Shown here: positions 1 through 63,108 of the stretch, one piece after another
How positions within the stretch are numbered: position 1 is the stretch's first letter
How the letters are laid out: each line of letters opens with the position of its first letter
NCBI GenBank assembly: GCA_002692065.1
Contig: NZJX01000020.1
Location: 26,428-89,535 of the forward strand
Length of the DNA stretch: 63,108 nucleotides
Source: Flavobacteriales bacterium
Lineage (GTDB): Bacteria; Bacteroidota; Bacteroidia; Flavobacteriales; UBA7430
Direction of reading: 5' to 3'
The notes under the pieces: model-generated
The model's input: the letters and a program-made list of their open reading frames with translations, nothing else
What the model was told of the DNA's origin: nothing
Database searches by the model: none
Program-made: the position numbers and the translations under genes

Positions 1-2
1 TT

Positions 3-269
3 AAGGGTATTCCTGGAAGAACCGGATATTCCGCTTCTAAGTATGCTGTGCAGGGTTTTTTAGAAGCTTTAAGAATTGAAAATTTAAAAAAATCCCTCCA
101 TATTTTAATCGCATACCCTGATTATACCTCAACTAATATAAGGTTTAATGCCATTGATTCATCTGGTAAACCTCAAGGTAAAACACCAAGAAATGAGAAT
201 ATAATGATGACCCCTGATTATGTTGCAAAAAAAATCTTTTATGCTTATCAAAAAAAAAAAATAGTATAA
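3..269 (+). CDS. SDR family oxidoreductase, C-terminal part (5' end outside window)
   Basis: This is the C-terminal part of a short-chain dehydrogenase/reductase, an NAD(P)-dependent cytoplasmic oxidoreductase. The frame is open from base 3. It shows the catalytic YxxxK motif as YSASK within about the first 13 visible residues, preceded by GIPGRTG and followed by AVQGFLEALRIE, a typical SDR helix. The substrate cannot be told. The frame stops at 267-269 just after a run of 12 A (250-261). The +1 frame continues without a stop to 385 and encodes a plausible SDR tail ending in EPDSPF that abuts aroK. A real frameshift, transcriptional slippage or a one-base assembly error is therefore likely. 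Confidence 0.8.
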   Translation, partial: KGIPGRTGYSASKYAVQGFLEALRIENLKKSLHILIAYPDYTSTNIRFNAIDSSGKPQGKTPRNENIMMTPDYVAKKIFYAYQKKKIV

Positions 270-385
270 TAATTTCAAAAAATTTTTCTTTTAAATTAAT
301 TAAGATTTTAAACCTTTTCTTTCCTAGAATAATTGATAATATTATTCTTAAGACAGTCGGAAGTGAACCAGATAGTCCTTTTTAA
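250..385 (+). other. Poly-A frameshift site and frame-shifted tail of the SDR gene
   Basis: Bases 250-261 are 12 consecutive A. Read with one extra A, the SDR frame avoids the TAA at 267-269. It then runs through a hydrophobic, basic tail (KILNLFFPRIIDNIILK) to EPDSPF and a TAA at 383-385, which overlaps the aroK ATG as TAATG. From memory of flavobacterial SDRs, such a tail is usual. The peptide quality and the exact junction with aroK are seen in the sequence. Whether the cause is polymerase slippage, mutation or sequencing error is not decidable here. Confidence 0.6.
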
Positions 386-903
386 TGAAAATTTATTTAA
401 TTGGATATACTGGATGCGGAAAATCAACTTTAGGAAAAAGAATTTCAAGAAAAATTAATTTTAATTTTGTTGATACTGACGATTATATTGAAAGTAAATT
501 TAATGACACTATTTATAATATCTTCAGAAATAAAGGTGAATTTTTTTTTAGAAATTTGGAATTTATTACTTTTAAAGAATTACAATCAAAAAATAAAATA
601 ATCATATCAACTGGAGCAGGATTTCCCTTTAATAGTAATCTAATTGATAAAATGAATAATAGTGGAATAACTATTTTTCTTAAAAAAAATATTGAAGTAT
701 TAAGTGAATGTTTATGGCAATTTCGTAAAAAAAGACCAAGAATATCTTCTTACAAGAGTTTTAATTCATTTGATAAATTTATAAAACAAGATTATAAATT
801 AAGAGAATCAGCATATATGAAGGCCGATTACATATTTAACTTAGATAAAATGTCAAATAAAACAATTTTAGAAAATATATTTAAAATAATTAATTATGAT
901 TGA
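385..903 (+). CDS. aroK: Shikimate kinase
   Basis: It phosphorylates shikimate to shikimate 3-phosphate in the aromatic amino acid (chorismate) pathway, in the cytoplasm. At 172 aa it has the normal family length. It shows the P-loop GYTGCGKST (residues 7-15), the DTDD magnesium/shikimate-binding motif (30-33), Arg56 in the shikimate-binding region, a GAG turn (77-79) where the family has GGG, and the lid motif RPRI (117-120). The ATG overlaps the possible frame-shifted end of the SDR gene, and the 3' end overlaps the next gene by 8 bases, so these genes look co-transcribed. aroE, the preceding pathway step, lies at 12305-13027 in another operon. Confidence 0.93.
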   Translation: MKIYLIGYTGCGKSTLGKRISRKINFNFVDTDDYIESKFNDTIYNIFRNKGEFFFRNLEFITFKELQSKNKIIISTGAGFPFNSNLIDKMNNSGITIFLKKNIEVLSECLWQFRKKRPRISSYKSFNSFDKFIKQDYKLRESAYMKADYIFNLDKMSNKTILENIFKIINYD

Positions 904-1915
904 ATTAAGAAGCGATACCTTTACTATTCCTTCAAAAAACATGCTTCATTTCATGATAAATGCCAAAGTTGGAGATGATGTTTGGGAAGAAGATTTATCC
1001 GTAAATGATTTTCAAAAAAAATTTTCAAAAATATTTTCAATGGAATCAGCATTATTTTGTGCATCAGGAACAATGTCAAATCAGATTGCCATTAAAGTTC
1101 ATACACAACCTGGAGATGAAGTAATATGTGACTACAATTCTCATATATATCAATATGAAGCTGGTGGGCCGTCATTTAATTCAGGTGTATCATTAAATCT
1201 TATAAATGGAAATAATGGAAAATTAAACAAAAATTTAATTGAATCATCTATTAAAAAGTCAAATATTCACTATCCAAAACCCACATTAGTGTCCCTTGAA
1301 AACACTAATAATAAAGCTGGGGGAACTTGTTATGATATCAATGATTTGAGGGAAATATCCAAATTTTGTAAAAAAAATAATATAAATCTGCATCTAGATG
1401 GAGCAAGACTTTTTAATGCTATTATTGCGACAGATACAATTCCTAGCGATTATGGATTAATTTTTGATAGCATTTCAATTTGCTTTTCTAAAGGCCTAGG
1501 TGCTCCAATAGGTTCATTACTTTTAGGTTCTGAAACTTTTATAAAAAAAGCCAGAAGAATCAGAAAAATATTTGGAGGAGGGATGAGACAAGTTGGATAT
1601 TTAGCTGCAGCCTGTGACTTTGCATTTGACAACAATTTTAAATATTTAAATGAGGATCATAGAAGAGCAAAAAAAATTGAATCGGTTTTAAAAGATCTTA
1701 AATATGTCAAAGAAATTTTACCAGTTGAAACTAACATTATAATCTTTAAAGTTAGTAATGTTAAAAAATTTATATCTTTTATGAAAAAAAATAATATTTT
1801 ATGTGAATCTATATCAACTTCAAAAGTAAGGTTTGTTACAAATCTCAGTTTTGATGACAATATGCTGGAAAAACTAATAAAAAAATTGAAATTTTATTCA
1901 AAATTTGACATTTGA
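896..1915 (+). CDS. ltaE: Low-specificity threonine aldolase (PLP-dependent, beta-eliminating lyase family)
   Basis: It likely cleaves L-threonine or L-allo-threonine to glycine and acetaldehyde with pyridoxal phosphate. At 339 aa it is typical in length. It starts with the hallmark MIELRSDTFT, has a phosphate-binding stretch CASGTMSNQIA (residues 55-65), the PLP-contact LDGARLFNA (167-175), and the Schiff-base lysine Lys199 in SKGLGAP. The start ATG lies inside the end of aroK, which implies translational coupling. The gene converges on the next permease gene and the two share 22 bases of coding sequence. Exact substrate preference (threonine or another beta-hydroxy amino acid) is not visible from sequence. 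Confidence 0.88.
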   Translation: MIELRSDTFTIPSKNMLHFMINAKVGDDVWEEDLSVNDFQKKFSKIFSMESALFCASGTMSNQIAIKVHTQPGDEVICDYNSHIYQYEAGGPSFNSGVSLNLINGNNGKLNKNLIESSIKKSNIHYPKPTLVSLENTNNKAGGTCYDINDLREISKFCKKNNINLHLDGARLFNAIIATDTIPSDYGLIFDSISICFSKGLGAPIGSLLLGSETFIKKARRIRKIFGGGMRQVGYLAAACDFAFDNNFKYLNEDHRRAKKIESVLKDLKYVKEILPVETNIIIFKVSNVKKFISFMKKNNILCESISTSKVRFVTNLSFDDNMLEKLIKKLKFYSKFDI

Positions 1916-3132
1916 TATGCTTCAGTTTTTTTGATAATAATGTAAGGTATAAAAAGTAATAACAAACTAGAAGCTATTGTAAGTGTATTAACTAATAAAA
2001 AATTATTTATACTCAAGTTTAAAGGTAAATAATTCACATAATAGTTTTCTGGGTTTAGTTTCAAAATATTAAATTTTTTTTGAATTAAAATTAATATTAA
2101 ACTAATCGTATTACCAAAAAACAAAGATCTTTTCATTATAAAAATCCAATTAGAAAAAAATATTTTAGAAATTGAGGTGTTATTTGAACCAAGAATCTTT
2201 AGAATACCTATCATTTTTAACCTTTCTACAATAATTGAAATTATAGAGCATGTTATGTTAACAATACAAATTATTAACATGATTGTTATTATAAATTTAA
2301 TGTTTTGATTGAATAAATTAATCCACTCATAAATTTCTGAATAAATTTCACTGGATGACAAAACATAAAAATTATATGGAATTATACTCTCTATATCATA
2401 TCTAGTTTTTTTTCTATTTCTATCATTATTGATTGAAACTTCAACTGAGGTACATTGATTACTATCCCATTTATTTATTTTTTGTAAATACTTTATATCT
2501 CCTATTACGTAAATGTCGTCTATTTCTTTGATTCCAGTTGTAAAAACTCCTTCAACAACAAATTTTTTTATTATGGGTTTTATTTTTTTTTGATCTTGAA
2601 ACAGAAGAATAACTGTATCTAATGAATTAAAATTTAATTTTGAAGATATAGATTTTGAAATTAAAATACTGTTATTGGGTATGTCTTTATCAATAATTAA
2701 TTTCTTTCCTTCAATGATTTTATTGTTGATAAAATTTTCATCAAAATTTTCATCTATTCCTTTAAAAACTAGTCCATCAATATCATTTTTTGTTTTTATT
2801 ATTGTATTTTTTGTTATTTGTCTCTTAACATTTGTAACATTATTAATTTTTTTTATTTCCGAAAATAAATTTTCACTTATCTCAAGTGGCTTTTTATTTA
2901 TTGTGTTGTCAAAATCCATATTAGATATTTGAAAATCTGATGTAAATCCAGTAATTTTATTAGATATTTCATTTTGAAGTCCAATACCGCAAGCAATTGT
3001 AAGAATCATTATGACTAAACTAATACTTATTCCAAAGATTGATATCTTTAAAATTGAATCAGATATTGAATTATTTAAAATTTCATTTGAATGAAGTTTT
3101 TTTACAATAAATCTTTCAAAGTTTATTTTCAA
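1894..3132 (-). CDS. ABC transporter permease, FtsX/LolC-LolE type
   Basis: This is an inner-membrane permease of the FtsX/MacB superfamily, 412 aa. The layout is one transmembrane helix near residues 25-52, a large periplasmic domain (about 55-270), then three more helices near 275-300, 320-350 and 375-405. That is the LolC/LolE architecture, which extracts lipoproteins from the inner membrane for the outer membrane. The N-terminal region FERFIVKKL fits Bacteroidota LolE-like proteins. No cognate LolD ATPase is beside it; the ATPase at 62401 looks FtsE-like and is distant. The lipoprotein role is inferred from architecture only; other FtsX-type exporters are possible. Confidence 0.75.
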   Translation of the reverse strand: MKINFERFIVKKLHSNEILNNSISDSILKISIFGISISLVIMILTIACGIGLQNEISNKITGFTSDFQISNMDFDNTINKKPLEISENLFSEIKKINNVTNVKRQITKNTIIKTKNDIDGLVFKGIDENFDENFINNKIIEGKKLIIDKDIPNNSILISKSISSKLNFNSLDTVILLFQDQKKIKPIIKKFVVEGVFTTGIKEIDDIYVIGDIKYLQKINKWDSNQCTSVEVSINNDRNRKKTRYDIESIIPYNFYVLSSSEIYSEIYEWINLFNQNIKFIITIMLIICIVNITCSIISIIVERLKMIGILKILGSNNTSISKIFFSNWIFIMKRSLFFGNTISLILILIQKKFNILKLNPENYYVNYLPLNLSINNFLLVNTLTIASSLLLLFIPYIIIKKTEAYQMSNFE

Positions 3133-3148
3133 TACTTTAATTTTAATT

Positions 3149-3156
3149 CAAATATA
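3149..3156 (-). promoter_or_regulatory. Putative Bacteroidota -7 promoter box (TATATTTG) for the LolC/E-type gene
   Basis: On the minus strand the sequence matches the Bacteroidota sigma consensus TAnnTTTG, 17 bases upstream of the permease start. It sits in a 29-base divergent gap. No clear -33 TTG was found. Supported by position and by the same box upstream of many genes in this window. Confidence 0.4.
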
Positions 3157-3161
3157 ATAAA

Positions 3162-4319
3162 ATGAAAAAATTATTTTCTATTGGTTTATTCTTTTTGTTT
3201 GTTTTCTTAGTTTCAGAATTTATATTTTCAAAAAAAAATATAATTCCTGGTATTGAACAAATTTCAGATTATTCTAAACATCTATTAAGTAAAAATATTG
3301 CTATTGTGTCGAACCATTCAAGTGTAGTTAAAGGACAGCATATTATTGATATCTTAGATAAAATGAATATTAATGTTTTGAAAATATTTACTCCCGAACA
3401 TGGTTTCAGTGGATCATATGATGCTGGTAAATTAGTAAATGACTCACTATATTTAAATAAAATTCCAATTATTTCATTGTATGGAAAAAATAAAAAACCA
3501 AATAAAAAAGATTTAAAGGATATAGAAATTTTACTCTTTGATTTACAAGATATAGGGGTAAGATTTTATACATATATATCTACTCTTCATTTTGTCATGG
3601 AAGCATGTGCTGAAAACGATATTCCAATTTTAATTCTTGATAGGCCAAATCCCAATGTTGACTACATAGATGGACCAATTTTAAAAAATGAATTCAATTC
3701 TTTTGTTGGGCTTCATCCAGTTCCAATTGTTTATGGAATGACAATTTTAGAATATGCCAATATGATTAATGGAGAATATTGGTTAAGTGATTCTGTTCAA
3801 TGTGAAATAATATTTCAGAAAATCTTAAATTATAATAGAAATTCTAAATATATTTTACCTATTAAACCCTCACCTAATCTTCCAAATTATAATTCAATTC
3901 GGAATTATCCATCTTTAGCATTATTTGAAGGAACTGATATTAGTGTTGGCAGAGGAACTAATTTACAATTCCAAATTTTTGGTTCTCCTAAACTAGAAAA
4001 TTATAAATTCAATTTTATTCCAAGTCAAAATTATGGGTGTCTGAATCCAAAGCATGCAAATCAAATATGTTATGGAATAGATTTAAGAAATAATACAATA
4101 GAAAGTAATATTAACCTCAATTTTCTAATAGATACCTATAATCAATATAAGGCAAATAAATTAATGTTTTTTAATTCTTATTTTAATAAATTAGTTGGAA
4201 ATGATAAATTAAAAGATCAAATTGAAAAAGGTTTTTCAGCTGATGAAATTAGAAAAAGTTGGGAGAAAGATTTAATTAATTTTAAAAAAATTAGAAAAAA
4301 ATATTTATTATATGATTAA
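3162..4319 (+). CDS. namZ: Exo-beta-N-acetylmuramidase NamZ family (DUF1343)
   Basis: DUF1343 proteins include NamZ (GH171), which releases N-acetylmuramic acid from peptidoglycan fragments. The protein is 385 aa with an N-terminal hydrophobic segment (about residues 4-24), consistent with export or membrane anchoring. Family hallmarks seen are IAIVSNHSS (about 47-55), TPEHGFSG (about 76-83), FDLQDIGVRFYTYIST (about 126-141), LDRPNP and VGRGTN. It stands alone between a divergent permease and sucC. A role in cell-wall recycling or use of foreign peptidoglycan is inferred from the family; glmM elsewhere in the window serves cell-wall synthesis. Confidence 0.85.
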   Translation: MKKLFSIGLFFLFVFLVSEFIFSKKNIIPGIEQISDYSKHLLSKNIAIVSNHSSVVKGQHIIDILDKMNINVLKIFTPEHGFSGSYDAGKLVNDSLYLNKIPIISLYGKNKKPNKKDLKDIEILLFDLQDIGVRFYTYISTLHFVMEACAENDIPILILDRPNPNVDYIDGPILKNEFNSFVGLHPVPIVYGMTILEYANMINGEYWLSDSVQCEIIFQKILNYNRNSKYILPIKPSPNLPNYNSIRNYPSLALFEGTDISVGRGTNLQFQIFGSPKLENYKFNFIPSQNYGCLNPKHANQICYGIDLRNNTIESNINLNFLIDTYNQYKANKLMFFNSYFNKLVGNDKLKDQIEKGFSADEIRKSWEKDLINFKKIRKKYLLYD

Positions 4320-4368
4320 TTTGTTAAAAAATATTATCGCAAATAAATTTTTTAGAAATTAATAATTT

Positions 4369-4376
4369 TAAATTTG
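4369..4376 (+). promoter_or_regulatory. Putative -7 promoter box (TAAATTTG) for sucC
   Basis: A full match to TAnnTTTG lies 15 bases upstream of the sucC ATG, in the 72-base gap after the NamZ gene. No convincing -33 TTG was seen. The transcript would have a very short leader. Confidence 0.42.
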
Positions 4377-4391
4377 AAATAAAAAAAAATC

Positions 4392-5582
4392 ATGAATTTA
4401 CACGAATTTCAAGCTAAAGAAATACTTTCATCATATGGAGTTAATATTCAAAGAGGAATAGTAACATCCTCATCAAAAGATGTCAATTTAATTGCCAAAA
4501 AACTACAAAAAAATACTAATACTAAGTTTTTTGTAGTCAAGGCTCAAATACATGCTGGAGGAAGAGGAAAGGGTGGTGGTATCAAATTGGTAAAAAATTT
4601 TAAAGAATTAGATGAAGTTTCCACAAAAATATTGGGAATGAATTTGGTTACCCCTCAAACCTCTTCTTTAGGAAAAAAAGTTAACCAAATTTTAATTTGT
4701 GAGGATGTATACTATCCTGGAAAAAATCCTATTTCAGAAATATATATATCAATACTATTAGATAGAAAATTAGGAAAAAATATAATATTGTATTCTCCTG
4801 AGGGAGGAATGGATATAGAAGAGGTTGCAGAAAAAAAACCACATTCTATTTTTAAAGAAATAATAGATCCATCTCTTGGTTTACTTCCATTTCAAGCCAG
4901 AAAGATATCATTTAATCTTAATTTAACTGGAAACTCATACAAAGAAATGGTTAATTTTATTTCTAAATTATATAATGCTTTTATTAATTCAGATGCTAGT
5001 TTATTTGAAATCAATCCCGTTCTTAAGACATCTGATGATAAAATTATTGCTGTTGATGCTAAGGTTAGTATTGATGATAATGCCCTATTTAGAAATAGTA
5101 AAATTAGTGAAATGCGAGATTTAAGGGAAGAAAATAATGATGAAGTTGAAGCAAGAATGTATGGCTTAAATTATATTAAACTTGATGGAAATGTAGGTTG
5201 TATGGTTAACGGCGCAGGACTAGCAATGGCAACAATGGATATTATAAAGCTTGCAGGAGGTAATCCAGCAAATTTTTTAGATGTTGGAGGAACTGCTGAC
5301 TCTAATAGAATTGAAAATGCATTCAAGATTATTTTAAAAGATAAAAATGTTAAAGTTTTATTAATAAATATTTTTGGTGGAATTGTAAGATGTGACGTAG
5401 TAGCTAAGGGTATAGTTGATGCCTATAATAATTTAAATAATATTCAAGTGCCTTTAGTTGTCAGATTACAAGGTACAAATGCAATTGAAGCAAAAAAAAT
5501 AATTGATGATTCCAAACTAAATGTTTTTTCTGTAGTTAAATTTAAAGAAGCAGCTGATATGGTTAATAAAATATTAAATTGA
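4392..5582 (+). CDS. sucC: Succinyl-CoA synthetase (ADP-forming) beta subunit
   Basis: TCA-cycle enzyme subunit that, with SucD, interconverts succinyl-CoA and succinate with ATP formation. It is full length (396 aa). It starts MNLHEFQAKEIL, has the ATP-grasp stretch VKAQIHAGGRGKGGG (about residues 50-64), FEINPV, and the C-terminal subunit-contact domain with GCMVNGAGLAMATMD, FLDVGG and NIFGGIVRCDV. The alpha subunit gene is not adjacent, as is common in Bacteroidota. The biotin carboxylase gene follows after 9 bases, so the two are probably co-transcribed from the box at 4369. Confidence 0.95.
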   Translation: MNLHEFQAKEILSSYGVNIQRGIVTSSSKDVNLIAKKLQKNTNTKFFVVKAQIHAGGRGKGGGIKLVKNFKELDEVSTKILGMNLVTPQTSSLGKKVNQILICEDVYYPGKNPISEIYISILLDRKLGKNIILYSPEGGMDIEEVAEKKPHSIFKEIIDPSLGLLPFQARKISFNLNLTGNSYKEMVNFISKLYNAFINSDASLFEINPVLKTSDDKIIAVDAKVSIDDNALFRNSKISEMRDLREENNDEVEARMYGLNYIKLDGNVGCMVNGAGLAMATMDIIKLAGGNPANFLDVGGTADSNRIENAFKIILKDKNVKVLLINIFGGIVRCDVVAKGIVDAYNNLNNIQVPLVVRLQGTNAIEAKKIIDDSKLNVFSVVKFKEAADMVNKILN

Positions 5583-5591
5583 AGAATTTAA

Positions 5592-7058
5592 ATGAAAAAG
5601 GTTTTAGTAGCTAATCGAGGTGAAATAGCGATAAGAATAATTAAATCATTGAAAGAGTTAGGAATTTTAACTGTTTCAGTTTTCTCTGAGTTTGATAGAA
5701 AATCACTTCATGTGTTAAATTCTGATGAATCATATTTTCTTGGACCATCTATATCTAAAGAATCATATTTAAACCAAGAAAAAATAATAGATATTGCTTT
5801 AAAAAGTAAAGTAGATGCTATTCATCCAGGGTATGGTTTTTTGTCAGAAAATCATGAATTTGCAAGTAAAGTACTCAATGCTAATATAATTTTCATTGGA
5901 CCTTCTGCAAAAACAATTAAATTGATGGGTAATAAAATATTAGCAAGGGAATCAATAAAAAAATATAATGTTCCAATTTTACCTGGCTCAAATAAAATAA
6001 AAAATATATCAGACGGGGTCAAAATATCAAAGCAAATTGGTTTTCCTATTCTTATTAAAGCAGCAGCAGGAGGAGGTGGGAAAGGTATGAGGATAGTGAA
6101 AAAACAAGAAGATTTCAATGATGCATATAATATAGCAAAAAGTGAAGCTCTTTCCTCGTTTGGTGATGGTGATGTGTTCATAGAAAAATTTTTACAAAAT
6201 CCTAGACATATTGAAGTTCAAATACTAGCTGATAATTATGGTAACATCATTCATCTTTTTGAGAGAGAATGTTCAATTCAAAGAAGACATCAAAAAGTTG
6301 TAGAAGAGGCACCCAGTGTTGCATTGAGTCACAAGCAGAGAGATGAAATTTGTGAATGTGCCAAAAGAGTTGCTATGTCATGTAAATATGTAGGAGCTGG
6401 AACTGTTGAATTCTTATTTGATAAAAATAAATTTTATTTTTTAGAGATGAACACAAGAATTCAAGTTGAGCATCCGATAACAGAATTTATTACATCAATT
6501 GATATTGTAAAACAACAAATCCATATTGCTCTAAATAAAAAATTGCAAATTATTCAAAAAGATATAAAAATATTTGGACATTCAATTGAATTAAGAGTTT
6601 ATGCGGAAGACTCTGAAAATGATTTTAATCCTGATATTGGTTTTTTAAAGCAATACATTGAGCCTAATGGGATTGGAGTAAGAGTTGATAGTGGATATCA
6701 AAAAAATATGGAAATACCAATTTATTATGATTCATTGATTTCAAAATTAATAGTGCATGGAAAGGATAGGATAGAAGCTATAGCAAGAATGAAAAGAGCT
6801 ATTGGTGAATATCATATAATGGGTATAAAATCAACTTTAGATTTCGGATTACTTGTTATGAATTCTAATATATTTGTTAATGGAGATTATGACACAAATT
6901 TTATTAAAAATTTGAGTAGTGATTTTTATAACTATAAATTCAGTAATGATGAAAAAAAAATTTTATCGTTTTTTGGAGCAATAACCAAAAAAAATGAGTC
7001 TAATAAAATATTTATTGAAAATAAAAAATCATTATGGGTTAAAAGAAAAAAGAAATGA
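5592..7058 (+). CDS. accC: Biotin carboxylase subunit of acetyl/acyl-CoA carboxylase
   Basis: It carboxylates the biotin of a carrier protein using ATP and bicarbonate, the first half-reaction of acyl-CoA carboxylation. Seen features are the N-terminal domain KVLVANRGEIAIRI, the HPGYGFLSEN motif, the ATP-grasp glycine loop KAAAGGGGKGM (about residues 156-166), ERECSIQRRHQK, and the catalytic EMNTRIQVEHPITE. At 488 aa it is about 40 residues longer than E. coli AccC. The basic C-terminal tail resembles the Bacteroidota acyl-CoA (propionyl-type) carboxylase form. No carrier or carboxyltransferase gene lies nearby, so the acyl substrate is open. It overlaps smpB by 4 bases. Confidence 0.9.
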   Translation: MKKVLVANRGEIAIRIIKSLKELGILTVSVFSEFDRKSLHVLNSDESYFLGPSISKESYLNQEKIIDIALKSKVDAIHPGYGFLSENHEFASKVLNANIIFIGPSAKTIKLMGNKILARESIKKYNVPILPGSNKIKNISDGVKISKQIGFPILIKAAAGGGGKGMRIVKKQEDFNDAYNIAKSEALSSFGDGDVFIEKFLQNPRHIEVQILADNYGNIIHLFERECSIQRRHQKVVEEAPSVALSHKQRDEICECAKRVAMSCKYVGAGTVEFLFDKNKFYFLEMNTRIQVEHPITEFITSIDIVKQQIHIALNKKLQIIQKDIKIFGHSIELRVYAEDSENDFNPDIGFLKQYIEPNGIGVRVDSGYQKNMEIPIYYDSLISKLIVHGKDRIEAIARMKRAIGEYHIMGIKSTLDFGLLVMNSNIFVNGDYDTNFIKNLSSDFYNYKFSNDEKKILSFFGAITKKNESNKIFIENKKSLWVKRKKK

Positions 7059-7525
7059 GCCTTTCCAAAAATATATCAATCTTAAATAAAAAAGCAAAGT
7101 TTGAATATAATTTATTACAAAGATATATTGCAGGAATTCAATTGACCGGTACTGAAATTAAATCAATAAGAAACAATAATGTCTCAATATCACAATCTTA
7201 TTGTGTGATTGTAAATTCAGAGATATGGATTAAAAAAATGCACATTGCAAAATATGACTTTGGTTCTTATAATAATCATCTACCTGAAAGAGATAAAAAA
7301 TTATTATTAAAGAAAATTGAAATTGCTAAAATAGAAAAAATATTAAAAAATGAGGGACTTACTTTGATTCCAATTAAATTATTTATAAATAATAGAGGTT
7401 TAGCTAAAATTGAAATTTCAGTTGCAAAAGGAAGAAAACTTCATGACAAAAGGCAATATCTAAGAGATAAAAGTGATAAAATTAAAATTCAAAAATTATT
7501 AATTGATAAAAAAAAGGGAGACTAA
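7055..7525 (+). CDS. smpB: SsrA (tmRNA)-binding protein SmpB
   Basis: It binds tmRNA and delivers it to stalled ribosomes for trans-translation. At 156 aa it is typical. It shows KKAKFEYNLLQRYIAGIQLTGTEIKSIR (residues about 11-38), the family core, then a RGLAKIEISVAKGRKLHDKR stretch and a basic C-terminal tail that enters the ribosomal A site. ATG overlaps the accC stop as ATGA. The stop codon forms the loop of a hairpin terminator, an unusual arrangement. Confidence 0.95.
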   Translation: MSLSKNISILNKKAKFEYNLLQRYIAGIQLTGTEIKSIRNNNVSISQSYCVIVNSEIWIKKMHIAKYDFGSYNNHLPERDKKLLLKKIEIAKIEKILKNEGLTLIPIKLFINNRGLAKIEISVAKGRKLHDKRQYLRDKSDKIKIQKLLIDKKKGD

Positions 7526-7537
7526 GTCTCCCTTTTT
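7508..7537. terminator. Bidirectional hairpin terminator with smpB stop codon as its loop
   Basis: A-tract 7508-7515, stem GGGAGAC at 7516-7522, three-base loop TAA at 7523-7525 (the smpB stop), stem GTCTCCC at 7526-7532, then TTTTT at 7533-7537. Counting the flanking A/T pairs the stem reaches 12 bp. It lies between convergent smpB and the outer-membrane gene and can terminate both strands. It is the strongest GC-rich hairpin seen in the window. Confidence 0.88.
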
Positions 7538-7556
7538 AATAATTATCATTTGAATA

Positions 7557-8165
7557 CTAAAAGTAGAAATTCAAGTTAATTGAAGTTGTCCCACCTGATA
7601 TATCAAATTCAGAGTGATCATCAGATCCATCATCTTCACTGCTGTACATTAGACCATGCGAGTATTCAGCACTTAGACCCATTTTAGGGGCAAAGAAATA
7701 TTCAACTCCAACAAATCCATTTGCACCAAATCCCATAGTTGAAGTTTCAACATCATCGGAACCTGCCATTGTGGTAGTTGAAGACCCAACTGATAGATGA
7801 GCTGCATAACCATAAAAACCTTGAAGTCTATTAGTACCTTTTCTGAATTCTTTTCCAAGTCCTAGTGACAAGTCAAAAGAAGTCATTTCATCACCATCAT
7901 CATCTGATGAGTGAACACCAATATTTAACATAGCTCTCCAAGCTGTCATGTCATCAGTGAATAATTTTCCTGAAATCATGTTGTTGCTAGAAAAATCAAC
8001 GCTAGGTGCAGTAGCATTAGAGTTAAATAGGTTTCCAGCATAATTTAATAATGATGCTGCATCAGTACCAATTGACCAATCCCCATCTTTTGGAGTGTAG
8101 TCTTGAGCATTTGTATTAATTGTAATTAATGCAAATGTACAAATTAGTGTAATTAATTTTTTCAT
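7557..8165 (-). CDS. Outer membrane beta-barrel protein (OmpX/OprF-like porin family)
   Basis: Exported 202-aa protein with a clear signal peptide (MKKLITLICTFALITINTNA, cleaved before QDY). The mature part alternates short amphipathic strands and acidic Asp/Ser/Gly loops (for example SSDDDGDEM and SSEDDGSDDH). It ends in NLNFYF, the aromatic C-terminal strand signature of outer-membrane barrels. It is probably a small 8-stranded barrel. The acidic loops could bind cations, which is inference. Base composition is visibly richer in GC than its neighbours, as is usual for an abundant protein. It is transcribed towards the shared terminator, and a palindrome lies about 80-105 bases upstream. Confidence 0.75.
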   Translation of the reverse strand: MKKLITLICTFALITINTNAQDYTPKDGDWSIGTDAASLLNYAGNLFNSNATAPSVDFSSNNMISGKLFTDDMTAWRAMLNIGVHSSDDDGDEMTSFDLSLGLGKEFRKGTNRLQGFYGYAAHLSVGSSTTTMAGSDDVETSTMGFGANGFVGVEYFFAPKMGLSAEYSHGLMYSSEDDGSDDHSEFDISGGTTSINLNFYF

Positions 8166-8246
8166 AATTTAAAATTTAGTTATTAATTAATTAATTGGGC
8201 CAAATTTCTATAAAATATTTATAGACTGGAAATAAAAATTCTTTGG

Positions 8247-8270
8247 TTATTAACATTCTAATGTTAATAA
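8247..8270. promoter_or_regulatory. Perfect 24-bp palindrome (operator-like) in divergent region
   Basis: Arms TTATTAACATT (8247-8257) and AATGTTAATAA (8260-8270) are exact reverse complements separated by CT. It lies in the 249-base gap between the divergent barrel gene (start 8165) and lipoprotein gene (start 8415), the longest intergenic stretch of the window. No T-run follows, so it is not a typical terminator. A binding site for a dimeric regulator is the simplest reading. Nothing else recognisable was seen in 8166-8414 apart from a short TTAA run near 8182-8196. Confidence 0.5.
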
Positions 8271-8414
8271 TCGTTACTTTTACTGTTATCACTATCATTT
8301 TGTTAATTGTTCATAAGTTAGTAAATCAATTTAGTTTAATTTGATTATCTTTTTTTCACTTAAATAAAATAAAATTTAAATTTATTTTGATAAGTTTATA
8401 ATTATTTAAAAAAT

Positions 8415-9317
8415 TTGAAAAAGGTTAATATTAGGTTTTTCTTTTTACTTAGTGTCGTATTTTTGTCTTGTCAAACTGATAATTTTAGGGCTGATATACC
8501 CTCATATATTAAAATTCAAAATTTTGATTTGGTAACAACTTTTGATCAAGGTTCTAATTCAAATAAAATTACTGACGCATGGGTAACTATGGATGGAAAT
8601 TTCCTAGGTGCTTTTGAAATTCCTTGTGAAATTCCAATTTTAGAAGATGGATTCCATGAATTTAGAGTATATCCCGGTATTAAGGCAAATGGAATTTCAG
8701 CAACGAGAATGATTTACCCATTTTACAACTTAGCCCAGCTATATCTTAAAGTTGACACTAACTTTTTAATTGCAGAAGAAAATTTAATTAAACTTACACT
8801 AGATTCTACTCTCAGTCTCACTGCAAAAACATCTTATCTAGAAAATACAGAATTTATTTTTATAGAGAATTTTGAAAATTTAGGAAATATATTTAAAAAA
8901 GATTTAGAAAGTGATACGGGTTTTATTTTAACAAATGATACATTATTTTCTTTCGAAGGTACTTCATCATTAATAAATCTTGATAATAAAAAAAGTTATT
9001 TCAAAATAGTTACATCAGAACTATACGAATTAAATTCCATAAATTCTGCAATAATGTTAGAAATGAATTATAAGTGTGATGATGTTTTTAAGGTAGGTAT
9101 TATTATTGAGAATTCTAATAATGTTATTAATTTTCAAGAAATTATGAGTATAAATCCAAAAAAAACTTGGAATAAAATATATATTTACATGAATGATCAG
9201 GTTCAATTAGGAAATATCAATAATAAATTTGGAATTTATATTGAGTCTAGAAAATCATTGGATAAAGAATCCTCATTCTATAGTTATGATAACGTTAAAT
9301 GGCTTCAACTAAATTAA
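8415..9317 (+). CDS. Lipoprotein of unknown function, coupled to the sugar transferase
   Basis: Function not recognised. The 300-aa protein begins with a lipoprotein signal peptide; the lipobox LSC puts the lipidated Cys near residue 19. The TTG start at 8415 is the only start that keeps the signal peptide intact; there is no nearby in-frame ATG. The first half has a stretch DAWVTMDGNFLGAFEIP followed by a Pro-Gly-rich segment, and the second half (about 145-300) reads like a jelly-roll or carbohydrate-binding-like beta domain, which is inference. It overlaps the next gene by 19 bases, linking it to surface polysaccharide synthesis. Confidence 0.72.
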   Translation: MKKVNIRFFFLLSVVFLSCQTDNFRADIPSYIKIQNFDLVTTFDQGSNSNKITDAWVTMDGNFLGAFEIPCEIPILEDGFHEFRVYPGIKANGISATRMIYPFYNLAQLYLKVDTNFLIAEENLIKLTLDSTLSLTAKTSYLENTEFIFIENFENLGNIFKKDLESDTGFILTNDTLFSFEGTSSLINLDNKKSYFKIVTSELYELNSINSAIMLEMNYKCDDVFKVGIIIENSNNVINFQEIMSINPKKTWNKIYIYMNDQVQLGNINNKFGIYIESRKSLDKESSFYSYDNVKWLQLN

Positions 9318-10732
9318 AAAATTATAACAGACAACTTTTAAAATATCTATTACTAGATATAATTTCAGCATCAATATCTTGGTTTTTATTTTTTCTTTAC
9401 AGAAAAAAATTTGTTGAGTTTGATAAGTTAGGATATATAAATTCTTTTAATCTTGATATCAGACTATTTGAAGGGATTATTTTTATTTCTCTTTTTTGGA
9501 TTTTTTTATATTACATCTCTGGAGAATATAATAATTTATTTAGAAGATCGAGATTGAAAGATTTTACTAATACAATATTTCAGTCATTAATTGGGGTGAT
9601 TTTTATCTTTTTTATAGCAATTCTTGATGACATTATACCTAACTACAAAGAATACTACACTTTAGTATTAGTTCTATTTATCATTCATTTTTCTTTTACT
9701 TTTTTTTTAAGATATATCTTAACCTTGAATACTATAAACAATATTCGTAATGGTAAAATTTTTTTCAAAACTATTTTGATAGGTAATTCTGATTCTGCTA
9801 TTGAAATTTATAATAAGATTAAATTGAAAAAATCTCTAGGTAATATTATTGTTGGATTTATTGGTTTATCAGATTCAAACTATCATAATTTAAAAAAAAA
9901 AATACCCTATTTAGGTTCTCTCAAAGAAATTTCTAAAATAATAAAACACAAAAATATTGAAGAGGTTATTATTGCTATTGAAAGGAATCAACAAGATAAC
10001 TATTTAGAAGAAATTTTAAACTGTTTGGAAGGGACTGATGTAATTATCAAAATAAAACCAAATAATTATGACTTATTGATGGGGAGGGTGAAAATGACTT
10101 CATTTTTTGATGAGCCGTTAATTCAAATTAGATATGTTTTAATGTCTCAATTTAATTTTACTGTAAAAAGAATTTTAGATTTAATTATTTCAAGTACTTT
10201 ATTAATTTTATTTTTACCATTATTATTATTTTTATCTATCTTAATAAAACTTGATTCAAAAGGAAGTATTTTTTATTTACAAGAAAGACTCGGTAAAAAT
10301 GAGATTAAATTTAAAATAATAAAATTAAGAACAATGTTCATCGATTCTGAATTAAATGGACCGAGATTAACTGTTGATAAAGATAAAAGAATTACAAAAA
10401 TCGGAAAATATTTAAGAAAATATAGAATTGATGAATTACCTCAATTTATAAATGTAATAAAAGGAGATATGTCAATTGTAGGTCCAAGGCCTGAAAGAGA
10501 ATTTTTTGCAAAAAAAATCATTGAAAAAGCACCGTATTATAAACATGTTTATAGAGTCAAGCCAGGAATTACATCATGGGGAATGGTTAAATTTGGATAT
10601 GCATCTAATATTTCTGAAATGATAAAAAGATTGAAATATGACATAATATACATAGAAAATATGACACTAATCAGCGATTTAAAAGTAATTATTTACACAA
10701 TATTAATAGTCTTTCAAGGAAGAGGAAAATAA
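9299..10732 (+). CDS. Polyprenyl-phosphate glycosyl-1-phosphate transferase (WbaP/CpsE-like sugar transferase)
   Basis: It starts exopolysaccharide or O-antigen repeat synthesis by moving a sugar-1-phosphate from an NDP-sugar to undecaprenyl phosphate at the inner membrane. The protein is 477 aa: four N-terminal helices (about 18-36, 58-75, 92-110, 120-140), a nucleotide-binding-like domain (about 155-250), a membrane re-entrant helix (293-317), then the bacterial sugar transferase domain with LQERLGKN, KLRTM, KYRIDELPQFINVIKGDMSIVGPRP (about 374-398). The ATG lies inside the preceding lipoprotein gene. No other glycosyltransferases are adjacent, so the sugar is unknown. Confidence 0.9.
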   Translation: MASTKLKNYNRQLLKYLLLDIISASISWFLFFLYRKKFVEFDKLGYINSFNLDIRLFEGIIFISLFWIFLYYISGEYNNLFRRSRLKDFTNTIFQSLIGVIFIFFIAILDDIIPNYKEYYTLVLVLFIIHFSFTFFLRYILTLNTINNIRNGKIFFKTILIGNSDSAIEIYNKIKLKKSLGNIIVGFIGLSDSNYHNLKKKIPYLGSLKEISKIIKHKNIEEVIIAIERNQQDNYLEEILNCLEGTDVIIKIKPNNYDLLMGRVKMTSFFDEPLIQIRYVLMSQFNFTVKRILDLIISSTLLILFLPLLLFLSILIKLDSKGSIFYLQERLGKNEIKFKIIKLRTMFIDSELNGPRLTVDKDKRITKIGKYLRKYRIDELPQFINVIKGDMSIVGPRPEREFFAKKIIEKAPYYKHVYRVKPGITSWGMVKFGYASNISEMIKRLKYDIIYIENMTLISDLKVIIYTILIVFQGRGK

Positions 10733-10740
10733 ATTAAATT

Positions 10741-11628
10741 ATGAGAAAAATTTCAGTAATAGGATCAGGAACTATGGGAATTGGAATAGCCCAGACCTTT
10801 TTAATGAATAACTTTAAAGTAAATCTAATTGACATATCTAAGAAATCATTAGAACAATCCTTTAAAAGAATGGAATTATCCTTAGAAAAAATGTTAGTTA
10901 AAAAAAATATCACAAAAAAAATATATGATAATTCATTAAGAAATATTTCATTAAGTACTGATTTAGAATCTTCTTTAAATGGAATTGAGCTTGTTGTTGA
11001 GGCAATACCAGAAAATTTTAATTTAAAGTGTAAATTATTCAAAGAAATAGATTCAATATGTGATTCAGATGTTATTTTTGCTTCTAATACATCCTCAATT
11101 TCAATAACAAAGTTAGCTGCATTTACTTCAAGACCAGATAAATTTATTGGAATGCATTTCATGAATCCTGTTCCTTTAATGAAATTAGTTGAAATTATTA
11201 AAGGTTTTCATACCTCTAAAAAAGTTGTCGATTTTATTTTTTCACTTTCAAAGGGAATACATAAATTTCCAGTTTTAGTCAATGATTATCCTGGTTTTAT
11301 ATCAAATAGGATTTTATTACCTATGATAAATGAGGCAATTTATGCATTATATGAGAAAGTTGCAGGGGTGGAAGAAATTGATAAAGTAATGATACTTGGA
11401 ATGTCTCATCCAATGGGTCCCCTTCATCTAGCAGATTTTATAGGATTAGATACTTGTTTATCAATCTTAGAAGTCTTATATCAGGGCTTTAATAATCAAA
11501 AATATGCACCATGTCCTTTGTTAGTTAATATGGTTAATGCTGGTAATCTTGGAGTGAAAACAGGGGAAGGATTTTATTTGTATGGCAAAAATTATAATGA
11601 TAAATTTGTATCAAATCAATTCAAATAA
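10741..11628 (+). CDS. 3-hydroxybutyryl/3-hydroxyacyl-CoA dehydrogenase
   Basis: It oxidises (S)-3-hydroxyacyl-CoA to 3-ketoacyl-CoA with NAD, in fatty acid or butyrate-type metabolism. The 295-aa single-function form shows the Rossmann motif GSGTMGIGIAQTF (residues 8-20), VVEAIPE, SNTSSISIT, the catalytic MHFMNPVP (His at about residue 139), PGFISNRIL and the C-terminal helical domain with HPMGPLHLADFIGLD. It sits 8 bases after the sugar transferase and 8 bases before the SCO1-like gene, so is probably part of one transcript, although the functions seem unrelated. Confidence 0.9.
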   Translation: MRKISVIGSGTMGIGIAQTFLMNNFKVNLIDISKKSLEQSFKRMELSLEKMLVKKNITKKIYDNSLRNISLSTDLESSLNGIELVVEAIPENFNLKCKLFKEIDSICDSDVIFASNTSSISITKLAAFTSRPDKFIGMHFMNPVPLMKLVEIIKGFHTSKKVVDFIFSLSKGIHKFPVLVNDYPGFISNRILLPMINEAIYALYEKVAGVEEIDKVMILGMSHPMGPLHLADFIGLDTCLSILEVLYQGFNNQKYAPCPLLVNMVNAGNLGVKTGEGFYLYGKNYNDKFVSNQFK

Positions 11629-11636
11629 TTATTTAA

Positions 11637-12308
11637 GTGAAGTTTTTTAAAGAAATATATAAAATATTAATTGTTTTAATTTTGCTCTTTATTGGAGTAT
11701 TTTTTGTTTATCCAAATATAAAAAAAGATCCATCGTTGAAAATCTTCACACCAGCAGATATAAATCCAAAATTGCTAGATTCAATAATTATAGGTAATAC
11801 TTTACAACACTTTATTCCTGATTTTGATTTATATAATCAAGATGGAGACAAGGTCACACAAAAAAACTTGTCTGACAAAATTTATGTTTCAAGTTTTTTT
11901 TTCACTACATGCAATAATATTTGTCCCATCATGACAACAAATATGAAAATCCTTCATGATCATTTTTTATTTGATGATGAAATATCTTTCATTTCTCATA
12001 CTGTAACTCCAAAAATTGATTCAATATCAGTTTTAAAGGCTTATTCTGATTTATTTAAAATCAAAACATCAAAATGGATGTTACTTACTGGAGAAAAAAA
12101 GCAAATTTATGATCTTGCTAGAAATTCGTATTTTGCAACAACTACAAAGGGTGATGGATCAGATCAAGATTTTATTCATACTGAGAATTTTGTTTTAATT
12201 GACAAAAAAAAAAGAATAAGGGGGTTTTATGACGGTACTTCAAAAGAAGATACTAAAAGATTGATAAATGAAATAAATATTTTAAAATCTGAATACTTAG
12301 AGGACTAA
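11637..12308 (+). CDS. SCO1/SenC family copper-binding protein
   Basis: SCO proteins are membrane-anchored thioredoxin-fold copper chaperones for cytochrome c oxidase CuA assembly. The protein is 223 aa, with one N-terminal helix (about residues 8-25) and a periplasmic domain. It carries the CxxxC motif as Cys92-Cys96 in TTCNNICP, and the conserved copper-ligand His181 in FIHTENFVLID. The start is GTG at 11637. It is the end of a plus-strand group and shares four bases (CTAA) with the convergent aroE stop. A cytochrome oxidase operon is not in the window. Confidence 0.88.
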   Translation: MKFFKEIYKILIVLILLFIGVFFVYPNIKKDPSLKIFTPADINPKLLDSIIIGNTLQHFIPDFDLYNQDGDKVTQKNLSDKIYVSSFFFTTCNNICPIMTTNMKILHDHFLFDDEISFISHTVTPKIDSISVLKAYSDLFKIKTSKWMLLTGEKKQIYDLARNSYFATTTKGDGSDQDFIHTENFVLIDKKKRIRGFYDGTSKEDTKRLINEINILKSEYLED

Positions 12309-13027
12309 ATTATATTCCATATTTTCCATGATTCTAAAGCTTGATTTTTTAACATATCATATCCATTTAAAGTTAAACAATTTTTATTTATACCCTCTCT
12401 TAAAAATGAGGTCACTCTTGGATAGTAGTTAACATCAATTAAAATATGATTATTTGATAAATCATCGAAAGGTATTTTTGGTTTTTCATTAAATTTGCCA
12501 ATTGTACCAAGTGGAGTTGTATTTATTATAATTAAATTATTTTTTATTGTTGATTTATCAATCTCTTCATAAGTTATATTGTGTTTGTTTTTAGTTCTTG
12601 AAACAGTTTGATAATTTATTTTTAGAGAATTTAATACATAAGAAATTGATCTTGATACGCCTCCTGATCCCAATATTAAAACTGATATATTTTTTTTAAA
12701 ATACTTACTGAAAGCACTATAAAATCCAAGGTAGTCTGTATTAAAACCAATAGTTTTATTTTTTTTAAAATTTATAGTATTCACACTACCAATTATTTGT
12801 GCCTTAGGATCAATTTTATCTAAATAATCTATTATTTTTATTTTATATGGATTAGTAACATTTAGTCCACTAAAATTATTAGTTCTTATTAACTTTAAAA
12901 ATTCTTTAATATTATTTATTTCATAATTTTCATAAGATAATTTTTTTGATTGAAATTGTCTATGGAATATTTCTTTCGATGAAGAATAAATTAATTTTTC
13001 TCCAATTAAACCATACTTAAACATCAT
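12305..13027 (-). CDS. aroE: Shikimate dehydrogenase
   Basis: It reduces 3-dehydroshikimate to shikimate with NADPH. At 240 aa it is slightly short but complete: the substrate domain starts with FKYGLIGEKLIYSSS, has GLNVTNPYK (with the catalytic Lys), IGSVNTI, NTDYLGF, then the nucleotide motif LGSGGVSRSI, TTPLG, DVNYYP and a final GYDML. It is the last gene of a five-gene minus-strand operon (TPR, ComA-like, rhodanese, DUF368, aroE) and overlaps the DUF368 gene by 11 bases. A second Met at codon 2 is an equally good start. Confidence 0.93.
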   Translation of the reverse strand: MMFKYGLIGEKLIYSSSKEIFHRQFQSKKLSYENYEINNIKEFLKLIRTNNFSGLNVTNPYKIKIIDYLDKIDPKAQIIGSVNTINFKKNKTIGFNTDYLGFYSAFSKYFKKNISVLILGSGGVSRSISYVLNSLKINYQTVSRTKNKHNITYEEIDKSTIKNNLIIINTTPLGTIGKFNEKPKIPFDDLSNNHILIDVNYYPRVTSFLREGINKNCLTLNGYDMLKNQALESWKIWNII

Positions 13028-14027
13028 TTTTTTTTAAGTTTATTTTTTCACTTAAAAACACACAAAAGAAGCCAGTTAACATAAGAATTATTGATAAAAT
13101 TAAATTTATATCAAAAATTTCTGGAAGAAATCTCTCATAACCTATAACTATTGAATTTCCATTTCTATCAAATAAATTATTATCATGTACAGCTCTTTTC
13201 CAAGGCCAAATTATTGAAAGTGATCCAAATACAAAACCTGATAGAATAGCTAATATTATATCTTTATATTTTTTAAATATTTTTGACAATAAGTTAGAAA
13301 AAACAATTAGACCAAAAACTGATCCGAAAAAAAATATTGTAAAATTTAATACATCTTTATATTTTGAGAATCGCGAAATATCATTTAAATTGAGGGAAAT
13401 AATTAATTCAATAATTTCAAAAATAGCATTTATAGAATCAATCATAAGTAATTTATAATTGCCTAATAAAATCAGAAGATAAGATCCAGAGAGACCTGGT
13501 AAAATCATTCCACAAATTCCAATAATTCCACAAAAAAAGATATAAAAGTGGTTATCATTAGGATACATTATTGGATTAGAAAATCCAATGTATACTGAAA
13601 TTAACGAACCAAATAAAAATAGAAAAAATGTCTTGTAGTTTATTTCTTTTATTTCTTTTATGATTGAAAAAACAGAGGCTAATATTAATCCAAAAAAAAA
13701 TGACCAAATTAAATTAGGTTTATTATCAAATAAATAGTTAAGAAATTTTGCAAAACTAAGAACACCTATAACTGAACCCAAAAAAATTGGTAAAAGAAAG
13801 TTTAAATTTATATAGTTAATAAATTCTTTAAATTTGAGATTAAATAATAATTTGAATGAATTAAAATTTATGGATTTTAATGAGTTAATTAATTTTTCAT
13901 AAATCCCAGTTATAAGTGCAATTGTCCCTCCAGAGACTCCTGGAATTATGTTTGCAATGCCCATAAAAGATCCTTTCACAAATAAGGAAATAAAGTTAAG
14001 TAGTTTAATTTTATTTATTTTTTTCAT
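13017..14027 (-). CDS. DUF368 polytopic membrane protein (PopT-type undecaprenyl-phosphate translocase)
   Basis: The 336-aa protein has about nine hydrophobic helices and two inverted signature motifs, GSFMGIANIIPGVSGGT (about residues 19-35) and GMILPGLSGSYLL (about 172-184). Those are the hallmarks of DUF368. Members of DUF368 have been linked to flipping undecaprenyl phosphate back across the inner membrane for peptidoglycan and polysaccharide synthesis; that function is taken from the family. It overlaps the rhodanese gene upstream by 17 bases and aroE downstream by 11, so translation is likely coupled. Confidence 0.87.
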   Translation of the reverse strand: MKKINKIKLLNFISLFVKGSFMGIANIIPGVSGGTIALITGIYEKLINSLKSINFNSFKLLFNLKFKEFINYINLNFLLPIFLGSVIGVLSFAKFLNYLFDNKPNLIWSFFFGLILASVFSIIKEIKEINYKTFFLFLFGSLISVYIGFSNPIMYPNDNHFYIFFCGIIGICGMILPGLSGSYLLILLGNYKLLMIDSINAIFEIIELIISLNLNDISRFSKYKDVLNFTIFFFGSVFGLIVFSNLLSKIFKKYKDIILAILSGFVFGSLSIIWPWKRAVHDNNLFDRNGNSIVIGYERFLPEIFDINLILSIILMLTGFFCVFLSEKINLKKNDV

Positions 14028-14313
14028 TTATATATGCCTTATATCCTCCCACTAAGCAGTATAAATTCTTAAAGTTATATTCAATTTCTAAAATATTTAT
14101 AATAGCGCAAGCTCTTCTTCCTGTTTGACAATATATTATAACATTTTTATCATTTTCAATTTTATCAATTGACTTTATAACTTCATCTAAGGGAATATTT
14201 ATATTTGAAATCGAGCCATCATCAAATTCGTATTTTTCTCGTACATCAATAATTTGAATATTTTTTTTCTGTGTTATTTGTTTTATTAATTCAGTTGGGG
14301 TAATATTTTTCAT
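14011..14313 (-). CDS. Single-domain rhodanese-like protein
   Basis: The 100-aa cytoplasmic protein is one rhodanese (sulfurtransferase) domain: N-terminal IIDVREKYEFDDG (about residues 21-33), INIPLDEV, and the active-site loop YCQTGRRA with Cys62. Such proteins carry sulfane sulfur as a persulfide on the Cys. It is in the middle of the operon, four bases after the ComA-like gene, which handles sulfite. A role in supplying or detoxifying sulfur species is conceivable but unproven. Confidence 0.88.
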   Translation of the reverse strand: MKNITPTELIKQITQKKNIQIIDVREKYEFDDGSISNINIPLDEVIKSIDKIENDKNVIIYCQTGRRACAIINILEIEYNFKNLYCLVGGYKAYINEKNK

Positions 14314-14317
14314 TTAT

Positions 14318-15073
14318 TTATAGAAAATCAAAAAATGTATCTGCTCTTAACCCTAATCTTAGACATTCTAGAGAAATAACTTCATCTGGTGAAATATTTC
14401 CCAAGTTTACATTTGGTCCTAAACTTTTAATAAACCAAACTTGTTGAATTTTTTTTGGTGCTTCCCAGAGAATACTATCTTTTGGAACATTATTAATTAT
14501 ATTTTGAATTAAATTTGATTTGACTTTGTGATCATTTTTGAAAAGACCAATATTTCCACTCTCTCTTGACTCAGTTATTACTTTCCATGATCCAGCATTT
14601 AATTCCCTATTTAAAAGCTCAATCCATTTTTGAGAAGTTAGTTCAACCTCTTCATCTTTTGAACCAACCTCGGATAAAACAGTACAAGATTTTGAAAGTT
14701 TACTGATAAAGTTGCATTTTACATTATGATCTAAATCTATGCATCCGTCTGATATTTCGACAGTTTTTATATTAAATTTTTTTATTAATTCAGTATATTC
14801 GTTGAATGAATTCCTGGCAATAAAACTTTCAAAAAGAGTTCCACCAAAAAAAACTTTAATATTTTGTTTTTGGTATAGATCAATTTTTTCGACTAAGTTT
14901 GGAGTAACAATTGAAGTACCAAAACCTAATTTTATCAAATCTATTTGATCAGAAGATGAAGAAATTAAGTTTTTGGCTTGATTGAGACTTAATCCTTTAT
15001 CCATAACCATTGTTAAACCATTTTCTCTTGGTTTTTTTTCTCTCGCAGGAAGATTATTTAAATTAAAATTCAT
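14318..15073 (-). CDS. Phosphosulfolactate synthase-like protein (ComA family)
   Basis: ComA adds sulfite to phosphoenolpyruvate to give phosphosulfolactate, known from archaeal coenzyme M synthesis; related proteins occur in Bacteroidota and Bacillus. The 251-aa TIM-barrel protein shows MVMDKGLSL (about residues 22-30), LIKLGFGTS (46-54), FFGGTLFE (75-82), VEISDG (105-110), and SEVGSKD (134-140) with Lys139, likely equivalent to the catalytic lysine of the archaeal enzyme. No comB, comC or other coenzyme M genes are near, so the product might feed sulfolactate, cysteate or sulfonolipid synthesis; this is inference. It overlaps the TPR gene by 4 bases. Confidence 0.8.
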   Translation of the reverse strand: MNFNLNNLPAREKKPRENGLTMVMDKGLSLNQAKNLISSSSDQIDLIKLGFGTSIVTPNLVEKIDLYQKQNIKVFFGGTLFESFIARNSFNEYTELIKKFNIKTVEISDGCIDLDHNVKCNFISKLSKSCTVLSEVGSKDEEVELTSQKWIELLNRELNAGSWKVITESRESGNIGLFKNDHKVKSNLIQNIINNVPKDSILWEAPKKIQQVWFIKSLGPNVNLGNISPDEVISLECLRLGLRADTFFDFL

Positions 15074-16458
15074 TGAGTATTGTCAAAGTTTGAAAAATCA
15101 AGATCTTTTCTTAATAGAGGTATTTTTGAGAAAATTTTTTCTGTCAAATTTGGATCAAGAGAAATAGCTCTTATTAGATATTTTTTTGCTATATCGATAT
15201 TCCCATCAATATGCATATATATTCCTAAATTAAATAATAAGTCAGAATTTTTATAATGAAAATTCAAACCAGTTTTTAAAATTTTAATTGCTTTATGAGT
15301 TTCACTTATTTTAAACATTAATTTTGCATATTCAATCCAAATATTAGGTTCGTTTACTCCTAATTTGATAAGTTTTTCAAACCCCAAAATAGCTTCTGAA
15401 TATAAATTCGCTCTCACTAAAATCTTAGTTTGAATTAGAATATAATTGGTGTCATCCGGATTTAATGATATAGCTTTTTTTACATAATAAATTGATTCAT
15501 CAAGGAAGTTTAGTTTATCGTTACAAATAGCAATTTCCATCCAAGCTTCACTAAGTTGCGGATCTTCACTACAAGATTTTTTAAAAAATTTTATTGCTTC
15601 TTTATAAAGAGTTAGGTTTTTGTAACAAATCCCAATTTTAAGAAAAGTATATCCACTAGTATTTTCGTATTTAAAAGTTTCAAGATATGTTTTTATTGCT
15701 TGTTCATAGTTTTCTATTAAAGAATAATTTTTAGCTTTTTCATGGTAAGCAGCAGTAAACGATTCATTTATTATTATTGAATAGCTAAACGATTCAATTG
15801 CTAATTTATAATTTTTAATTTTGTTTTGAAGTAGTCCAAGATGATACCAACTTATATCAGAATATGGATTTATTTCAATATGATTCTCAAAAAACATAAT
15901 TCCTTCATCGTACTTTTTAAGTTTTTCAAAACAAAATGATATGTTAAATAAGGACATTTCGTCAAGAGGTTCATATTTAAGAAATTCAGATAAATATTTT
16001 ATTGTTTTAACATATTTTCCCATTGATTGATATTCAAAAGCTATAAATGGGAGTATTTCGCTACTATTATCAGATATATCTTTTGCTTTATAAAAAAATT
16101 TTAAAGCTGAAGTATGTTTTTTATCTTTTGAAAGTAAAGAACCTTTAGCTACAAATAAATCAGGGTTAATTGGCTCTAAAGATTCAGCAATATTTAATTC
16201 TTTCTCTGCTTCATCAACTCGTTCTAGTATAGTTAATATTTGAGCTTTTTTAATCGGAAAATTAGATGAAAATGGAAATTGATTGAAAGCGAAATCTGAA
16301 CATATCATTGCTTCAGAATATTTACCTTTTTCTATATAAAAGTCAACTATGTCCTCAAATTCAAAGCTATCGAAAAATATTTCATTTTTATTTTCAAGCA
16401 TTTTTTCATAACGAATAACTAGATTACTTAAATTATTACCCTTTCTATTTGAATTCAT
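15070..16458 (-). CDS. Tetratricopeptide repeat protein
   Basis: The 462-aa protein has no signal peptide or membrane helix, so it is predicted cytoplasmic. It is almost entirely TPR helical pairs from about residue 45 to 445. Typical repeat signatures visible include PDLFVAKGSLL, DISWYHLGLL, FTAAYHEKAKNYS, SEAWMEIAICNDKL and SDLLFNLGIYMHIDG. TPR proteins are scaffolds for protein contacts; the partner is unknown. It is the first gene of the five-gene operon whose next member, the ComA-like gene, overlaps it by 4 bases. From memory, a TPR-ComA-DUF368-aroE neighbourhood recurs in Flavobacteriia. Confidence 0.88.
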   Translation of the reverse strand: MNSNRKGNNLSNLVIRYEKMLENKNEIFFDSFEFEDIVDFYIEKGKYSEAMICSDFAFNQFPFSSNFPIKKAQILTILERVDEAEKELNIAESLEPINPDLFVAKGSLLSKDKKHTSALKFFYKAKDISDNSSEILPFIAFEYQSMGKYVKTIKYLSEFLKYEPLDEMSLFNISFCFEKLKKYDEGIMFFENHIEINPYSDISWYHLGLLQNKIKNYKLAIESFSYSIIINESFTAAYHEKAKNYSLIENYEQAIKTYLETFKYENTSGYTFLKIGICYKNLTLYKEAIKFFKKSCSEDPQLSEAWMEIAICNDKLNFLDESIYYVKKAISLNPDDTNYILIQTKILVRANLYSEAILGFEKLIKLGVNEPNIWIEYAKLMFKISETHKAIKILKTGLNFHYKNSDLLFNLGIYMHIDGNIDIAKKYLIRAISLDPNLTEKIFSKIPLLRKDLDFSNFDNTQ

Positions 16459-16532
16459 AGAATTATCATGTAATTAAACAATTTTGTAAATCTAATCTAT
16501 TTATTTGTATAAAATAAATATGTGATTCTAAT

Positions 16533-16541
16533 TTATCCACA
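16533..16541 (+). other. Perfect DnaA-box consensus (TTATCCACA) in an AT-rich divergent gap
   Basis: The nine bases match the classical DnaA box exactly. They lie in the 148-base gap between the TPR gene and glmM, next to long T-runs. Only one box was seen in the gap, so this is not enough to call a replication origin. A DnaA-titration or DnaA-regulated promoter site, or chance, remain possible. Confidence 0.3.
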
Positions 16542-16583
16542 ATTAAGTTCACATTTTTTATTTTTTTTCTTAAAAATTCAATT

Positions 16584-16591
16584 TATATATT
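16584..16591 (+). promoter_or_regulatory. Putative -7 promoter box (TATATTTG) for glmM
   Basis: A full TAnnTTTG match ends 15 bases before the glmM ATG. No clear -33 element. The spacing matches the boxes at 4369 and 44535. Confidence 0.42.
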
Positions 16592-16606
16592 TGTTAAAAA
16601 ATATTT

Positions 16607-17992
16607 ATGACTTTAATTAAATCTATTTCTGGGATACGTGGAACCATAGGTGGAGAAGTTGGATCGAATCTAACTCCAGTAGATATTGTAAAATATACTA
16701 GTTCATTTGGTATTTGGATTAAGTCAAAATCAAAAAATGATTTTAAAGTAGTAATTGGAAGAGATTCAAGGTTGTCAGGAAAATATATTACAAGTTTAGT
16801 TGAGAGTACCTTAATAGCTCTTAATATAGATGTAATCAATATTGAAATGACTACAACCCCAACGCTAGAGTTAGCCGTAATTAAAGAGTCAGCTAATGGT
16901 GGAATCATGATTACTGCAAGTCATAATCCAAAAAATTGGAATGCTTTAAAATTAATTGATAATAAAGGAGAGTTTTTAGATAATATTGAAGGAGAAAAAA
17001 TTATCAATATCGCCAAAAATCAAAAACTTTTAAATTTCTCAAGTGAAGAAAAAATTGGTAAAATTTTTGTCAAAGATTTTTTGCAATTCCATATTAATTT
17101 AATTTTAAACTTACCAATTATTAATATAAAAAATATTAAAAATTCAGAGTTTAAGGTTGTGGTCGATGGTATTAATTCTTCTGGAGGAATTTATCTACCA
17201 TATTTATTGAATAAAATGGGGGTAAATATTGTAAAAATTAATTGTAATCCAAATGGAGATTTTTCTCATAATCCAGAACCTCTAAATAAAAATTTATCAC
17301 AAATATCTAAATATGTAGTAGAACATAAGGCTGATATTGGATTAGTAGTTGATCCTGATGTAGATAGATTGTCTTTAATTTGTGAAGATGGATCTTTTTT
17401 TGGTGAAGAATATACTTTAGTTGCTGCAGCAGATTATGTTTTGAGTAAGAAAAAAGGAAATACAGTTTCTAATTTGTCTTCAACAATGGCCTTGAAAGAT
17501 TTATCATTAAAATATGGAGTAAATTATTATCCTTCTGCAGTAGGAGAGGTGAATGTTAGAAAAAAGATGAAAGAAGTTAATGCTGTTATAGGGGGAGAGG
17601 GAAATGGTGGCGTTATTCTACCTGAACTTCATTACGGAAGAGACGCATTAGTTGCATCTGCTATAATTTTAGCCCATTTATCAGAAAGTAAACTCAAGAT
17701 TTCTGATTTAAGGAAGAAATATAAAAATTATTTCATGTCAAAGAAAAAAGTTGAGATCAAACCCAATCAAGATTTTGATTTGATTTTAACTCATTTTAAA
17801 AATAAATATTTTAATTACAATTTGAATTTACAAGATGGTTTAAAAATTACTTTTGACAATGAATGGGTTCACCTTAGAAAATCTAATACCGAGCCTATTA
17901 TCAGAGTTTATTCCGAGAGTGTATCTCAAAAAAATGCTAATGAATTAACTACTAAAATTATTAATGAAATTTTAAAAATTAATTTATCTTAA
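16607..17992 (+). CDS. glmM: Phosphoglucosamine mutase / phosphomannomutase family
   Basis: It most likely converts glucosamine-6-phosphate to glucosamine-1-phosphate for peptidoglycan and lipopolysaccharide precursors. The 461-aa alpha-D-phosphohexomutase has the start LIKSISGIRGTIGG, the phosphoserine loop TASHNP with Ser105, the magnesium loop DPDVDRL, the sugar-specificity loop GEGNGGV (about residues 325-331), and the phosphate-binding RKSNTEPIIRVY near the end. In Bacteroidota this N-terminus is that of GlmM, but phosphomannomutase activity cannot be excluded. It is 6 bases ahead of the cysteine desulfurase gene. Confidence 0.88.
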   Translation: MTLIKSISGIRGTIGGEVGSNLTPVDIVKYTSSFGIWIKSKSKNDFKVVIGRDSRLSGKYITSLVESTLIALNIDVINIEMTTTPTLELAVIKESANGGIMITASHNPKNWNALKLIDNKGEFLDNIEGEKIINIAKNQKLLNFSSEEKIGKIFVKDFLQFHINLILNLPIINIKNIKNSEFKVVVDGINSSGGIYLPYLLNKMGVNIVKINCNPNGDFSHNPEPLNKNLSQISKYVVEHKADIGLVVDPDVDRLSLICEDGSFFGEEYTLVAAADYVLSKKKGNTVSNLSSTMALKDLSLKYGVNYYPSAVGEVNVRKKMKEVNAVIGGEGNGGVILPELHYGRDALVASAIILAHLSESKLKISDLRKKYKNYFMSKKKVEIKPNQDFDLILTHFKNKYFNYNLNLQDGLKITFDNEWVHLRKSNTEPIIRVYSESVSQKNANELTTKIINEILKINLS

Positions 17993-17998
17993 AAAATT

Positions 17999-19132
17999 AT
18001 GAAGGTATATTTTGATAATGCTGCTACAACTAAAATAGAGGATGAAGTTATTAAAACTATTCTACCAATCATGAAAAATGGGTTTGGGAATCCTTCCTCA
18101 CCCCATTCATATGGTAGAAGTATCAAGTCACATATTGAAATTTCAAGAAAAATAATTTCTAAAGAATTAAATTGTGAGTCTAATGAGATATATTTCACTT
18201 CTGGTGGAACAGAATCAGATAACATGGCAATAAATTCAGCTGTGAGAGATTTAAAAGTAAAAACCATCATTTCTTCAAAAATTGAACACCTTGCCGTACT
18301 AGAAACAATTAATAGCTTAGGGTTGTTAAATGATGTCAAAATTAAGTTCGTTAAAGTTGATGAGAAAGGAAATATTGATTTAAATGATTTAGAAAAAATT
18401 TTATCCAAAAATTTTAATGCCCTTGTTTCTTTGATGCATGCAAATAACGAAATTGGAAATATTTTAAGAATTTATGAAGTTGCTGATTTATGTGAAAAAT
18501 ATAATGCTTATTTTCATACTGATGCTGTTCAAACAATTGGACATTTAAGATTTGATTTAAAATATAATAATAATATTCACTTTCTAGCATCATCTTCTCA
18601 TAAGTTTCATGGTCCTAAAGGAGTAGGTTTTCTTTATATAAATAATAAAATAAAAATCAAATCTCTCATTAAAGGAGGAGGACAAGAAAGAAATCTTAGA
18701 GGAGGAACTGAAAACACGTATTCAATTGTAGGTATGGCTAAAGCATTTGAATTATCTTACAAAAATTTAGAAAATCACGAGAATCACTTAATAAAAATCA
18801 AAAGATATATGATTTCAGAACTCAAAAAAAATTTTTCAAATGTTATTTTTAATGGTCTTAGTGAATGTTTTGATTTGAGTTTAAATTCCATTCTTAGTGT
18901 AAGTTTTCCCAAAAATTCAATTTCAGATTTCATTATTATTAATCTTGATATACTTGGAGTTGCATGTTCTGGTGGCTCAGCTTGTTCATCTGGATCGATT
19001 AAAAAATCTCATGTGCTCAAAGAATTAAATGAAAAAAAAGATAGATCAACAATTAGGTTCTCATTTTCAAGATTTAATAAAATAGAGGAAGTTGATTATG
19101 TTATAAATTGCTTAAAAAAATTTTATAATTAG
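17999..19132 (+). CDS. Cysteine desulfurase (IscS/NifS-like)
   Basis: PLP enzyme that takes sulfur from cysteine as an enzyme persulfide for Fe-S clusters, tRNA thiolation or cofactors. At 377 aa, it starts VYFDNAATTK and has TSGGTESDN (about residues 67-75), HTDAVQ, the PLP lysine Lys202 in SSSHKFHGPKG, the RGGTEN motif, and the catalytic loop SACSSGS with Cys329. This is the IscS-type loop rather than the SufS type. No iscU or iscA neighbour is present. It overlaps the convergent DUF2147 gene by four bases (TTAG). Confidence 0.92.
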   Translation: MKVYFDNAATTKIEDEVIKTILPIMKNGFGNPSSPHSYGRSIKSHIEISRKIISKELNCESNEIYFTSGGTESDNMAINSAVRDLKVKTIISSKIEHLAVLETINSLGLLNDVKIKFVKVDEKGNIDLNDLEKILSKNFNALVSLMHANNEIGNILRIYEVADLCEKYNAYFHTDAVQTIGHLRFDLKYNNNIHFLASSSHKFHGPKGVGFLYINNKIKIKSLIKGGGQERNLRGGTENTYSIVGMAKAFELSYKNLENHENHLIKIKRYMISELKKNFSNVIFNGLSECFDLSLNSILSVSFPKNSISDFIIINLDILGVACSGGSACSSGSIKKSHVLKELNEKKDRSTIRFSFSRFNKIEEVDYVINCLKKFYN

Positions 19133-19575
19133 TTAATTGAATTAGACTTAGTCCAGATTGTAGTTTTTCCAAATAGTGAGAATCCAATATAGCCTCTTAA
19201 TTTTAATTTTTGTTCACTTAAATTTGCAAATAGTTTATAAGTTTTCCCATCTCTAGCATTATATATTGACCCGTTTATCCATTCTTTTTCTTTATCATTC
19301 CACATCAAATTACTCAAAATTTTTAATCCAAGTAATTTTTTATTTCTTAAGTTTTTATTTGGATTATTTTTATCAGTTTTAAACTCACCATTTATATCCT
19401 TGGGTTCTTTTAACCAAATCATTTTTCCAAAAAATAAATTTTCTGATTTATATATTTCAATTTTAGCATTTTTTTCCTCATTTAGCCAAATACCAATAAT
19501 ATCATTTGAATTTTGACTAAAAAGAAAATTATTTACCAAAATTGTAAGCACAAAAATATTGACTAATTTGATCAT
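19129..19575 (-). CDS. DUF2147 domain protein, exported
   Basis: The 148-aa protein has a signal peptide (cleaved after about residue 20, FLFSQ) and then a DUF2147 domain: IIGIWLNEEKNAKIEIYK, KMIWLKEPKD, NKKLLGLKIL, WINGSIYNARDGKTYK and LKLRGYIG. The family has a lipocalin-like beta-barrel flavour, is periplasmic or surface-located, and its function is unknown. It lies one base after nadC, so is probably co-transcribed from the promoter at 20479. Confidence 0.85.
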   Translation of the reverse strand: MIKLVNIFVLTILVNNFLFSQNSNDIIGIWLNEEKNAKIEIYKSENLFFGKMIWLKEPKDINGEFKTDKNNPNKNLRNKKLLGLKILSNLMWNDKEKEWINGSIYNARDGKTYKLFANLSEQKLKLRGYIGFSLFGKTTIWTKSNSIN

Positions 19576-19576
19576 T

Positions 19577-20434
19577 TTAAATTTTATAAGATGAAATTAA
19601 ACTTAGGTCAAAGTTATTTATTGAATGAGTTAGAGCTCCAACAGAGATATAATCAACTCCACAATCAGCATAATTTGTAATATTTTTAATGTTTATGTTA
19701 CCTGAGCTTTCAACTTCAAATTTTTTATTAATCAATATCAATGCCTTTTTGGTTTTCTCAATTGTAAAATTATCCAAAATAATTCTATTTATTCCTCCTA
19801 AATTAATTATCTGTTTTACTTCTGATAAATTCCTTGCTTCTATAACTAATTTAATGTCAAGTTTTTTTTGATCAATATAATTTTTACATTTGTTTATAGC
19901 ATTCTTAACACCTCCGCAGAAATCGATATGGTTATCTTTGATAAGAATCATATCATATAAACCAAATCTATGGTTTACTCCACCACCAATATTAACAGCC
20001 CATTTTTCAATAATTCTATTTCCAGGAGTTGTTTTTCTTGTATCAAGTAATTTTGTTTTTTTATTATTGATTATTTTGACAAATGAAGAAGTTTTTGTTG
20101 CTATGGCACTCATTCTTTGCATGAAGTTTAAAACAATTCTTTCAGATCTTAAAATGGATAATAAGTTACCACTAACTTCAAGTATTGTATCTCCTTTTTT
20201 TACATAATCTCCATCTTTTTTAAGTTTAAGTAGTTTTAATTTTGAGTCATTATATTCAAATATCCACTCAGCTAGTTGAAGTCCAGCAATCATTCCATTT
20301 TCTTTGGATATAAGCTTAGCATGACCTATTTTATCTTTATCTATACATGCAATTGAAGAATGGTCTTTGCCTTTCAAATCCTCATTGAAAGCGATTTTAA
20401 GTATGTCTAAAACATTATCTCTAGAAATTTTCAT
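19577..20434 (-). CDS. nadC: Nicotinate-nucleotide diphosphorylase (quinolinate phosphoribosyltransferase)
   Basis: It converts quinolinate and PRPP to nicotinate mononucleotide, CO2 and pyrophosphate, the entry to NAD from the de novo pathway. At 285 aa, it shows RIVLNFMQRMSAIAT (about residues 123-137), LLDTRKTTPG (quinolinate-binding Arg and Lys), GGGVNHRFGLYDMILIKDNH (about 169-188), and the C-terminal ESSGNINIKNI and DYISVGALTHS. Full length and intact. nadA and nadB are not in the window. Confidence 0.94.
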   Translation of the reverse strand: MKISRDNVLDILKIAFNEDLKGKDHSSIACIDKDKIGHAKLISKENGMIAGLQLAEWIFEYNDSKLKLLKLKKDGDYVKKGDTILEVSGNLLSILRSERIVLNFMQRMSAIATKTSSFVKIINNKKTKLLDTRKTTPGNRIIEKWAVNIGGGVNHRFGLYDMILIKDNHIDFCGGVKNAINKCKNYIDQKKLDIKLVIEARNLSEVKQIINLGGINRIILDNFTIEKTKKALILINKKFEVESSGNINIKNITNYADCGVDYISVGALTHSINNFDLSLISSYKI

Positions 20435-20478
20435 TTACTAATTTATTAATAAGTTATTTTATTTTTATATAATTGGAT

Positions 20479-20486
20479 CAAAATTA
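20479..20486 (-). promoter_or_regulatory. Putative -7 promoter box (TAATTTTG) for nadC
   Basis: On the minus strand a full TAnnTTTG match lies 45 bases upstream of nadC. It also touches the region just before the divergent rlmH start (20493), so nadC and rlmH control regions overlap. Confidence 0.42.
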
Positions 20487-20492
20487 ATAAAA

Positions 20493-20963
20493 ATGAAAAT
20501 TTTAATTTTATTTACTGGGAAAAATAAAAATAAATTTTTTGAACAAGAAATTGCAAAGTACCTTAATCAAATTAAAAAGTATATCAAGATTGAAATTGAA
20601 GAAATTTATCAAAAAAAAAGTAAAAAAAATATAAATTTTGAAATTCAAAAAAAAAATGAAGCCGAATTAATTAAATCAAAAATTAAAAGTGATGATTATA
20701 TTATTATTTTATCAGAACAAGGTCAAGAGATGAGTTCCATTAAATTTTCAAATCATATTCAAAATATAATGAATAAAAGTTTAAAAAAACTTGTTTTTAT
20801 AATAGGAGGTCCTTATGGTTTTCATGAAAGTATAATTTCAAATTATAAAAATAAAATATCCCTATCTAAAATGACTTTTAGTCATAAATTAATTAGATTA
20901 TTTCTTTTAGAACAAATTTATAGAGCTTTATCAATTTTAAATAATGATCCATATCATCATTAA
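20493..20963 (+). CDS. rlmH: 23S rRNA (pseudouridine-1915 N3) methyltransferase RlmH
   Basis: SPOUT-class enzyme that methylates pseudouridine 1915 in helix 69 of 23S rRNA in the assembled ribosome. At 156 aa it is normal. Seen are LSEQGQEMSSIKFS (about residues 72-85), the SAM-knot FIIGGPYGF (about 102-110), and the C-terminal SHKLIRLFLLEQIYRALSI ending in PYHH. It precedes the rpsF-rpsR-rplI group by 76 bases. Confidence 0.94.
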   Translation: MKILILFTGKNKNKFFEQEIAKYLNQIKKYIKIEIEEIYQKKSKKNINFEIQKKNEAELIKSKIKSDDYIIILSEQGQEMSSIKFSNHIQNIMNKSLKKLVFIIGGPYGFHESIISNYKNKISLSKMTFSHKLIRLFLLEQIYRALSILNNDPYHH

Positions 20964-21010
20964 AATGTGTATTAAGTCATATATATTTTTTATTTACAAG
21001 ATAATTTGAT

Positions 21011-21018
21011 TAGATTTG
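21011..21018 (+). promoter_or_regulatory. Putative -7 promoter box (TAGATTTG) for rpsF-rpsR-rplI
   Basis: Full TAnnTTTG match 21 bases before the rpsF ATG. A possible in-frame TTG start at 21016 lies inside this box, which argues that the real start is ATG 21040. The leader is too short for the S6:S18-binding RNA element known from other bacteria, and no CCG-containing hairpin was seen. Confidence 0.5.
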
Positions 21019-21039
21019 CGAACCTTTTTAAAAAAAAAT

Positions 21040-21396
21040 ATGAATAAAAATTATGAAACTGTTTTCATTCTAAATCCCGTTTTGTCTGATGAACAGTCAA
21101 AGGAAACAGTTAAAAAGTATATTGATTTATTAAAATCAAATAAAGCTAGCATTACAAGTCAAGAAACATGGGGGCTTAAAAAGTTAGCTTATCCAATTCA
21201 AAATAAAAAAACTGGGTTTTTTTATTTAATCCAGTTTCAAGTGGAAGCATCTGATACTTTATCAAATTTTGAAACAATTCTAAAAAGAGATGAAAAAGTA
21301 ATGAGATTTTTGACAGTCTCTCTTGATAAAAATGCATTAGAATATGCTGAAAAGAGAAGAAAAAGAATTAATGAATCAAAAAAAAATGATAAGTAA
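21040..21396 (+). CDS. rpsF: 30S ribosomal protein bS6
   Basis: 118-aa small-subunit protein that pairs with bS18 on the platform. Recognisable by [18 protein letters not shown] at the start, the [21 protein letters not shown] stretch and [10 protein letters not shown], followed by [15 protein letters not shown]. The C-terminal tail is basic ([11 protein letters not shown]). The start at 21040 is chosen over an upstream TTG, because the latter overlaps the promoter box and adds residues absent from the family. It overlaps rpsR as TAATG. Confidence 0.95.
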
Positions 21397-21665
21397 TGGC
21401 AACAAATTCCGAAATAAGATTTCTTACACCTCTCTCTATTGACACAGACAAAAGAAAAAAGTATTGTAGATTTAAAAAATCTCGTATTAAGTATATTGAC
21501 TATAAAGATCCTGATTTTTTGTCAAGATTTTTAAATGAACAAGGTAAAATATTGCCAAGAAGATTAACTGGAACTTCATTGAAGTTTCAAAGAAAAGTAT
21601 CTCAGGCTGTCAAAAGAGCAAGACACCTTGCTATTTTACCTTATGTAACAGATTTAATGAAATAG
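21396..21665 (+). CDS. rpsR: 30S ribosomal protein bS18
   Basis: 89-aa protein of the small subunit platform, binding next to bS6. It contains the conserved [22 protein letters not shown] stretch (split across about residues 22-43), then [34 protein letters not shown], the family core. It starts on the A of the rpsF stop codon (TAATG), so translation is coupled. It precedes rplI by 3 bases. Confidence 0.96.
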
Positions 21666-21668
21666 TTT

Positions 21669-22121
21669 ATGGAAATAATATTAAAGAAAGAAGTACCCAA
21701 TTTGGGATTTAAAGATGATCTGCTTGAGGTTAAGAATGGTTATGCCAGAAACTATTTAATTCCTAAAGGTTTAGCGATATTAGCAACTGAATCAGAAAAA
21801 AAAATCTTGAGTGAGAATTTAAAACAAAAATCTTTTAAAGAAGAAAAAATAGTTTCTGATTTAAATACAATTGCTGAGGATATTCAAAAATTAAATTTAA
21901 AAATTTATGCTAAAGTAACTGACAACAGCAATAAATTATTTGGCTCTGTAACTTCTTTAAATTTGTCAGATACTCTTGATGATCTTGGTCATAAATTAGA
22001 TAAGAAGTATATTTCTATTATTGGAGGTACAATCAAAAGTTTAGGAAAATATTCTGCAAAAATAAGACTTCACAGAGAAGTCAAATTCAATATTAACTTT
22101 GAAGTTTTAAAAGAAAAGTAA
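21669..22121 (+). CDS. rplI: 50S ribosomal protein bL9
   Basis: 150-aa protein of the large subunit at the base of the L1 stalk. The N-terminal domain MEIILKKEVPNLGFKDDLLEVKNGYARNYLIP contains the conserved Gly-Tyr-Ala-Arg-Asn-Tyr-Leu motif (about residues 24-30), followed by a long connecting helix and a C-terminal domain with KLFGSVTSLNLSDTL. Last gene of the rpsF-rpsR-rplI operon, the standard arrangement. Confidence 0.95.
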   Translation: MEIILKKEVPNLGFKDDLLEVKNGYARNYLIPKGLAILATESEKKILSENLKQKSFKEEKIVSDLNTIAEDIQKLNLKIYAKVTDNSNKLFGSVTSLNLSDTLDDLGHKLDKKYISIIGGTIKSLGKYSAKIRLHREVKFNINFEVLKEK

Positions 22122-22126
22122 TATAA

Positions 22127-24196
<2,070 letters not shown>

Positions 24197-24201
24197 TTTA
24201 T

Positions 24202-26439
24202 TCATCGCATCAATATAAATGACCCAAATAAATTTTCAGTTTTATTTCCAAATGTTTTAAAACTAACTGAATATGAATAGCCCCCATTTTCAGATAAAAT
24301 GTTAGTATTTGCAATTTTACCATTCCAACCAGAATGATAGTCTTTGGATATATAAACAATTTTACCCCATCTATTATAAATTTTTATTGAAAAACTTGAT
24401 TCATCAAAGTTTTTCAATATTGGTCTGAAAGTCTCGTTCAAACCATTATTATCAGGGGTAAAAATATTTGGTGACCAAATGAAGTAATCTTCTACAGAAT
24501 TTATTATTCTACTATATGTATCTGAACAATTAAATTGATCGTTAACAGTTAGTTGAACTAAATATTCTCCTATTTGGTCAAAATTATTTTTCGGATTTTC
24601 AATATTAGAAAAATTTCCGTCACCGAAACTCCAATCAAAAGAAATTATTTCCTCTATTGAGGAAGATAGGTTTAAAAATTCTATAGTTCCATTATTAAAT
24701 ACTACTGTATCAAAATTATTTTCAAAAAATGAATTAGGACCACTTATATTTATTACTTCAAATTCTTTATTTCCATAACATCCAAAATAGTCGATTACTT
24801 CAATTGAATAATTACCTTGATATAAATTATTTGTTGTTGATGAATTTAAATTTGAGTGGCTCCAACTGAAAGTATAAGGTGGATCCCCATTTAAGTTTAT
24901 TAAATTAGCATCACCAATTCCCTGATTACAGTGATCATCATTAACTGTAATATCAAATTCTAAACCTAAAATTTCGTTAGAAATAAATATAGAATTTTGA
25001 AGTTTACAACCAACTTCATCAGATATTATGAAAGAGTAATTACCTTGACTTAAATTTGATATAATAGTATTATTTGATCCATTGCTCCATTCAACAAAAA
25101 AATTATTTGGACTAAATCCACCAGAGGGGTTTAAAATTATTTCTCCATCATTTCCTCCACAATATTCATTTTCAAATGTATAATTGGACTCAATGTAATC
25201 TGAAATTGAAGCTGAATGACTACTGGTATATGAACAACCAAAATTATCTATCACATTGTATATATATTCATGAGTTCCAGGTTCATTGAATACAATTATT
25301 GTAGAGTCATTAAAATCAGTAATGGTACTATCTAAAATAAAATTTTCTTCAGTAATATAATTATTAAAACTCCATGCAGAAGGAATAATATTTTGATTAA
25401 TAGATATACCCCATGAAAAAATCCATCCATTATCTATACTAAGATTATCAATTACAGTTATTGTCCAGGTTCCATTTAATGAAGTACCTAAAAAATCTTG
25501 AAAGTTACCGATTGGAAGATATGTATCTTGATTTAATATATTTCCAAATCCATCAGGTTGAGGTACAGTGTTATCATCCATACCATCTGACATTGTTCCA
25601 TTATATGATGGATTCATTGACCATCCATAATCATATCCTATCCCTGGATTTGTCTCTGAAGCGTCTTGATCGGTTGCTTCTCCAAACCAAGTCGAGCCCC
25701 CATCTTGTTCAAATAAAGTTACCTGAATTCCATTAGGAGCTGTTAAATATATATCAAGATCACCTGTGTATGAGTGTTCCATATTAATGTCTACAGATAA
25801 AATATCATTTATATTAGTTAAAGCTTGTCCTTCTCCAAAACAAGTTAAAATGATACTCGTTTCATAAACTGCTCCACTTCCATCAGGAAGATATAGTGGT
25901 TCAGCAAATTCATCTTCACATGGAGGAGAAGACCAATTTCCAGTTGAAATATCTGAACTAAATAGAATATCACTATTTTCATCTGAAGTACTAATTGTAG
26001 TAAAAGTTCCAGGACAAATATTTAAATCTGGAGTAAAGTTTAAATTTACTTCTGGTTGAAAGGAGACCCTAATGAAACAAAAAGTTGAATAAATACAACC
26101 AAAATTATCAGTTATTTCTAGAGATATAACATATCCTCCTGAATTATTAAAAACTTGAGAAAATGAGTTAGAGGATGAAACTACAATTCCATCCAAATAC
26201 CATTTAAAATATAAATCAGATTGAGGATTTTCAGAAACTACCTCATAATTCCCTTCTAATATTAATTCTTCTCCAATACATAAATCGAAATAGACTGAAT
26301 CTATAATATTATTTTCATCCAAAATTATTGTCTCAGAAGATGAAGAGGAAAAAATATTTGGAATAATAGCATCACAGTTTTGAGCACTAGCATCAACAAA
26401 TATTAGTGTAAAAAAAATATATATATAAAATTGTTTCAT
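24202..26439 (-). CDS. T9SS-secreted protein with P-domain, PKD-like domain and type B (gliding-associated) C-terminal sorting domain
   Basis: The 745-aa exported protein has a signal peptide (residues 1-19, ending VDASA). Then come Ig/PKD-like sections, a proprotein-convertase P (Homo B) domain at about 150-350 (marked by DINMEHSYTGDLDIYLTAPNG and NGTWTITVIDN...GWIFSWG), two further short beta repeats (DNFGCSYT, SHSN), a PKD domain with FDWSFGDGNFSNIENPKN (about 600-617), and a C-terminal CHU_C-type domain (WSPNIFTPDNNGLNETFRP, YNRWGKIVY, about 655-745) that directs type IX secretion. No protease domain is present although P-domains usually follow one. It is likely an adhesin-like or surface protein. 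Confidence 0.87.
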   Translation of the reverse strand: MKQFYIYIFFTLIFVDASAQNCDAIIPNIFSSSSSETIILDENNIIDSVYFDLCIGEELILEGNYEVVSENPQSDLYFKWYLDGIVVSSSNSFSQVFNNSGGYVISLEITDNFGCIYSTFCFIRVSFQPEVNLNFTPDLNICPGTFTTISTSDENSDILFSSDISTGNWSSPPCEDEFAEPLYLPDGSGAVYETSIILTCFGEGQALTNINDILSVDINMEHSYTGDLDIYLTAPNGIQVTLFEQDGGSTWFGEATDQDASETNPGIGYDYGWSMNPSYNGTMSDGMDDNTVPQPDGFGNILNQDTYLPIGNFQDFLGTSLNGTWTITVIDNLSIDNGWIFSWGISINQNIIPSAWSFNNYITEENFILDSTITDFNDSTIIVFNEPGTHEYIYNVIDNFGCSYTSSHSASISDYIESNYTFENEYCGGNDGEIILNPSGGFSPNNFFVEWSNGSNNTIISNLSQGNYSFIISDEVGCKLQNSIFISNEILGLEFDITVNDDHCNQGIGDANLINLNGDPPYTFSWSHSNLNSSTTNNLYQGNYSIEVIDYFGCYGNKEFEVINISGPNSFFENNFDTVVFNNGTIEFLNLSSSIEEIISFDWSFGDGNFSNIENPKNNFDQIGEYLVQLTVNDQFNCSDTYSRIINSVEDYFIWSPNIFTPDNNGLNETFRPILKNFDESSFSIKIYNRWGKIVYISKDYHSGWNGKIANTNILSENGGYSYSVSFKTFGNKTENLFGSFILMR

Positions 26440-26529
26440 ATAACAATTAGATTTTTTAATGAAAAACTTCAGATTAATTTTTTTTTCATAAAATTTAAAA
26501 ACTAAATTAGCGGTAAAATATCTAAATCA

Positions 26530-26557
26530 CAAATTTAATTTACAATGAAAATTACAA
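26530..26557 (-). promoter_or_regulatory. Putative promoter (TTG-N17-TAAATTTG) for the P-domain T9SS gene
   Basis: On the minus strand a TTG (26557-26555) is followed after 17 bases by TAAATTTG (26537-26530), a complete Bacteroidota-type promoter. The gene start is 90 bases downstream at 26439. The -33 part lies inside the divergent mdh gene's first codons, so transcription of the two genes may interfere. Confidence 0.5.
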
Positions 26558-27474
26558 TTGTTGGTGCTGGTTCTGTTGGTTCAAGTTGCGCTGAATATAT
26601 AGCAATTAAAAATTTTGCTTCTGAAATTGTTTTATTAGATATAAAAGAAAATTTTGCTGAAGGTAAATCAATGGATTTAATGCAAGCTTCAGTATTGAAT
26701 AATTTTAATTCACAAATTAATGGTGTTACAAATGACTACTCAAAAACTCAAGATTCTGATATTGCTGTTATAACCAGTGGTATCCCCAGAAAACCTGGAA
26801 TGTCAAGAGAAGAATTAATTAATATCAATGCTAAAATTGTAAAAAATGTTGCAAATAATCTATTAAAGTTTTCTCCTAATATTATTATTATAGTAGTCAG
26901 TAATCCTATGGATACTATGACTTATTTAACTCACAAAGTTTTAAATATTTCGAAACGCAGGATAATTGGTATGGGAGGAATTTTAGATAGTGCAAGATTT
27001 AAATACAGAATTTCTGAGCAACTTCTCTCTCCAATGTCTGATATTGAAGGAATGGTTATAGGAGCTCATAGTGATAAAGGCATGATACCTTTATCAAGAT
27101 TTGCTACTAAAAAAGGTATACCCATATCAAATTTTTTGTCACCTAATAAAATAAAATTAATTGAAAATGAAACTAAAGTTGGAGGAGCAACTTTAACTAA
27201 AATGTTAGGTACGTCAGCCTGGTATGCTCCCGGAGCTGCAGTTTCTTCACTAGTTCAATCCATAGCTTGTAATCAGTTAAAAATGTATACATGTTCAGTA
27301 TTATTGTCTGGAGAATATGGATTTAGTGATATTTCAATTGGAGTTCCTGTAATTATTGGTAGAAATGGAGTTGAAGAAATAGTTGAATTGAAGTTAAATT
27401 CTGTCGAATCTGAAATGCTTGAAAAATCTGTTCAATCAGTCAAATTAACAAATGGTTTATTAGAGAGTATGTAA
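26545..27474 (+). CDS. mdh: Malate dehydrogenase (lactate dehydrogenase-like, NAD)
   Basis: It oxidises malate to oxaloacetate in the TCA cycle. The 309-aa protein has the NAD motif IVGAGSVGSSCAEY (residues 4-17), the Asp in LLDIKE that selects NAD, the substrate loop GIPRKPGMSREEL (Arg for malate specificity), VSNPMDTMTYL, the catalytic IGAHSD histidine, and WYAPGAAVSSLV. It belongs to the LDH-like MDH group usual in Bacteroidota. It converges on the FG-GAP gene with only 3 bases between stops. Confidence 0.93.
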   Translation: MKITIVGAGSVGSSCAEYIAIKNFASEIVLLDIKENFAEGKSMDLMQASVLNNFNSQINGVTNDYSKTQDSDIAVITSGIPRKPGMSREELININAKIVKNVANNLLKFSPNIIIIVVSNPMDTMTYLTHKVLNISKRRIIGMGGILDSARFKYRISEQLLSPMSDIEGMVIGAHSDKGMIPLSRFATKKGIPISNFLSPNKIKLIENETKVGGATLTKMLGTSAWYAPGAAVSSLVQSIACNQLKMYTCSVLLSGEYGFSDISIGVPVIIGRNGVEEIVELKLNSVESEMLEKSVQSVKLTNGLLESM

Positions 27475-27477
27475 TAG

Positions 27478-29622
27478 TTACTTTGAAATCATCTTTTGTT
27501 TTGTTATTTTGCCTTCTTTATCCTCAATAATTATTAAATAAACTCCTTTTGCAAAATTGTTTGTCAGTATTTTATTATCTAATATCTTTCCGTTAAAAAG
27601 TATATTGCCAGAGGAATTAAAAATTTTTAAATTTTCAATACTATTAGCATTTTCAATTATTATTTCTTTGTTAAATGGATTAGGATAAAGTTTAATTTTA
27701 TTTTTTTTTCTGTTACTTAAATTAACTTCATTTATATTACATCCCATAAGTAAATTTAATCCTCCAGTAAAACCTCCAATAATCATATCATTCCAACCAT
27801 CATTATTAAGATCAAAAATAGATGGAGAAAGTCTTTTAACTTTCGAAAAAAACAATAAAGTATCTTGAATTAAATTGAAGGATCCAAATAGATCATTTTC
27901 AATATTAGTATAATGAAATAATTCCCCTTTTTCTGAACCAACAAATAATTCATAGCCATTAATACCATCAATGACAAAGGGTGCTGTATAAGCAGTATTG
28001 AATATACTATCAGTTAAATTAATATTTCCAAATGTTTCGTCAACTAGAGAAAAATATGGACTATTTAAGTCTCCTTGATTATCATAATAATAAATTTTTC
28101 CTTGACGAGATCCAACAATTAAATCTAAATCATTATCTCTGTCTAAATCAACAAGAAAAGGATGAGCATAATTTCCTACATCAATATTAAAATAGTTTAG
28201 TGAATTAACGTAAAAGTTTGAAGTATTATATTGTGAAATTATATTCGTAAATAAATGTAAATTTCCATTTGAGTCTCCAATAATCATATCATCGTCTCCG
28301 TCATTATCGATATCACCAAAGCAAGGTTTTAAACTTGTTTCGAAGTTTAAATTACCCAAGTTCATATAATCATCTGTTACCCACTCAAAAATAGGATTAT
28401 CTAAATTACCTATATTCTTATAAAGAGCTAATTTGGAATTCATATTTCCATTTTCAGTGTAATAACCATCATTAGCTACAATTAAATCTTGTAATCCATC
28501 ATTATTATAGTCATGAAATGATGGAGAAGCTCCAGAACCAACATCAATCATAGTATTAATTATTGAATTTTTATTAATTAATTCAAGATTCATATTTGTT
28601 TCAGACTCATTCTTATAAAACCAAATATTTTCATAGTTGTTAGATACATTATTCCCATTAGGACAGATAATTATATCTTTAATGTCATCATTATCAAAAT
28701 CAAAATGATAAACAGCAGGAAAACGTTGTAAATTAATATTTTCTGTATTTTCTGGAAAATTTGGATTTTGTGAAACCATTAATGAATTTTCAGAATTTGC
28801 ACTATTTTCAAGGTATACAATATTATTAAAAGTTATATCACCAAGTAAAAGATCAAAAAAAGAATCATTATTATAATCGATTGAAGTAATTGTAGATCCA
28901 GAATGTTTATCATATCTAATTATATTATTTTTACACTCATTTAGTGAAACTGAGTTGTCAGAAAAGTTTTCACTAAATTTACCCCAACATTCATCCTTTA
29001 ATTCAAATACAAGACTATCACAGTGTCCAAAGGTTTCAAATGACATATTTTTATGCCATTCAATATGACTACCTAATATAGAGAATGTTAGTATATCTAT
29101 GTCACCATCATAATCAATATCACCAACATGTGGAATATCAACTGAGCTAACGTACAAATTAGTTAGTCCATTTCCTCTGTTTGTTAAAATTATTTCAGGA
29201 TGATCAAAATTTAAATTATCTAAAGAATTATTTTTAAAAACTCTAATTCCACCATTATATGAGGAGAAGATATCGTTTTTACCATCACAATTAAAATCTC
29301 TCAGTAAAACCCAATCTTCAAGTTCAGGAAAATTTGGTATAAATTCAGGTTTGAAATGGTAATCTGGAATATTTTCTTCTCCATAGTTCAATAAACAGCT
29401 AATTTTATCTCCATTTTTGTCAAATATAAATAAATCGAGTTTTCCATCTAAATTAATATCGATTGGAGAAAGTTGAGGAACATTTATTCCACCATACCAT
29501 GCATTATTTAAGGCGTTATCTTCTTTTATTACTAAAATATTTTGGTCTTGGTAAAATCCTTGTTGACTGAACATTTTTGTGCAAAGAAAAATTGTAATTA
29601 AAAATTGAGTTGAAATTTTCAT
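27478..29622 (-). CDS. T9SS-secreted FG-GAP/VCBS repeat protein with type A C-terminal sorting domain
   Basis: The 714-aa surface or secreted protein starts with signal peptide MKISTQFLITIFLCTKMFSQ. I chose this Met at 29622 because the longer reading adds 19 residues before the signal. About nine Asp-rich calcium-binding repeats of the form DxNxDGxxD follow (for example DINLDGKLD, DFNCDGKND, DIDYDGDID, DYNNDGLQD, DIDNDGDDD, DLDRDNDLD, DLNNDGWND), spread over about residues 35-630, suggesting a beta-propeller. The tail KIKLYPNPFNKEIIIEN...GVYLIIIEDKEGK (about 640-714) is a Por-secretion type A domain. Role probably adhesion or ligand binding. Confidence 0.87.
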   Translation of the reverse strand: MKISTQFLITIFLCTKMFSQQGFYQDQNILVIKEDNALNNAWYGGINVPQLSPIDINLDGKLDLFIFDKNGDKISCLLNYGEENIPDYHFKPEFIPNFPELEDWVLLRDFNCDGKNDIFSSYNGGIRVFKNNSLDNLNFDHPEIILTNRGNGLTNLYVSSVDIPHVGDIDYDGDIDILTFSILGSHIEWHKNMSFETFGHCDSLVFELKDECWGKFSENFSDNSVSLNECKNNIIRYDKHSGSTITSIDYNNDSFFDLLLGDITFNNIVYLENSANSENSLMVSQNPNFPENTENINLQRFPAVYHFDFDNDDIKDIIICPNGNNVSNNYENIWFYKNESETNMNLELINKNSIINTMIDVGSGASPSFHDYNNDGLQDLIVANDGYYTENGNMNSKLALYKNIGNLDNPIFEWVTDDYMNLGNLNFETSLKPCFGDIDNDGDDDMIIGDSNGNLHLFTNIISQYNTSNFYVNSLNYFNIDVGNYAHPFLVDLDRDNDLDLIVGSRQGKIYYYDNQGDLNSPYFSLVDETFGNINLTDSIFNTAYTAPFVIDGINGYELFVGSEKGELFHYTNIENDLFGSFNLIQDTLLFFSKVKRLSPSIFDLNNDGWNDMIIGGFTGGLNLLMGCNINEVNLSNRKKNKIKLYPNPFNKEIIIENANSIENLKIFNSSGNILFNGKILDNKILTNNFAKGVYLIIIEDKEGKITKQKMISK

Positions 29623-29685
29623 ATTGTTAATATATGCAGTTATCATTTGGTTAATAAATAAATTACTATAATACATCAAAATAAA

Positions 29686-29716
29686 TTGTAATTATTTTTA
29701 CGAAAGTTTATATTTG
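29686..29716 (+). promoter_or_regulatory. Putative promoter (TTG-N20-TATATTTG) for secDF-tatA
   Basis: TTG at 29686-29688 and TATATTTG at 29709-29716 are separated by 20 bases, a good match to the Bacteroidota primary promoter. The GTG at 29716, a possible longer start of secDF, overlaps the box and is therefore rejected. Confidence 0.55.
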
Positions 29717-29748
29717 TGGCCGTAAAATTTACATTTAATAATAATATT

Positions 29749-32607
29749 ATGCAAAATAAAGGATTTATCAAATTCGTGGCTGTAATTTTCTCTATAATAT
29801 GTATTTATCAATTAACATTTACATTTATCGTTAAAAATATAGAATCTGATGCTTTAAACAAATCAGATGGTGATTTTAAAGTTGAACAAGCTTATATTGA
29901 TTCATTATCAAATCAAAATTTATATCTTGGTTACACCTTGAATGACTGTAAAGAACAAGAATTAAATCTCGGTTTAGATCTTAAGGGTGGTATGAATGTT
30001 ACTCTAGAGATTTCAGTCCCTGAAATTTTAAAAGTTTTATCTAATAATTCAAAAGACCCAACTTTTATCCAATCTATCGAAATGGCCAAAAGAAAACAAA
30101 GTAATTCTCAAAATAATTTTATTGATGATTTTATTTTATCATTTGATGAAATAAATAAAATAAATAATACAAATATATTATTATCGTCTCCCAGAATTTT
30201 TGGTCATAGAAACATGATCGGTAAGTTTGAAATAAATTCAGATAATGATAAAGTTTTAGAAGTTTTGAAAAAAGAATTAAAAGGTGCAATTGACAGAGCT
30301 TTTTCTGTACTTAGAGCTAGAATAGACAAATTTGGAGTTGTTCAGCCTAATATTCAACAACTAGAACAAGAGGGAAGAATTTTAGTAGAGTTGCCTGGAG
30401 TAAGAGATCATAAAAGAGTGAAAAAACTCCTTCAAAGTACTGCTCAACTTGAATTTTGGGAAACAGTAGATATTCTAGATCTCCAAGATTTTTTATTAAA
30501 ATCTGGAAATTTAATTAAAGACGAGGAAGAAAAATTCTCTGAAAATTATTTAGAAACTGATACTTCAGATTTTTTCTTAGAAACTGATACTTCTTTTATT
30601 GATTCAACAGAAAATATTGATAACCCACTATTCGATTTATTAAATATTCAATATGCTTTTGGTGCTAGGATAGGCGTTGTAAATATTGAGGATACAGCTA
30701 AAGTAAACGTCATATTAAAAAGACCAAAAATTAGATCTTTTTTAACAGATGATTTTAAAAATACTAAGTTTCTTTGGTCAGCTAAACCACTAATTGATAA
30801 TGATGAAGAAATTGGATTAGAGCTCGTTGCATTAAAATCAAATAGAGATGACACTCCAAAATTAAGTGGAGATGTTATTACTGATGCTAGTACTCAAATT
30901 GATCCAACAGGTTCAGTTACTGTAAATATGAGAATGAGTTCAAAAGGTGCAAAAAAGTGGAAATTAATCACAGAAAACAATATAAATAAACAAGTCGCAA
31001 TAGTATTAGACAATTATGTATACTCTTTTCCAACTGTTAATGATATAATACCAAATGGAAGTTCTAGTATTTCAGGAAATTTCACAGTTAACGAGGCAGA
31101 AGACTTATCTAATATTTTAAAGGCTGGTAAATTACCTGCTCCTGCTAAAATTATTCAGTCAGAAATTGTTGGCCCATCACTTGGAAAGGAGGCAATAAAT
31201 GCTGGATTTACGTCTTTTTTAATTGCTTTACTAATTGTCCTATTGTATATGATTTTTTATTATCAAACTGCCGGTCTTGCAGCAAATTTTGCTTTAATTT
31301 TGAATATTTTATTTATTTTTGGCGTTCTTGCTTCTCTTGGAGCTGTTTTATCTTTACCTGGAATAGCTGGAATAGTTCTTACTATTGGAATGGCTGTTGA
31401 TGCAAATGTGTTAATTTATGAGAGAATTAGAGAAGAAATATCAGCAGGAAAAGGAATGAGTTTAGCAATTTCAGATGGATATAATAATGCTTATGCTGCT
31501 ATAATTGATGCTAATGTAACTACTCTTTTGACGGGAGTGATATTGTATGTTTTTGGAACAGGTCCGATTAAAGGATTTGCAACTACATTAATAATAGGAA
31601 TAATCACATCACTTTTTGCAGCAATTTTTTTAACTAGATTAGTTTTTGAATCTAGAATATCCTCTAAGAAAAAAATTAGTTTTTCATCAAAAATAACAGA
31701 AGGATGGTTTAAAAATACTTCCATTAAATTCTTAGATAAAAGAAAGTTTTCATATTTATTTTCTGGCCTAGTAGTCATTTTAGGGCTTTTTTCATTGTTA
31801 ACGAGAGGTTTAAATCAAGGTGTAGATTTTGTTGGAGGAAGAACTTTTGTTGTAAGATTTGACAATGATATAGTCACTCAAGATATAAGATCAGCTTTAG
31901 CAGATCCATTTGAAACTGCTCCAGAGGTTAAAACTTTTGGAAGAACTAATCAAGTTAAAATAACTACTAAATATTTAATTAATTCCAAGGATTCTGACGA
32001 CCTGGTCAACAAAAAATTAAATCAAGGTCTCTCAAAATTAAATTCAAATTTTCAAATAATGAGTTCTCAATTAGTTGGTCCAACTATTGCTGACGACATT
32101 AAGCAGTCTGCTGTTTGGGCCATTTTATTTTCTTTATTGGTTATATTTTTATACATATTATTCAGATTTAGAAAAATTTCCTATTCATTAGGAGCAGTTG
32201 CCGCTGTTTTTCATGATGTAATAATAGTATTATCAGTTTTTTCAATTTTTTATGGAAAATTACCCTTCTCACTTGAAATTGATCAAGCTTTTATTGCTGC
32301 AATTTTGACTGTAATAGGATATTCTTTAAATGATACTGTAGTAGTTTTTGATAGAATTCGAGAATATTTAAATTTAAAGAAAGGAACTAAAATTGAAATT
32401 GTTAATTCAGCTTTAAATAGTACTCTAAGCAGGACCATTAATACTTCTTTGACTACATTTTTTGTTTTGTTAGTAATATTTTTATTTGGAGGAGAAGTTA
32501 TTAGAGGATTTATGTTTGCTTTAATGGTTGGAGTTATTATTGGAACATATTCTTCAATATTTATTGCTACTCCTTTAATGATTGATTCACAAAAGAAAAA
32601 TATTTAA
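29749..32607 (+). CDS. secDF: Fused protein translocase subunit SecDF
   Basis: Proton-driven accessory of the Sec translocon that pulls exported proteins into the periplasm. The 952-aa fusion of SecD and SecF is normal for Bacteroidota. SecD half: N-terminal helix (about 5-25), LNLGLDLKGGMNVTLEI, the RIDKFGVVQPNIQ motif, then six helices with MAVDANVLIYERIREE. SecF half: GVDFVGGRTFVVRF and helices with NDTVVVFDRIREYL. An acidic, repetitive linker with a 27-bp tandem-type duplication lies at 30550-30593. Start chosen as MQNKGFIKF from family similarity. The tatA-like gene follows after 7 bases. Confidence 0.94.
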   Translation: MQNKGFIKFVAVIFSIICIYQLTFTFIVKNIESDALNKSDGDFKVEQAYIDSLSNQNLYLGYTLNDCKEQELNLGLDLKGGMNVTLEISVPEILKVLSNNSKDPTFIQSIEMAKRKQSNSQNNFIDDFILSFDEINKINNTNILLSSPRIFGHRNMIGKFEINSDNDKVLEVLKKELKGAIDRAFSVLRARIDKFGVVQPNIQQLEQEGRILVELPGVRDHKRVKKLLQSTAQLEFWETVDILDLQDFLLKSGNLIKDEEEKFSENYLETDTSDFFLETDTSFIDSTENIDNPLFDLLNIQYAFGARIGVVNIEDTAKVNVILKRPKIRSFLTDDFKNTKFLWSAKPLIDNDEEIGLELVALKSNRDDTPKLSGDVITDASTQIDPTGSVTVNMRMSSKGAKKWKLITENNINKQVAIVLDNYVYSFPTVNDIIPNGSSSISGNFTVNEAEDLSNILKAGKLPAPAKIIQSEIVGPSLGKEAINAGFTSFLIALLIVLLYMIFYYQTAGLAANFALILNILFIFGVLASLGAVLSLPGIAGIVLTIGMAVDANVLIYERIREEISAGKGMSLAISDGYNNAYAAIIDANVTTLLTGVILYVFGTGPIKGFATTLIIGIITSLFAAIFLTRLVFESRISSKKKISFSSKITEGWFKNTSIKFLDKRKFSYLFSGLVVILGLFSLLTRGLNQGVDFVGGRTFVVRFDNDIVTQDIRSALADPFETAPEVKTFGRTNQVKITTKYLINSKDSDDLVNKKLNQGLSKLNSNFQIMSSQLVGPTIADDIKQSAVWAILFSLLVIFLYILFRFRKISYSLGAVAAVFHDVIIVLSVFSIFYGKLPFSLEIDQAFIAAILTVIGYSLNDTVVVFDRIREYLNLKKGTKIEIVNSALNSTLSRTINTSLTTFFVLLVIFLFGGEVIRGFMFALMVGVIIGTYSSIFIATPLMIDSQKKNI
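30550..30593 (+). repeat. Short direct repeat in secDF (17-bp units spaced 27 bp)
   Basis: The unit TTAGAAACTGATACTTC occurs at 30550-30566 and again at 30577-30593, offset 27 bases, i.e. nine codons. It encodes LETDTS twice in an acidic linker of the first periplasmic domain. The frame is preserved, so it reads as an in-frame duplication. Confidence 0.75.
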
Positions 32608-32614
32608 CAAAATA

Positions 32615-32863
32615 ATGATTTATTTATTTTTAAATTTTTTAGGGACTGGAGAATTAATCTTTACTGTATTAATTTTCATATTATTGTTTGGAGCAGATAA
32701 AATACCTTCATTTTCCAGAAACATAGCTATGCTTATAAATAAACTCAAAGATGCTAGTGAAGATATTAAAAGAGAAATCAATAATTCAAATTTGGATATC
32801 AAATCAAATATAGATGAGGAAATTGATCAAATTTTAAAATCAAAAAAAAATAAAAATAAATAA
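32615..32863 (+). CDS. tatA: Sec-independent translocase subunit TatA/TatB-like
   Basis: The 82-aa protein has a short N-terminal helix containing FLGTGELIFTVLIFILLFGA (about residues 6-25), then the conserved FGADKIPSFSRNIA amphipathic helix, and a charged tail (EDIKREINNSNLDIK, ending KSKKNKNK). That is the TatA/Hcf106 pattern for folded-protein export with TatC. The start at 32615 is chosen because it gives the normal N-terminus. It follows secDF by 7 bases; tatC is not in the window. Confidence 0.88.
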   Translation: MIYLFLNFLGTGELIFTVLIFILLFGADKIPSFSRNIAMLINKLKDASEDIKREINNSNLDIKSNIDEEIDQILKSKKNKNK

Positions 32864-32932
32864 ATCTTAATAAATTAATACTTTCTGTTAATAATTTTTT
32901 TTTAAAAAAATAAAAAAAAAAAAATTACCAAT

Positions 32933-32940
32933 TACTTTTG
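32933..32940 (+). promoter_or_regulatory. Putative -7 promoter box (TACTTTTG) for glnA, preceded by A-tracts
   Basis: Full TAnnTTTG match 16 bases before the glnA ATG. Directly upstream (about 32895-32926) is a run of T followed by long A runs, with no TTG at -33. The A-tract could act as an UP-like element, which is inference. Confidence 0.5.
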
Positions 32941-32956
32941 CATCAAAACATTTAAA

Positions 32957-33964
32957 ATGAAAACAAAATTAGAATATATTTGGTTAGATGGCTATCTTCC
33001 AACTCAAAATATGAGAAGTAAAACAAAAGTTGTCAATAATTTTTCCGGAAAACTTGAAGACTGTCCTATTTGGTCATTTGATGGTAGTTCAACTAAACAA
33101 GCAGAAGGAGGTTCATCGGATTGTTTATTAAAACCTGTTGCAATTTTTCCTGATCCTGCCAGAAATAACGCATTTTTAGTGATGACAGAAGTTTTAAATT
33201 CAGATGCTACCCCACACATTTCAAATGCAAGAGCAAAAATTGATGATGATGATAATGATTTTTGGTTTGGTTTCGAACAAGAATATTTTATTATGGATAC
33301 TAAAACTAATCTTCCACTGGGTTTTCCAATGGGAGGTTATCCTGGTCCTCAGGGACTTTATTATTGCTCTGTTGGAGGAAAAAATACACATGGAAGAGCA
33401 TTAGTCGAAGAACATGCTGATTTGTGCATAAAGGCTGGAATCAATTTTGAAGGTATTAATCAAGAAGTTGCTTCTGGTCAATGGGAATTTCAATTATTTG
33501 CTAAAGGAGCAAAATTAGCTGGAGACCAATTATGGGTTTCAAGATATATTTTAGACAGACTCACTGAAAAATATGGGTTTTATATAGAATATCATCCAAA
33601 GCCAATCAAAGGAGATTGGAATGGCTCTGGTATGCATGCAAATTTTTCTAATACATTATTACGAACATGCGGTTCAGAAAAAATTTTCAATAGAGTTTGT
33701 GAATCCTTTAGAAAATATACTAAAGAGCATATTGAAGTCTATGGAGCCTTCAATGATCAAAGGTTAACTGGTTTACACGAAACAGCTTCTATAAATGAAT
33801 TTAGTTATGGTATTTCTGATAGAGGAGCATCAATTAGAATTCCAATAATAACTGTTGAAAATGGATGGAAGGGTTGGTTAGAAGATAGAAGACCCGCATC
33901 TAATGGTGATCCGTATAAGATTGCTGGAAGAATTGTAAAAACTGTCAAGGAAGCAAGTATATAA
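32957..33964 (+). CDS. glnA: Glutamine synthetase, type II (GSII)
   Basis: It makes glutamine from glutamate, ammonia and ATP. At 335 aa it is the short, eukaryote-like GSII, not the 450-470-aa GSI. It shows LEYIWLDGYLP, the beta-grasp CPIWSFDGSSTKQAEGGSSD (about residues 37-56), FGFEQEYF (metal-binding Glu), GINQEVASGQWEFQ, GDWNGSGMHANFS (ATP site), and RGASIRIP. It is a single-gene unit under its own promoter. Regulation by an upstream nitrogen signal cannot be read from sequence. Confidence 0.94.
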   Translation: MKTKLEYIWLDGYLPTQNMRSKTKVVNNFSGKLEDCPIWSFDGSSTKQAEGGSSDCLLKPVAIFPDPARNNAFLVMTEVLNSDATPHISNARAKIDDDDNDFWFGFEQEYFIMDTKTNLPLGFPMGGYPGPQGLYYCSVGGKNTHGRALVEEHADLCIKAGINFEGINQEVASGQWEFQLFAKGAKLAGDQLWVSRYILDRLTEKYGFYIEYHPKPIKGDWNGSGMHANFSNTLLRTCGSEKIFNRVCESFRKYTKEHIEVYGAFNDQRLTGLHETASINEFSYGISDRGASIRIPIITVENGWKGWLEDRRPASNGDPYKIAGRIVKTVKEASI

Positions 33965-34006
33965 TCTGTTTACTTATTCTATTTTAGTTTTAACTAATAT
34001 TTATAT

Positions 34007-34014
34007 TATTTTTG
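34007..34014 (+). promoter_or_regulatory. Putative -7 promoter box (TATTTTTG) for the PorE-like gene
   Basis: Full TAnnTTTG match in the 99-base gap after glnA, 49 bases before the start codon. No clear -33 TTG. No terminator hairpin was seen after glnA. Confidence 0.4.
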
Positions 34015-34063
34015 TTATTTTAGCATTGATTTCATAAATTTTAAATAAATTTTTCAAAAATAT

Positions 34064-36157
34064 ATGTCAAATTTTAACATTTTAATTTTTATCCAATTAT
34101 TTTTTCTTTGTTCAAATTACAATGTTTTTCCGCAAGGTAAACAATTGAAAAAAGCTAAAATTGCATATGATCAATTTGAGTTTCATAAAGCAATGGATTT
34201 TTATAAAAGAGCTTATTCTAAATCTAGCGATAGATCTAAAAAGATTGACATGAGTTTTAAAATGGCAGATTGTGCTAGAAGAATTGGAAATTATAGACAA
34301 GCTGAGAGTTATTACAAGAGAACAATTAAAATGAGATATGATGATCCTATTGCAATTTATTATCTTGGTTTAATGCAAAAAAATCTAGGTAAGTATGATG
34401 ATGCAATAGAATCATTCGAATTATATAGTGAAAAGATACCTGAAGATATTAGATCACTTAATGAAATTCAATCTTGCAAAAAAGCAAAAGATTGGATGAA
34501 AAATCCTACAAGGTACGCTGTTGAAAATCTTAAAGTTATAAACTCTAAGTTTGATGACGGAATGCCATCATTTGGTAATAAAGAGAATACACATTTACTA
34601 TTTACCACGGCAAGAAAAGGTGTTACCGGAAGAAAAACAAGTGCTCAAACTGGTCAGTATTTTACTGACATTTGGGTTAGTGAACTTCAAAAACCAAAAA
34701 AAAGAGGTAAAGGAAATTCTAACAAAATCAAACCAAAGTGGTCTGAACCATCTTCTTTGGGTGATTTCTATGAATTTGATGATGAAGTTAATTCTAAGTT
34801 TGATGAAGGAGCAGCTTCAATTAATAAAAAAGGTAATATAATGTTATTTAATCGCTCTGTAATGAAGAAAAATGAGTTCAATGTTCCAAGAGTGTATTCA
34901 TCAGAAAAAAAAGGTGGAGCATTTTCTGTTCCTGAATTACTACCCATTTCAGTTGATTCAAATTTTTTAGTTATTTATCCATGTCTCTCACCTGATGAAA
35001 AGGAGTTATTTTTTGTCTCAGATATGCCGGGAGGATATGGTGATTTTGATATTTGGGTTTCAGAATATGACAAAAAAAGTCAAAAGTGGGGGAAACCAAA
35101 AAATTTAGGTGCTGAGGTTAATACACCAATGAAAGAAATTTCTCCATATTTGCATGCTGATGGTACTTTATTTTTTTCTTCAAAAGGTCATGAAGGTATG
35201 GGGGGGTTTGATGTCTATCGTTCCACCAGAAGACCAAGTGGACAATTCGGAAAAGTTAGAAACATGAAATATCCAATTAATACTTCTTATGATGACTTTG
35301 GTTTAATGTTTACAGGTAAAGATGCTTTGAAAGGTTATTTTACATCCAATAGAAAAGGGAGTAGAGGGGGCGATGACATATACACTGCCAAATTATCTAA
35401 TTTAAATTTTCAAATGCAAGGTTTAATTAGTGACGATGAAAATAAAGATCCAATAGAAGGAGTTTCAATAAAAATTGAAGGCTCAGATGGAATAACTTAC
35501 GATGCTATTACTGATAAAACTGGTTCTTTTACATTACCTGAAGATTTAATCAAACAAGGAGTAGAATATGATATTGAGCTCACAAAAGATAGATATATAA
35601 CTGTTAAAGATAGTTTTTCAACTCAAGATTTAACTATCAATGATTTTGAATCAACAGATGAAGGCTTTCTATATTCAATAAATGTAAATTTGAACATGAA
35701 AGTTGACAGATTACCAATTGTTTTACCCTTAATTGAATATGATTTAGGTAGTTGGGAGTTAAGAGAAATTTCTAAGATTGATTTAGACAATCTAGTAAAT
35801 GTTCTTAATACAAATCCTGAGTTAAGAATTGAACTAAGATCTCATACTGATTTTAGGAGTAGTAATGAATTTAATCTAAATCTTTCACAAAAAAGAGCCC
35901 AGTCATGTGTTGAATATCTTATTGAAAGAGGTATTGAGAGTAATAGAATTGTTCCTGTAGGTATGGGTGAGAGTGAACCACTGATTTTAGAACAGGAAAG
36001 ACTTGGTTTTCAAAAAGGTACAATTTTATCTGAAAAATTTATTAAAAGATTAAAATCCAGAAAGTTAAAAGAGATTGCACATCAAATGAATAGAAGAACT
36101 GATTTTAGAGAAACTATATCTGATCCTGAAGATGCTAATAAGTATGGTGAATATTAG
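34064..36157 (+). CDS. PorE-like T9SS protein (TPR, beta-propeller, regulatory domain, OmpA C-terminal domain)
   Basis: In Porphyromonas, PorE is a periplasmic component of the type IX secretion system that binds peptidoglycan. This 697-aa protein has the same domain order: signal peptide (about residues 1-24), TPR repeats (about 25-135), a PD40/WD40 propeller (about 150-440, with YPCLSPDEKELFFVSDMPGG and ISPYLHADGTLFFSS), a carboxypeptidase-regulatory-like domain (about 455-545, GLISDDENKDPIEGVSIKI), and an OmpA peptidoglycan-binding domain (about 570-680, LRSHTDFRSSNEFNLNLSQ). Other OmpA proteins of similar build exist in Bacteroidota, so the PorE role is likely but not proven. Confidence 0.82.
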   Translation: MSNFNILIFIQLFFLCSNYNVFPQGKQLKKAKIAYDQFEFHKAMDFYKRAYSKSSDRSKKIDMSFKMADCARRIGNYRQAESYYKRTIKMRYDDPIAIYYLGLMQKNLGKYDDAIESFELYSEKIPEDIRSLNEIQSCKKAKDWMKNPTRYAVENLKVINSKFDDGMPSFGNKENTHLLFTTARKGVTGRKTSAQTGQYFTDIWVSELQKPKKRGKGNSNKIKPKWSEPSSLGDFYEFDDEVNSKFDEGAASINKKGNIMLFNRSVMKKNEFNVPRVYSSEKKGGAFSVPELLPISVDSNFLVIYPCLSPDEKELFFVSDMPGGYGDFDIWVSEYDKKSQKWGKPKNLGAEVNTPMKEISPYLHADGTLFFSSKGHEGMGGFDVYRSTRRPSGQFGKVRNMKYPINTSYDDFGLMFTGKDALKGYFTSNRKGSRGGDDIYTAKLSNLNFQMQGLISDDENKDPIEGVSIKIEGSDGITYDAITDKTGSFTLPEDLIKQGVEYDIELTKDRYITVKDSFSTQDLTINDFESTDEGFLYSINVNLNMKVDRLPIVLPLIEYDLGSWELREISKIDLDNLVNVLNTNPELRIELRSHTDFRSSNEFNLNLSQKRAQSCVEYLIERGIESNRIVPVGMGESEPLILEQERLGFQKGTILSEKFIKRLKSRKLKEIAHQMNRRTDFRETISDPEDANKYGEY

Positions 36158-36196
36158 TATTCTTTTAAATTTCTATTTAATTCTTATTAAATAATT

Positions 36197-37366
36197 GTGG
36201 TAAATAAAGATAGATACTATTTGCGAGGTGTATCTTCAGATAAAAATGAAGTTCACGATGCAATTGCAAATCTTGATAGAGGTATTTTTCCGGGAGCTTT
36301 TTGTAAGATTGTTGATGATTTTTTAGCTAATGATAAAGATTACTGTATTGTTATGCATGCAGATGGTGCTGGAACTAAATCTTCACTTGCATATACTTAT
36401 TGGAAAGAATTCGGTGATATTACTGTATGGGATGGTATAGCTCAAGACTCCCTAGTCATGAATATTGATGATTTAATTTGTGTCGGAGCTACCGATAATT
36501 TTTTAGTCTCATCAACTATTGGGAGAAATAAAAATAATATTCCTGGTAGCGTAATTTCTAGGTTAATTAATGGAACTGAAAAATTTATATCAAAATTATG
36601 TGATCTTGGTTTTAACGTTAATTTTGCTGGAGGAGAAACAGCAGATTTAGGTGATTTAGTTAGAACTGTGATTGTTGATTCGACTGTTATTTCAAGAGTC
36701 AAAAAGAGTAAAATAATAGATAATTCAAATATCAAAGCAGGTAATATTATAATTGGATTATCATCTTTTGGTAAGTCAAAATATGAAGATTACTATAATA
36801 GTGGTATTGGTTCCAACGGTTTAACCTCAGCTAGGCACGATATATTTTCAAAATACATTGGAGATAAATATCCAGAAAGTTTTGATAATAAAATCAAAAA
36901 AAATCTAGTATATTCAGGTAAATACAGTCTTGATGATAAAGTTTTTGATCAGAATTTAGATTTAGGTAAATTAGTTCTGAGTCCCACTAGAACATATGCT
37001 CCCATTGTTAAATCTATTTTAAATAAATTCAGATCTAAAGTAGATGGTATTATTCATTGTACGGGGGGAGGTCAAACTAAAGTCCTAAAATTTGTTAATA
37101 ATGTTCATATAATTAAAGATAGTTTATTTGATATTCCATTAATATTTAAATTAATACAAGAAGAATCATCAGCTAATTGGAAAGAAATGTATAAGGTTTT
37201 TAATATGGGACATAGAATGGAAATTTACATTGATAATAAATATGCAAATGAAATAATTGAAATTTCAAAAAAGTTTGGAGTTGATGCAAAGATAATAGGC
37301 AGAGTTTTAAATTCTGAAACAAAAAAATTAAGTATTACTAATAAGTTTGGAACATATACTTATTAA
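36197..37366 (+). CDS. purM: Phosphoribosylformylglycinamidine cyclo-ligase (AIR synthase)
   Basis: Fifth step of purine synthesis: ATP-dependent ring closure of FGAM to AIR. At 389 aa it is the Bacteroidota-length form with N-terminal [79 protein letters not shown], and [13 protein letters not shown]. Start is GTG at 36197. It is first in purM-prfA-pyrF, with 2 bases between purM and prfA. Confidence 0.92.
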
Positions 37367-37368
37367 CT

Positions 37369-38448
37369 ATGAAATTAATTAATAAATTGGAAAGTATTAA
37401 GTTGAGATTTGATGATATTTCTCAACAAATTATAGATCCTAAGATCATATCTGATATAAAAACTTATATTAAGTTAAACAAAGAATATAAGGACCTTGAA
37501 CCAATAATTTTGATATATAATCAGTATAAAAATATTATCCAAAATATTGATGAGTCTAACAGAATTCTAAAAAATGATTCAGATAGTGAGATGAGAGAAC
37601 TAGCAAAACAAGAATTAGAATCTTTGTTGCCTGTAAAACAAGATTTTGAAAGTAAAATAAAATTTTTATTAATCCCTAAAGATCCTGAAGATTCAAAAAA
37701 TGCTGTAATTGAAATTAGAGCAGGGACAGGAGGAGATGAAGCTAGTATTTTTGCTGGTGATTTATTCAGGATGTATTCAAGATTTTGTGAAAGTAAAAAT
37801 TGGTCCATTGAATTAGTTGACTCTACCGATGGCTCTTCTGGGGGATATAAAGAAATTGTAGCAAATATATCTGGTGAAGATGTATATGGAGTTCTAAAAT
37901 ATGAATCTGGTGTTCATAGAGTTCAAAGGGTCCCTCAGACCGAAACTCAGGGTAGAGTTCATACATCAGCTGCCACTGTAGCTGTACTTCCTGAAGCAGA
38001 AGAATTTGATATTGAAATAAATGAAAAAGATTTAAAAAAAGAAACTTATTGTTCATCTGGACCTGGTGGACAATCTGTTAATACTACTTATTCAGCTGTT
38101 AGATTAACCCATTTACCATCAGGTGTTGTAGCTCAATGTCAAGATCAAAAATCTCAAATTAAAAATTTTAATAAAGCAATGCAAGTTTTAAGATCTAGAA
38201 TATATGAAATTGAATTAGCAAAAAGAAATTCAGAAATTGACAGTAAAAGAAAATCAATGGTTTCCACAGGAGATAGATCTGCCAAAATTAGAACTTACAA
38301 TTATCCTCAAGGTAGAGTAACAGATCACAGGATAAATTTAACATTATATAATCTAAATGATATTTTAAATGGAGATATAAATAAATTAATTGATGAATTG
38401 ACAGTTGTAGAAAATACTCAAAGATTGAAGGAGGGAGATTATGAATAG
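37369..38448 (+). CDS. prfA: Peptide chain release factor 1
   Basis: It reads UAA and UAG stop codons and triggers peptide release. At 359 aa it is full length. The codon-recognition PxT tripeptide is PQT (residues 189-191) within [26 protein letters not shown], and the catalytic GGQ is at 233-235 in [12 protein letters not shown], followed by [10 protein letters not shown]. PxT rather than SPF identifies RF1, not RF2. It overlaps pyrF by 8 bases. Confidence 0.95.
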
Positions 38449-39259
38449 AAATTTTATTATTTCCAATATTAAAAAAAAAAAATCATTCTTATGTGTTGGC
38501 CTAGACACAGATATAAAGAAAATTCCTAAATTTTTACTTGATTACTCAGATCCCATTTTTGAATTTAATAAAAGAATTATTGATTCAACAAAAAACTATT
38601 GTATTTCATATAAATTAAATTTAGCTTTTTATGAATATTATGGATCAAAAGGTTACGATTCATTAGTTAAAACTTTAAATTATATCCCAAAAGATATTTT
38701 CAAAATAGCTGATGCGAAAAGAGGAGATATAGGAAATTCTTCTAAAATGTATGCAAAATCATTTTTTGAGTATTTAAATTTTGATGCAATTACTCTTTCT
38801 CCATATATGGGTATGGATTCTATTATCCCTTTTTTGGAATATAAAAATAAATGGGTAATATTACTTTCATTAACATCAAATATTGGTGCAAAAGATTTTC
38901 AATTATTAAAATTTGATGAATATTATCTTTTTGAAAAAATTATTGAAATATCTTCAAAGTGGGGAAATATAGATAATTTAATGTACGTTATTGGTGCGAA
39001 TAGATCAAATTACTTTAATAAAATAAGAAAACTTATTCCTAATCATTTTCTTTTAATTCCAGGTTTGGGTTTTCAGGGTGGTAAAATTGAAGAAATCGTA
39101 AAAAATAATTTAAATAATGATATTGGCTTAATTGTAAATTCTTCAAGAAAAATTTTGTATTCATCTAATGATAATTTTTTTCAAAAAATAGTAGCTGAAA
39201 AAACTTTAGATATTCAAAAAAAGATGGAAAAGATCTTGCTAGATAATAATATAATTTAG
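38441..39259 (+). CDS. pyrF: Orotidine 5'-phosphate decarboxylase (type 2)
   Basis: Last step of UMP synthesis. The 272-aa protein shows [13 protein letters not shown] (about residues 17-29), the catalytic DAKRGDIG loop (Asp-Lys pair) at about 91-98, the [12 protein letters not shown] loop and PGLGFQGGK phosphate-binding loop near the end. This longer layout is the type 2 enzyme common in Bacteroidota. It starts inside prfA and overlaps the convergent methyltransferase stop in four bases (TTAG). Confidence 0.93.
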
Positions 39260-39765
39260 TAATAATTTTGTTTAATCCATTGACTTAAAGCTACAGTCAA
39301 AGCGTGACTCACATTCATTGATTTATTTTTACCAAAGGTAGGTATATATAAAACCTTACTGCACAATTTGATAATACTCTTTTCTAATCCCGACTTTTCA
39401 TTTCCTACAATAAATATTGTGTTATTTTTAATGCTTTCATTATAAATATTTCTAGAATAATTTGAAGTTCCAATACCTATTATTGTATATTCAACTGGAA
39501 TTTTCATTTTTAAATCTTCTTCATAACAAAATATCCAATCAATATTTTTAAAACTAGATTGTGCAATTCTTTTTATATTTTTATGATTAAAGTTGTTTTT
39601 TCCTTTTACAAATATTACTTTTTCACAATTAAAATTATCTGCTATTCTTATTATATTTCCTATATTTTCTGGATTACTTAACTTCCATCCAATTACTATC
39701 GGATGTTTTTTATTTTTTAAAATATTAATATTATGCTTAAAAAAAAAATTTGAGTTGATTGTCAT
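39256..39765 (-). CDS. SpoU-family tRNA/rRNA 2'-O-methyltransferase
   Basis: SPOUT-class SAM-dependent enzyme that methylates a ribose 2'-OH. The 169-aa protein shows the three SpoU motifs: NPENIGNIIRIADNFN (about residues 30-45), IFIVGNEKSGL (about 131-141) and YIPTFGKNKSMNVSHALTVALSQW (about 150-163). It lacks the extra RNA-binding domain of TrmH/RlmB. Target RNA is unknown; a TrmL-like or TrmH-like tRNA target is a guess. It sits 5 bases after DUF4294 and is probably co-transcribed. Confidence 0.86.
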   Translation of the reverse strand: MTINSNFFFKHNINILKNKKHPIVIGWKLSNPENIGNIIRIADNFNCEKVIFVKGKNNFNHKNIKRIAQSSFKNIDWIFCYEEDLKMKIPVEYTIIGIGTSNYSRNIYNESIKNNTIFIVGNEKSGLEKSIIKLCSKVLYIPTFGKNKSMNVSHALTVALSQWIKQNYY

Positions 39766-39770
39766 AATTC

Positions 39771-40424
39771 TTATTTGATAAATTGATTATTAATGATATT
39801 TTCAATTTCATTATCTTCTTTAATTTTATTTGGATCATAGATAATTTTTATGTTACCATTATATAATTTTAAAATTTTGTACCATAAATTTGCATTTATT
39901 TTATTTTGATATTTACTAATTATCTGATAAACTGTCAAACCTGTTTCTCTATAAATCAATTTACATAATATTTTCCCTTCTGAATAAGTTAGCATTTTAA
40001 TTCTATCTATATACTCTGATTTTATTTTCTTTTTTTCAAGTTTAATAATTTTTTTATTTCTGAATTTAGAAACTGAATTTGATTTACTATCAATATACTT
40101 TATTTTTTCGCACAATATTGATGCAAGTGGATAAACTTTTAGAACCTTATTCTTTAGGATTAAATATTCAAACCTATTATTTGTTTTTTTTTCTTTTAGA
40201 TTTATTTCTCTTAAAGTATCTATGAAAAAAATTTTTTTATTTAAACTGTCTTGATTTTGGCAAAAAATAGGATTAGATTTATTCAAAAAAAAATATGCAA
40301 TCAAAAAAAAATATTTTAAGTTTAATTTTTTAAAAATTTGAAATATGCAACATAAAATAATTAAATTTATTTTTTTTATTTTTCTTTTTAAAAGTTCTCT
40401 AAGTAAAAACATCAATTTCGACAA
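39771..40424 (-). CDS. DUF4294 family protein, exported
   Basis: The 217-aa protein of unknown function shows the DUF4294 core: RFEYLILKNKVLKVYPLASILCEKI (about residues 80-110), a basic linker and MLTYSEGKILCKLIYRETGLTVYQIISKYQNKINANLWYKILKLYNGNIKIIYDP (about 145-195, split here by description only). A secretion signal KYFFLIAYFFLNKSNPIFCQ precedes it. The only ATG start is at 40424, which lies 80 bases inside the divergent DUF2141 gene. A near-cognate start, such as TTG close to the signal, may be the true one, so the 5' end is uncertain. Confidence 0.72.
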   Translation of the reverse strand: MSKLMFLLRELLKRKIKKINLIILCCIFQIFKKLNLKYFFLIAYFFLNKSNPIFCQNQDSLNKKIFFIDTLREINLKEKKTNNRFEYLILKNKVLKVYPLASILCEKIKYIDSKSNSVSKFRNKKIIKLEKKKIKSEYIDRIKMLTYSEGKILCKLIYRETGLTVYQIISKYQNKINANLWYKILKLYNGNIKIIYDPNKIKEDNEIENIINNQFIK

Positions 40425-40800
40425 TACTAATCTTTTGTTAAAAGTAAAGAATTTTTCTAATTTAAATGGTAAACTTGTAGTAGCTATCTATAATGACCCA
40501 AAGAATTTTAATTCAAATACAGTTAACTATAGAGATACAACCTTGGTTGTTAAAGATAGTGTTATGCTAATTAAATTTAAAGATATTGATCCAGGAAGTT
40601 ATGCAATAAGTTTATATCATGATGAAAATGGAAATGGAAAGATAGATATGGGTGGTATATTTAATTTATTCCCTAGAGAAGGTTTTGGCTTTTCTAAAAA
40701 TAATTTTAATGGTATATCCGAACCAAAATTTAATGACTGTAAATTTTTAATTAAACATGGAAATCATATTGAAATTGAAATTGATTTAGTATATATTTAA
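40345..40800 (+). CDS. DUF2141 domain protein, exported
   Basis: The 151-aa protein has a signal peptide (about residues 1-19, ending LSKN) and a DUF2141 domain: LLLKVKNFSNLNGKLVVAIYNDP (about 30-50), IDPGSYAISLYHDENGNGKIDMGGIF (about 84-109) with a Ca-binding-like DENGNGKID loop, then PREGFGFSKN. Such proteins are extracellular or periplasmic with an Ig-like fold and unknown role. The start overlaps the divergent DUF4294 reading frame. It is followed by the MBL hydrolase gene after 3 bases. Confidence 0.85.
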   Translation: MQHKIIKFIFFIFLFKSSLSKNINFDNTNLLLKVKNFSNLNGKLVVAIYNDPKNFNSNTVNYRDTTLVVKDSVMLIKFKDIDPGSYAISLYHDENGNGKIDMGGIFNLFPREGFGFSKNNFNGISEPKFNDCKFLIKHGNHIEIEIDLVYI

Positions 40801-40803
40801 CTT

Positions 40804-41655
40804 ATGAAAATAATTTCAATTGAAACTGGAAAATTTAAGTTAGATGGAGGTGCAATGTTTGGTGTCGTTCCAAAAGTGATTTGGAGTAAAACTAATCCTT
40901 CAGATTCTAATAATTTATGTTCATGGTCAATGCGAAGTTTACTTATCGATAATGGCAATAAGAAAATATTAATAGATTGTGGAATAGGAAATAAACAAAG
41001 TGATAAGTTTTTTTCTTACTATCACCTTCATGGAAATGAGACCCTAATTTCCTCACTAAAAAAAAATAATTATCATCCAGATGATATAACAGACGTAATT
41101 TTAACTCATCTTCATTTTGATCATTGTGGGGGTGCAACTAAATTCAATGAAAATGGAAAAATAGAAACAGTTTTCAAGAATGCAGTGTATTGGTCTAATG
41201 AAAAACACTGGTTGTCTGCCATTAATCCAAATAGTAGAGAAAAAGCTTCATTTTTAAATGAAAATTTAATTCCATTAAAAAAATCTGGACAATTAGACTT
41301 TATAAAATCAGAGGGAACATTTATTTCTGATATTGATATTTTATTTGTCAGTGGTCATACTGAATCTCAGATGATACCTCATATTAAGTTTAATAATGAA
41401 AAAATTGTATTTTGTGCTGATTTATTACCTTCAACTTCTCATATTCCATTACCATATGTAATGGGTTATGATATAAATCCATTATTAACACTCGAAGAAA
41501 AATTTTTTTTTTTAAGTTTAGCTTTTAAAAAATCATACACTCTTTTTTTTCAACACGATTATTTTTATTCATGTTGTAATTTAAAAAAAGTAAATAATAG
41601 AATTGAATTAAAAGATAAATTCATGTTAAAAAAAATTATTAAAACTCGGCAATAA
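40804..41655 (+). CDS. Metallo-beta-lactamase fold hydrolase
   Basis: The 283-aa cytoplasmic metal-dependent hydrolase carries the zinc motif THLHFDHCGG (His102, His104, Asp106, His107), a later GHTESQM (His) and CADLLPS (Asp) that complete the metal site. The family includes lactonases, phosphodiesterases and thiol hydrolases; substrate unknown. A run of 11 T at 41503-41513 is in frame (KFFFLSL) and does not disrupt the gene. It overlaps the convergent RidA gene by 17 bases. Confidence 0.87.
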   Translation: MKIISIETGKFKLDGGAMFGVVPKVIWSKTNPSDSNNLCSWSMRSLLIDNGNKKILIDCGIGNKQSDKFFSYYHLHGNETLISSLKKNNYHPDDITDVILTHLHFDHCGGATKFNENGKIETVFKNAVYWSNEKHWLSAINPNSREKASFLNENLIPLKKSGQLDFIKSEGTFISDIDILFVSGHTESQMIPHIKFNNEKIVFCADLLPSTSHIPLPYVMGYDINPLLTLEEKFFFLSLAFKKSYTLFFQHDYFYSCCNLKKVNNRIELKDKFMLKKIIKTRQ

Positions 41656-42016
41656 AAGATATTTCAATATTTGCTTCTTTTGGTAATCTAGATACTTCAA
41701 CAGTTTCTCTGACTGGGTATTTATTTTTAAAATAAGTTTTATATATTTTGTTTAACATTTCAAAATTATTTAAATCGGTAAGATAAATATTAACTTTAAT
41801 GATGTTTTTAAATTTTAAAGAATTATTATTAAGAATAATTTCAATATTATTCATAACTTGAATCATTTCTTCTTTAAAAGATGAGTTAACCAATTTATTG
41901 GTTAATGGATCTATTCCTATTTGGCCAGACGAAAATAATAGGTTATTAGATTTGATGAAATGAGAATAAGATGCCAGTGGTTTGGGAGCTTTAAATTTGT
42001 TTTTAGATGAATCCAT
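41639..42016 (-). CDS. ridA: RidA family enamine/imine deaminase
   Basis: It hydrolyses reactive 2-aminoacrylate and related enamines released by PLP enzymes to ketoacids. The 125-aa protein has the trimeric RidA fold: LLFSSGQIGIDPLTNKLV (about residues 26-43), KVNIYLTDLNNF and PVRETVEVSRLPKEANIEISFIAEF. The catalytic Arg is Arg103; the second position after it is Thr where E. coli has Cys, a common variation. It is a lone minus-strand gene. Confidence 0.9.
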   Translation of the reverse strand: MDSSKNKFKAPKPLASYSHFIKSNNLLFSSGQIGIDPLTNKLVNSSFKEEMIQVMNNIEIILNNNSLKFKNIIKVNIYLTDLNNFEMLNKIYKTYFKNKYPVRETVEVSRLPKEANIEISFIAEF

Positions 42017-42050
42017 TATTTTTTTTTTATTTTAATAATTAATCTAATAT

Positions 42051-42614
42051 ATGAAAGTATTAATAATTGATAATTATGACTCATTTACCTATAATTTGGT
42101 TCATCTTGTAGAAAAGAAAATTAGTGATTTTGAAGTTTGGAGAAATAACGAAATTGATTTTAATAGAGTTGACGATTTCGATAAATTTTTATTATCTCCA
42201 GGTCCAGGTTTACCTAATAATTCTGGAGATTTAATGTTATTAATTAATAAAATATATAAAAAAAAATCAATACTAGGAATTTGTCTTGGTTTTCAAGCTC
42301 TAGGTATATTTTTTGGAGGAAATTTATATAATTTGAAAAATGTAAAGCATGGTATTCAAGATAATATATCAATTATTCAAGACAATTTAATTTATAAGAA
42401 TATTCCTAATAAAATTAAAGTTGGAAGATATCATTCTTGGGCTTTGAATATAAAGAAAAATAATAAATTTTTACTTCCTACCTCATTTGACAAAAAAAAA
42501 ACAGTAATGTCTTTTAATCATAAATATTTACCAATTTTTGGGATTCAATATCATCCTGAATCTGTTTTGTCCCAATATGGTGAGAGGATTATAAATAATT
42601 GGTTAAAAATTTAA
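42051..42614 (+). CDS. Anthranilate/aminodeoxychorismate synthase glutamine amidotransferase subunit
   Basis: Class I glutamine amidotransferase that gives ammonia to chorismate for anthranilate (TrpG) or 4-amino-4-deoxychorismate (PabA). The 187-aa protein has IDNYDSFTYNLVH, LLSPGPGLP, the nucleophile loop ILGICLGFQAL with Cys78, and GIQYHPESVLS with His168 and Glu170. Neither trpE nor pabB lies nearby, so which synthase it serves (possibly both) is open. It has its own short upstream gap with no clear promoter box. Confidence 0.88.
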   Translation: MKVLIIDNYDSFTYNLVHLVEKKISDFEVWRNNEIDFNRVDDFDKFLLSPGPGLPNNSGDLMLLINKIYKKKSILGICLGFQALGIFFGGNLYNLKNVKHGIQDNISIIQDNLIYKNIPNKIKVGRYHSWALNIKKNNKFLLPTSFDKKKTVMSFNHKYLPIFGIQYHPESVLSQYGERIINNWLKI

Positions 42615-42669
42615 TTTATTTTGGTCTAAACTTAATTTATTCTTAATTTACTAAAGATTATTTTTAATT

Positions 42670-43443
42670 ATGAAAAATTTTTTTCTAAATGTTATAATTG
42701 GTTTATTTTTTCTAATACTCATTGTAAAGTTTTCTTTAGCAAAGTTAAATGATTACACAAAGCATAAATCCTTTATTGTAGTTCCAAATTTAATTGGTAT
42801 GAGAGTTGAGGATATAAGCGACACCATATCAAAGTTAAATTTAAGATATTTGATAATTGATTCAGGTGCATATAATCCAAATTATCCTAGAGGTTCAGTT
42901 TTATCTCAGCTTCCTAAACATTTTTCAAAAGTTAAATCAAACAGAAAACTTCTATTAACAATTAATCCAAATAAAGTAAGTTTAATTTCTATTCCAGACT
43001 TTACTGACAAATCAAAAAGACAGTATATTTCTGAATTATCCGCTAAAGGTTTTAGAATTGGAAAATTAATTTATGTAAATGATATTCATCCAAATGTTGT
43101 TTTGGGTGTAAATATTGATGATGAAATTATTAATTCAAATACAAAAATTGAAAAATCTTCAATATTAGATTTGACTCTTGGTAACGGGAATAAACAAAAA
43201 ATCAATACCCCAAATTTCAAAGGTTTAAAATTTATAAATATTAAATCACAGTTATTTGAAGAGTCTTTAAACATTGGGGAATTAATTTTTGATAAATCAG
43301 TAGTTGATACTCTTGAATCTTTTGTATTTAAACAATTTCCTACAGATGATAGTATTAATATTGATTTAGGTACTGAAATTAATTTATGGTTTACAGAAGA
43401 TTCTATAAATTTGGTAAATGATTCATCAATTATTATAAATTAA
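42670..43443 (+). CDS. Membrane-anchored PASTA-domain protein
   Basis: The 257-aa protein has one N-terminal helix (about residues 5-25) and three PASTA-like repeats, roughly 35-108, 110-175 and 180-243 (VVPNLIGMRVEDISDTISKLNLRYLI; SIPDFTDKSKRQYISELSAKGF; NTPNFKGLKFINIKSQLFEES). PASTA repeats bind peptidoglycan fragments in kinases and penicillin-binding proteins; here no kinase or transpeptidase domain is present. It precedes the RluD-type gene by 19 bases, an arrangement I recall in other Bacteroidota, often near ddl. Confidence 0.83.
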   Translation: MKNFFLNVIIGLFFLILIVKFSLAKLNDYTKHKSFIVVPNLIGMRVEDISDTISKLNLRYLIIDSGAYNPNYPRGSVLSQLPKHFSKVKSNRKLLLTINPNKVSLISIPDFTDKSKRQYISELSAKGFRIGKLIYVNDIHPNVVLGVNIDDEIINSNTKIEKSSILDLTLGNGNKQKINTPNFKGLKFINIKSQLFEESLNIGELIFDKSVVDTLESFVFKQFPTDDSINIDLGTEINLWFTEDSINLVNDSSIIIN

Positions 43444-43462
43444 AATCATAATAATATAAAAA

Positions 43463-44500
43463 ATGTCAATTGAACCTTTATCAGATTATAATTTAAAATC
43501 AGGGTTATATGAACATTTCAATTTTTTGGTTGATGGTAAGCAAGTTCTTATGCGAATTGATAAATTCTTATCTAATCAAATTTCAAATTTAACTAGAAAT
43601 AAAGTACAAAAACTTTTTGATCAAAATCTTGTATTAGTCAATAATAATCCTGTAAAGTCTAGTTACAAAATTAAACCCAATGATAATATAGTTTTATATA
43701 AGTTATTTCCTAAAAGAATTGAAACTTTAACACCAGAAAAAATAAAATTAGATATTTTACATGAAGATACTGATATAATTATTGTCAATAAACCCTCTGG
43801 TATGGTTGTTCACCCTAGTTTTGGACATTTTACTGGAACATTAATGAATGGTATTAAATATCATTTTGAAAATTTACCTAATCAAGATAATGAATTAAGG
43901 CCTGGATTAGTTCATAGAATAGATAAAAACACCTCTGGTATTCTTGTCATTGCAAAGAATGATAATTCCTTAGTTCACCTCCAAAAACAATTTTTTGAAA
44001 GAACATCTAGGAGAAAATATATTGCACTAGTCTGGGGAGATTTTAATGAAAATAGCGGTACTATATCAGGAAACATAGGTAGAAGCCTTAAAAATAGAAA
44101 AATTTTTCAGGTTTTTTCTGATGATAAAAATTATGGGAAGAAAGCTGTAACTCATTTTAAAGTTTTAGAGAGATTTAATTATGTTACATTAATTGAATGT
44201 AAGTTAGAAACTGGAAGAACTCATCAAATAAGAGTACATTTTAACCACATTGGTCATCCATTATTTAATGATGATATATACGGAGGAGATAAACTTCTTA
44301 AGGGAACAACATTTTCAAAGTATAAACAGTTTGTCCAAAATTGTTTTAAGGTCATCAATAGGCAAGCGTTACACGCAAAATCTTTAGGATTTATTCATCC
44401 AAGAACAAATAAATGGATTGAATTTGAATCAGAATTACCGTTAGATTTTTCTTTAGCTATTCAAAAATGGAGAAAATATTCTAAGTTTAATATTAAATAA
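43463..44500 (+). CDS. rluD: RluA/RluD-family 23S rRNA pseudouridine synthase
   Basis: It isomerises uridine to pseudouridine in rRNA, for RluD in helix 69 of 23S rRNA. The 345-aa protein has an N-terminal S4 RNA-binding domain (MRIDKFLSNQ...TRNKVQKLFDQNLVLVNN, about residues 30-65) and the catalytic domain with IIVNKPSGMVVHP and RPGLVHRIDKNTSGILVIAK carrying Asp154, then ETGRTHQIRVHF and ALHAKSLGFIHP. RluD is the best match by length; RluC-like activity cannot be excluded. Interestingly, RlmH at 20493 acts on the same helix. Confidence 0.9.
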   Translation: MSIEPLSDYNLKSGLYEHFNFLVDGKQVLMRIDKFLSNQISNLTRNKVQKLFDQNLVLVNNNPVKSSYKIKPNDNIVLYKLFPKRIETLTPEKIKLDILHEDTDIIIVNKPSGMVVHPSFGHFTGTLMNGIKYHFENLPNQDNELRPGLVHRIDKNTSGILVIAKNDNSLVHLQKQFFERTSRRKYIALVWGDFNENSGTISGNIGRSLKNRKIFQVFSDDKNYGKKAVTHFKVLERFNYVTLIECKLETGRTHQIRVHFNHIGHPLFNDDIYGGDKLLKGTTFSKYKQFVQNCFKVINRQALHAKSLGFIHPRTNKWIEFESELPLDFSLAIQKWRKYSKFNIK

Positions 44501-44534
44501 TTCTAATTCATATAATTATTCTTGTTTTTAGTTA

Positions 44535-44542
44535 TATATTTG
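44535..44542 (+). promoter_or_regulatory. Putative -7 promoter box (TATATTTG) for the large lipoprotein gene
   Basis: Full TAnnTTTG match ending 13 bases before the start codon at 44556. A TTG at 44522-44524 is only 10 bases upstream, too near for a normal -33. The messenger would be almost leaderless. Confidence 0.4.
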
Positions 44543-44555
44543 GTTAAAAATACCA

Positions 44556-46637
44556 ATGAGAAAAATATACTCGATTTTTTTTATTTTTTTTCTGTTTATT
44601 TGTTCTTGTGTTGACGAAAATTTAAATAATATTTCAAATGAAATTGAATTTAATTCCAATTTAGCTTTACCTGTTCTTAGTTCAATATCTACTTTAGAGG
44701 ATTTTTTGCCTGAGGATAGTCTATTGATAACAGAACAGGATGGACTTTTAAGAGTGCTTTATTTTCAGGATAGTATTGCTTCGTTTAGAAGTGATAGTTT
44801 ATTTCAGATTGAAAATCAAGATCCAACAAATGAAAGTTTTGAATTAGGTGAAATAGACTTAGATAATTTTCAAGAAGTTAAACAAATTTTTTTAACTGAA
44901 TTAGCTGGAAATTTGGAGGATACTTTATTGTCAAATAATTTTAATTATGGGATTGAGTATTCCCAACAATTTGGTTCAGCTTATTTTCCCACTATTTCTA
45001 ATCAGTCTGGAGGAACCTACAGTCAAGTTGCATCAGAGGATTTTTTGTTTGTAAATATTGTTAATGGAAATTTGTCATTAGAAATTACTAATAATTTTAG
45101 TGTAAATATAGATTACTTGAGGTTAATTTTGAAGAATCAAATTGATAATAGTGTAATAGGAGAATTTATTTTTAATAATATTTTACCTAATTCTTCAACT
45201 ATTGAATATTTATCTTTAGAGGGAACTACAATGTATAATGAATTAGTTTTTGAAGTTAACGAAATATATATTTATGGTAGTGGTCCAAATCCTTTTAATA
45301 CATCAAATTTTGTTTCTATGAACGAAACAGATAATATTAATATTAATGTTATAGGAAGTAATATAAAAGTTGATAATGGTTTAGTTAAATTTCCAGAACA
45401 AGAAGGACCATCTGATAATTTTATATTTGATATGGAATTTGATGAAGGAATTGATATTAACTTTATTAATATGAATAGTGGTACTCTAGAATATTTAATC
45501 TCATCAACCTTTAATTCAAATATAAGTTTACTTATTGAAATACCTCAACTCTTAGATCATAATAATTTTGCTTATAATCAATCTATAAATATTTTAAATA
45601 CAGAACAATTAGGACCTTTATTTCTATCGATAGATCTCCAAGATTATACTTTTGACTTATCTAATTCTAATAATCAAATAGAAGTTTTATATTCCACTCA
45701 AATTAACTCATCAGAATCTTATGAAGCTTTTGATGCTTCAGATTTTATATCTTTTTCAGTTTCTGTAAATAATTTAGAATTTAATAACATTAATGGATAT
45801 TTTGGCCAAGAAATTAAGGAAATTGATCCTGGAACTATTGATATAGAAATTAGTATTCTCGATGATATTGCATCTAATATTTACCTTGAGACTCCCAAAA
45901 TGATATTTAATATTGATAATGAAATTAGTATTCCATTTGATATTGATTTAGACTTAATTGGCTATAATGATTCTGAAAGTGCAAATTTAAATGGCCCCAT
46001 CATTAATATACTTCCAAGTTCTTTTTCATATGCAGAATATAATAATTCTAATACAAATAATCAGTTGTCAGAATTTATTTCTTTAGTCCCCAATCAGATA
46101 AACTACAGTGGATCTGTTACCCCAAACCCTAATGGATTTCAAGGACAATTTAATGAAATAAGTCCTGGAGAATCAATTATTATAAATTTTGAAATGAACT
46201 TACCTTTATTTTTGAGAATAGATGATGCTAATAGAACCGATACAATAAGTTATGAACCACCAAATTTAACAGATAATATTTATGACAATATTCACAGTAT
46301 AATCATGAAACTTAATATTTCTAATGAATTTCCATTAAATGCTGATATTAATCTTAAATTTTATAATTCATCAAATAACTTGATTCAAGATTCTTTATAT
46401 TCTGATCTAGTTTATGCCGCAGAGGTTGATGATAACGGTAGAACAATAGAACCAAATTTATATACAAAAGATATTAATTTAGATTCAAATCAAATAGATG
46501 CATTTTTTAATTCTGATAATGTTATAATCGATATTGAAATGAACACATCAAATACTGAAAATAGTTCAGTGAAACTATATACAGATTATGAAATATTTTT
46601 TTCATTAGGTGCCTTAATAAATATTAATTCAAATTAA
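44556..46637 (+). CDS. Large lipoprotein of unknown function, paired with DUF5723 gene
   Basis: Function not recognised. The 693-aa protein has a lipoprotein signal (ICSC lipobox, lipidated Cys near residue 18) followed by VDENLNNIS. The mature protein is Asn-, Ser-, Ile- and acid-rich, with almost no Trp or Cys, and reads as all-beta (many alternating hydrophobic stretches). No repeat unit or catalytic motif stands out. It is 2 bases upstream of the DUF5723 gene, so the two are coupled; this suggests a surface lipoprotein with a partner outer-membrane protein, which is inference. Confidence 0.72.
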   Translation: MRKIYSIFFIFFLFICSCVDENLNNISNEIEFNSNLALPVLSSISTLEDFLPEDSLLITEQDGLLRVLYFQDSIASFRSDSLFQIENQDPTNESFELGEIDLDNFQEVKQIFLTELAGNLEDTLLSNNFNYGIEYSQQFGSAYFPTISNQSGGTYSQVASEDFLFVNIVNGNLSLEITNNFSVNIDYLRLILKNQIDNSVIGEFIFNNILPNSSTIEYLSLEGTTMYNELVFEVNEIYIYGSGPNPFNTSNFVSMNETDNININVIGSNIKVDNGLVKFPEQEGPSDNFIFDMEFDEGIDINFINMNSGTLEYLISSTFNSNISLLIEIPQLLDHNNFAYNQSINILNTEQLGPLFLSIDLQDYTFDLSNSNNQIEVLYSTQINSSESYEAFDASDFISFSVSVNNLEFNNINGYFGQEIKEIDPGTIDIEISILDDIASNIYLETPKMIFNIDNEISIPFDIDLDLIGYNDSESANLNGPIINILPSSFSYAEYNNSNTNNQLSEFISLVPNQINYSGSVTPNPNGFQGQFNEISPGESIIINFEMNLPLFLRIDDANRTDTISYEPPNLTDNIYDNIHSIIMKLNISNEFPLNADINLKFYNSSNNLIQDSLYSDLVYAAEVDDNGRTIEPNLYTKDINLDSNQIDAFFNSDNVIIDIEMNTSNTENSSVKLYTDYEIFFSLGALININSN

Positions 46638-46639
46638 AA

Positions 46640-47968
46640 ATGAAAAAGATAATTATACTTATATTTTTTTTAGTTTACAATTTTTCATTTAGCCAAAATA
46701 TTCATACCGGATTTTATTCTAATGCTCACATTTTAAAGTTGGATGCAAATCCATCCATTTTTCCAGATAAAGATTTTGTTATTTCCTTTCCTTTTTTAAA
46801 TAGTAATTTTAGTTTTAATTCTCCTATTACCTTCAATAATTTTTTTTTAAAGGATAATAATGATTCACTCAAAATTAATTTACCTCATATTTTATCTAAT
46901 TTAGACAAGAATGAAATTAATATTTTTTCTTCAAGAATTGATATTTTGAATTTCCATATTGGCTTTAAATTTGGTAATAAAAAAAAATATTATGTTTATA
47001 TTTCTGACAAATTAATAAATGATTTTAGCTTACAATTTTCAAATAAGTTTATAAATTTTATTTCAAATGGAAATGCTTCAAGTTTGAATAAAATCAATTC
47101 ATTTAATAATGAGAAATTTAACAATTTATCTTATAACAGTTTGAATTTAGGATTTGCTTACAGTGATAATAAAAATTTTAGTATTGGAACAAGATTCAAA
47201 TTTCTTAATGGTTTAATAAATATTGATTCAAGGAAGTTAAACTTAAATTCATATACTGATTCTCTGTCAAATCCAATTTATCAAACTACATTAACCTCCA
47301 ATATATTATTGAATACATCAGGGATAAATTCGTATTTAGATAACCAAAATTTTAATCTTGATATTAATCCTTTTCTGAATAATGGTTTTGCTTTTGATTT
47401 TGGTTTTAGCTATAATTATAAAAAATGGCAATTCAATTCTTCAATAACTGACATTGGAAAGCTTAATTGGGATAGCAAAAATTCTACTTCTTACTCCACA
47501 GGTGGTGAGGTTAATTTTATTTTAGATGGAATCCAAATAAATTCCTCTGAAAATACTGATATTTCAAATGAATTTCAAATCCTCAGTGACTCACTATCAA
47601 GTGTTATGAGACCAGCTAATACTGAAAAATCTTATACTACTAATTTAAATAGAAATATTTTTTTGAGTACAAAATATAACTTTGATAAAAAAAATTCTGT
47701 ATCAATACTATTTCACAATAGAGCATTATTTAATTATAATTTCAATTCATTTATTATTTCTTATCAGTGTTCTGTTTCTAAAAAAATTCAGTTATTATCT
47801 TCATACTTAAATACCAATAAAATCAGTAATTTAAGTTTTGGTTCAGTTTACACTTCTGATATATTACAAATCCATTTTATTTTAGATAATGTTCTACTTT
47901 TTGACGTTTTAGACGCAAGAAATTTTGCTTTTCAATTTGGATTAAATTTTAATTTTTCTAAAAGTTAA
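46640..47968 (+). CDS. DUF5723 family outer-membrane protein
   Basis: The 442-aa protein has a signal peptide (about residues 1-18, ending SFSQ) and then an Asn/Phe/Ser-rich beta-barrel-like sequence: NSLNLGFAYSDNKNFSIGTRFKFLNGLINI, NGFAFDFGFSYNYKKWQFNSSITDIGKLNWD and a terminal FAFQFGLNFNFSKS. The DIGKLNW motif and the build match DUF5723/PorV-like barrels as I remember them. Aromatic-ending strands point to the outer membrane. It is coupled to the lipoprotein upstream and may be its membrane partner. Confidence 0.7.
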   Translation: MKKIIILIFFLVYNFSFSQNIHTGFYSNAHILKLDANPSIFPDKDFVISFPFLNSNFSFNSPITFNNFFLKDNNDSLKINLPHILSNLDKNEINIFSSRIDILNFHIGFKFGNKKKYYVYISDKLINDFSLQFSNKFINFISNGNASSLNKINSFNNEKFNNLSYNSLNLGFAYSDNKNFSIGTRFKFLNGLINIDSRKLNLNSYTDSLSNPIYQTTLTSNILLNTSGINSYLDNQNFNLDINPFLNNGFAFDFGFSYNYKKWQFNSSITDIGKLNWDSKNSTSYSTGGEVNFILDGIQINSSENTDISNEFQILSDSLSSVMRPANTEKSYTTNLNRNIFLSTKYNFDKKNSVSILFHNRALFNYNFNSFIISYQCSVSKKIQLLSSYLNTNKISNLSFGSVYTSDILQIHFILDNVLLFDVLDARNFAFQFGLNFNFSKS

Positions 47969-48008
47969 TTTTTAATCAAAATTTATATTAATTTTATCAA
48001 AAAACATT

Positions 48009-49064
48009 TTGAAACAAAAAAATAATATTTTAACAATAGTTTTTATTGTAATTCTATTTTCTTGTCAACCCGATAAAGATAACATTTTTTCCACTTCACC
48101 TTATGTTTTAGAAATCCCAAATCATTTCCCAACTATAAATAATTCTGAAGATATTACGTTAGAGGGAGTTAATCTTGGTAGAAAATTATTTTATGATCCA
48201 ATCTTAAGTGATGCTGATAAAATTTCTTGTGCTTCATGTCATATTCAATCTTTAGCATTTTCTGAACCTCAAGCTTTAAGTATGGGAGTAAATGGTGATT
48301 TGACTAATCGTAATTCAATGAATTTATTTAATTTAAATTGGCAAAATAATTTTTTTTGGGATGGAAGAGTATCATCCCTCGAAGAACAAGCTATAGAAAC
48401 AGTATCAAGTCATATTGAAATGAATGGATCATGGGAAATTATCTCTTATAAATTAAATTCACACCCAGAATATCCTAACTTATTTAAGTCTGCATTCAAT
48501 ATTGATGATATAGACTCAAATTATGTAGTTAAAGCTATCGGTCAATTTGAAAAAACTCTAATTTCAGGTAATTCAAAGTTTGATAAATTTTACAGGGGTG
48601 AACTTATTTTTTCTGATACTGAGTTGAGAGGATGGGATTTATTTAACTTGGATGGACCTTATGATGGAGCAGACTGTTTTCATTGCCACCAAGCTCCGTT
48701 ATTTACAGATAATATTTTTCATAATAATGGTTTAGATAGTGATGAAAACTTTAATGATCTAGGTTTATATTTAGTTACACAAAATTCAAGTGATAAAGCT
48801 AAATTTAAAACTCCTTCATTAAGAAATATTGAATTAACTCCTCCTTATATGCATGACGGTAGATTTCAAACATTAGATGAGGTTATTGAACATTATAACT
48901 TTGGTGGTCATATCTCTTCAACTATAGATCCACTTATGAAGAATTTAGGGGAGGGATTACTTTTAAATCAAAGTGATAAGGATGCTCTAAAAGCTTTTTT
49001 ACTAACTTTAACTGACGAAGAGTTCATTAATAATTTAAATCATTCAGATCCAAATTATAATTAA
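48009..49064 (+). CDS. Di-haem cytochrome c peroxidase (MauG/CcpA family), lipoprotein
   Basis: Periplasmic enzyme that reduces hydrogen peroxide with electrons from cytochrome c, or a MauG-like oxidase. The 351-aa protein has a lipoprotein signal (lipobox FSC, Cys19), two haem c sites CASCH (74-78) and CFHCH (223-227), the NRNSMNLFNLNW and FFWDGRVSSLEEQA hallmarks, then KTPSLRNIELTPPYMHDGRF. The start is TTG at 48009, the only start retaining the signal. Its end overlaps the nqrF stop by four bases (TTAA). Confidence 0.9.
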   Translation: MKQKNNILTIVFIVILFSCQPDKDNIFSTSPYVLEIPNHFPTINNSEDITLEGVNLGRKLFYDPILSDADKISCASCHIQSLAFSEPQALSMGVNGDLTNRNSMNLFNLNWQNNFFWDGRVSSLEEQAIETVSSHIEMNGSWEIISYKLNSHPEYPNLFKSAFNIDDIDSNYVVKAIGQFEKTLISGNSKFDKFYRGELIFSDTELRGWDLFNLDGPYDGADCFHCHQAPLFTDNIFHNNGLDSDENFNDLGLYLVTQNSSDKAKFKTPSLRNIELTPPYMHDGRFQTLDEVIEHYNFGGHISSTIDPLMKNLGEGLLLNQSDKDALKAFLLTLTDEEFINNLNHSDPNYN

Positions 49065-50356
49065 CCTCCAAAATCATCAAATGCAACATTTTCTTCAGGC
49101 ACACCCCAATCATCACACATTTTTAATACAGCTTGATTCATAAGTGGTGGCCCACAAAAATAAAATTCAATATCTTCGGGGGACTCATGTCCCTTAAGAT
49201 GATGTTCTATTACTGAGTTATGAACAAACCCAAGAAAACCATCACCTTTGTCATTAGTATTCTTTTTTTCATTCCAATTATCTTCAGGTAATGGATCTGA
49301 TAAAACTAAGTGAAACTTAAAATTAGGAAATTTGTTTTCTATATCTCTAAAATCTTTTTCATAGAATAATTCTTTTTTAGACCTTCCCCCATAATAAAAT
49401 GTTACTTTTCTTTTTGTTTTTAGAGTATGAAAAAGATGAAATAAGTGAGATCTCATCGGAGCCATACCTGCACCTCCTCCAATATAAACCATTTCTGCAT
49501 CTGTATTTTTAATAAAAAATTCTCCATATGGACCTGAAATAGTTACCTTATCACCAGGTTTTCTGGTGAAAATATAAGAGGAACAAATTCCAGGATTAAC
49601 ATCCAACCAATTATTTAAAGATCTATCCCAAGGTGGAGTTGCAATTCTAATTGTTAACATCACAATATTACCCTCGGCAGGATGATTTGCCATTGAATAT
49701 GCTCTAAAAATTGGATCATCATTTTTCATTTTTAGATTCCATAGTTTAAATTTATCCCATTCACTCTTAAATTTATTAGGTCCAGCAGGATCACTGGGAT
49801 CTGGGCTGATATCAATATCGTTAAAATTTACTTTAGTTTCTGGGACATCAATTTGAATATATCCACCTGCTTCAAAATTTAAATTTTCTCCTTCAGGAAG
49901 TTTAACTACAAGAGCTTTTATAAATGTAGCTACATTATAATTTGATATAACTTCACATTCCCATTTTTTTATACCAAAAACTTCTTCTGGAATAGAAATA
50001 TTCATATCATTTTTAATTTTAACTTGGCAACCAAGTCTCCAATTATCGTTGATTTCTTTTCTTGAAAAGTATGGTTTTTCAGTTGGAAGAATTTCACCAC
50101 CACCTTCATTAACTTGACATTTACACATAGCACATGTTCCTCCCCCTCCGCATGCAGAGGGTAGAAATATTTTATTATTACTTAAAGTTGAAAGGATTGT
50201 ACTGCCTGCGTCAACTTGAATTTCTTTTTCACCATTAATTTTCAATTTAACTAATCCTCCCGGTGAAAGTTGAGATTTCGCGAATAAAAGCATGCTAACT
50301 AGTGATAATACAACAGAAAGGAAAACTAGAATAGTTGTTAATAAAGTAAGTCCCAT
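49061..50356 (-). CDS. nqrF: Na+-translocating NADH:quinone reductase subunit F
   Basis: Electron-entry subunit of the sodium pump: takes hydride from NADH to FAD, then to a 2Fe-2S centre. The 431-aa protein has an N-terminal helix (about residues 3-25), a ferredoxin domain with Cys69, Cys75, Cys78 and Cys110 in SACGGGGTCAMCKC and LGCQV, then a reductase domain with the FAD motif FRAYSMANHP, GGGAGMAPMRSH (NADH) and the C-terminal FDDFGG. All expected cofactor residues are present. Last gene of nqrABCDEF; 10 bases after nqrE. Confidence 0.96.
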   Translation of the reverse strand: MGLTLLTTILVFLSVVLSLVSMLLFAKSQLSPGGLVKLKINGEKEIQVDAGSTILSTLSNNKIFLPSACGGGGTCAMCKCQVNEGGGEILPTEKPYFSRKEINDNWRLGCQVKIKNDMNISIPEEVFGIKKWECEVISNYNVATFIKALVVKLPEGENLNFEAGGYIQIDVPETKVNFNDIDISPDPSDPAGPNKFKSEWDKFKLWNLKMKNDDPIFRAYSMANHPAEGNIVMLTIRIATPPWDRSLNNWLDVNPGICSSYIFTRKPGDKVTISGPYGEFFIKNTDAEMVYIGGGAGMAPMRSHLFHLFHTLKTKRKVTFYYGGRSKKELFYEKDFRDIENKFPNFKFHLVLSDPLPEDNWNEKKNTNDKGDGFLGFVHNSVIEHHLKGHESPEDIEFYFCGPPLMNQAVLKMCDDWGVPEENVAFDDFGG

Positions 50357-50366
50357 ATTTTAAAAT

Positions 50367-50981
50367 TTATAATTGGATTCCCATAAAACTCATAAATGCT
50401 ATTCCCATAAGCCCAGTAATTATAAAGGTTATACCTAATCCTCTTAATGGTGCAGGTACATGAGAATATCTTATTTTTTCTCTTATTGCAGCAATTGCAA
50501 CTATAGCTAAAAACCAACCTACACCAGATCCCAATGCGAATGCTGTTGCTTCAGCCATTGACGAATATTGTCTTTCTTGCATAAATAAAGCACCTCCAAG
50601 AATTGAACAGTTAACTGCAATTAGTGGCAGAAAAATACCTAATGCACCATATAAAGCCGGAGATAATTTTTCTACAATCATTTCTACTAGTTGAACCATG
50701 GAAGCGATAACTGCTATAAACATAATAAAACTCAAAAATGATAGGTCAGTATTGGCTAAATCATCTGAGATCCACGTTAGTGCTCCTTCTTTCAATATAT
50801 GATTTTCTAGTAAGTAATTTATGGGAACTGTTATTCCTAAAACAAAAATAACAGCAGCTCCCAAACCAACAGCTGTATCAACAGTTTTTGAAACAGCCAG
50901 ATAAGAACACATTCCTAGAAAATATGCAAAGATCATATTATCAATAAAGATTGATTTTATAAAAATATTAACTAAATCCAT
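50367..50981 (-). CDS. nqrE: Na+-translocating NADH:quinone reductase subunit E
   Basis: The 204-aa integral membrane subunit has about six helices. It shows [27 protein letters not shown] (about residues 6-32), with a Cys in the first half that in the family helps hold an iron-sulfur or iron centre with NqrD, then [20 protein letters not shown] with a second Cys (about 119-138), and [18 protein letters not shown]. It pairs with NqrD as an inverted topological homolog. 2 bases after nqrD. Confidence 0.95.
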
Positions 50982-50983
50982 AA

Positions 50984-51631
50984 TTAATTTTCTTCTATTA
51001 ATTTTTGATTTCTACTTCTTTGTACCCAAATAATTATTGCAACTGTTATAAGGGCCATAGGAGGGAGAATCATAATATTATTGTTCATGTAACCTAATTC
51101 ATAAAATTTTTCAGGAAAAACTTGAAAACCCCATATTTTTCCAGATCCAAATAATTCTCTTACAAATGCAACTAAAATCAGTATCCAAGCATATCCCATT
51201 GCATTTCCTATAGCATCGAGTATTGATGGCCAAATTTTATTACCAAGAGCAAATGCTTCTAGTCTTCCCATAATAATGCAGTTAGTAATTATTAATCCAA
51301 CAAAAACAGAAAGTTTTTCTGAAACGTCTGGTAAGAAGGCTTTAAGAATTTCATTAACTAATATAACAAGTGCTGCTACAACTACTAATTCAACAATTAT
51401 TCTTATTCTAGAGGGAATTAAGTTTCTTAAAGTTGATATAATTATATTTCCAAAAAACATTACTGCCAGAACTGACAAAGACATAACAAATGCTTGTTCA
51501 ACTTGAACGGTAATGGCCAAAGCTGAACATATTCCTAAAACTTGAATAGATATAGGATTAACATCATCTAAAGGATCAGTCAGAAGTTTTCTATTTTTTT
51601 TTGAAAATAAAGATTCTTTTTTTGATTCCAT
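50984..51631 (-). CDS. nqrD: Na+-translocating NADH:quinone reductase subunit D
   Basis: Membrane subunit, 215 aa from the preferred start MESKKESLF at 51631. It has about six helices, [27 protein letters not shown] with a Cys (about residues 23-49), and [18 protein letters not shown] with a second Cys near the middle of the protein; the family uses these with NqrE. A longer reading from 51670 would overlap nqrC by 32 bases and add a non-family N-terminus, so it is rejected. 7 bases after nqrC. Confidence 0.94.
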
Positions 51632-51638
51632 ATAATAA

Positions 51639-52349
51639 TTAGTTATTAATATTTTTAAAATAATTAACATAGACTTCCAATGTTCTTGAAGTCATTTCTT
51701 CTACACCTTTTGATGTAATAGTTCCACCCGTAATCCCATCTACTTTAGAATTAATTCCGTATCCACTTCCGTCTTTAACTACTGTAATTGGTTTAAATTT
51801 ACCAAATTCATCAGTAATTTTTTCACCAATATATTGATCAGAATAAAATGACTCCTTTATTTCAGCACCAAGTCCAGGAGTTTCAGTTTTATGGTCAAAA
51901 TTTGCACCATATATAGTTTTTAAATCAGACTCTAATGAAATATATCCCCATATTGGACCCCAAAGCCCCGTTCCAACAACAGGAATTATATAATAGGTTG
52001 AAGTATCTTTTTTACATACAAATAATGGATAATTTCTATCATCAAATGAAATTTTTGTATTCCTATATTCTTTTTTTATATCTATGTTAAAAGAGTTTTC
52101 TCTTATATTTAGACCAGATATAACTTTAGATTCATTTTTAAGAATGTATTTGTCAAATAATGACTTTGCATTAATTCTGTTAGCATCAATATTGACTGCA
52201 CTTAAAATACTTATCATCTTTTTGTCAGAAGCATTTTTAAGTTGTTTAGTTTTTAATCCCTGAGAGGCTACAGCAAGTGTAGTACCAACTATACAAACAA
52301 GTAGAATTGCAAAACTAAATGTATATAAATTTCCGTCTTTATTTATCAT
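51639..52349 (-). CDS. nqrC: Na+-translocating NADH:quinone reductase subunit C
   Basis: The 236-aa subunit has one N-terminal helix (about residues 8-30) and a periplasmic FMN-binding domain. FMN is attached by phosphoester to a Thr in the sequence DGITGGTITS; the acceptor is Thr210. In the classical motif an Ala stands where this protein has Gly (TGGT instead of SGAT), which I recall as common in Bacteroidota. An ApbE flavin transferase is needed but is not in the window. It overlaps nqrB by 4 bases. Confidence 0.94.
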   Translation of the reverse strand: MINKDGNLYTFSFAILLVCIVGTTLAVASQGLKTKQLKNASDKKMISILSAVNIDANRINAKSLFDKYILKNESKVISGLNIRENSFNIDIKKEYRNTKISFDDRNYPLFVCKKDTSTYYIIPVVGTGLWGPIWGYISLESDLKTIYGANFDHKTETPGLGAEIKESFYSDQYIGEKITDEFGKFKPITVVKDGSGYGINSKVDGITGGTITSKGVEEMTSRTLEVYVNYFKNINN

Positions 52350-53521
52350 AATTTTTGGGGTTTAATTCTACCTAAACGGCGCTTAATATTTGCTGAAATT
52401 ACATAGTGATCAATCAATGGCGCCATTGTATTCATGAACAAAATAGACATCATAATTCCTTCAGGATATGCAGGGTTAACAACTCTAATTAAAATACCTA
52501 GAGAGCCAACTAAAAAACCATAAATATATTTTCCCATGGTTGTTTGAGAGGCAGAAACTGGATCAGTTGCCATAAATACGACTCCAAATAAGAATCCTCC
52601 CAAGAATATTTGATGAATTGGATTGATAGAAAATAACAAATTATTGGAATTTAGAGATGGGGAAAATAAATTAAAAATTATACCCATAAAAATTCCTCCA
52701 AAAATTCCTGAAATTATAATTCTCCATGAACCAATTCCCGTAAATATTAAATATAATGCACCAATTAAAACAAATAATGATGAAGTTTCTGCGGCTGATC
52801 CTGGAATATTTCCTATGAAGCTGTCATAAATATTTGGAATTTTTTCTGAAATACCATTATAAGCATTTGCCAATGCTGTAGCACCTGAATAACCATCTAC
52901 AGCGTCTTGACTTCCTAATGAAGTCCATATTTTTTCTCCAGACATCATGGTAGGATATGCAAAATATAAAAAAGCTCTTGCAGTGAGAGCAGGATTCCAT
53001 ATATTCATTCCAGTACCTCCAAAAACTTCTTTTCCAATTACAACTGCAAATGCAACAGAAACTGCTAGCATCCAAAGTGGTAATTCGACTGGCATAATCA
53101 TAGGTATTAATAGTCCAGTAACTAGATAACCTTCGTTAACAGAATGTCCTCTTGAAACTGCAAAAGCAAATTCAATAGATAATCCAACAAAATATGAAAC
53201 AATTATCATTGGAATTATCTTAGAAGAACCAAATAAAATACAATTTAATAGTTTTGGATTTTCAATACCTATTGCCAAAAAATGTTGATTTCCAGTATTC
53301 CAAATTCCAAATAATAAGCAAGGAAGTAGAGCAATAATGACTGTAAACATGGTTCTCTTTAAATCAATGCTATCATGAATATGTGATCCAGATTTTGAGG
53401 TATGATCTGGAACGAATAAAAAAGTTTCAAATGCATCATAAGCAGGATAGAGTTTTTCAAGTTTTCCTCCTTTTTCAAAATTTGGTTTGATTTGATCTAA
53501 AAAGTTTCTAAATATTTTCAT
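52346..53521 (-). CDS. nqrB: Na+-translocating NADH:quinone reductase subunit B
   Basis: Main sodium-channel subunit, 391 aa with about ten helices. It shows HIHDSIDLKRTMF, GLLIPMIMPVELPLW, GKEVFGGTGMNIWNPALTARAF, and the covalent FMN site DGYSGATALANA with Thr215. It ends with a cytoplasmic basic segment NIKRRLGRIKP. It overlaps nqrC by 4 bases and is 9 bases after nqrA. Confidence 0.95.
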   Translation of the reverse strand: MKIFRNFLDQIKPNFEKGGKLEKLYPAYDAFETFLFVPDHTSKSGSHIHDSIDLKRTMFTVIIALLPCLLFGIWNTGNQHFLAIGIENPKLLNCILFGSSKIIPMIIVSYFVGLSIEFAFAVSRGHSVNEGYLVTGLLIPMIMPVELPLWMLAVSVAFAVVIGKEVFGGTGMNIWNPALTARAFLYFAYPTMMSGEKIWTSLGSQDAVDGYSGATALANAYNGISEKIPNIYDSFIGNIPGSAAETSSLFVLIGALYLIFTGIGSWRIIISGIFGGIFMGIIFNLFSPSLNSNNLLFSINPIHQIFLGGFLFGVVFMATDPVSASQTTMGKYIYGFLVGSLGILIRVVNPAYPEGIMMSILFMNTMAPLIDHYVISANIKRRLGRIKPQKL

Positions 53522-53530
53522 ATAAATATG

Positions 53531-54895
53531 TTAAGTAAATTCTTTTTGTATTTTATTGAGCCCATCTCTTATTATTTTTTGTATTGGAATCTTTGAGGTA
53601 CATGAAAATTCACATAGGGCAAAATCTTCTTCAGCAACCTCATAGATCCCTAATTTTTCCATAAGCTCAATATCATTAAAAATTGTTGCTTTAATTAGTT
53701 GTTGAGGATAAATATCCATAGGAAAAATTTTTTCATATTGACCTGTAACTACATATGCTCTTTCTTCTCCATTCATGTTAGCAGAGATGGTATACTTTTT
53801 TTTCATATTTAACCATGAATAGAAAGTTCTTGATAGGCTAAACTTAGATAATCCAGGAAGGAGCCATCCAAGAAATTCAGTATTATTGCCCTCTGGTATA
53901 ACACAAATTTCGTTATGATAATAACCTAAATACCCTTTGCTGTCAATTTTTTTTCCAGTTAGGACATTTCCACTAATATATCTGTTCTCAGAATTACTTT
54001 TGTTAAATATAATATTATCAGAAATTATATTTTCAATTGAAGCACCCCTTAATAGTCTGTAGTATCTTGGATTTTTGACTTGAGATCCACCTAGGGCAAT
54101 TAATTTTGAAGCATCATAAATTCCATTTTCAAAAAGCTTTGATATTGCGATAATATCTTGTGTGTATAAATACCAAATCACCTCTCCTTTATTAATTGGA
54201 TCAATGTGATGAATTTGGGTTCCAATATTACCAGATGGATGAGGACCTGAGAATTGGTTAATTTGAACACCACTAGTAGTTTTAAAAACATCAGAACAAT
54301 CAGAATTTGAAATTATATTCAAGTGTACAATTCCATCTGTAAGTTTTTTGATTATATTGATACCATTTTGAAATTCTCTGTTCATTCCATGTATAATAAA
54401 GTTGTTGTCACAAGCCAAAGGAGATGTATCAAATGTAGATATATGAATTGATTTAGGAATGTCATTAGGATTAGCGATAATTGCAAAAGGTCTTTGTCTA
54501 ATAGAAGGCCATAAACCAGATTCTAGTAATTGCTTTACTATTATGTTTCTATCTAACTCATCAAATTTATATTTTTTAAATTTTTTGTAGTTTATTTTTA
54601 AATTAGATTCTATTATGATTGATAAAATTTTTCTTTTAGCTCCTCTATTAATTTGAGTGACAGAGCCACTAACTGGAGAAGTAAATTTTATATTAGGGTT
54701 TTTTTTGTCAAAAAAAACTACGTCTCCTGATAAAACAACATCTTTTTCTTTAACTGCAAGCTTGGGTGTAATACCTATAAAATCAGATGGATCAATAGAA
54801 TAAAACTTTGACTTAGGAACATTAGCATACAGTTTCTCAGCTACTCCTTTAAGTCGGATATCAATTCCCTTTTTTATCTTTATTTTTAAAGACAT
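53531..54895 (-). CDS. nqrA: Na+-translocating NADH:quinone reductase subunit A
   Basis: Cytoplasmic quinone-associated subunit, 454 aa, first gene of nqrABCDEF. It starts IKIKKGIDIRLKGVAEK, then DFIGITPKLAVKEKDVVLSGDVVFFDKKNP (about residues 38-67), SPVSGSVTQINRGAKRK, and later PNDIPKSIHISTFDT, FSGPHPSGNIGTQIHHIDPI and a C-terminal YEVAEEDFALCEFSC. No iron-sulfur or flavin motif, as expected. Transcribed from a probable promoter at 54930. Confidence 0.95.
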   Translation of the reverse strand: MSLKIKIKKGIDIRLKGVAEKLYANVPKSKFYSIDPSDFIGITPKLAVKEKDVVLSGDVVFFDKKNPNIKFTSPVSGSVTQINRGAKRKILSIIIESNLKINYKKFKKYKFDELDRNIIVKQLLESGLWPSIRQRPFAIIANPNDIPKSIHISTFDTSPLACDNNFIIHGMNREFQNGINIIKKLTDGIVHLNIISNSDCSDVFKTTSGVQINQFSGPHPSGNIGTQIHHIDPINKGEVIWYLYTQDIIAISKLFENGIYDASKLIALGGSQVKNPRYYRLLRGASIENIISDNIIFNKSNSENRYISGNVLTGKKIDSKGYLGYYHNEICVIPEGNNTEFLGWLLPGLSKFSLSRTFYSWLNMKKKYTISANMNGEERAYVVTGQYEKIFPMDIYPQQLIKATIFNDIELMEKLGIYEVAEEDFALCEFSCTSKIPIQKIIRDGLNKIQKEFT

Positions 54896-54929
54896 AATAA
54901 TTATTATTGTGTGTTTTATAAAATTACTG

Positions 54930-54937
54930 CAAAATTA
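54930..54937 (-). promoter_or_regulatory. Putative -7 promoter box (TAATTTTG) for the nqr operon
   Basis: On the minus strand TAATTTTG followed by CAGT lies 35 bases upstream of nqrA. No -33 TTG at usual spacing. The rest of the divergent gap (54896-55041) shows no other signal. The box matches TAnnTTTG fully. Confidence 0.48.
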
Positions 54938-55044
54938 ATTTATTTAATGTGCATTTAAAAAAGAATTTTAATAAATATTTTAATATTATTAACAATTTTT
55001 CTGTAGTAATTTTCATACTTTTATAAAGTAAATTTTTTTTTATG

Positions 55045-55055
55045 TTTTTTTTTTT
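55045..55055 (+). other. Poly-T frameshift tract behind the ATG of the T9SS plug gene
   Basis: The ATG at 55042 is followed directly by 11 T. With 10 T (or 13) the frame runs on as a hydrophobic signal peptide (FFFSLFSLILLSNLSYSQ) into the plug protein. With 11 T it stops at once after a short wrong-frame peptide. No in-frame ATG or GTG exists between the upstream in-frame stop at 55007 and the TTG at 55085. Either on-off slippage, or a one-base assembly error. Confidence 0.6.
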
Positions 55056-55084
55056 CTTTATTCAGTCTAATTTTACTTTCGAAT

Positions 55085-56305
55085 TTGTCTTATTCGCAGC
55101 CAGATTGGGAATATAACAAAATTTTAGAAGATAGTATTTTCAATAATAGAATTAAAACATGTTTGCTTTATTCAGAAACCAATAATCGAACCATACCAAA
55201 AATACTTATTAACTCAAATGAGAGATTGGTATTACAATTTGATGATTTAAATTTGAATCCAAAAAATTACATGTATAAAGTTTATCATTGCAATTATGAC
55301 TGGTCAATTTCTGATTTGAGCGAAATTGATTATTCAGAGGGATTTGTAAACAATTTTATAGAAAATTATGATTTTTCAAGTTTACCAAATGTACAATATG
55401 TTCATTATGAGGAATATATTCCAAACAAAAATTTCAATTTTATTAAATCTGGAAATTATATCTTAAGTGTTTATGATTATGATAGTAACAATCCTTTATT
55501 CAATAAACGTTTTATAGTTTATGAAGATATTGTAAAAATAAATGCAAATATCCATCAATCCTCGATCCCAAGATACAGAAAATTTCTACATGAAATTGAT
55601 TTTAATGTAAATTTGAATAATCTAGAATACTTCAATATATTTAGCGATTGTAAAGTAATAATATATCAAAATCATAATTGGTACAATTCAATTAGCGACC
55701 TCGTCCCATCTTTCATAAATGATAATTTATTAGAATACGATTATGAATATGAATCAAGTTTTAATGCTGGAAATAACTTCAGAAGTTTTGATACTAGAAG
55801 TACCAGATATAAAGGAGAAAATATAGAAAAAATTTTTCAGGATAGCGTAATTACTTTTGTTCTAAAAGCAGACAAGCCCTACAAAAGTGATTTTTTTTCA
55901 TCCATATCTGATATTGATGGTTACTACATTCCTGATATTCACGAACGAAATTATCCATCAATCAATTCAGATTATGTTTGGGTGAATTTTTGTTTGAATT
56001 TTAACAATAATTTTGAAAACAATAAAATTTTTATTTATGGAGGGCTTACAAATTGGAAATTATCTAATAATGCAATCTTATATTATGATAAGGATTTAAA
56101 TTGTTATGAAAATTCATTACTGTTAAAGCAAGGTTACTATAATTATTCTTATTTGATCATTGAAAATGACAAGATTAATAATATTGACGGAGACTTCTTT
56201 GAAAATAATCAAATTTATAATCTATTTTTTTATGTGCATGATTATAATTATTCATATGATAGAGTAGTAGGATTTAAAAAAATTAATTCAAATAGTTTTT
56301 TTTAA
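55085..56305 (+). CDS. T9SS plug protein (DUF5103)
   Basis: DUF5103 proteins match the Plug that closes the SprA translocon channel of the type IX secretion system on the periplasmic side. The 406-aa readable part shows NYMYKVYHCNYDWSISDLSEIDY (about residues 62-82), the ENYDFSSLPNVQYVHYEEYIP stretch and a C-terminal NNFENNKIFIYGGLTNWKLSNN, all typical. The protein must be periplasmic, yet the TTG start at 55085 lies at the end of a signal peptide coded upstream in the same frame. The probable native start is ATG 55042 read with one T fewer in the following tract. Confidence 0.82.
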   Translation: MSYSQPDWEYNKILEDSIFNNRIKTCLLYSETNNRTIPKILINSNERLVLQFDDLNLNPKNYMYKVYHCNYDWSISDLSEIDYSEGFVNNFIENYDFSSLPNVQYVHYEEYIPNKNFNFIKSGNYILSVYDYDSNNPLFNKRFIVYEDIVKINANIHQSSIPRYRKFLHEIDFNVNLNNLEYFNIFSDCKVIIYQNHNWYNSISDLVPSFINDNLLEYDYEYESSFNAGNNFRSFDTRSTRYKGENIEKIFQDSVITFVLKADKPYKSDFFSSISDIDGYYIPDIHERNYPSINSDYVWVNFCLNFNNNFENNKIFIYGGLTNWKLSNNAILYYDKDLNCYENSLLLKQGYYNYSYLIIENDKINNIDGDFFENNQIYNLFFYVHDYNYSYDRVVGFKKINSNSFF

Positions 56306-56311
56306 AATACT

Positions 56312-56319
56312 TATTTTTG
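56312..56319 (+). promoter_or_regulatory. Putative -7 promoter box (TATTTTTG) for the aldehyde dehydrogenase gene
   Basis: Full TAnnTTTG match 32 bases before the ATG at 56352, in the 46-base gap. No -33 TTG at usual spacing. Confidence 0.36.
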
Positions 56320-56351
56320 TTTCTTAGATTAAGTTTAATAAATTATTTTTT

Positions 56352-57977
56352 ATGAGTAAAGGTTTTTTTAAGTTACCAAATTTTAATTGTGAGAAAGTAA
56401 AGTCATATAAATCTGATTCAAATGAATTGAATGATGTAATTCAGGAGTATCAAAGAATGTGGGATAAAAAAAGAGAAATTCCAATGATAATTGGAGGATC
56501 TGAGGTACATACTGAAAAAAAAAATAATATTAAAGTACCTCACAACCATAAGCATACAATCGGTAGTTATTCTATTGCTAAAAAAAATCATGTCAAAGAT
56601 GCAATTAAATCTGCATTAGATGCAAAAAAAAAGTGGGAAGAATTGTCCTGGGAAAATAGAGCCTCTATTTTTTTAAAGGCAGCTGATTTATTATCTGGTC
56701 CATTCAGATCTAAAATGAATGCTTCAACCATGATTTCACAGTCAAAAAGTTTTCATCAAGCTGAAATTGATGCTGCATGTGAAATGATAGATTTTTTTAG
56801 ATTTAATGTCAAATTCATGACGGAAATATATCATGATCAACCTGAATCATCAGAAAAGATATGGAATAAGTTAGAATATAGACCATTAGAGGGGTTTATC
56901 TATGCAATAACTCCTTTTAATTTTACATCTATTGCTGCAAATTTATGTGTAGCTCCTGCCATGATGGGAAATACTATAGTTTGGAAACCTTCAGAAAACC
57001 AAATTTACTCTGCAAATATTATAATGGATTTATTAAAAGAATCAGGTTTGCCTGATGGAGTTATCAATTTAATCTACGGTGATCCTAATGATATTACTGA
57101 TGAAATCTTATCTTCTAAATATTTTTCGGGACTCCACTTTACTGGCTCAACTGATGTTTTTAAAGGTTTATGGAAAAAAATAGGTAATAATATAAATAAA
57201 TACATTAATTACCCAAGGATAGTTGGAGAAACCGGTGGAAAAGATTTTATTATCGCTCATAGTTCAGCCAATGTTAATCAAGTTGTAGCAGGAATTATTC
57301 GAGGTGCATTTGAATATCAAGGTCAAAAATGTTCTGCTGCCTCAAGAGCCTATATTTCTTCAAATTTATGGGATGAAGTCAAAGATAAACTTATATCAGA
57401 ATTAAATTCAATTAAAATTGGAGACCCAATTGATCCCAAAAATTTCATGAATGCTGTAATAAGTGAAAAATCTTTTGATAAAATTAAAAAGTATATCATA
57501 AATGCAAAAAAAGATAAGGATGTTGAAATCATTTTTGGAGGAAACTATAGTAAAAAAGTAGGTTTTTTTATTGAACCAACTGTAATTGTTTCTAAAGATC
57601 CTAAATATGTAACTATGACTGAAGAGCTATTTGGTCCTGTAATAACTATATATGTATATAAAGAATTAAATTTTGATTCAATATTATCATTAATTGATGA
57701 AACATCAATTTATGCATTAACAGGAGCAATATTTTCTAACGATAGGTATTCAATTGATCTTGCACTGCAAAAACTCAAAAATTCTGCAGGAAATTTTTAT
57801 ATTAATGATAAACCTACTGGAGCCGTCGTTTCCCAACAACCATTTGGAGGTTCGAGATCTTCTGGAACTAATGATAAGGCTGGATCAAAGTTAAATCTTC
57901 TTAGATGGGTTTCTCCAAGAACAATCAAAGAAAATTTCCTTCCCGCATCAGATTTTAGGTATCCTTTTATGGAGTAA
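56352..57977 (+). CDS. pruA: L-glutamate gamma-semialdehyde dehydrogenase (1-pyrroline-5-carboxylate dehydrogenase)
   Basis: It oxidises glutamate semialdehyde to glutamate with NAD, second step of proline catabolism. The 541-aa enzyme is the single-domain form without the PutA proline dehydrogenase part. It shows EGFIYAITPFNFTSIAANL (about residues 178-196), VWKPSENQIYSA, the catalytic Glu in VGETGGKDF and catalytic Cys in YQGQKCSAASRAY (about 324-336), and a tail QQPFGGSRSSGTNDKAGS. The proline dehydrogenase gene is not in the window. Confidence 0.93.
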   Translation: MSKGFFKLPNFNCEKVKSYKSDSNELNDVIQEYQRMWDKKREIPMIIGGSEVHTEKKNNIKVPHNHKHTIGSYSIAKKNHVKDAIKSALDAKKKWEELSWENRASIFLKAADLLSGPFRSKMNASTMISQSKSFHQAEIDAACEMIDFFRFNVKFMTEIYHDQPESSEKIWNKLEYRPLEGFIYAITPFNFTSIAANLCVAPAMMGNTIVWKPSENQIYSANIIMDLLKESGLPDGVINLIYGDPNDITDEILSSKYFSGLHFTGSTDVFKGLWKKIGNNINKYINYPRIVGETGGKDFIIAHSSANVNQVVAGIIRGAFEYQGQKCSAASRAYISSNLWDEVKDKLISELNSIKIGDPIDPKNFMNAVISEKSFDKIKKYIINAKKDKDVEIIFGGNYSKKVGFFIEPTVIVSKDPKYVTMTEELFGPVITIYVYKELNFDSILSLIDETSIYALTGAIFSNDRYSIDLALQKLKNSAGNFYINDKPTGAVVSQQPFGGSRSSGTNDKAGSKLNLLRWVSPRTIKENFLPASDFRYPFME

Positions 57978-58006
57978 ATTTTTGAAATTTAAAAATAAAT
58001 ATTATA

Positions 58007-60412
58007 ATGGTTAATTCTTTGGATAAAGTTATTACTTATGAGGAGTTCAAACAAGAATTGAAAAAAGATTATATGCTTGCTTGGAAAAGTAGATACGCAA
58101 GTATTGTTGGTAGGAAAGAAGTTTTAACAGGTAAAGCTAAATTTGGTATTTTTGGGGATGGAAAAGAGATTGCTCAAATTGCAATGTCTAAGGTTTTTAG
58201 GTATGGTGACTTCAGATCTGGTTATTATAGAGATCAAACATTAATGATGGCAATTAACGAGCTTTCTTTATTAGAATTTTTCTCATCACTTTATGGTAAT
58301 ACTGATTTAAACCAAGAACCTTCATCTGGAGGAAGACAAATGGTATCACATTTTTCGACCAGAAGCCTTGATAATGAAGGTTTATGGAAAGACTTAACAA
58401 AAATTAAAAATTCTTCCTCTGATATCTCTTGTACTTCTGGACAGATGCCTAGACTACTAGGTTTAGCTCAAGCTTCTAAAATTTACAGGAATATTAAAGA
58501 TCTTCCTAATTGTGAATCTTTTTCAAATAGAGGAAATGAGATAGCTTTTGGCACTATTGGAAATGCTAGTACTTCTGAAGGATTATTTTTTGAGACAATA
58601 AATGCTGCTGGTGTACTAAAAGTTCCAATATTAATATCAATCTGGGATGATGAATATGGAATATCAGTCCCTGCTAGTTATCAAACAACTAAAGAAAATA
58701 TTTCAGAGGTTTTGATGGGCTTTAAGATTGATGATAATAAAAAAGGATTTCAAATATATAGAGTTAAAGGTTGGGATTATCCAAGTTTAGTTGCAACTTA
58801 TCAAAAAGCAGAAAAAATTTGCAGAGAAAACCACATTCCATGTATTATTCATGTAACCGAGTTGACTCAACCTCTTGGTCATTCAACATCTGGTTCACAC
58901 GAAAGATATAAATCAAATGAAAGACTCAAATGGGAAAAGAGTCATGATCCACTTGTAAAAATGTCAGAATGGATTATTGAAAAAAAAATTTTCACGAAAA
59001 AAGAATTAGAAAATTTTAAATTAAAATCGCAAGATACTGTTATTTCAGCCAAGAATAAAGCATGGAGAAATTTTTGTGATCCAATAATTAATGAAAAAAA
59101 ATCATTAATTAAAATTATTGAAAGAATAAAAGATGAGAAAAAAAATGAAATCAATATTTCAAAAATTTATCATAAGTTATTGAATAATGAATATCCAATA
59201 AGAAAGGATTTATTATCTTCTGCTTTCAGAGTAATTACTAATTTACAAAATTATGAAAGTCCATGCAAAGAAGATTTAATAAATTGGTATAATAATGAAA
59301 AGAAACTAAATTATGACAGATACAGTAGTAAGTTGTATAGTGAATCTAAATTTTCCGTACTTAATATTAAAGAGACCTTGCCTGAGTATAAAGATGAAAA
59401 ATTTGTAGATGCTAGAATTATAATCAGAGATAATTTTGATAAGTTATTAGAAAAATATCCTAATCTATTAATTTTTGGAGAAGATTCTGGTAAAATTGGG
59501 GATGTTAATCAGGGGCTTGAAAATTTACAAGATAAATATGGTGAAATTAGAGTTTCAGATACTGGAATAAGAGAAGCTACAATAATTGGTCAAGGAATTG
59601 GTTTAGCTATGAGAGGATTGAGACCTATTGCAGAAATTCAATATATAGATTATTTGATATTTGCAATACAAACATTGAGTGATGATCTAGCAACACTTCA
59701 CTACAGAACTAAAGGTGGACAGAAGGCTCCTTTAATAATTAGGACTAGAGGACATAGACTTGAAGGAATTTGGCATTCTGGTTCACCAATGTCTATGATA
59801 ATTAATTCTCTAAGAGGTGTAAATATTTTAGTTCCAAGAAATATGACAAAAGCGGCAGGTATGTACAATCTTATGTTAACATCAGATGAACCTGCATTGA
59901 TAGTTGAATGCTTAAACGGATATAGACTTAAAGAAAAATTACCCTCAAATTTAGGTGAGTTTAAAACTCCCATAGGTATTCCAGAAATAATTAAATTTGG
60001 AGAGGATATTACAGTTGTAAGTTATGGGGCTATTTTAAGATTAATAGATGAAGCATCAAAATTACTCACAAAATTTAATATTTCTATTGAAATTATTGAT
60101 ATACAAACACTTATACCTTTTGATATTAATCACATGATAACTAAAAGTATATCAAAAACTAATAGGGTAGTTTTTATAGATGAAGATGTTCCAGGAGGGA
60201 CGACTGCATATATGATGCAACAAGTTATTGAAAAACAAAATGCATATATTTATTTAGATTCACCTCCAAAAACGCTTGCAAGTAAAGAACATAGACCAGC
60301 TTATACCTCAGATGGAGATTACTTTTCAAAACCGAATATTGAAGATATTTTTCAAATAATTTATAATATGATGAACGAATATAATCCACATAAATATCCT
60401 AACTTGCAATAA
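58007..60412 (+). CDS. Fused alpha/beta E1 component of a 2-oxoacid (branched-chain-type) dehydrogenase
   Basis: Thiamin-diphosphate enzyme decarboxylating a branched-chain or similar 2-oxoacid for transfer to an E2 lipoyl protein. The 801-aa fusion has the E1-alpha half (about residues 20-400: YRDQTLMMAINELSLLEFF, GNEIAFGTIGNASTSEGLFFETINAAGVL, WDDEYGIS) and the E1-beta half (about 460-800: GEDSGKIGDVNQGLENL, RVSDTGIREATIIGQGIGLAMRGLRPIAEIQ, FIDEDVPGGTTAYMMQ). Separate genes in most bacteria, fused in many Bacteroidota. No E2 or E3 gene is near. The DUF6095 gene follows after 17 bases. Confidence 0.9.
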   Translation: MVNSLDKVITYEEFKQELKKDYMLAWKSRYASIVGRKEVLTGKAKFGIFGDGKEIAQIAMSKVFRYGDFRSGYYRDQTLMMAINELSLLEFFSSLYGNTDLNQEPSSGGRQMVSHFSTRSLDNEGLWKDLTKIKNSSSDISCTSGQMPRLLGLAQASKIYRNIKDLPNCESFSNRGNEIAFGTIGNASTSEGLFFETINAAGVLKVPILISIWDDEYGISVPASYQTTKENISEVLMGFKIDDNKKGFQIYRVKGWDYPSLVATYQKAEKICRENHIPCIIHVTELTQPLGHSTSGSHERYKSNERLKWEKSHDPLVKMSEWIIEKKIFTKKELENFKLKSQDTVISAKNKAWRNFCDPIINEKKSLIKIIERIKDEKKNEINISKIYHKLLNNEYPIRKDLLSSAFRVITNLQNYESPCKEDLINWYNNEKKLNYDRYSSKLYSESKFSVLNIKETLPEYKDEKFVDARIIIRDNFDKLLEKYPNLLIFGEDSGKIGDVNQGLENLQDKYGEIRVSDTGIREATIIGQGIGLAMRGLRPIAEIQYIDYLIFAIQTLSDDLATLHYRTKGGQKAPLIIRTRGHRLEGIWHSGSPMSMIINSLRGVNILVPRNMTKAAGMYNLMLTSDEPALIVECLNGYRLKEKLPSNLGEFKTPIGIPEIIKFGEDITVVSYGAILRLIDEASKLLTKFNISIEIIDIQTLIPFDINHMITKSISKTNRVVFIDEDVPGGTTAYMMQQVIEKQNAYIYLDSPPKTLASKEHRPAYTSDGDYFSKPNIEDIFQIIYNMMNEYNPHKYPNLQ

Positions 60413-60429
60413 AATTAAATTTTTCAATT

Positions 60430-60636
60430 ATGATAGATAAAAGAAAAATTGTAAAAGGGGTAAATCTTCTATTATATTCGTTTATATTGATGTTTTTAGG
60501 TCCCACGATTTTTTTTAAATCCTTAAACTTTATGTTTCTTAAAATTTTATCAGTAATTATAATGATTGGAGCATGCTTATTATTTTTTTTCGGAATTCTT
60601 ATTTTAATTAATGGAATTTTTCATAAAAATGGTTGA
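60430..60636 (+). CDS. Small membrane protein, DUF6095 family
   Basis: The 68-aa protein starts with a charged DKRKIVKGVN segment and has two hydrophobic helices (about residues 10-32 and 37-62). The pattern DKxxIVKG, FLGPTIFF and FFFGILILINGIF resembles the DUF6095 family of Bacteroidota, whose function is unknown. It is probably an inner-membrane protein and is likely co-transcribed with the E1 gene. Confidence 0.7.
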   Translation: MIDKRKIVKGVNLLLYSFILMFLGPTIFFKSLNFMFLKILSVIIMIGACLLFFFGILILINGIFHKNG

Positions 60637-60660
60637 ATCTGATCTTTAAAATTAATCACA

Positions 60661-60686
60661 GAAATTATTAATTAATTTCAAATTTT
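60661..60686 (+). terminator. Weak AT-rich hairpin, possible terminator after DUF6095
   Basis: Arms GAAATTA (60661-60667) and TAATTTC (60673-60679) form a 7-bp stem with a 5-base loop, followed by AAATTTTT. It lies in the 107-base gap between the convergent DUF6095 and CvfB-like genes. The stem is A/T only apart from one G-C pair, so support is weak. Confidence 0.3.
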
Positions 60687-60743
60687 TGTAATTGGATAAT
60701 TTCTTGTAAAGCCAACATAAAATTTATTCTGTGTTATCAAATA

Positions 60744-61580
60744 TCAAACTAAAACAATTTTATTTTTTTTTATAATAATTTTTCCACTCTTATATAAAAC
60801 TCCAATAGATTTTTTAAATTTTTTTTTACTCATTCCAAGAATATCATAAATTAATTCTGGATCTGAATTATCACTTAATTTTAATTCACCTTTATGTGTT
60901 TTTAATTTGTTAATTATTCTTTTCGATAAAGAATCTATACCTTCAAAACCATTCTTTAATAGGGTTATATCAAGCTTTCCGTCATTTTCTCGAATCTTTT
61001 TTATGTAGCCTGAAGTTTTTTGCCCTAAATTTACTTCTCGAAAAATTTCATTTTTGTATATGATACCCTTAAATTTATTGTTTACAATAACTTTTAATCC
61101 AATTTTGGTTTCTTCGTAAATAAGAATTTCAACTTTTTCATTTAGCGTTAACTCATTTTTTTGAGAAACAAGGAATTTATCTATTTTAGAACTTGCTGTT
61201 ATCCTATCTGATTTACTATCAATGTATGCATAAACTAAATATATTTTATTTACAACTACTTTCTCTTTTTGTTCAGAAAATGGTAAAAACAAATCTTTTG
61301 GTAGCCCCCAATCCAGAAAAGCTCCAATTTTGTTAACTTCTTTAACTTTTAAAAAAGCAAACTTTCCAATTTCAATATATGGTTTAAGAGAGGTTGCTAT
61401 TATTCTATCTTCAGCGTCTTTGTAAATGAATACATCAATATAATCTTCAATTTTCACGTTAAGAGGGACATACCTTTGGGGGAGTAATATATTGTTGAAA
61501 TAATATTTAGACTTTAGGAATACTCCAATATCGTCAATTTTTATAACTTTTAATTTCAATTTTTTACCTAAAATATTCAT
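60744..61580 (-). CDS. CvfB/YitL-like S1-domain RNA-binding protein
   Basis: The 278-aa cytoplasmic protein has three S1-like OB domains (about residues 5-65, 66-135, 140-205: KIDDIGVFLKSKYYF; KEVNKIGAFLDWGLPKDLFLP; NNKFKGIIYKNEIFREV) and a C-terminal winged-helix domain (about 215-278) with DPELIYDILGMSKKKFKKSIGVLYKSGKI. That is the CvfB layout, an RNA-binding virulence regulator in Gram-positive bacteria that is widespread elsewhere. It overlaps yaaA by 4 bases and so is probably co-translated. Confidence 0.88.
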   Translation of the reverse strand: MNILGKKLKLKVIKIDDIGVFLKSKYYFNNILLPQRYVPLNVKIEDYIDVFIYKDAEDRIIATSLKPYIEIGKFAFLKVKEVNKIGAFLDWGLPKDLFLPFSEQKEKVVVNKIYLVYAYIDSKSDRITASSKIDKFLVSQKNELTLNEKVEILIYEETKIGLKVIVNNKFKGIIYKNEIFREVNLGQKTSGYIKKIRENDGKLDITLLKNGFEGIDSLSKRIINKLKTHKGELKLSDNSDPELIYDILGMSKKKFKKSIGVLYKSGKIIIKKNKIVLV

Positions 61581-62329
61581 CTTGTAAAAATATAATCTGT
61601 CGAATTAGATAGTTCTTTATCAAAAGTATAATGATCAATATTAAATTTCTTAATATCTTCAACTTCATTTATTTTATTTTGTAAAATAAATTTTGTCATT
61701 TGTCCTCTTGCTTTCTTTGCAAATATTCCAATAACTTTTAATTTACCATTAGAAATATTTTTAAATATTGGAGTAATTATTTTTGCTTTCAATTTATTTT
61801 TATCAATTGATTTGAAATACTCATTTGAAGCTAGATTTACAATATAATTTGTTTCTTTTTTATTTAGCTCATTTGTAATATCTGAATTCCAGAAAGAATA
61901 TAAGTTATTTCCGAACATATTTTTTAGTTTGGTTCCCATTTCAAGTCTGTAAGGTTGAATTAAATCTAAAGGTCTAAGGATTCCATAGAGTCCAGAGATG
62001 ATACTTAATTTTGATTGCATCAAATGAATTTCGTCAAGATTAAATGTATGGATATTCAAAGATCTATATACATCGCCCTCAAATGCGAAGATTGCAGGTT
62101 TTGCATTTTCATTATTAAATGGCAATTTCCAATTTTTAAATCTTATTGAATTCAATTTTGCAATATCATCACTAACTTTCATAAGTCTTTTAATTTCTGT
62201 AATATTTAGATTTTTTAATATTTTAATTAAATCTTTAGACCTTTCTATAAAAATAGGTATAGATGAATTTTTAACCTTACCATAAAATTCAGAATTAATT
62301 TTTTTTGCAGGAGAAATTATTATGTGCAT
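61577..62329 (-). CDS. yaaA: Peroxide stress protein YaaA
   Basis: YaaA (DUF328) limits free iron and protects DNA during hydrogen peroxide stress in E. coli. The 250-aa protein starts MHIIISPAKKI, has PAIFAFEGDVYRSL (about residues 87-100), SGLYGILRPLDLIQPYRLEMGTKL (about 112-135), NLASNEYFKSI and AKKARGQMTKFIL near the end. These are the family hallmarks. First gene of a two-gene unit with the CvfB-like gene. Confidence 0.92.
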   Translation of the reverse strand: MHIIISPAKKINSEFYGKVKNSSIPIFIERSKDLIKILKNLNITEIKRLMKVSDDIAKLNSIRFKNWKLPFNNENAKPAIFAFEGDVYRSLNIHTFNLDEIHLMQSKLSIISGLYGILRPLDLIQPYRLEMGTKLKNMFGNNLYSFWNSDITNELNKKETNYIVNLASNEYFKSIDKNKLKAKIITPIFKNISNGKLKVIGIFAKKARGQMTKFILQNKINEVEDIKKFNIDHYTFDKELSNSTDYIFTR

Positions 62330-62400
62330 TTTTAAATTTAATTTTATTATTTATCTTACATAAAAATATAATATTTAATCTATTTAAAAAATATTTAATA

Positions 62401-63084
62401 ATGAATGACTTTATAGTTGATTTAAATGATGTAAAAATTTATCAAGATGATCATTTAGTTTTAAATAATGTTAATTTGAAAGTTAAATCAGGAGAGCTAG
62501 TTTATTTAGTAGGAAAAACTGGAAGTGGGAAAACAAGTTTAATTAAAACATTATATGCTGATATTCCCTTAAAATATGGAATGGGGAGAGTATCTGGTTT
62601 CAATTTAGAGACTTTAAAACAGAGTGAAATTCCATATTTAAGAAGAGATTTAGGTGTAGTATTTCAAGATTTTCAGTTATTAAATGATAGATCAGTTAAA
62701 GAAAATCTTTTATTTGTTCTAAAAGCAACAGGTTGGGGTAATAATATTAAAATTCAAAATAGAATAAAAAAAGTTTTAGAATTAGTAGGGATGTCATATA
62801 AAGACTATAAAAAAACTTACGAACTATCTGGTGGAGAAAAACAAAGAGTATCTATTGCAAGATCATTGTTAAATGAACCAAAATTAATAATTGCTGATGA
62901 ACCAACAGGAAATCTTGACCCTAAGACTTCAAATGAAATAATGTTACTTTTCAAAAAAGTTCAAAGTGATGGTATTGCTATTTTAATGGCAACTCACAAT
63001 TATCAGATTATTCGAGACTTCCCATCTAAAATTTACAATTGTTCTGAGGGATCTATTCAAATTACTGAAAGACTAATTTTATGA
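62401..63084 (+). CDS. ftsE: ABC transporter ATP-binding protein, FtsE-like
   Basis: The 227-aa ATPase drives an ABC permease, here most like FtsE of the FtsEX cell-division complex. It shows LVGKTGSGKTSLIKTLY (Walker A, about residues 35-50), VVFQDFQLLNDRSVKENL (Q-loop, about 87-104), the signature LSGGEKQR (about 142-149) and LIIADEPTGNLDP (Walker B), then THNYQII. Start at MNDFIV chosen; a longer reading would overlap yaaA without gain. FtsX is not adjacent. It overlaps the next gene as ATGA. Confidence 0.85.
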   Translation: MNDFIVDLNDVKIYQDDHLVLNNVNLKVKSGELVYLVGKTGSGKTSLIKTLYADIPLKYGMGRVSGFNLETLKQSEIPYLRRDLGVVFQDFQLLNDRSVKENLLFVLKATGWGNNIKIQNRIKKVLELVGMSYKDYKKTYELSGGEKQRVSIARSLLNEPKLIIADEPTGNLDPKTSNEIMLLFKKVQSDGIAILMATHNYQIIRDFPSKIYNCSEGSIQITERLIL

Positions 63085-63108
63085 GTTTTTCTCCGAGAAT
63101 TTTGTTAT
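63081..63108 (+). CDS. Start of the next gene (3' end outside window)
   Basis: An ATG at 63081 overlaps the TGA of the FtsE-like gene (ATGA) and opens an unbroken nine-codon frame, MSFSPRILL, to the end of the window. The overlap suggests translational coupling. Too short to identify the product. Confidence 0.5.

Follow-up and report, generated by a model that had tools for sequence, protein, structure and literature searches.

Gene organization of the locus

The window, a stretch of 63,108 nucleotides from a Flavobacteriales bacterium, contains a tight run of five genes on the minus strand at positions 12305-16458. From the first to the last gene, the run consists of:

15070..16458, minus strand: TPR-repeat protein, first gene of the run (Pfam TPR families)
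14318..15073, minus strand: ComA-family phosphosulfolactate synthase, 251 aa (PF02679, 299 bits, 3e-89)
14011..14313, minus strand: single-domain rhodanese, 100 aa (PF00581, 8e-17), active-site loop CQTGRR
13017..14027, minus strand: DUF368 / undecaprenyl-phosphate translocase-like membrane protein, 336 aa (PF04018, 9e-77)
12305..13027, minus strand: aroE, shikimate dehydrogenase, 240 aa, last gene of the run (Shikimate_dh_N, 3e-17; TIGR00507)

The stop of the TPR gene and the start of ComA overlap by 4 nt, ComA and the rhodanese are spaced by 4 nt, and overlaps of 17 nt and 11 nt were found between the rhodanese and DUF368 and between DUF368 and aroE, respectively. Pfam matches and coordinates confirmed the gene order and strand given in the initial annotation. 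Its statement that neither comB nor comC lies in the window was also correct, as the only PF04029 match of the genome is on contig C11, the window is on contig C16, and PF02615 was unmatched. The broader wording, no coenzyme M genes, holds for the window and fails for the genome, which carries comB on another contig. Purifying selection acts on each of the five genes, with dN/dS values of 0.05-0.31 against a same-genus-like contig (L032) and 0.13 for ComA. The promoter scan gave no excess over shuffled sequences (43 found, 39.6 expected), the terminator scan gave two weak terminator-like sites, both inside genes, and no tandem repeats were found within positions 10000-20000 of the window.

Family, fold and conserved residues of ComA

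The ComA protein matched PF02679 over its full length (profile positions 2-243 of 243; cut-off 25.2 bits), and in phmmer searches it matched the solved phosphosulfolactate (PSL) synthases 1U83 (1.5e-57) and 1QWG (1.3e-47). An AF2 model built from 60 sequences, which superseded a poor model from 11 sequences (pLDDT 77.5), had a pLDDT of 93.2 and a pTM of 0.91, and the (β/α)8 fold of the solved PSL synthases was present in it. In structure comparisons (VIA), the model matched 1QWG from Methanocaldococcus jannaschii with a Z score of 34.6 (1.5 Å, 244 residues) and 1U83 from Bacillus subtilis with a Z score of 32.3 (1.3 Å, 225 residues); the best match outside the family had a Z score of 14.3.

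The fold, the length and the strongly conserved positions are shared with both enzymes, although the identity in the structural alignment is only about 42% to 1QWG and 41% to 1U83. Sixty-nine residues are identical across the three proteins. In an alignment of 178 sequences the window protein showed no deviations at columns with more than 95% conservation, and the polar and charged residues conserved family-wide are all kept. A loss of the PEP- and sulfite-binding residues was looked for on the family-conserved columns, rather than from a list of ligand contacts, and gave no grounds for rejecting the assignment. Alignment and fold thus support the earlier proposal of a sulfite-fixing ComA with intact conserved residues as the entry to a sulfonate pathway other than coenzyme M biosynthesis. 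Unlike the two solved enzymes, however, the protein is encoded in a TPR-ComA-(rhodanese)-DUF368-aroE block and not beside com genes, and it scored 261.7 bits against the archaeal ComA equivalog TIGR03849, below the cut-off of 280.

Occurrence of ComB

A genome-wide search for a sulfolactate phosphatase, as the initial annotation had suggested, identified a ComB gene at G000:C11:67955-68626 (PF04029, E 3.1e-68, 229 bits against a cut-off of 26.4). The protein matched 1VR0 in phmmer (1.7e-36) and retains the GER, NSP and TTTNGT stretches; the NCBIfam equivalog cut-offs were not reached. With ComA on C16 and comB on C11, the two genes are unlinked and do not form one operon. In this genome comB adjoins gcvT, and the two share a locus in 21 of the 24 loci with a recognised comB, a count in which one fetched comB locus (L176) was left unscored. 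The neighbourhood of comB was considered as a clue to the product and set aside, as the gcvT linkage says nothing clear about sulfonates.

ComA exceeded the cut-off in 56 of 198 Bacteroidota genomes sampled phylum-wide and in 50 of 148 genomes sampled at the order level. Both proteins were found in 56 genomes of the phylum sample, ComA only in none, ComB only in 60 and neither in 82; the corresponding numbers at the order level were 41, 9, 3 and 95. ComA and ComB therefore co-occur strongly in Bacteroidota, with Fisher p-values that overstate the association because genomes are not independent samples. The 60 phylum-wide genomes with ComB only indicate that ComB need not be dedicated to a sulfolactate route. 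Conversely, three genomes of one genus (G250, G297 and G304 of g135, family f49; 86-95% complete) carry ComA without an above-cut-off ComB, suggesting that ComA may work without ComB or that another phosphatase may serve.

These three genomes would also fit a different reading, in which ComA drifted to another reaction and its link with ComB is a phylogenetic coincidence. The plant heat-stress protein Hsa32 is a supposed example of such drift, and our literature search found no ComA assay in any Bacteroidota. However, the retention of all family-wide conserved charged residues, the near-identical fold to solved PSL synthases and the presence of ComB in 56/56 ComA genomes of the phylum sample argue against drift, which we regard as quite improbable.

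The yitCD module of B. subtilis offers a close comparison for a ComA-ComB pair with sulfolactate as the expected end product. In B. subtilis comA and comB form one operon, whereas here they are on separate contigs with comB by gcvT. Sporulation is not known in the lineage of the window, unlike in B. subtilis. In PMC517825, sulfolactate made by yitCD is given as 5% of spore dry weight, and the dedicated sulfate-reduction genes yitBA-yisZ are described alongside the module; no counterparts of these genes were found in our genome.

Search for downstream genes

The first two steps of the archaeal coenzyme M pathway (ComA-ComB-ComC-ComDE) are common to this genome, but ComC was not found. A sulfolactate dehydrogenase had been among the genes suggested for a search; the ComC family (Ldh_2, PF02615) gave no matches in the genome, and the control search was positive in M. 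jannaschii. The coenzyme M route was therefore rejected.

The initial annotation had linked ComA to sulfonolipids, a further sulfonate route of Bacteroidota. ComA would in that case catalyse an early step of capnine synthesis: oxidation of sulfolactate would yield sulfopyruvate, and transamination of the latter would yield cysteate, the substrate that SulA joins to acyl-ACP. Sulfonolipids are known in Bacteroidetes and SulA uses cysteate (PMC9304779). The SulA route begins at cysteate and not at sulfolactate. A SulA- or SPT-type acyltransferase was not found in this MAG; its completeness is 92% and its contamination 6.8%, and a missing gene is therefore no proof of absence. The alpha-oxoamine-synthase-type proteins found in the genome were only Kbl (TIGR01822, 626 bits, cut-off 493) and a BioF-like protein that adjoins bioA/bioD-like genes; the PF00155 search spanned eight genomes including relatives, and the loci were classified for our own genome. 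With these two proteins and no Ldh_2, the sulfonolipid link was not supported and the route was rejected for this genome.

Among relatives the picture varied. The ComC and CysH searches covered 78 of 105 ComA-positive genomes, and an Ldh_2 protein was present in 20/20 tested genomes of families f4, f5, f9, f10 and f11. These proteins could be ComC or malate dehydrogenase; for the two that were scanned, the best NCBIfam match was L-sulfolactate dehydrogenase at 270 bits, below the cut-off of 500. The pathway may thus continue past sulfolactate in these families, which gives the capnine route some support there. In the order-level families f1, f44, f46, f49 and f51, however, just 1 of 49 ComA-positive genomes tested had an Ldh_2 match, and an early capnine step appears very improbable as the role of ComA.

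Sulfite supply

Sulfate assimilation was rejected as the sulfite source in this genome. No match to sulfite reductase (NIR_SIR) was found and no CysH; the best CysH-like match (3.3e-5) was the CysD-like protein itself. This protein, the single member of the PAPS-reductase family (PF01507), has the length of CysD, and its gene lies in a sugar-nucleotide cluster next to those for a CysN-like GTPase and an APS kinase.

The lack of detectable sulfite reductase and CysH is consistent with ComA and ComB acting mainly as a sulfite sink for detoxification, with sulfolactate as exported waste. Convincing CysH was absent in 49/78 ComA-positive genomes tested, which means that ComA persists in genomes lacking assimilatory sulfite formation. 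On the other hand, CysH was present in the other 29/78, and no exporter or regulator was identified. We consider a role mainly as a sink unlikely.

The rhodanese could provide sulfite in place of CysH by releasing it from thiosulfate for the adjacent ComA. Besides its position directly after ComA in a genome without CysH, its catalytic Cys lies in the six-residue loop CQTGRR, and the CxxGxR loop is retained in 38/40 homologues inspected, a set with some duplicates. A rhodanese stood beside ComA in 31 of 100 ComA loci, a count that covered 100 of the 105 ComA-positive genomes (G058, G100, G119, G139 and G175 were left out), and it is a lineage-restricted insertion into the ComA locus. Its presence does not track the loss of CysH, however: CysH was found in 9/31 genomes with rhodanese-bearing loci vs 20/47 with rhodanese-less ones, and 19/19 genomes of f49 had neither. 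Only two supported independent pairs were available on the tree, so no trend is demonstrable, and single-domain rhodaneses have many other roles. The rhodanese as a CysH substitute was thus not supported and seems distinctly unlikely. Of the earlier suggestion that the rhodanese handles sulfur, the intact catalytic loop stands, but the link to ComA loci is weakened by these counts, and its role as a sulfite source is putative.

Neighbouring genes

Of 80 named ComA loci, 69 had a homologue of the TPR protein, 60 one of aroE and 46 one of DUF368, and TPR-ComA-DUF368-aroE is an old conserved neighbourhood. The DUF368 protein matched PF04018 over the full domain length (258 bits, cut-off 26), the family shared with PopT undecaprenyl-phosphate translocases, but it stayed below the NCBIfam PopT/transporter equivalog cut-offs (257 bits for the polyprenyl-phosphate transporter and 77 bits, against 400), and its tie to ComA is positional only. 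AroE scored 155 bits against TIGR00507 (cut-off 200). All three genes probably accompany ComA as neighbours of long standing and do not encode steps of its pathway.

Wza- and Wzc-like capsule export proteins share the locus with the block in 28 of the 80 named loci, and a CpsB-like phosphatase lies directly upstream in L041, the one locus read closely. DUF368 proteins return the lipid carrier of surface glycans, and pyruvate from PEP decorates surface polysaccharides. By analogy, PSL or sulfolactate derived from ComA might be attached to a surface polysaccharide, in which case ComA would give Bacteroidota envelopes a novel sulfonate decoration. We give this idea hardly any chance.

Proposed sulfolactate pathway

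We propose that ComA and ComB make (R)-sulfolactate as an end product, as in Bacillus spores, and we infer activity, product and fate with a probability of about 0.62. The computed basis consists of the family, fold and conserved residues of ComA, the presence and co-occurrence of ComB, and the failure to find downstream genes. The window ComA would add sulfite to phosphoenolpyruvate to form PSL, from which ComB would remove the phosphate to give (R)-3-sulfolactate. The searches for ComC, SulA and SPT were negative, and the pathway therefore probably ends at sulfolactate. The cell might retain this compound as an anionic solute or a store of sulfur, or release it, and its formation could at the same time draw off toxic sulfite, given that no sulfite reductase was detected. 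In lineages carrying the rhodanese, sulfite may perhaps be released from thiosulfate, which is a weak inference.

The probable sulfonate product of this small marine bacterium is thus sulfolactate, and not coenzyme M or a sulfonolipid. Marine microbes are viewed as exchanging sulfolactate and related C3 sulfonates as carbon and sulfur currencies. Our literature search, which covered titles and abstract openings with most subscription journals outside its scope, found no link of ComA/ComB with sulfolactate in Bacteroidota. If the proposal is true, sulfolactate producers would include small-genome lineages of the order Flavobacteriales, that of the window among them, and many other Bacteroidota, and it would explain the annotated "coenzyme M" gene in bacteria without detected ComC. 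The ComA gene is carried by the cultured genera Chitinophaga, Fulvivirga and Roseivirga, which would allow an easy genetic test of sulfolactate formation.

ComA and its gene run

ComA lies in the window within a run of five genes, each separated from or overlapping the next by 4 to 17 nt:

16458 down to 12305, minus strand: TPR, ComA, rhodanese, DUF368 and aroE, in this order
ComA, minus strand: Pfam match, 3e-89
Rhodanese, minus strand: Pfam match, 8e-17
DUF368, minus strand: PF04018, 9e-77
aroE, minus strand: Pfam AroE N-domain, 3e-17

The strand, order, spacing and Pfam matches bore out the operon-like run described in the initial annotation. Compared with the nearest named locus, from the uncultured 'Cryomorphaceae' bacterium AG-903-K14 (L032; ComA identity 94%), all five genes are under purifying selection, with dN/dS values of 0.05 (TPR), 0.13 (ComA), 0.05 (rhodanese), 0.17 (DUF368) and 0.31 (aroE).

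The closest solved proteins to the window ComA by sequence are 1U83 of B. subtilis (1.5e-57) and 1QWG of M. jannaschii (1.3e-47). When 178 sequences were aligned (175 of them from fetched loci, plus the window protein and these two), 69 residues of the window protein proved identical in both solved proteins, and wherever a column was more than 95% conserved it had the consensus residue. An AF2 model built from 60 sequences (pLDDT 93.2, pTM 0.91) matched 1QWG with Z 34.6 (1.5 Å, 244 residues) and 1U83 with Z 32.3 (1.3 Å, 225 residues), and the best structural match outside the family had a Z of 14.3. The archaeal ComA equivalog cut-off was missed (261.7 vs 280). Judged by alignment and predicted fold, the window ComA is an intact family member, and the ComA fold with its conserved residues was upheld.

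ComA and ComB occur together

Neither comB nor comC had been seen in the window. For the whole genome, the absence of comC held in a profile search (no PF02615 match), and that of comB did not: a single PF04029 match (E 3.1e-68) was found on contig C11 of the window's own genome (G000:C11:67955-68626), directly preceded by gcvT, and among solved structures the protein hits the ComB-type 1VR0 (1.7e-36). The window itself spans 26428-89535 of contig C16. The MAG is 1.65 Mb, with 92.1% completeness and 6.8% contamination, but contamination is an unlikely source of this comB because relatives in the same family (f1) carry it too. Ten of the 12 f1 genomes have both genes; G264 (67% complete) has ComA only and G278 (59% complete) ComB only. 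As a separate observation, gcvT and comB occurred together in 21 of 24 loci with a recognised comB (e.g., L159:8835-10656), mostly as direct neighbors and in several families.

In the phylum-wide sample of 198 Bacteroidota genomes, 56 had ComA and 116 had ComB over the cut-off (both 56, ComA only 0, ComB only 60, neither 82; Fisher p ~1e-16). Among the genomes of the same class, 22 had ComA and exactly these 22 had ComB; the window's own genome adds one more with both. The order-level sample of 148 gave 41 with both, 9 with ComA only, 3 with ComB only and 95 with neither (p ~4e-24). Both p-values ignore kinship and are too small, since the genomes are related. At the family level in the order sample, the ComA families f1, f44, f46, f49 and f51 are also ComB families, the exception being one ComB-only genome in f41. 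Three genomes of one genus (g135, f49), G250, G297 and G304, are counterexamples that keep ComA with no ComB over the cut-off; sub-cutoff matches to ComB (G250, G297) and ComA (G019, weak) were left out of the counts. These three genomes offer a natural test case for whether ComA needs ComB. Six phylum-sample genomes (G003, G008, G033, G081, G151 and G195) have two ComA genes over the cut-off. In five f44 genomes (G201, G213, G224, G254 and G287), comA lies about 11 kb from comB on the same contig, across a conserved set of unrelated-looking genes.

Most likely, ComA would join PEP and sulfite into phosphosulfolactate, from which ComB would then strip the phosphate to give (R)-sulfolactate. 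Bacillus provides the precedent for such a route: B. subtilis yitCD was inferred to act in phosphosulfolactate synthesis, and sulfolactate makes up 5% of spore dry weight (PMC517825). The two enzymes and the two-gene Bacillus module are already known. What is new is the ComA-ComB link at genome scale across Bacteroidota, including small-genome lineages in which ComC was not found; sulfonolipid genes were likewise not found in the window's genome. A literature search, far from exhaustive, found no statement of a Bacteroidota-wide link.

Downstream and sulfur genes

Among 78 ComA-containing genomes tested, 22 had a PF02615 match: all 20 in f4, f5, f9, f10 and f11, the single f39 genome and 1 of 9 in f44. 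None was found in f1 (0/10), f46 (0/9), f49 (0/19), f51 (0/2), f23 (0/3), f35 (0/2) or f7, f8 and f13 (0/1 each). The class of these proteins is ambiguous by sequence, because the top NCBIfam match of the two scanned, L-sulfolactate dehydrogenase, reached 270 bits against a cut-off of 500, and one of them has a malate dehydrogenase as its closest solved relative.

The proposed link to sulfonolipids found no support in the window's genome. Two AOS-family proteins were identified there, Kbl (626 bits against a cut-off of 493) and a BioF-like protein (322 bits against 426) whose gene adjoins bioD-like and bioA-like genes, and no SulA or SPT candidate was found.

No NIR_SIR domain was found in the genome, and its sole PAPS-reductase-family protein is CysD-like (301 aa), beside an APS kinase and a CysN-like GTPase. 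Since no sulfate-reduction step was found in the genome, sulfite would derive from organic sulfur, thiosulfate or persulfides. The APS kinase, CysD-like and CysN-like genes (L256:7225-10819, contig C7), together with an inositol-phosphatase-family gene, lie within a sugar-nucleotide and surface-polysaccharide cluster and no CysH was found with them, which suggests sulfation rather than sulfur assimilation.

The neighborhood of ComA

Homologues of the window genes were found in at least 69 (TPR), 60 (AroE), 46 (DUF368) and 9 (rhodanese) of 80 named ComA loci, in 79 of which the ORF caller recovered ComA; these are lower bounds, because some loci are short and single-query blastp misses distant homologues. 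The rhodanese adjoins ComA in 31 of the 100 genomes counted (of 105 ComA-containing sample genomes): 10/11 in f1 (the eleventh locus is incomplete), 9/9 in f44, 9/9 in f46, 2/2 in f51 and 1/1 in f8, and in none of the other families. It is therefore lineage-restricted, and most simply a later insertion. The idea that it replaced CysH was not supported: CysH (E below 1e-20) was present in 29 of 78 ComA-containing genomes, 9 of 31 with the rhodanese vs 20 of 47 without, and none of the 19 f49 genomes has either CysH or the rhodanese.

Wza- and Wzc-like capsule export proteins share the locus with ComA in 28 of the 80 named loci, from which one may speculate that the ComA product is placed on surface polysaccharide; the same queries found neither protein in the window.

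Elsewhere in this Flavobacteriales-like MAG, a PF02898 match (365 bits) marks an oxygenase domain of nitric oxide synthase on the minus strand of contig C13 (L153:1-768), where it runs off the end of the locus.

Follow-up and report, generated by a model that had tools for sequence, protein, structure and literature searches.

An out-of-frame start at a T11 tract in a Flavobacteriales T9SS plug gene, most likely a matter of tract-length noise

The plug gene and its start region

The stretch of DNA analysed here (the window; 63,108 nucleotides, free of Ns) carries a gene for the T9SS Plug protein next to a divergent RnfC-like gene (Table 1). Plug seals the quiescent SprA translocon (PMC10994853; PMC7463736). 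The encoded protein matched the profile PF17116 (T9SS_plug_1st) over all of its 126 positions (1-126), with an E value of 1.6e-34 and 119 bits against a cutoff of 23.9. It is 43-47% identical to full-length family relatives, and alignment with them showed an unbroken frame of 400 codons in which the conserved residues are retained. The same genome encodes an intact SprA, with an open frame of 2410 codons, and T9SS cargo represented by 42 matches to the TIGR04183 sorting domain. With SprA intact and so many cargo proteins present, a working T9SS, and hence a working Plug, is to be expected.

A preliminary description of this DNA had placed the signal peptide of the gene one base out of register with an ATG followed by 11 T, and had held that 10 or 13 T would let the ATG read through. 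The sequence, the ORF list and the translation all agreed with the first statement, and translation of the region with 8-14 T bore out the second. No ATG, GTG or TTG lies upstream of the TTG at 55085 within the stop-to-stop frame, and the ORF listing begins the gene only there. Read from the ATG at 55042, the consensus with 11 T reaches a stop after 24 codons. Only 10 and 13 T gave a continuous product (420/421 aa, MFFFSLFSLILLSNLSYSQPDWE...), that is, in silico the plug frame depends on the length of the tract, being ON with 10 or 13 T and OFF with the other lengths. As judged by eye, a Sec signal peptide is likewise encoded only with 10 or 13 T.

Table 1. Features of the plug region, the second frameshift of the window, and tract-associated breaks elsewhere in the window's genome (G000; contig:position)
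Feature	Location	Strand	Basis or remark
RnfC-like gene, divergent neighbour of plug	53531-54895	-	ORF list; adjoins plug also in two relatives, G003 and G004
T9SS Plug open frame (PF17116), intact downstream of the tract	55010-56305	+	ORF list, profile match, alignment
TACTTTTA, candidate Bacteroidota -7 promoter element (TAnnTTTG-like)	55016-55023	+	Pattern match; within the open frame but before its translated part
ATG, probable true plug start	55042-55044	+	Sole ATG of the region; 1 base out of frame in the consensus
T11 tract shifting the frame, followed by C	55045-55055	+	In frame with 10 or 13 T
TTG, first standard in-frame start of plug	55085-55087	+	Product from this TTG lacks a signal peptide
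A12 tract cutting an SDR-family gene (about -432..269)	250-261	+	Comparison with relatives
der/EngA	C9:25659		Gene-internal break
rseP	C21:39472		Gene-internal break
3-Hydroxyacyl-CoA dehydrogenase	C16:98219		Gene-internal break
Sulfotransferase	C3:71342		Gene-internal break
DUF349-like gene	C12:31510		Gene-internal break
Methyltransferase	C2:44335		Gene-internal break
Unknown gene	C15:139990		Gene-internal break
mutY (A15)	C3:116809		Start-adjacent tract, one base over
Thioredoxin-like secreted protein (T11)	C9:28246		Start-adjacent tract, one base over

Related species with an in-frame start had been named beforehand as evidence against a switch, and at the family level nine of ten relatives keep such a start for the signal peptide, located 16-22 codons before a QP(E/D)WE motif. 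In the intact relatives, the hydrophobic signal segment ends just before this motif. The tenth relative (G007, genus g4) has a frame break at the plug start together with nine further internal stops, and neither of the two g4 genomes, of which it is one, has an in-frame ATG at this place; in this genus plug probably starts at TTG or GTG. A T tract comparable to T11 was absent from the plug start in all ten family relatives.

In the window, the ATG at 55042 stands 18 codons before the QPDW motif when read with 10 T, and 18 nt downstream of the candidate -7 box. TAnnTTTG-like boxes were found 14-22 nt before the plug start in eight of the ten relatives; these spacings were measured directly, the upstream DNA being too divergent for a MAFFT alignment to be read. 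A sigma-70 scan was uninformative. Since the relatives start 16-22 codons before QP(E/D)WE and the -7-like box lies 18 nt upstream, translation very probably starts at the ATG at 55042, in which case the frame break would affect a real signal peptide. One small reservation concerns the n-region: signal peptides without a basic residue there are unusual, and MFFF... has none, an in-frame lysine being found only farther upstream, at 55025. The in-frame stretch upstream of the ATG overlaps the candidate -7 box.

The Plug of the window's genus sits on a long branch: it is about 45% identical to all of its relatives, whereas these are 63-79% identical to each other. The branch leading to the window measured 0.66 for plug versus 0.38 for the adjacent RnfC, which served as the single control gene of this relative-rate comparison, and the G003-G004 distances were about equal for the two genes. 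Scanning the GTDB r220 contigs with the Plug protein of the window gave no match, and a profile scan of GTDB r220 returned only distant relatives, of 45% identity or less. Viral contigs held one distant match, which was of no use.

Frame breaks at A/T tracts in the assembly and in a same-genus genome

The plug tract had been described as the second homopolymer frameshift of the window, and the other one proved to be real as well: an A12 tract truncates an SDR-family gene, leaving a product of 233 aa, about 30-45 residues shorter than the 261-278 aa of relatives. The C-terminus of the latter, ...FFPKWVDKLVYxHMxKExDSPF, can be made out in the next frame as ...FFPRIIDNIILKTVGSEPDSPF. The phase of this break is +2, opposite to that of the plug tract.

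We covered about 1.56 of the 1.65 Mb of the window's genome, a metagenome-type assembly, and examined each A/T tract within coding sequence for continuity of the reading frame. Changes of frame occurred at 2-3% of tracts of 6-8 nt, which on reading were mostly gene junctions, and at about 8% of 9-nt tracts; those at 8 and 9 nt were left uncounted as breaks, as gene junctions and redundant contig copies are among them. At 11 nt, the frame was broken in 5 of 23 coding tracts, each time within a gene. Reading the long-tract cases one by one yielded seven gene-internal single-base breaks at A10-A13, with one direction common to all. In each of the five genes scanned, Pfam domains span or border the junction. 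In der and rseP, both expected to be essential, the downstream frames are open beyond the breaks. In two further genes the tract adjoins the start, as in plug; these are mutY and a gene for a thioredoxin-like protein, where T11 disrupts the signal peptide. Frame changes at C11:6282, C11:26008 and C4:4852 were rejected as breaks, being due to adjacent genes with the start codon at the tract. Of the 11 long-tract breaks listed, 10 are too long by one base (or too short by two), namely the seven gene-internal ones, mutY, the thioredoxin-like gene and plug. The break in plug belongs to a class that recurs in this assembly.

The assembly also allows tract lengths to be compared between its own contigs, because redundant overlaps cover 122,785 aligned bp, with 123 substitutions and identities of 99.65-99.96%. 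The contigs concerned are C16/C9, C12/C8, C2/C7, C10/C19, C1/C7 and C2/C5/C20, and these long overlaps probably account for most of the 6.8% 'contamination' of the assembly. Overlapping copies disagreed in tract length at 1 of 382 tracts of 6 nt, 1 of 170 of 7 nt, 3 of 91 of 8 nt (one difference being counted twice), 3 of 39 of 9 nt and 2 of 8 of 10 nt. The rise with length is steep, and at 10 nt the disagreement is about as frequent as frame breaks are at 11 nt.

A second genome of the genus (G001; 0.72 Mb analysed) has a mean identity of 94.9% to the window's genome over 664 kb. Tract lengths were equal in 38 of 41 clean pairs at 10 nt and in 6 of 9 at 11 nt. At all four broken sites covered, the tract in this genome was one base shorter (rseP, 10 versus 11; sulfotransferase, 10 versus 11; methyltransferase, 12 versus 13; mutY, 14 versus 15). 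Its frame is open at the sulfotransferase, the methyltransferase and mutY (MLKKKKIKFSEI...), rseP having been compared by tract length alone. Among its coding tracts of at least 10 nt no gene-internal breaks were found, those of the flagged ones that were read being gene junctions. This difference in break rate (7 of about 84 coding tracts in the window's genome versus 0 of about 38) is suggestive and, taken alone, not significant. The two genomes also differ in their tract spectra, with 31 versus 12 tracts per Mb at 11 nt and 83 versus 102 at 10 nt in the window's genome and its congener, respectively, the sums being equal; the 12- and 13-nt spectra differ likewise.

Tract-length noise and its alternatives

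Taken together, the breaks in housekeeping genes, the shorter tracts in the same-genus genome and the disagreement between overlapping contigs make noise in tract length the most likely source of the T11. We put a probability of about 0.7 on the tract being consensus noise, either an assembly error or a minority strain allele, with a working allele that is in frame. On this reading the locus would be an ordinary T9SS Plug gene starting at the ATG at 55042, with one T too many in the consensus. In this assembly, the length of A/T tracts would be unreliable from about 9 nt upwards, through a slip in assembly or sequencing or through a strain variant entering the consensus. Most cells would probably have the tract in frame, with 10 T or possibly 13, and Plug would carry its Sec signal peptide, be exported and serve to seal the SprA pore. 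We infer both the in-frame working allele and that the extra T represents no regulated state. The plug tract itself has no internal cross-check, as the assembly holds no second copy of the locus and the same-genus assembly has neither plug nor the RnfC gene beside it. One observation counts against noise: the ten breaks are biased towards one base too long, the SDR break being opposite, and PCR or sequencing stutter usually shortens tracts. This bias could stem from the merging of conflicting contigs or strain alleles, or from real tract expansion tolerated by transcription slippage.

The last possibility leads to a different account, in which T11 is a genuine, near-fixed allele, RNA-polymerase slippage makes some in-frame mRNA, enough Plug is exported, and the other broken genes are tolerated in the same way. 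A real mutational or selective process would fit the one-extra-base bias better than stutter does, and the broken genes include der and rseP, both with open downstream frames and expected to be essential. Plug, too, has a homopolymer of at least about 9 nt at the break and an open frame beyond it, and 11-nt tracts are known sites of transcriptional slippage (tssM1, PMC4256274), which has also been proposed for genes of Blochmannia vafer (PMC3017870). However, the assembly's own overlapping contigs differ about as often in the length of long tracts, and the same-genus genome showed none of these breaks inside genes; we therefore regard this account as unlikely, while granting it a real chance. 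The preliminary description had offered two readings, a systematic error in the data and phase variation. The former is the one that we favour, given the contig disagreement, the breaks in der, rseP and mutY and the shorter tracts of the congener. Phase variation would mean that replication slippage in the T tract toggles Plug export between cells and so alters the state of the T9SS pore. An 11-nt tract right after a start codon is as expected of a contingency locus, and contigs of the population do differ in tract lengths, but the ten family relatives have no tract at the plug start, housekeeping genes, for which switching would be senseless, are broken in the same manner, and most tracts have kept their length between the two species of the genus. 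Moreover, the gatekeeper of the pore is encoded by plug in a single copy, and a cell lacking nothing but Plug would have a wide, unsealed pore instead of a neat stop to secretion. Literature searches turned up nothing on homopolymer phase variation in Flavobacterium or gliding and, judged from titles and abstracts, no precedent in Bacteroidetes. On balance, we consider a switch improbable.

Two further readings concern the gene itself. Translation might begin not at the ATG at 55042 but at the TTG at 55085 or at some non-standard codon, in which case Plug would lack a normal signal peptide. The g4 relatives, with their probable TTG or GTG starts, would offer a parallel, and the MFFF... n-region without a basic residue, together with the lysine upstream, also points this way. 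Against it, the intact relatives begin upstream of the hydrophobic signal segment that precedes QP(E/D)WE, the position of the -7-like box puts the upstream lysine codon in or beside the promoter, and a start at 55085 leaves four residues before QPDW and thus no export signal for a periplasmic protein, which makes another start very improbable. Least credible of all is that plug is losing its function in the window's lineage as an early pseudogene. Its branch is indeed longer than that of RnfC, but this relative-rate test relies on one control gene, 400 codons are intact with their conserved residues, and both SprA and T9SS cargo are present.

Were the breaks real, many conserved genes of a free-living marine bacterium would depend on slippage, and to our knowledge such dependence has been seen mainly in endosymbionts and single cases. 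That a free-living, AT-rich member of the Flavobacteriales has genuine breaks in der, rseP and plug, and puts up with them across its genome through polymerase slippage, as insect endosymbionts do, appears to us rather unlikely. In this assembly, the frame cannot be read from A/T tracts of at least 9 nt, and the truncated plug, der, rseP, mutY and SDR genes should not be called pseudogenes or switches from the assembly alone.

Comparison with known systems

The T6SS gene tssM1 of Citrobacter rodentium is rescued by transcriptional slippage at an A11 tract (PMC4256274). Like plug, it belongs to a secretion system and has its frame broken by a homopolymer of 11 nt, whereas the plug tract consists of T and not A on the coding strand, lies at the start instead of within the gene, and is known here from consensus DNA alone. 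In Blochmannia vafer, eight homopolymer-frameshifted genes have been described, including dnaX, dnaG and pth, and rescue by slippage was proposed (PMC3017870). The frameshifts of Blochmannia and Buchnera (PMC3017870 and work cited in it) resemble those reported here in being single-base breaks at A/T tracts in conserved, otherwise intact genes of an AT-rich genome. In contrast, theirs come from curated complete genomes, whereas the window's assembly disagrees internally and the same-genus genome is free of the breaks. With contingency loci, plug shares a homopolymer directly after the start codon; unlike in such loci, the tract is not conserved in relatives, and plug is no typical target of surface variation. 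As for Plug proteins proper, the SprA-Plug complex of Flavobacterium johnsoniae is PDB 6H3J, as cited in PMC7463736. The window's gene differs from a T9SS Plug in a consensus start that is out of frame by one base, and resembles one in its full match to the first domain, its 43-47% identity to family relatives, and the presence of SprA and T9SS cargo in the same genome.
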